Below, piece by piece: positions 1-9,252 of a DNA stretch of 9,252 nt. Positions within the stretch are counted from its first letter, which is position 1; each line of letters opens with the position of its first letter. Origin of the DNA: Pseudomonadota bacterium (GTDB lineage: Bacteria > Pseudomonadota > Gammaproteobacteria > Burkholderiales > Burkholderiaceae); NCBI GenBank assembly GCA_029777935.1, contig JAKORH010000242.1, positions 1-9,252 on the forward strand. The letters run 5' to 3'. Under the pieces are notes generated by a model that did no database searches, was not told the DNA's origin, and worked only from the letters and a program-made list of their open reading frames with translations. The translations under genes were made by a program, and so were the position numbers.

Positions 1-1
1 G

Positions 2-145
2 CTGCGTTGGATCGGCGCGGCGTTGACTGATGCGAGTCACCGGTTTCGCGCCGTGCGCGGCTATCGCGACATGAAGCGTTTGCTGACCGCGCTTGCAGTA
101 CGCGCCGAAGGCGCCATCACGACCGCCAACCGCAAAGCCGCGTAG
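2..145 (+). CDS. Probable transposase, C-terminal end only (5' truncated by window)
   Basis: An open frame enters from the left edge and gives 47 residues before a TAG at 143-145. The visible tail contains RWIGAALTDASHRFRAVRGY followed by RDMKRLLTALA. The layout RW..AAL..A...FR...GY.D...L..AL is one I associate with the C-terminal tail of several bacterial IS transposases, but too little is present to name a family. It reads towards the integrated element and lies 130 bp outside its left attachment repeat, so it belongs to the flank rather than the element. It could instead be the tail of an unrelated chromosomal gene. The reading frame itself is well supported; the function is a weak call. 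Confidence 0.45.
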   Translation: MRWIGAALTDASHRFRAVRGYRDMKRLLTALAVRAEGAITTANRKAA

Positions 146-274
146 GATGTTCATCCCGAGCCGCCACTGCCAGCTCGTTCAACAGCGCTCGGGACATCGC
201 CGCTTCCAACTACCGACTTGTTTGGGATTCGTTTGGGAGAATGGCGCCGCCCAAACACAAGTCTTTGAATTTAT
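146..274. other. Noncoding left flank with imperfect inverted repeat; former downstream region of tRNA-Glu
   Basis: No convincing gene lies between the transposase-like stop and the left attachment repeat. GACTTGTTTGGG (215-226) and CCCAAACACAAGTC (250-263) form an inverted repeat broken only by two extra bases in the right arm, and a second GTTTGGG sits at 231-237. Before integration this stretch would have lain immediately downstream of tRNA-Glu on the minus strand. The hairpin may therefore be part of the displaced 3' region of the tRNA operon, or an insertion-sequence end. It is not a textbook terminator, because no T-tract follows in either direction. Confidence 0.4.
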
Positions 275-289
275 TGGCGTCCCCTAGGG
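275..289 (+). repeat. Left attachment-site direct repeat (attL core)
   Basis: TGGCGTCCCCTAGGG is identical, in the same orientation, to the last 15 bases (complement) of tRNA-Glu at 6922-6936. It covers CCA, the discriminator, the acceptor strand and the start of the T stem. Identity stops at position 290 (A here, G in the tRNA). It is the displaced 3' end of the original tRNA gene. Confidence 0.9.
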
Positions 290-476
290 ACCACGAAGCG
301 TGATCTACTGACGTTTTCGCGTTGTTTCTCGCTTTTGGCTTTTCCCTCTGAAAATCACTCAACTAGTCAGCTATCAGGCTATGACTGGCTATTGAAGTCT
401 CGCATTGATGCGGGTAATTTTCGGGGTAACGGACCGCTTTTACCCGCAGCGGTCCGGAACCGAGGGAGCCGCAGCG
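290..476 (+). promoter_or_regulatory. Integrase leader / left attachment arm with repeats and overlapping dyads
   Basis: This gene-free interval is less GC-rich than its surroundings. GCTAT occurs at 370, 378 and 388. TGCGGGTAA (409-417), six bases, then GGGTAA (424-429) match an arrangement at the other end of the element. Two perfect stems interleave: TGCGGGTAA (409-417) with TTACCCGCA (440-448), and CGGACCGC (430-437) with GCGGTCCG (449-456). They are mutually exclusive as simple hairpins. A weak promoter (TTGAAG 392-397, 17 bp, TAATTT 415-420) would overlap the arm-type repeat, so integrase binding could shut off its own transcription; that is inference. Shine-Dalgarno GAGGGAG (462-468) lies eight bases before the int start. 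Confidence 0.55.
409..429 (+). repeat. Left-end arm-type repeat (candidate integrase arm sites)
   Basis: TGCGGGTAA (409-417), six bases, then GGGTAA (424-429) is the counterpart of 6844-6864. An inverted TTACCC lies at 440-445. It is 120 bp inside the left attachment core and upstream of int, so that in the excised circle both arrays would flank the attP core. Confidence 0.55.
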
Positions 477-1724
477 ATGGCCGAGAAAGTTCTGAGCAGC
501 CGCAAGTGCGAAACCGCGAAGCCGCGCGAGAAACCGTATCGGCTGACCGATGGCGGCGGACTGAGCCTGCGGGTGATGCCGACCGGCGCGAAGTATTGGC
601 AATTCCGCTATCGCTTCGGCGAGAAGGAAAACACCCTGCAGATCGGCAGCCTGGCCGACGTGAGCCTCGAGAAAGCGCGCAAGGAACTGGCGAAGCATCG
701 CGACGTGCTGCGCGCCGGCAATGATCCGATTCAAGCGCGCAGGGTCGAGCGCGCGCGCAAGGTGCAGACAGCGGCCGAGACATTCGGCGCGATGGCGAGC
801 GAGTGGTTGCAGCACCGCAAGCCGGACATTGCCGCAGTCACGCACGAGCGCAATGAAGGCATCGTGCGCCGGCTGCTGATGCCGAAACTCGGCGCGCTGC
901 CAATGCGCGCGATCGACGCGACGGCGCTGATATCGGCGCTGCGCGCGGCCGAGCAAAAGGGAATCCGCATGTCGGCAAGGCGGGCGCGCATCATCGCGGG
1001 GCAGATATTCGGCTACGCCATCGCCACCGGGCGGGGCGCGACGAACCCGGCGCGCGACGTGACGAAGGCGCTCGCCAAGCGGCCGGAGACAACGCATCAC
1101 GCGGCGCTGAGTGTCGAGCAAATCGGCCCGATGCTGGCGGCGCTCGAAAGGAGCGGAACTTCTCTGGCGACGCGGGCGGCGCTGCTGCTGATGCTCTACA
1201 CGGGCCTGCGCGATGGATCGCTGCGCGGCGCGCAGTGGCGCGAGATCGACCTGAACGCGGCGCGCTGGAATATCCCGGCCGAGCGGATGAAGCGGCGCGA
1301 GGCGCATTCGGTGCCGCTGCCGAATCAGGCAATCGCGATCCTGCGGGAACTGGCGCAGTTGACCGATCGCGGGCCGGACTCATTCGTATTCGCCAGCTCC
1401 GGCAAGGCGGGCTATCTCGCGGAAAACACGCTGCGCATAACGCTGCACCGGCTTGGCTTCGAGGTAACGGCGCACGGGCTGCGCTCGCTGCTGACGGACG
1501 AGCTTTACAAGGCGGGCTTTCGGTCGGAATGGATCGAGCGCCAGTTGCACCACAAAGACCCGAACGAAGTGCGCGCGGCCTATCTGCGCACGGACTTCTA
1601 TGGGCAGCGCGTGCCGATGATGCAGTGGTGGGCCAATGCGTGCGATGCGCGCCGCGCCGGTCGAGCCGTGCCACCGCTGCCGGATGTTCCCGACTTCAAG
1701 CCGCAGCTCGCGCTCGCGGCCTGA
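477..1724 (+). CDS. int: P4-type tyrosine-recombinase integrase
   Basis: This 415-residue protein is a site-specific recombinase expected to insert and excise the element at the tRNA-Glu 3' end. The N-terminal ~90 residues (TAKPREKPYRLTDGGGLSL onward, with the KYW.FRYR segment) are the DUF4102 arm-binding domain of P4-like integrases; a core-binding domain follows at about 100-200, and the catalytic domain occupies about 210-380. Visible catalytic residues are R245 (TGLRDGSL), K272, H333 and R336 (HGLR), H359 (QLHH) and nucleophile Y369 (AAYLR). The usual Glu after TGLRxG is Ser here, a tolerable variation. I chose ATG 477, not an in-frame start at 405, because GAGGGAG lies eight bases upstream and the protein then begins as relatives do. 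Length is normal and the gene looks intact. Confidence 0.95.
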   Translation: MAEKVLSSRKCETAKPREKPYRLTDGGGLSLRVMPTGAKYWQFRYRFGEKENTLQIGSLADVSLEKARKELAKHRDVLRAGNDPIQARRVERARKVQTAAETFGAMASEWLQHRKPDIAAVTHERNEGIVRRLLMPKLGALPMRAIDATALISALRAAEQKGIRMSARRARIIAGQIFGYAIATGRGATNPARDVTKALAKRPETTHHAALSVEQIGPMLAALERSGTSLATRAALLLMLYTGLRDGSLRGAQWREIDLNAARWNIPAERMKRREAHSVPLPNQAIAILRELAQLTDRGPDSFVFASSGKAGYLAENTLRITLHRLGFEVTAHGLRSLLTDELYKAGFRSEWIERQLHHKDPNEVRAAYLRTDFYGQRVPMMQWWANACDARRAGRAVPPLPDVPDFKPQLALAA

Positions 1725-1738
1725 CTCTCACTCGATGG

Positions 1739-2440
1739 ATGCATCGAATGAAAGCTGAGGGCAAGTCTAGGAGCAGTGCCGACGAACGGCGAGCGCGCGC
1801 GATCGAGCGCGTGAAGGTGCAGGAGTTCGGCGACTGGCGCGCGCACCATGCGCGCGGCCTGCTGTCGCAACTGCGCGCGGCCGGCTTCGTTCCCGCAAGT
1901 GTCGCCGCCGAAGAAAGCGGGCGCGTTGCCGTCGAGTGGCGCGACGCCGAGGGGCGGCGCTGCGTGCTGCGTCCTTATGCGGTGCATCAATGGGAAGTGC
2001 GCCGCGAACGGCTGCCGGACGAACGCGACGAGCTGCGCCGGCTCGAGCAAGAGCGAGAGAAACAACTCGCAGCCGAGTACGAGCGCGACCGCGAGACGCG
2101 GGAGCAGCGGGCGAGGCTGGAACGGCACGCGAATGTCTATCCCGAGAGTGCCGCCGCGTTCCGCGACGAGCTGATCGCAATTGCCGACGTGTTCCTGGGC
2201 AGCATCGAGCGCGCGACGGACGGCAACCACTACGAAGGCTGTTCGATCGACGAGGGTTCGCAGGACGAGGTACGGGCGGCGATTGCGTCCATCAAGGCCA
2301 CGCTGTCGGCCGCGACCTGGCTTCATGACCCGCGCGGCAAGGCGCGAGCGCGGGCCGAACTTGCCCGCTTCGATGCGCGCAACGACGAACACCTGCAGGC
2401 GTGGCTGCGGCGGACTGTTGGCGATGAGGGCGCGCCGTGA
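1739..2440 (+). CDS. Hypothetical protein with charged coiled-coil region
   Basis: I do not recognise a family. The 233-residue product is rich in Arg and Glu. Residues ~91-130 (PDERDELRRLEQEREKQL onward) should form a charged helix or coiled coil; the flanking parts look globular. There is no signal peptide or membrane segment. It starts 14 bp after the int stop codon with no clear Shine-Dalgarno; ATG 1739 and ATG 1748 are both possible, and translational coupling to int is likely. Neither catalytic motifs nor zinc ligands are visible. Codon usage resembles its neighbours, supporting a real gene. From position it may be an accessory or regulatory gene of the element, but no function should be assigned. 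Confidence 0.72.
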   Translation: MHRMKAEGKSRSSADERRARAIERVKVQEFGDWRAHHARGLLSQLRAAGFVPASVAAEESGRVAVEWRDAEGRRCVLRPYAVHQWEVRRERLPDERDELRRLEQEREKQLAAEYERDRETREQRARLERHANVYPESAAAFRDELIAIADVFLGSIERATDGNHYEGCSIDEGSQDEVRAAIASIKATLSAATWLHDPRGKARARAELARFDARNDEHLQAWLRRTVGDEGAP

Positions 2441-2501
2441 TGGCCGAGCGCATCGGGCGCTACTGCTGCGAAACGCCGGCAAGATAGCAGCACAACGCAT
2501 T

Positions 2502-2559
2502 GTCCGCGCCTAGCCCGACGGGGCGAAAACCGGGTTCCCTTCACCCGGCCGGCGCGGAC
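2502..2559 (+). ncRNA. C4/P4-CI-like antisense RNA (structured leader)
   Basis: The + strand folds into a three-way junction. The outer stem is GTCCGCGCC (2502-2510) with GGCGCGGAC (2551-2559), nine perfect pairs. Inside are a small hairpin GCCC/GGGC (2513-2516, 2521-2524) and a strong hairpin CCGGGT/ACCCGG (2530-2535, 2543-2548) with loop TCCCTTC. CCCTTCA (2537-2543) is complementary to TGAAGGG (2568-2574) just ahead of the next gene. This matches the plan of C4 antisense RNA of phages P1/P7 and the CI RNA of P4: a short RNA with an exposed loop complementary to the leader of the adjacent gene. I recognised it by architecture, not by alignment. A second antisense contact is not clear. Confidence 0.65.
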
Positions 2560-2591
2560 TCTCCCCATGAAGGGCGGCGGGAGGGTGCGCC
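2559..2591 (+). promoter_or_regulatory. Shine-Dalgarno-sequestering hairpin, predicted target of the C4-like RNA
   Basis: CTCTCCC (2559-2565) can pair with GGGAGGG (2579-2585, one G-U), burying the Shine-Dalgarno of the gene starting at 2592. The hairpin loop displays TGAAGGG (2568-2574), the complement of the C4-like loop CCCTTCA. The leader could switch between a C4-bound and an unbound state and so control translation of the downstream gene. Complementarity is seen directly; regulation is inferred from the C4/P4 precedent. Confidence 0.55.
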
Positions 2592-3140
2592 ATGCAGGAC
2601 GAATCGAAGCACGGCGGTCTTTCTCGTGACCCTGTGCTCATCGCTGACGCAGTGCGCGAACTCGCCAAGTTCGATCGGCGACCCGGGGACACAAGACGGA
2701 CGGCCGAGAATCGCGTCCGAACTCGCATTCGTGATGCACTAGTGCGCAAGCAGGCGCTCGAACAGGTCGATGATGCAGCCGGACCCGCGATCTCGCGCAA
2801 GCAGTTTTGCGCGTGGGCTTTCAACACTTGGGGCGAGCGCGTCAGAGAATTGAAGGGCTACGTCCATAACGTAACAGTTGAACTCACGGGACTGGAAGCT
2901 CGAGCAACCTGTGGAATTGCGGGGGGCGTCGTCTGGCAGCCTGACAGTCCGGCTTGGCTACGCGAAAACTATCCGAAGGCCGAGGGAGCACGGCAGCTGC
3001 TCGAACACGAGAATGCTGAACTGCGGCAACAGCTCAAAACGCTCACTGCCGAAAACGACCACTTGCGCGCAAGGCTGAAGTTGCGCCGCGATCGCGCGAG
3101 CGAACACGGCAAGAAAGGCGGACGCGGCCACGGTCGCTAG
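2592..3140 (+). CDS. Hypothetical protein with C-terminal coiled coil, predicted C4-RNA target
   Basis: The 182-residue product has no family I recognise. Residues ~135-165 (ARQLLEHENAELRQQLK, then TLTAENDHLRARL) form a clear leucine-zipper-like coiled coil, and the tail (RRDRASEHGKKGGRGHGR) is strongly basic, suggesting oligomerisation and nucleic-acid contact. The N-terminal part is mostly helical in composition, with Arg-rich RTAENRVRTRIRDALVR at ~37-53. ATG 2592 follows Shine-Dalgarno GGAGGG by six bases. The gene appears less GC-rich than the replication genes beyond it, possibly a separate origin. Lying directly behind the C4-like RNA, it occupies the place of the regulated anti-repressor or early gene in P1 and P4. 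A role in repression, anti-repression or replication control is plausible but unproven. Confidence 0.75.
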   Translation: MQDESKHGGLSRDPVLIADAVRELAKFDRRPGDTRRTAENRVRTRIRDALVRKQALEQVDDAAGPAISRKQFCAWAFNTWGERVRELKGYVHNVTVELTGLEARATCGIAGGVVWQPDSPAWLRENYPKAEGARQLLEHENAELRQQLKTLTAENDHLRARLKLRRDRASEHGKKGGRGHGR

Positions 3141-3166
3141 ATCGTTGAACAGAATCTGCGAAAGGG

Positions 3167-3194
3167 TAGACGCCTGCAATTCTGTGCATAGACT
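3167..3194 (+). promoter_or_regulatory. Weak candidate promoter for the alpA-replication operon
   Basis: TAGACG (3167-3172) and TAGACT (3189-3194), separated by 16 bp, each match four of six positions of the sigma-70 boxes. They lie in the 89-bp gap before alpA. A start site a few bases downstream would fall inside the inverted repeat at 3199-3230. The match is weak. Confidence 0.3.
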
Positions 3195-3198
3195 GCCT

Positions 3199-3230
3199 TA
3201 GCTATCCCGACACGAAAGAAAGGATAGCTA
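3199..3230 (+). promoter_or_regulatory. Perfect 9-bp inverted repeat overlapping the alpA ribosome-binding site
   Basis: TAGCTATCC (3199-3207) and GGATAGCTA (3222-3230) are perfect inverted repeats separated by 14 bases. The right arm includes the GGA of the Shine-Dalgarno (AAAGGA, 3219-3224) and the first base of the alpA start codon. It could be an operator for the AlpA-type protein (autoregulation) or an mRNA hairpin masking the start. The core AGCTATC also occurs at 369-375 and 6216-6222. Confidence 0.55.
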
Positions 3231-3445
3231 TGCAATCACACGAAGCAACTCCACGCCTGCTGCGGATTGAAGAAGTCTTGCAGCGGGTACCGCTGAAAAG
3301 GCCGACGCTCTACCGGGCGATCCGCGACGGCAAGTTCCCGCCGCCCTGCAAGCTGCTCGGCGCGCGAGGCTCGGCCTGGGCCGAAGCGGAAGTTACCGCA
3401 TGGATCGAAGCGCGGCTCGCTTCGCGCGAGCGAGCGGCCGCATGA
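3230..3445 (+). CDS. alpA: AlpA-family transcriptional regulator / excisionase-like protein
   Basis: A 71-residue DNA-binding protein with the classic AlpA layout: LLRIEEVLQRVPLKRPTLYR (residues ~10-29) is the winged helix-turn-helix start, then AIRDGKFPPPCKLLG and SAWAEAEVTAWIEARLA, in which the conserved Trp precedes the recognition of strand and helix. AlpA-type proteins of P4-like elements act as excisionases and/or activate integrase expression. It follows a 9-bp inverted repeat at its start and heads the replication operon, overlapping the next gene by ATGA (3442-3445). Length is typical (about 65-80 residues). The family call is firm. Whether it mainly excises, activates int or represses its own operon cannot be told from sequence. 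Confidence 0.92.
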   Translation: MQSHEATPRLLRIEEVLQRVPLKRPTLYRAIRDGKFPPPCKLLGARGSAWAEAEVTAWIEARLASRERAAA

Positions 3446-3660
3446 AAAGGCCCGCCGCAACCGCCGTCGAGCGTGCCTGCGCAATCGACAGCGCGCGCGA
3501 ACGTCGCGGCGAGCGTGAATGGCTGCGCCTGCCGGTGCCGGGCGAGCTGCCGGCGACGTTCGATCCCGATAAACGAATTCTCGTCACGGTACTTGGGCTG
3601 GGTGTGCGGATGCGCATGGTCGTGCGCATCACGTCGCCGATGCCGGAGGGCGTGCAATGA
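3442..3660 (+). CDS. Small hypothetical protein in the replication operon
   Basis: This 72-residue frame is linked on both sides by four-base ATGA overlaps (with alpA at 3442-3445 and the zinc-finger gene at 3657-3660), a strong sign that it is translated. The N-terminal third is Arg-rich and helical. The second half (EWLRLPVPGELPATFDPDKR, then ILVTVLGLGVRMRMVVRI) looks like a small beta-rich domain. No known motif, signal peptide or transmembrane helix is evident. It may be an adaptor for the primase proteins encoded downstream, which is inference from position only. Confidence 0.7.
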   Translation: MKRPAATAVERACAIDSARERRGEREWLRLPVPGELPATFDPDKRILVTVLGLGVRMRMVVRITSPMPEGVQ

Positions 3661-3947
3661 CCGCCGACCGCCTGACGCGGATATTCCAACGCGAACGGCT
3701 GCCATCGCCAGCGGCTTACTTCGACGGCATCGGATTGAAGCTCGACGGACGCGGCGCGTGGCGCTCGGCGCTCTGCCCGTTCCACGCCGACTCGAGCCCG
3801 AGCCTGCGCGTTCGCATCGAAAGCGGCGCGTTCCGCTGCATGGCGTGCGGCGCGCACGGCGGCGACGTGCTCGCGTTCCATCGGCTTCGCACCGGCAAGG
3901 GCTTCATCGAGGCGGCGCGCGAACTCGACGCATGGGTGAGGCGATGA
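3657..3947 (+). CDS. Stand-alone CHC2-type zinc-finger (primase zinc-binding) protein
   Basis: The 96-residue product is essentially one DnaG-type CHC2 zinc finger. The ligands are C40 and H43 (CPFHADSSPSLRV) and C61 and C64 (GAFRCMACGAHGGDVLAF). In DnaG and phage primases this module binds template DNA and sits N-terminal to the catalytic and TOPRIM domains. Here it is a separate protein whose stop overlaps the start of the TOPRIM-DUF3987 gene (ATGA, 3944-3947), so the primase is encoded in pieces made from one transcript. Shine-Dalgarno GGAGGG (3645-3650) precedes the ATG. A working partnership with the downstream protein is inferred from the fusion of these domains elsewhere. Confidence 0.88.
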   Translation: MTADRLTRIFQRERLPSPAAYFDGIGLKLDGRGAWRSALCPFHADSSPSLRVRIESGAFRCMACGAHGGDVLAFHRLRTGKGFIEAARELDAWVRR

Positions 3948-6091
3948 CCGAAACGCCGAAAGAAGCCGCGCGCAGGCTCGGAGCATCGTTCATCGCGCAG
4001 GGCTATCAGCCGAGCGCGCTGCACGCCTACACGACGCGCGACGGCGCGCCGCTCTACTACCGGATGAGGTTGAAGCATCCGGACACCGGCGAGAAACAGA
4101 TTCGGCCGTTCCATGCAAACGGCGCCGGCTTCAAGTTCGGCGAGCCGAATTTCGGCGGCAAGCCGAAGCCGCTCTATCGCCTGCACGAGATTGCGGCGGC
4201 CGATCCCGCGCTGCCGGTCTGGTGGGTCGAGGGCGAGCAGAAGGCCGACGCGCTCGCGCGCCTGGGGCTGGTGGCAACGACGGCGGGCGGCGCGAACGAC
4301 GACGAGGGCCGCGACTTCGAGCCGCTGCGGGGCCGACAGGTCATCGTGTGGCCGGACAACGACGATCCCGGCCGACGGCACGCGCAGCGCGTGGCGGCGA
4401 GGCTGAAGCCGCTGGGCTGCACCGTCGAGCTGGTGGATATTGAGGCGCTGGCGCTCGACAAAGGCGGCGACGTAGTGGATTGGCTTGACGCGCATCCGAA
4501 CGCAACGGCGGCCGACCTGATGGCGTTGGCGCGGCTTCCTGCGGGCGAGGGAACTGCGACCGTGAGCGGCGCCGATGACTGGCCGGAACCTGCGCCGCTG
4601 CCGGCCGAACTGCCAAACGTGGAGCCGTTCGATTTCAAGCTGCTGCCGAACGCATTGCGGCCGTGGATTTCGGACATTGCCGATCGCGTGCAGTGTCCGC
4701 CGGACTTCCCCGCAGTGGCGGCGATGGTGGCGCTCGGCTCGGTGCTCGGCCGAAAGGTGTTCCTGCACCCGAAGCAGCTTGACGATTGGTACGAGGCTCC
4801 GAATCTGTGGGGTGCCATCGTGGGCCGGCCTGGGGTGCTGAAGTCTCCGGCACTGAACGAGGCGCTTCGGCCGCTGCGCGAACTCGAAGGCGCGGCAGCG
4901 CAGGCGCACGCGGCGGCGATGCGGGACTTTCAGGAGCAGAAGGCGCGGCGCGAGATCGAACGCGCCGCCGCCAAGGGAAACGCACTGAAGGCGGCAAAGC
5001 AGGGCAAAGGCTTCGATACGGCCGGCTTGCTCGATTGCGACGACGAAGAGCCGGCGCTGCGGCGCTACGTGGTGAACGATTCCAGCGTCGAGGCGCTCGG
5101 CGAAGTGCTGCGGACGAACTCAAACGGCGTGCTTGCATACCGCGATGAACTCGTCGGACTGCTGCGGCAGTTGGACGAAGAGGGAAACGAGGGCATGCGC
5201 TCGTTCTACCTGACGGCGTGGGCCGCGAAGGAGGGCTACACGTTCGACCGGATCGGGCGCGGACTGAATCGGCGCATTGATGCCGTTTGCCTTTCGGTGC
5301 TCGGCAGCATTCAGCCGGCCGTGCTCGGCGACTATCTGCGCGAAGCCGTGCGGCATGGCGGCGGCGACGGTCTGATAGCGCGCTTCGGCCTGTTGACGTG
5401 GCCGGACGTTTCCGGCGAGTGGCGCGATATCGACCGGCTGCCGGACTCGGATGCGAAGGAAACCGCATTCGCCGCGTTTCGCCGCTTCGATGCGCTGCGG
5501 CCGAAGGATGTCGGCGCGGAGCGGCATTTCGGCGATGTCTATGCGCTGCGATTCGAGGCGAACGCCTATGGCTGCTTCCGCGACTGGCGCGAGCAATTCG
5601 AGTGCGAACAACGCAGCGCCGAGTCGCACGACATGCACCCGGCGCTGACGGGGCACCGCGAGAAATACCGCAAGCTCGTTCCGGCGCTGGCGCTGATCTG
5701 CCACCTGGCCGACACGCCCGACGGCGGGCCGGTCAGTACCGACGCGCTGCTGCGGGCGCTCGAATGGACGCGCTACGCCGAGTCGCACGCACGGCGGGCC
5801 TACGCCAGTGTGATCCGGGCGGACGTTGACGGCGCGCGCGAGCTGCTGAAGCGAATCCAAAAGGGCGCGGTATCTGATGGCTTCCGCGCGCGCGAGGTGT
5901 ACCGCAACGGATGGGCACGGCTCGGGCAGCCGGAGCAAGTGAAGCAGGCTGCAGAACTGCTCGCCGAATTCGACTACCTGCGGGAAGAGCGCGAAGAGAC
6001 GCTCGGGCGATGGACAAGCCGCTATTTCATCAATCCGAGGGTGCTCGCCGAGGCACGCGAATATTTCAGAACGGCCGCCGATGGGCACTGA
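3944..6091 (+). CDS. TOPRIM-DUF3987 replication protein (primase/helicase-like)
   Basis: This 715-residue protein is the main replication enzyme candidate. A TOPRIM domain occupies about residues 75-185, with acidic residues E96 (WWVEGEQKAD) and D138/D140 (VIVWPDNDDPG). A linker is followed by a DUF3987 domain from ~228, with PNLWGAIVGRPGVLKSPAL carrying a Walker-A-like GRPGVLKS (294-301) and a Walker-B-like VLAYRDEL (396-403). A charged helical insertion (~315-355) separates the two. DUF3987 proteins are P-loop ATPases common in integrated elements and satellites, usually with primase-type domains; helicase or origin-binding activity is the usual inference. I chose ATG 3944 because it overlaps the previous stop by four bases after GAGG. 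A 16-bp inverted-repeat arm and the first iteron fall within its 3' end. Confidence 0.9.
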   Translation: MTETPKEAARRLGASFIAQGYQPSALHAYTTRDGAPLYYRMRLKHPDTGEKQIRPFHANGAGFKFGEPNFGGKPKPLYRLHEIAAADPALPVWWVEGEQKADALARLGLVATTAGGANDDEGRDFEPLRGRQVIVWPDNDDPGRRHAQRVAARLKPLGCTVELVDIEALALDKGGDVVDWLDAHPNATAADLMALARLPAGEGTATVSGADDWPEPAPLPAELPNVEPFDFKLLPNALRPWISDIADRVQCPPDFPAVAAMVALGSVLGRKVFLHPKQLDDWYEAPNLWGAIVGRPGVLKSPALNEALRPLRELEGAAAQAHAAAMRDFQEQKARREIERAAAKGNALKAAKQGKGFDTAGLLDCDDEEPALRRYVVNDSSVEALGEVLRTNSNGVLAYRDELVGLLRQLDEEGNEGMRSFYLTAWAAKEGYTFDRIGRGLNRRIDAVCLSVLGSIQPAVLGDYLREAVRHGGGDGLIARFGLLTWPDVSGEWRDIDRLPDSDAKETAFAAFRRFDALRPKDVGAERHFGDVYALRFEANAYGCFRDWREQFECEQRSAESHDMHPALTGHREKYRKLVPALALICHLADTPDGGPVSTDALLRALEWTRYAESHARRAYASVIRADVDGARELLKRIQKGAVSDGFRAREVYRNGWARLGQPEQVKQAAELLAEFDYLREEREETLGRWTSRYFINPRVLAEAREYFRTAADGH

Positions 6092-6171
6092 CAGAACTGA
6101 CAAAAGGGGGGCAAGGGGGGCTTCTGTCGGTTTTGTCAGTGGCGTGCGGGGCACATTCTGAAATATTCGCG
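6056..6171. other. Nested dyad with iterons: candidate replication origin
   Basis: A perfect 16-bp inverted repeat, CGCGAATATTTCAGAA (6056-6071) and TTCTGAAATATTCGCG (6156-6171), encloses an inner array: ACTGACA at 6087-6093 and 6096-6102 in direct orientation, then the inverted copies TGTCGGT (6125-6131, one mismatch) and TGTCAGT (6134-6140), each pair offset by nine bases. Two G6 runs (6106-6111, 6115-6120) lie at the centre. The left arm and first iteron are inside the coding end of the TOPRIM-DUF3987 gene. Paired iterons in a dyad next to a replication gene are the usual form of satellite and plasmid origins. A terminator or operator function cannot be excluded. Confidence 0.6.
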
Positions 6172-6223
6172 GGGTCGGAGCTGCGAAGTTGCGCCGGTGG
6201 ATTTCGATTAATCCAAGCTATCG

Positions 6224-6784
6224 ATGGGTGGCGACGGATCGGGTAACTACGGCTGGCGGCATCGGGTCGAGCATTACCCGGCGCTGAAGGTCCGGCTCTT
6301 GAAAGAGAGCGGTGCGCTGGCGGCCGGCGTGCGTGTTCTCTGGCACTGGCCGCAGCATGACGTGCGGGCCTGGGTAAGCGCGAGCGAGCGCGAGATACGC
6401 ATCGACTTCGAGAATCCAGAGCGCGGCTTTTTCGGCGGGTGGATCGCCATCGTGGATCAGCCCGCGGGCTTCGGCGGCGTGCGGCGATTCTTTCTCTGTC
6501 CGAGCTGCGGAGACCGGCGCTCGGCGCTGTACCTGCATCACGGGCGCTTCAGTTGCCGGGTCTGCGCCGGACTGCGCTACCTGACGCAGACGATGGACTT
6601 CTACGACCGACAGCAGCGCGCGATGGCAAAGCTCGAAGCGAAGCTCACGGACGAAGGCGGCAAGCCCAAGCGGATGCGCTGGCGAACTTTCGAGCGAATC
6701 CGCGAGCAGTGGGGCCAGCGCGACACGGCACACGGCGCGGCACTCGACGCATCTACGGCGCGGCTGTTCGCGCGGTGGGGATGA
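6224..6784 (+). CDS. Zinc-ribbon hypothetical protein of mobile elements
   Basis: The 186-residue product starts with a Gly-rich segment (MGGDGSGNYGWRHR) and has a treble-clef or ribbon-like zinc site: C92 and C95 (FLCPSCG), then C111 and C114 (GRFSCRVCAGLRY). The C-terminal half is basic and helical (residues ~125-165). Similar Gly-start proteins with a CPxCG...CRxCxGL pair are common hypotheticals in phages and genomic islands; their function is unknown to me. ATG 6224 is the first start after an in-frame stop at 6209-6211, but there is no good Shine-Dalgarno. It lies 130 bp beyond the replication gene, separated by the dyad, so it probably has its own promoter. Nucleic-acid binding is plausible. 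Confidence 0.8.
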   Translation: MGGDGSGNYGWRHRVEHYPALKVRLLKESGALAAGVRVLWHWPQHDVRAWVSASEREIRIDFENPERGFFGGWIAIVDQPAGFGGVRRFFLCPSCGDRRSALYLHHGRFSCRVCAGLRYLTQTMDFYDRQQRAMAKLEAKLTDEGGKPKRMRWRTFERIREQWGQRDTAHGAALDASTARLFARWG

Positions 6785-6852
6785 TGAAGCGATTGCGATG
6801 CTGCGGGAAGCCGAGGCTGAATTGCGCGGCGGGTGAAGCTCAGTGCGGGTAA
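6781..6852 (+). CDS. Possible 23-aa cysteine-containing microprotein
   Basis: ATG 6781 overlaps the stop of the zinc-ribbon gene (ATGA) and follows a GGTGGGG stretch. The frame encodes 23 residues with four cysteines (MMKRLRCCGKPRLNCAAGEAQ, then CG) and a TAA at 6850-6852. The coupling arrangement is the same as in the replication operon, but the frame is short, could be chance, and its end overlaps the arm-type repeat at 6844-6852. Confidence 0.25.
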   Translation: MMKRLRCCGKPRLNCAAGEAQCG

Positions 6853-6864
6853 CGCTGAGGGTAA
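6844..6864 (+). repeat. Right-end arm-type repeat (candidate integrase arm sites)
   Basis: TGCGGGTAA (6844-6852), six bases, then GGGTAA (6859-6864) repeats the arrangement at 409-429, with the same orientation and the same 12-bp period; only the N6 differs. It lies 58 bp from the right attachment core. A related GGGTGA is at 6831-6836. These are the expected positions for sites bound by the DUF4102 domain of the integrase. Confidence 0.55.
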
Positions 6865-6921
6865 TTCAGCCAAGCATACAGATCTAAATCTTTAGAAATC
6901 AGTGACTTAGATTCGTATCTC
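6865..6921. other. AT-rich right attachment arm, no gene
   Basis: This stretch is AT-rich against a GC-rich background. It contains the near-perfect palindrome TCTAAATCTTTAGA (6883-6896) and a further TTAGA at 6909-6913. AATTCAGCC (6863-6871) is the inverse complement of GGCTGAATT (6815-6823). It is a plausible place for excisionase or DNA-bending-protein binding beside attR. With the element present it is also the first sequence transcribed beyond tRNA-Glu; no obvious minus-strand terminator is seen here. Confidence 0.4.
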
Positions 6922-6936
6922 TGGCGTCCCCTAGGG
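6922..6936 (+). repeat. Right attachment-site direct repeat (attR core, within tRNA-Glu)
   Basis: This copy, identical to 275-289, completes the tRNA-Glu 3' end (CCA, discriminator G, acceptor strand and the first T-stem bases), so integration leaves a functional tRNA. Typical of integrases that use tRNA 3' ends. Confidence 0.9.
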
Positions 6937-6997
6937 GATTCGAACCCCTGTTATCGCCGTGAAAGGGCGGTGTCCTAGGCCTCTAGACGAAGGGGAC
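6922..6997 (-). tRNA. tRNA-Glu (anticodon TTC)
   Basis: The reverse complement is a 76-nt tRNA with encoded CCA, closely resembling E. coli tRNA-Glu. The acceptor stem GTCCCCT/AGGGGAC is perfect, the T loop is TTCGAAT, and the anticodon loop CTTTCAC gives TTC. The lowest anticodon-stem pair is a C-A mismatch (C27/A43, plus positions 6970 and 6954), where E. coli has C-G. It is the second gene of the Ala-Glu operon and the integration target. Its last 15 nt now come from the element's attachment site. Confidence 0.98.
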
Positions 6998-7018
6998 TGA
7001 CTGCGGGAAGTCAATCGG

Positions 7019-7094
<76 letters not shown>

Positions 7095-7123
7095 ACGCGC
7101 GCTTTTGAGTGCAGCGGGCGCGC

Positions 7124-7151
7124 ATTATAGCGGCGCCTTCACCTCAGGCAA
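7124..7151 (-). promoter_or_regulatory. Promoter of the tRNA-Ala-Glu operon
   Basis: On the minus strand, TTGCCT (7146-7151) and a perfect TATAAT (7124-7129) are separated by 16 bp. The -10 box is followed by GCGCGCCC, the GC-rich discriminator typical of stable-RNA promoters under stringent control. The distance to the tRNA-Ala 5' end (7094) is about 30 bp, leaving a short leader. Confidence 0.8.
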
Positions 7152-7192
7152 CCCGAGCCGGGACGAACGCAGAGCAGGCACGCAGCAGGCCC

Positions 7193-7218
7193 GCATCCCC
7201 GGGGCGGGCAGGGGATGC
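7193..7218 (-). terminator. Strong hairpin downstream of the DUF1059 gene, possible terminator
   Basis: GCATCCCC (7193-7200) and GGGGATGC (7211-7218) form a perfect 8-bp stem with a 10-base loop. A second GC-only hairpin (CGCGCCC/GGGCGCG, 7268-7285) lies nearby. Both sit in the 189-bp gap between the DUF1059 stop and the tRNA promoter. Neither has a T-tract, so intrinsic termination is uncertain. No gene is seen in the gap. Confidence 0.3.
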
Positions 7219-7340
7219 CTTCAAGCGCGCAATCGCGTTGCTTTCGTCCGCGACGGTCAGGACGCCGCGCGCCCTCGCGGGCGCGATCTCGCTGCCGCTC
7301 CGGCGATTGCACGGCCGACGGCAGCGCGGAGAGCTGCCCC

Positions 7341-7535
7341 TCAGGCCGGCGGGCTGCCAGCCTTGAACATCGTGCGCAGTTGCTGGCGCAGCTCGGCACT
7401 GTCCGAGTGCCCGTGCACCGAGACCGCGTGCTGTACGGCGGCCTCGAGCAGTTCGTCGTCCGTGTCCGCCGCCATTGCGACCGTGCAGTTCATTTCACTC
7501 GGAAAGGCGCGGCAGTCTATGTATTTGCGTGGCAT
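7341..7535 (-). CDS. DUF1059 family small protein
   Basis: This 64-residue protein shows the DUF1059 pattern: MPRKYIDCRAFPSEMNCTVA, then the DTDDELLEAAVQHAVSVHGH segment, then LRQQLRTMFKAGSPP. The family consists of small soluble proteins of unknown function, common in proteobacteria. Conserved residues include C8, C17 and the His-rich HAVSVHGH stretch. A strong Shine-Dalgarno (AAAGGAG) precedes the ATG on the minus strand. It lies 110 bp downstream of gltX in the same orientation and may be cotranscribed, though the gap also allows its own promoter. Length is typical and the gene looks intact. Confidence 0.9.
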   Translation of the reverse strand: MPRKYIDCRAFPSEMNCTVAMAADTDDELLEAAVQHAVSVHGHSDSAELRQQLRTMFKAGSPPA

Positions 7536-7645
7536 GTCCGGCTCCTTTCGCGGCGCGAAGTGCGTCGCGCGGTGGATGCTGCGCCGACGGGACCGTCGCC
7601 GGCAATGCCCCGAAATACGTACGTCCCGGCCCGCCGCCCCAGCGC

Positions 7646-9049
7646 TCAGGCCGCACTATGCGCGAGCGCCGCGCGCAGTCGCTGCAGAACGGTCTCGCGG
7701 CCGAACAGCTCGAGCACGGCGTCGATCGAAGGCGTCTGCGTGCGCCCGGTGACCGCGACGCGCAGCGGCACGGCAAGCTGCGGCAGCCTGATGCCGAACT
7801 CGCCGACCAGTTGCTTCAGCAGCGCCGATAGCGCGGCGCGCTCCCACTCGGCGCCGGCCGCGCGCAGCTCGAAGGCGCGCACGGCGTCGAGGCTCCTGCC
7901 GCTCAGGTGCTGCCGCAGCAGGGCCGGGTCGATCGCATGCGCGCCGTAGAAGAGCATCGCCTCGTCGGCCAGCTCGTTCAGCGTGCGCGCCCGCTGCTTC
8001 AGCAACGCGACGACGGCCTCGAGCGCCGGGCCGGCGATGGTGCCGCCGCGCTGCTCGATGCGCGGCGCCACCAGCTTCGCGAGCCGCGCGTCGCCGGCTT
8101 CCTTGATGTACTCGCCGTTGAGCCACAGCAGCTTGTCGAGGTTGTACTGCGCCGGCGCGCGGTTCACATGGTCGAGGTCGAACCACTGGATCAACTGTTC
8201 GCGCGTGAACTTCTCGTCGTCACCATGGCTCCAGCCGAGCCGCGCCAGGTAGTTGAACAACGCCTCGGGCAGAAAGCCGTCCTCGTCGTACTGCAGCACG
8301 CTCACCGCGCCGTGGCGCTTCGACAGCTTCTGTCCGTCGGGCCCGAGGATCATCGACAGGTGGCCGAAGGCCGGCAGGTCCGCGCCGAGCGCCCGGTAGA
8401 TGTTGATCTGGCGCGGCGAGTTGTTGACGTGATCGTCGCCGCGGAGCACGTGCGTGATCCGCATGTCGATGTCGTCGACCACGACGGCGAAGTTGTAGGT
8501 CGGCACGAGATGGGCGCCGCGCGCGATCACGAGGTCGTCCAGCTCGGCGTTGGCGATCGAGATCGGCCCCTTGACCAGGTCGCTCCACGCGACCTCGCCG
8601 TCATCGGGATTGCGGAAGCGGATCACCGGATTCACGCCGGCGGGCGGCGTCCTGCCGCGCGCGTTCTCGGGCCGCCAGCGGCCGTCGTATCTGGGCTTCT
8701 CGTTGCGCGCCATCTGCTGCTGGCGCATTTCTTCCAGTTCCTCGACGGTCGCGTAGCAACGGTAAGCCTTGCCCTCGGCGAGCAGCCGGTCAATCACCTC
8801 GCGGTAGCGCGGCAGCCGATCGGTCTGGCGGATCGGCCCCTCGTCGTAGTCGAGCCCGAGCCAGTGCATCGAATCGACGATCGCGCGCACCGCTTCTTCG
8901 GTCGAGCGCTCCAGATCCGTGTCCTCGATGCGCAGGATGAACTGCCCGCCGAAATGGCGCGCGTACGCCCACGAGAACAACGCGGTGCGCGCCGTGCCCA
9001 GGTGCAGCATCCCCGTCGGGCTCGGTGCAATTCGAGTACGGACAGTCAT
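7646..9049 (-). CDS. gltX: Glutamyl-tRNA synthetase
   Basis: Charges tRNA-Glu with glutamate using ATP in the cytoplasm. The 467-residue protein is full length for bacterial GluRS. The class I signatures are present: the HIGH equivalent in [18 protein letters not shown] (residues 7-24, HLGT at 16-19), [11 protein letters not shown] (39-49), and the KMSKS equivalent KLSKRHG (241-247). The insertion region has C98 (YRCYAT) but YDGRWRPE where some GluRS have further zinc ligands, so the E. coli-type zinc site is probably absent. ATG 9049 is preferred over an upstream GTG at 9091 because the protein then begins [13 protein letters not shown] as expected, although only a weak GGGG precedes it. It is encoded beside its own substrate, tRNA-Glu. 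Confidence 0.97.
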
Positions 9050-9184
9050 AGGACCCCGGCGATCGCCCGTTTCTCGAGCGTTGAATCGCACCGCGCAGCG
9101 ATGTCGGTTCGAACGCGAGAGTTATTCCGGCGCGCCGCGATTCTGCGCCCTTGCGCTCACCATTCCCGCGTCCGGAAGAACGAT

Positions 9185-9252
9185 TGGTGGGTGGTACAGG
9201 GTTCGAACCTTTGACCCCTGCCGTGTGAAGGCAGTGCTCTACCGCTGAGCTA
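9185..9252 (-). tRNA. tRNA-Val (anticodon CAC), 5' end beyond the window
   Basis: The reverse complement reads TAGCTCAGCGGTAGAGC (D arm), anticodon stem CTGCC/GGCAG with loop TTCACAC (anticodon CAC), T loop TTCGAAC and a 3' end ACCACCCACCA, so CCA is encoded. The first acceptor-strand bases lie beyond position 9252. The T stem carries one A-G mismatch (plus positions 9197 and 9211). It lies 135 bp upstream of gltX on the same strand. Confidence 0.95.

Follow-up and report, generated by a model that had tools for sequence, protein, structure and literature searches.

A mirrored iteron dyad at the 3' end of a TOPRIM-DUF3987 gene is a candidate self-recognised origin of a small integrated element

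The stretch of DNA analysed here, which we call the window, comprises 9,252 nucleotides of a Burkholderiaceae contig (JAKORH010000242.1, assembly GCA_029777935.1). It carries an integrated element of about 6.65 kb, which lies within a tRNA-Glu gene and is bounded by the 15-bp repeat TGGCGTCCCCTAGGG. From the far end towards the tRNA, the order is integrase, int-alpA RNA, unassigned ORFs, AlpA, CHC2, a 715-aa TOPRIM-DUF3987 protein, the dyad that is the subject of this report, and a 186-aa gene. The main features, apart from the dyad, are the following:

275..289, + strand: att core TGGCGTCCCCTAGGG, far end
453..1724, + strand: tyrosine recombinase (integrase), from Pfam, start approximate
2503..2573, + strand: int-alpA RNA (RF02996), 69.3 bits
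3230..3445, + strand: AlpA regulator/excisionase, from Pfam
3657..3947, + strand: CHC2 zinc-ribbon primase part, overlapping the start of the DUF3987 gene
3944..6091, + strand: TOPRIM, DUF3987 and C-terminal winged helix, 715 aa, candidate initiator
5888..5905, + strand: codons of residues 649-654 (AREVYR), in helix 2 and the turn start of the winged helix
6224..6784, + strand: 186-aa gene after the dyad, function unassigned, zinc-ribbon match weak and below cut-off
6922..6936, + strand: att core inside the 3' end of tRNA-Glu (tRNA-Glu itself at 6922-6997, - strand)

The RNA between int and alpA exceeds the Rfam gathering score, which identifies it as an RF02996 element. The DUF3987 match of the 715-aa protein is strong (260.6 bits, Pfam); the Toprim_2 match of its TOPRIM-like part, at 19.3 bits, is under the cut-off of that family. 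PADLOC gave one match, RTasDnaG-like, which corresponds to residues 70-184 of the same protein.

The dyad overlaps the end of the 715-aa gene and consists of the following parts:

6056..6071, + strand: left outer arm CGCGAATATTTCAGAA, coding, 10 of 16 bases A or T
6088..6105, + strand: left iteron pair CTGACAGAA CTGACAAAA, 9-bp units facing the centre
6106..6121, no strand: spacer GGGGGGCAAGGGGGGC between the iteron pairs, 2 of 16 bases A or T
6122..6139, - strand: right iteron pair, read on the - strand as CTGACAAAA CCGACAGAA
6156..6171, - strand: right outer arm TTCTGAAATATTCGCG, non-coding

An earlier, sequence-only reading of this DNA had described a perfect 16-bp inverted repeat around two ACTGACA copies mirrored by TGTCGGT and TGTCAGT, with 9-bp periods and two G6 runs, and the coordinates bear this out. 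The outer arms, CGCGAATATTTCAGAA and TTCTGAAATATTCGCG, are exact inverted repeats of each other over 16 bp; the two ACTGACA copies begin at 6087 and 6096, TGTCGGT at 6125 and TGTCAGT at 6134, with a period of 9 bp in each pair, and the G6 runs occupy 6106-6111 and 6115-6120. The same reading was right that the dyad is partly coding: the TGA stop of the DUF3987 gene (6089-6091) falls inside the first ACTGACA and the first iteron, so that the left outer arm is coding and the iterons are almost wholly non-coding. The peptides it quoted from the two strands, LTELTK...SVLSV and LTKPTE...SVLSV, are likewise present in the ORF list. As a whole, the dyad folds much more stably than shuffled sequence (DNA folding of 6056-6171 gave -36.8 kcal/mol against -14.3 +/- 2.5 for shuffles; z = -9.0, with 0 of 200 as good). 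Among 300 versions of the window generated by a first-order Markov model, one contained some perfect 16-bp inverted repeat within 200 bp, and the arms by themselves are therefore notable rather than extreme. With up to two mismatches allowed, ACTGACANNACTGACA has 2 matches against 0.01 expected. The canonical iteron C[CT]GACA[AG]AA occurs four times in the element, always within the dyad, where the copies make up two iteron sets, and the dyad itself is present once in the window.

Such dyads recur at the 3' ends of other DUF3987 genes. The search of genomes for the strict pattern, which the earlier reading had proposed, returned two matches among 398 Pseudomonadota genomes; a single genome contains the two, each about 65 bases 3' of a DUF3987 gene. 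A looser pattern matched 11 viral contigs; in L004 and L005 the array sits where a DUF3987 gene ends, L012 has an array upstream and single motifs downstream of its DUF3987 gene, and in 8 of the 10 looser-pattern records other than L004 DUF3987 was not found. The family itself (PF13148, E <= 0.001) had members in 38 of the 369 genomes searched in one class and in 58 of 398 in one phylum. Here, the sequence around each stop codon, with 60 bases upstream and 340 downstream, was scored for two mirrored pairs of direct repeats, four 7-mers in all with a period of 8-10, the maximum score being 42; the score, the stretch and the threshold were fixed once some of the loci had been inspected. Of the 81 genes scored, 77 came from family searches; the other four were the window's own gene, yfjI of E. 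coli and two genes from plasmids (L098 was dropped). This set keeps related loci, and L064 and L085 lie in the genome also matched by the pattern scan.

A high-scoring inverted set of 8-10-bp direct repeats (score of at least 36) was found at 40 of the 81 genes. The same score was reached by one shuffle in 972, by none of the 81 windows in a first gene-body set and one of the 80 in a second, by one of 73 windows upstream and by two of 76 farther downstream (L039, L044). At a score of at least 33 the count was 45 of 81, versus 19/972, 2/81 and 1/80, 2/73 and 8/76, respectively. The difference between 40/81 and the first gene-body window gives a Fisher p of 3e-15, with kinship ignored, and without the window and the three named records 38 of 77 genes still reach 36. 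The period is 9 bp in 29 of the 40 dyads and 8 bp in nine. In an enlarged set of 67 dyads, to which L004 and L005 belong, 64 start between positions -60 and +87 relative to the stop codon, and -60 is also where the scored stretch itself begins. The sequence-only reading had held that homologues lacking the dyad would speak against it, and on this point the family is divided: the remaining 41 of the 81 genes, E. coli K-12 yfjI among them (score 31), are without a dyad by this score.

Other searches started from the window's own sequence. BLAST of a dyad consensus against phages gave no match. With tblastn, the 715-aa protein matched 62 phage records, and the alignments of the 30 listed are confined to its first ~207 residues. 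A scan of genome contigs with the whole protein found one relative, L001, which covers residues 6-201 only and has no dyad, and no DUF3987 was found in its genome. The statement of the earlier reading that ACTGACA arrays accompany DUF3987 genes is borne out, as arrays do recur at the gene ends. The hallmark of the family is, however, the arrangement of the iterons, whose sequence is specific to each locus, and not ACTGACA. An informal look at the loci gave no sign that the outer 16-bp arms and the G6 runs are general.

The variation of the iterons was followed in the clade nearest to the window, which comprises 56 genes, 44 of them scoring at least 33; it includes L004 and L012, chosen by pattern, and among its 15 genes from family searches 10 score at least 33 and nine at least 36. 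The usual unit in this clade is C-[CT]-b3-b4-C-[AG]-R-A-A, with cores such as CTGAC, CCGAC, CTGCC, CCTAC, CCCCC, CCCTC, CCATC and others. Units fit this frame and face the centre in 35 of the 44 loci, and the frame was found facing outwards in none of the 44, though the unit of L266, which is outside the frame, may be read outward. The similarity of iterons between loci is nearly independent of overall protein similarity (r = 0.09).

We then asked which protein positions vary together with the iteron core, using an alignment with 403 variable columns, which was reduced from 41 proteins to 32 by removing nine near-identical rows. Where the automatic register failed, the iteron labels were set by hand (seven loci: L029, L126, L061, L216, L211, L060, L245) or the locus was omitted (L206, L266); L265 was dropped because of its 8-bp period. 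Residue 654 headed the 403 columns for the whole core as well as for bases 2 and 3 individually (z of 6.0, 6.2 and 10.5, respectively). For the core, residue 649 was second and residue 653 fifth, and the codons at 5888..5905 encode the columns that co-vary best with it; for base 4, column 571 was first, 653 second and 654 fourth. G stands at base 3 in 20 of 20 loci with Arg654 and in 1 of 12 with another residue (p = 9e-8); L212, with Ile, has G. Excluding the eleven loci that were inspected first, the counts are 12/12 and 1/9 (p = 4e-5), and when L004, fetched earlier, is excluded as well they are 11/11 and 1/9 (p = 7e-5); the rule for base 3 was worded only after all loci of the column scan had been seen. 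In a test that uses no labels and is free of register, residue 654 came second, below the nearly invariant column 571, and 0 of 10000 permutations scored as high.

On a protein tree, seven independent pairs on supported branches differ at residue 654, and base 3 agrees with the residue in 6.8 of them on average and is never opposite (sign test p = 0.016-0.031); over all 403 columns, the same test gives 6.8 for residue 654 and at most 2.96 for any other. The tree was built without the winged helix and quickly, its deep branches are weak and near-identical rows were kept in it, and the seven pairs are those of its starred branches. At four places in this tree, a locus with Lys and CCCCC (L255, L261, L262, L248/L128) has neighbours with Arg and either CTGAC or CCGAC; L258 and L262, like L249 and L261, are sister proteins with Arg and Lys at 654. 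In a second clade, compared by eye, R goes with GCGAC in 4 of 4 loci (L058, L059, L218, L027) and Q with GCTA in 6 of 6 (L030, L032, L052, L055, L056, L217); this rule was formed after the fact and without a tree, and omits L057 (R, score 31) and L081, which is close to L030. Together, these patterns in aligned sequences suggest that residue 654 of the winged helix may read base 3 of the iteron.

Rules of this kind fared unevenly on later loci. The first, drawn from eleven loci, took residues 653 and 654 (motif ARDVYRxxW) to give the whole core, and it applied to nine later loci, of which three fitted exactly (L244, L127, L216) and six did not (L004, L210, L126, L252, L249, L258). Of five relatives whose repeats are 10 bp long, three (L325, L326, L334) contradicted the base-3 rule, which had been written down beforehand, and two (L323, L324) fitted it. 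The base-3 rule also fitted L363, the only new 9-bp locus above all thresholds, as well as L319, L352 and L357, all of which score below 33, and L369, a fragment under the HMM threshold. From the failures at 10 bp and the fit of L363, we conclude that the base-3 rule belongs to the 9-bp subfamily. A frame shift of one base would rescue both L325 and L326, an observation made after the fact.

The DUF3987 part of the protein was modelled as an MCM-like AAA+ helicase fold. In the predicted models residues 649-653 lie in helix 2 of the winged helix and residue 654 at the start of the turn just after it, with helix 3 and the wing following; residue 654 is thus outside helix 3, the usual reading helix. 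A sequence search of solved structures gave seven matches, the best with E = 0.069, and five of these are TOPRIM proteins.

We propose, with a probability of roughly three in four, that the dyad is an initiator-loading site, most likely the replication origin of the ~6.65-kb element. According to this proposal, the element's own TOPRIM-DUF3987 protein would bind the dyad directly by the winged helix at its C-terminus, each 9-bp iteron taking up one domain, and the two convergent iteron pairs would set two AAA+ helicase assemblies face to face. The AAA+ rings would then open the DNA at the dyad or beside it, the TOPRIM part and the separate CHC2 finger would make primers, and copying would start there. 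That the site serves as an origin is suggested chiefly by its likeness to the PICI origins (PMC6092414) and to Cch2 binding (PMC7581432). A wider proposal, to which we would give slightly less than an even chance, is that DUF3987 proteins are bacterial MCM-like initiator helicases that find the 3' end of their own gene by a residue-to-base code. Residue 654 would set base 3 (G goes with Arg, CCCCC mostly with Lys, and G is absent with Gln or Val), origin specificity would be switched by changing the residue and all iterons together, and the inverted iterons would load two head-to-head rings.

The strongest competing explanation is that the dyad is an operator, through which the DUF3987 protein controls its own operon or the next gene, the origin being elsewhere. 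The dyad does sit between two genes and has just four canonical iterons, and the co-variation points to a probable reader and not to a purpose. However, the site is 3' of the rep gene and does not precede the rep operon, int or alpA, a search of 5900-6300 gave no promoter-like match, and the position of the dyad equals that of PICI origins. We regard an operator as unlikely. It is considerably less probable that the iterons are read by another protein, such as AlpA, the integrase or a host factor: further proteins of the element bind DNA and the co-variation scan covered the DUF3987 protein alone, yet the core co-varies with one residue of its winged helix far above the other values among the 403 columns. 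Slightly less credit still is due to a transcription terminator or RNA hairpin at the gene end, which the earlier reading had named as its refutation. Although the hairpin is strong and one small terminator-like match lies inside the dyad, a T run, counted as 6 T in 8 among the bases that come next, follows 0 of the 67 dyads on either strand, the window's included. Moreover, the best Rfam match of the dyad is a chance-level miRNA (20 bits against a cut-off of 70), a hairpin has no need of 9-bp direct repeats in each arm, and the iteron bases track a residue of a DNA-binding domain. A mobile hairpin repeat of REP/MITE type that landed here by chance would account for the similar TGACA arrays in viral contigs without detected DUF3987 but is very improbable, given that nearly all dyads begin at most 87 bases after a stop within the scored stretch, differ in sequence from locus to locus and, in the window, occur in one copy.

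If the dyad is an origin of this kind, a widespread family of unknown function (DUF3987) gains a concrete role and a cis-site. The protein gene alone could then suffice to locate the origins of many small integrative elements and to assign them to specificity groups, and the repeated parallel change of one residue and all origin repeats would amount to a natural experiment on initiator-origin co-evolution. Origins placed behind the gene of their initiator are already known; the DUF3987 helicase family in this role, the type of element, the mirrored, locus-specific 8-10-bp iterons and the residue-base link were not found in the parts of the open-licence literature covered. One of those papers predicts helicase activity for DUF3987 and considers that the winged helices of such primases might recognise origins (PMC5862659); no sites are given in its cited part.

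The origin of PICIs is the DNA that follows the initiator gene on its 3' side; it has two iteron sets, and the pri-rep-ori of EcCICFT073 was tested in a plasmid (PMC6092414). The window element shares with the PICI/SaPI replicon the iterons directly 3' of an initiator helicase gene, and with Gram-negative PICIs the integrase and AlpA (PMC6092414). The CFT073 stretch examined by us (L124), taken as EcCICFT073 from its place and gene content, has 9-bp-spaced repeats in both directions after the primase gene; its dyad score is only 30 because the repeat sets lie farther apart. Its primase has D5_N, DUF5906 and Pox_D5 domains, whereas the window protein has TOPRIM and DUF3987, and capsid-type genes follow it, whereas none were found among the element ORFs scanned in the window. 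PICI origins have an AT-rich region flanked by the two iteron sets (PMC6092414); the short spacer of the window is GC-rich, so this melting region is absent between its pairs, and no AT-rich opening element was found around the 67 dyads (mean AT excess at most 0.05 in 50-bp bins and 0.06 in spacers).

The PICMI satellites of Vibrio are matched by the window element in being small and in having an integrase, AlpA and a primase, which is scored there by DUF3987 and DUF5906, and their prim is needed for full copy number (PMC10803314). The PICMI model requires a Fis-type regulator, and the cited part of the paper gives no origin sequence (PMC10803314). In the window, the seven ORFs scanned with Pfam, to which the ORF at ~1748-2440 does not belong, gave no PF02954 match. 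MCM helicases share 9-18% identity with DUF3987 among the matches listed; their N-terminal domain is unmatched in the DUF3987 protein, which has a TOPRIM primase fused in front. The binding of PLE RepA to satellite iterons is a further parallel (PMC7145576). Cch2 of SCCmec, like the candidate initiator of the window, is a helicase with direct repeats 3' of its own gene, at its putative origin; its C-terminal domain binds these repeats, and SaPI Rep is described as binding in the same manner (PMC7581432). Unlike the window dyad, the Cch2 site has only three 5-nt repeats and its inverted repeats are dispensable for binding; Cch2 is compared with the D5 family, and its neighbour genes differ from those of the window element (PMC7581432). 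The dyad is best read as a self-recognised candidate origin, placed as in the SaPI and PICI islands and served by a different helicase family.

The layout of an iteron dyad at the 3' end of a gene is also found in a comparison locus (L007) with a third helicase family, where the features are as follows:

L007:7675-8919, minus strand, gene of an AAA_25 helicase-type protein
L007:7738-7795, TGACA iteron dyad, within the 3' end of the AAA_25 helicase-type protein gene

A weak IclR-type HTH was seen near the C-terminus of this AAA_25 protein.

On the protein side, residue 571 (numbering of the 715-aa TOPRIM-DUF3987 protein of the window), a nearly invariant His column, ranked at the top both for co-variation with base 4 of the iteron core and in the register-free test, which uses no iteron labels. 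These top ranks may be due to chance, since the rows differing at this column are few.

The period of the repeats varies between classes. In one class (L090, L092, L094, L096 and L097) it is mostly 8 bp, with TGCGCCAG and TGTCGCCA among the repeats; here the end of the coding frame contains the left iterons, which in some members translate to CANCAN-like tails, and the spacers are 45-56 bp long and AT-richer than their surroundings. Another class (L323, L324, L325, L326 and L334) has a 10-bp period, with repeats ACCAGTAAAA and ACCCCCTAAA. Helix 2 of the C-terminal winged helix differs in these relatives: at residues 653-654 they carry either E together with one of R, K and N, or the pair S-D.

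More than one array may accompany a single DUF3987 gene. Two nearby dyads were observed at such genes in L029 (1000-1044 and 1133-1175, about 0.1 kb apart) and L031 (2911-2968 and 3918-3989, about 1 kb apart). In L352 an iteron pair occurs three times in 54-bp steps (4520-4640, adjoining a DUF3987 gene), and an additional array lies about 0.7 kb beyond (5366-5430). The 186-aa protein encoded 3' of the window dyad (window:6224-6784) has relatives of 30-33% identity in L021, L023 and L053; these are encoded in the vicinity of other DUF3987 genes, and the iterons there differ.

Two further loci concern the YfjI family:

L078:5986-7395, yfjI of E. coli K-12, in CP4-57 (itself annotated as a cryptic prophage)
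L080:4590-4632, perfect dyad (score 42), Acinetobacter plasmid record

Downstream of yfjI, the named representative, a clear dyad was not found (score 31). The plasmid dyad lies 6 bases past a YfjI-family gene, and the plasmid also has aminoglycoside resistance genes about 2 kb away.
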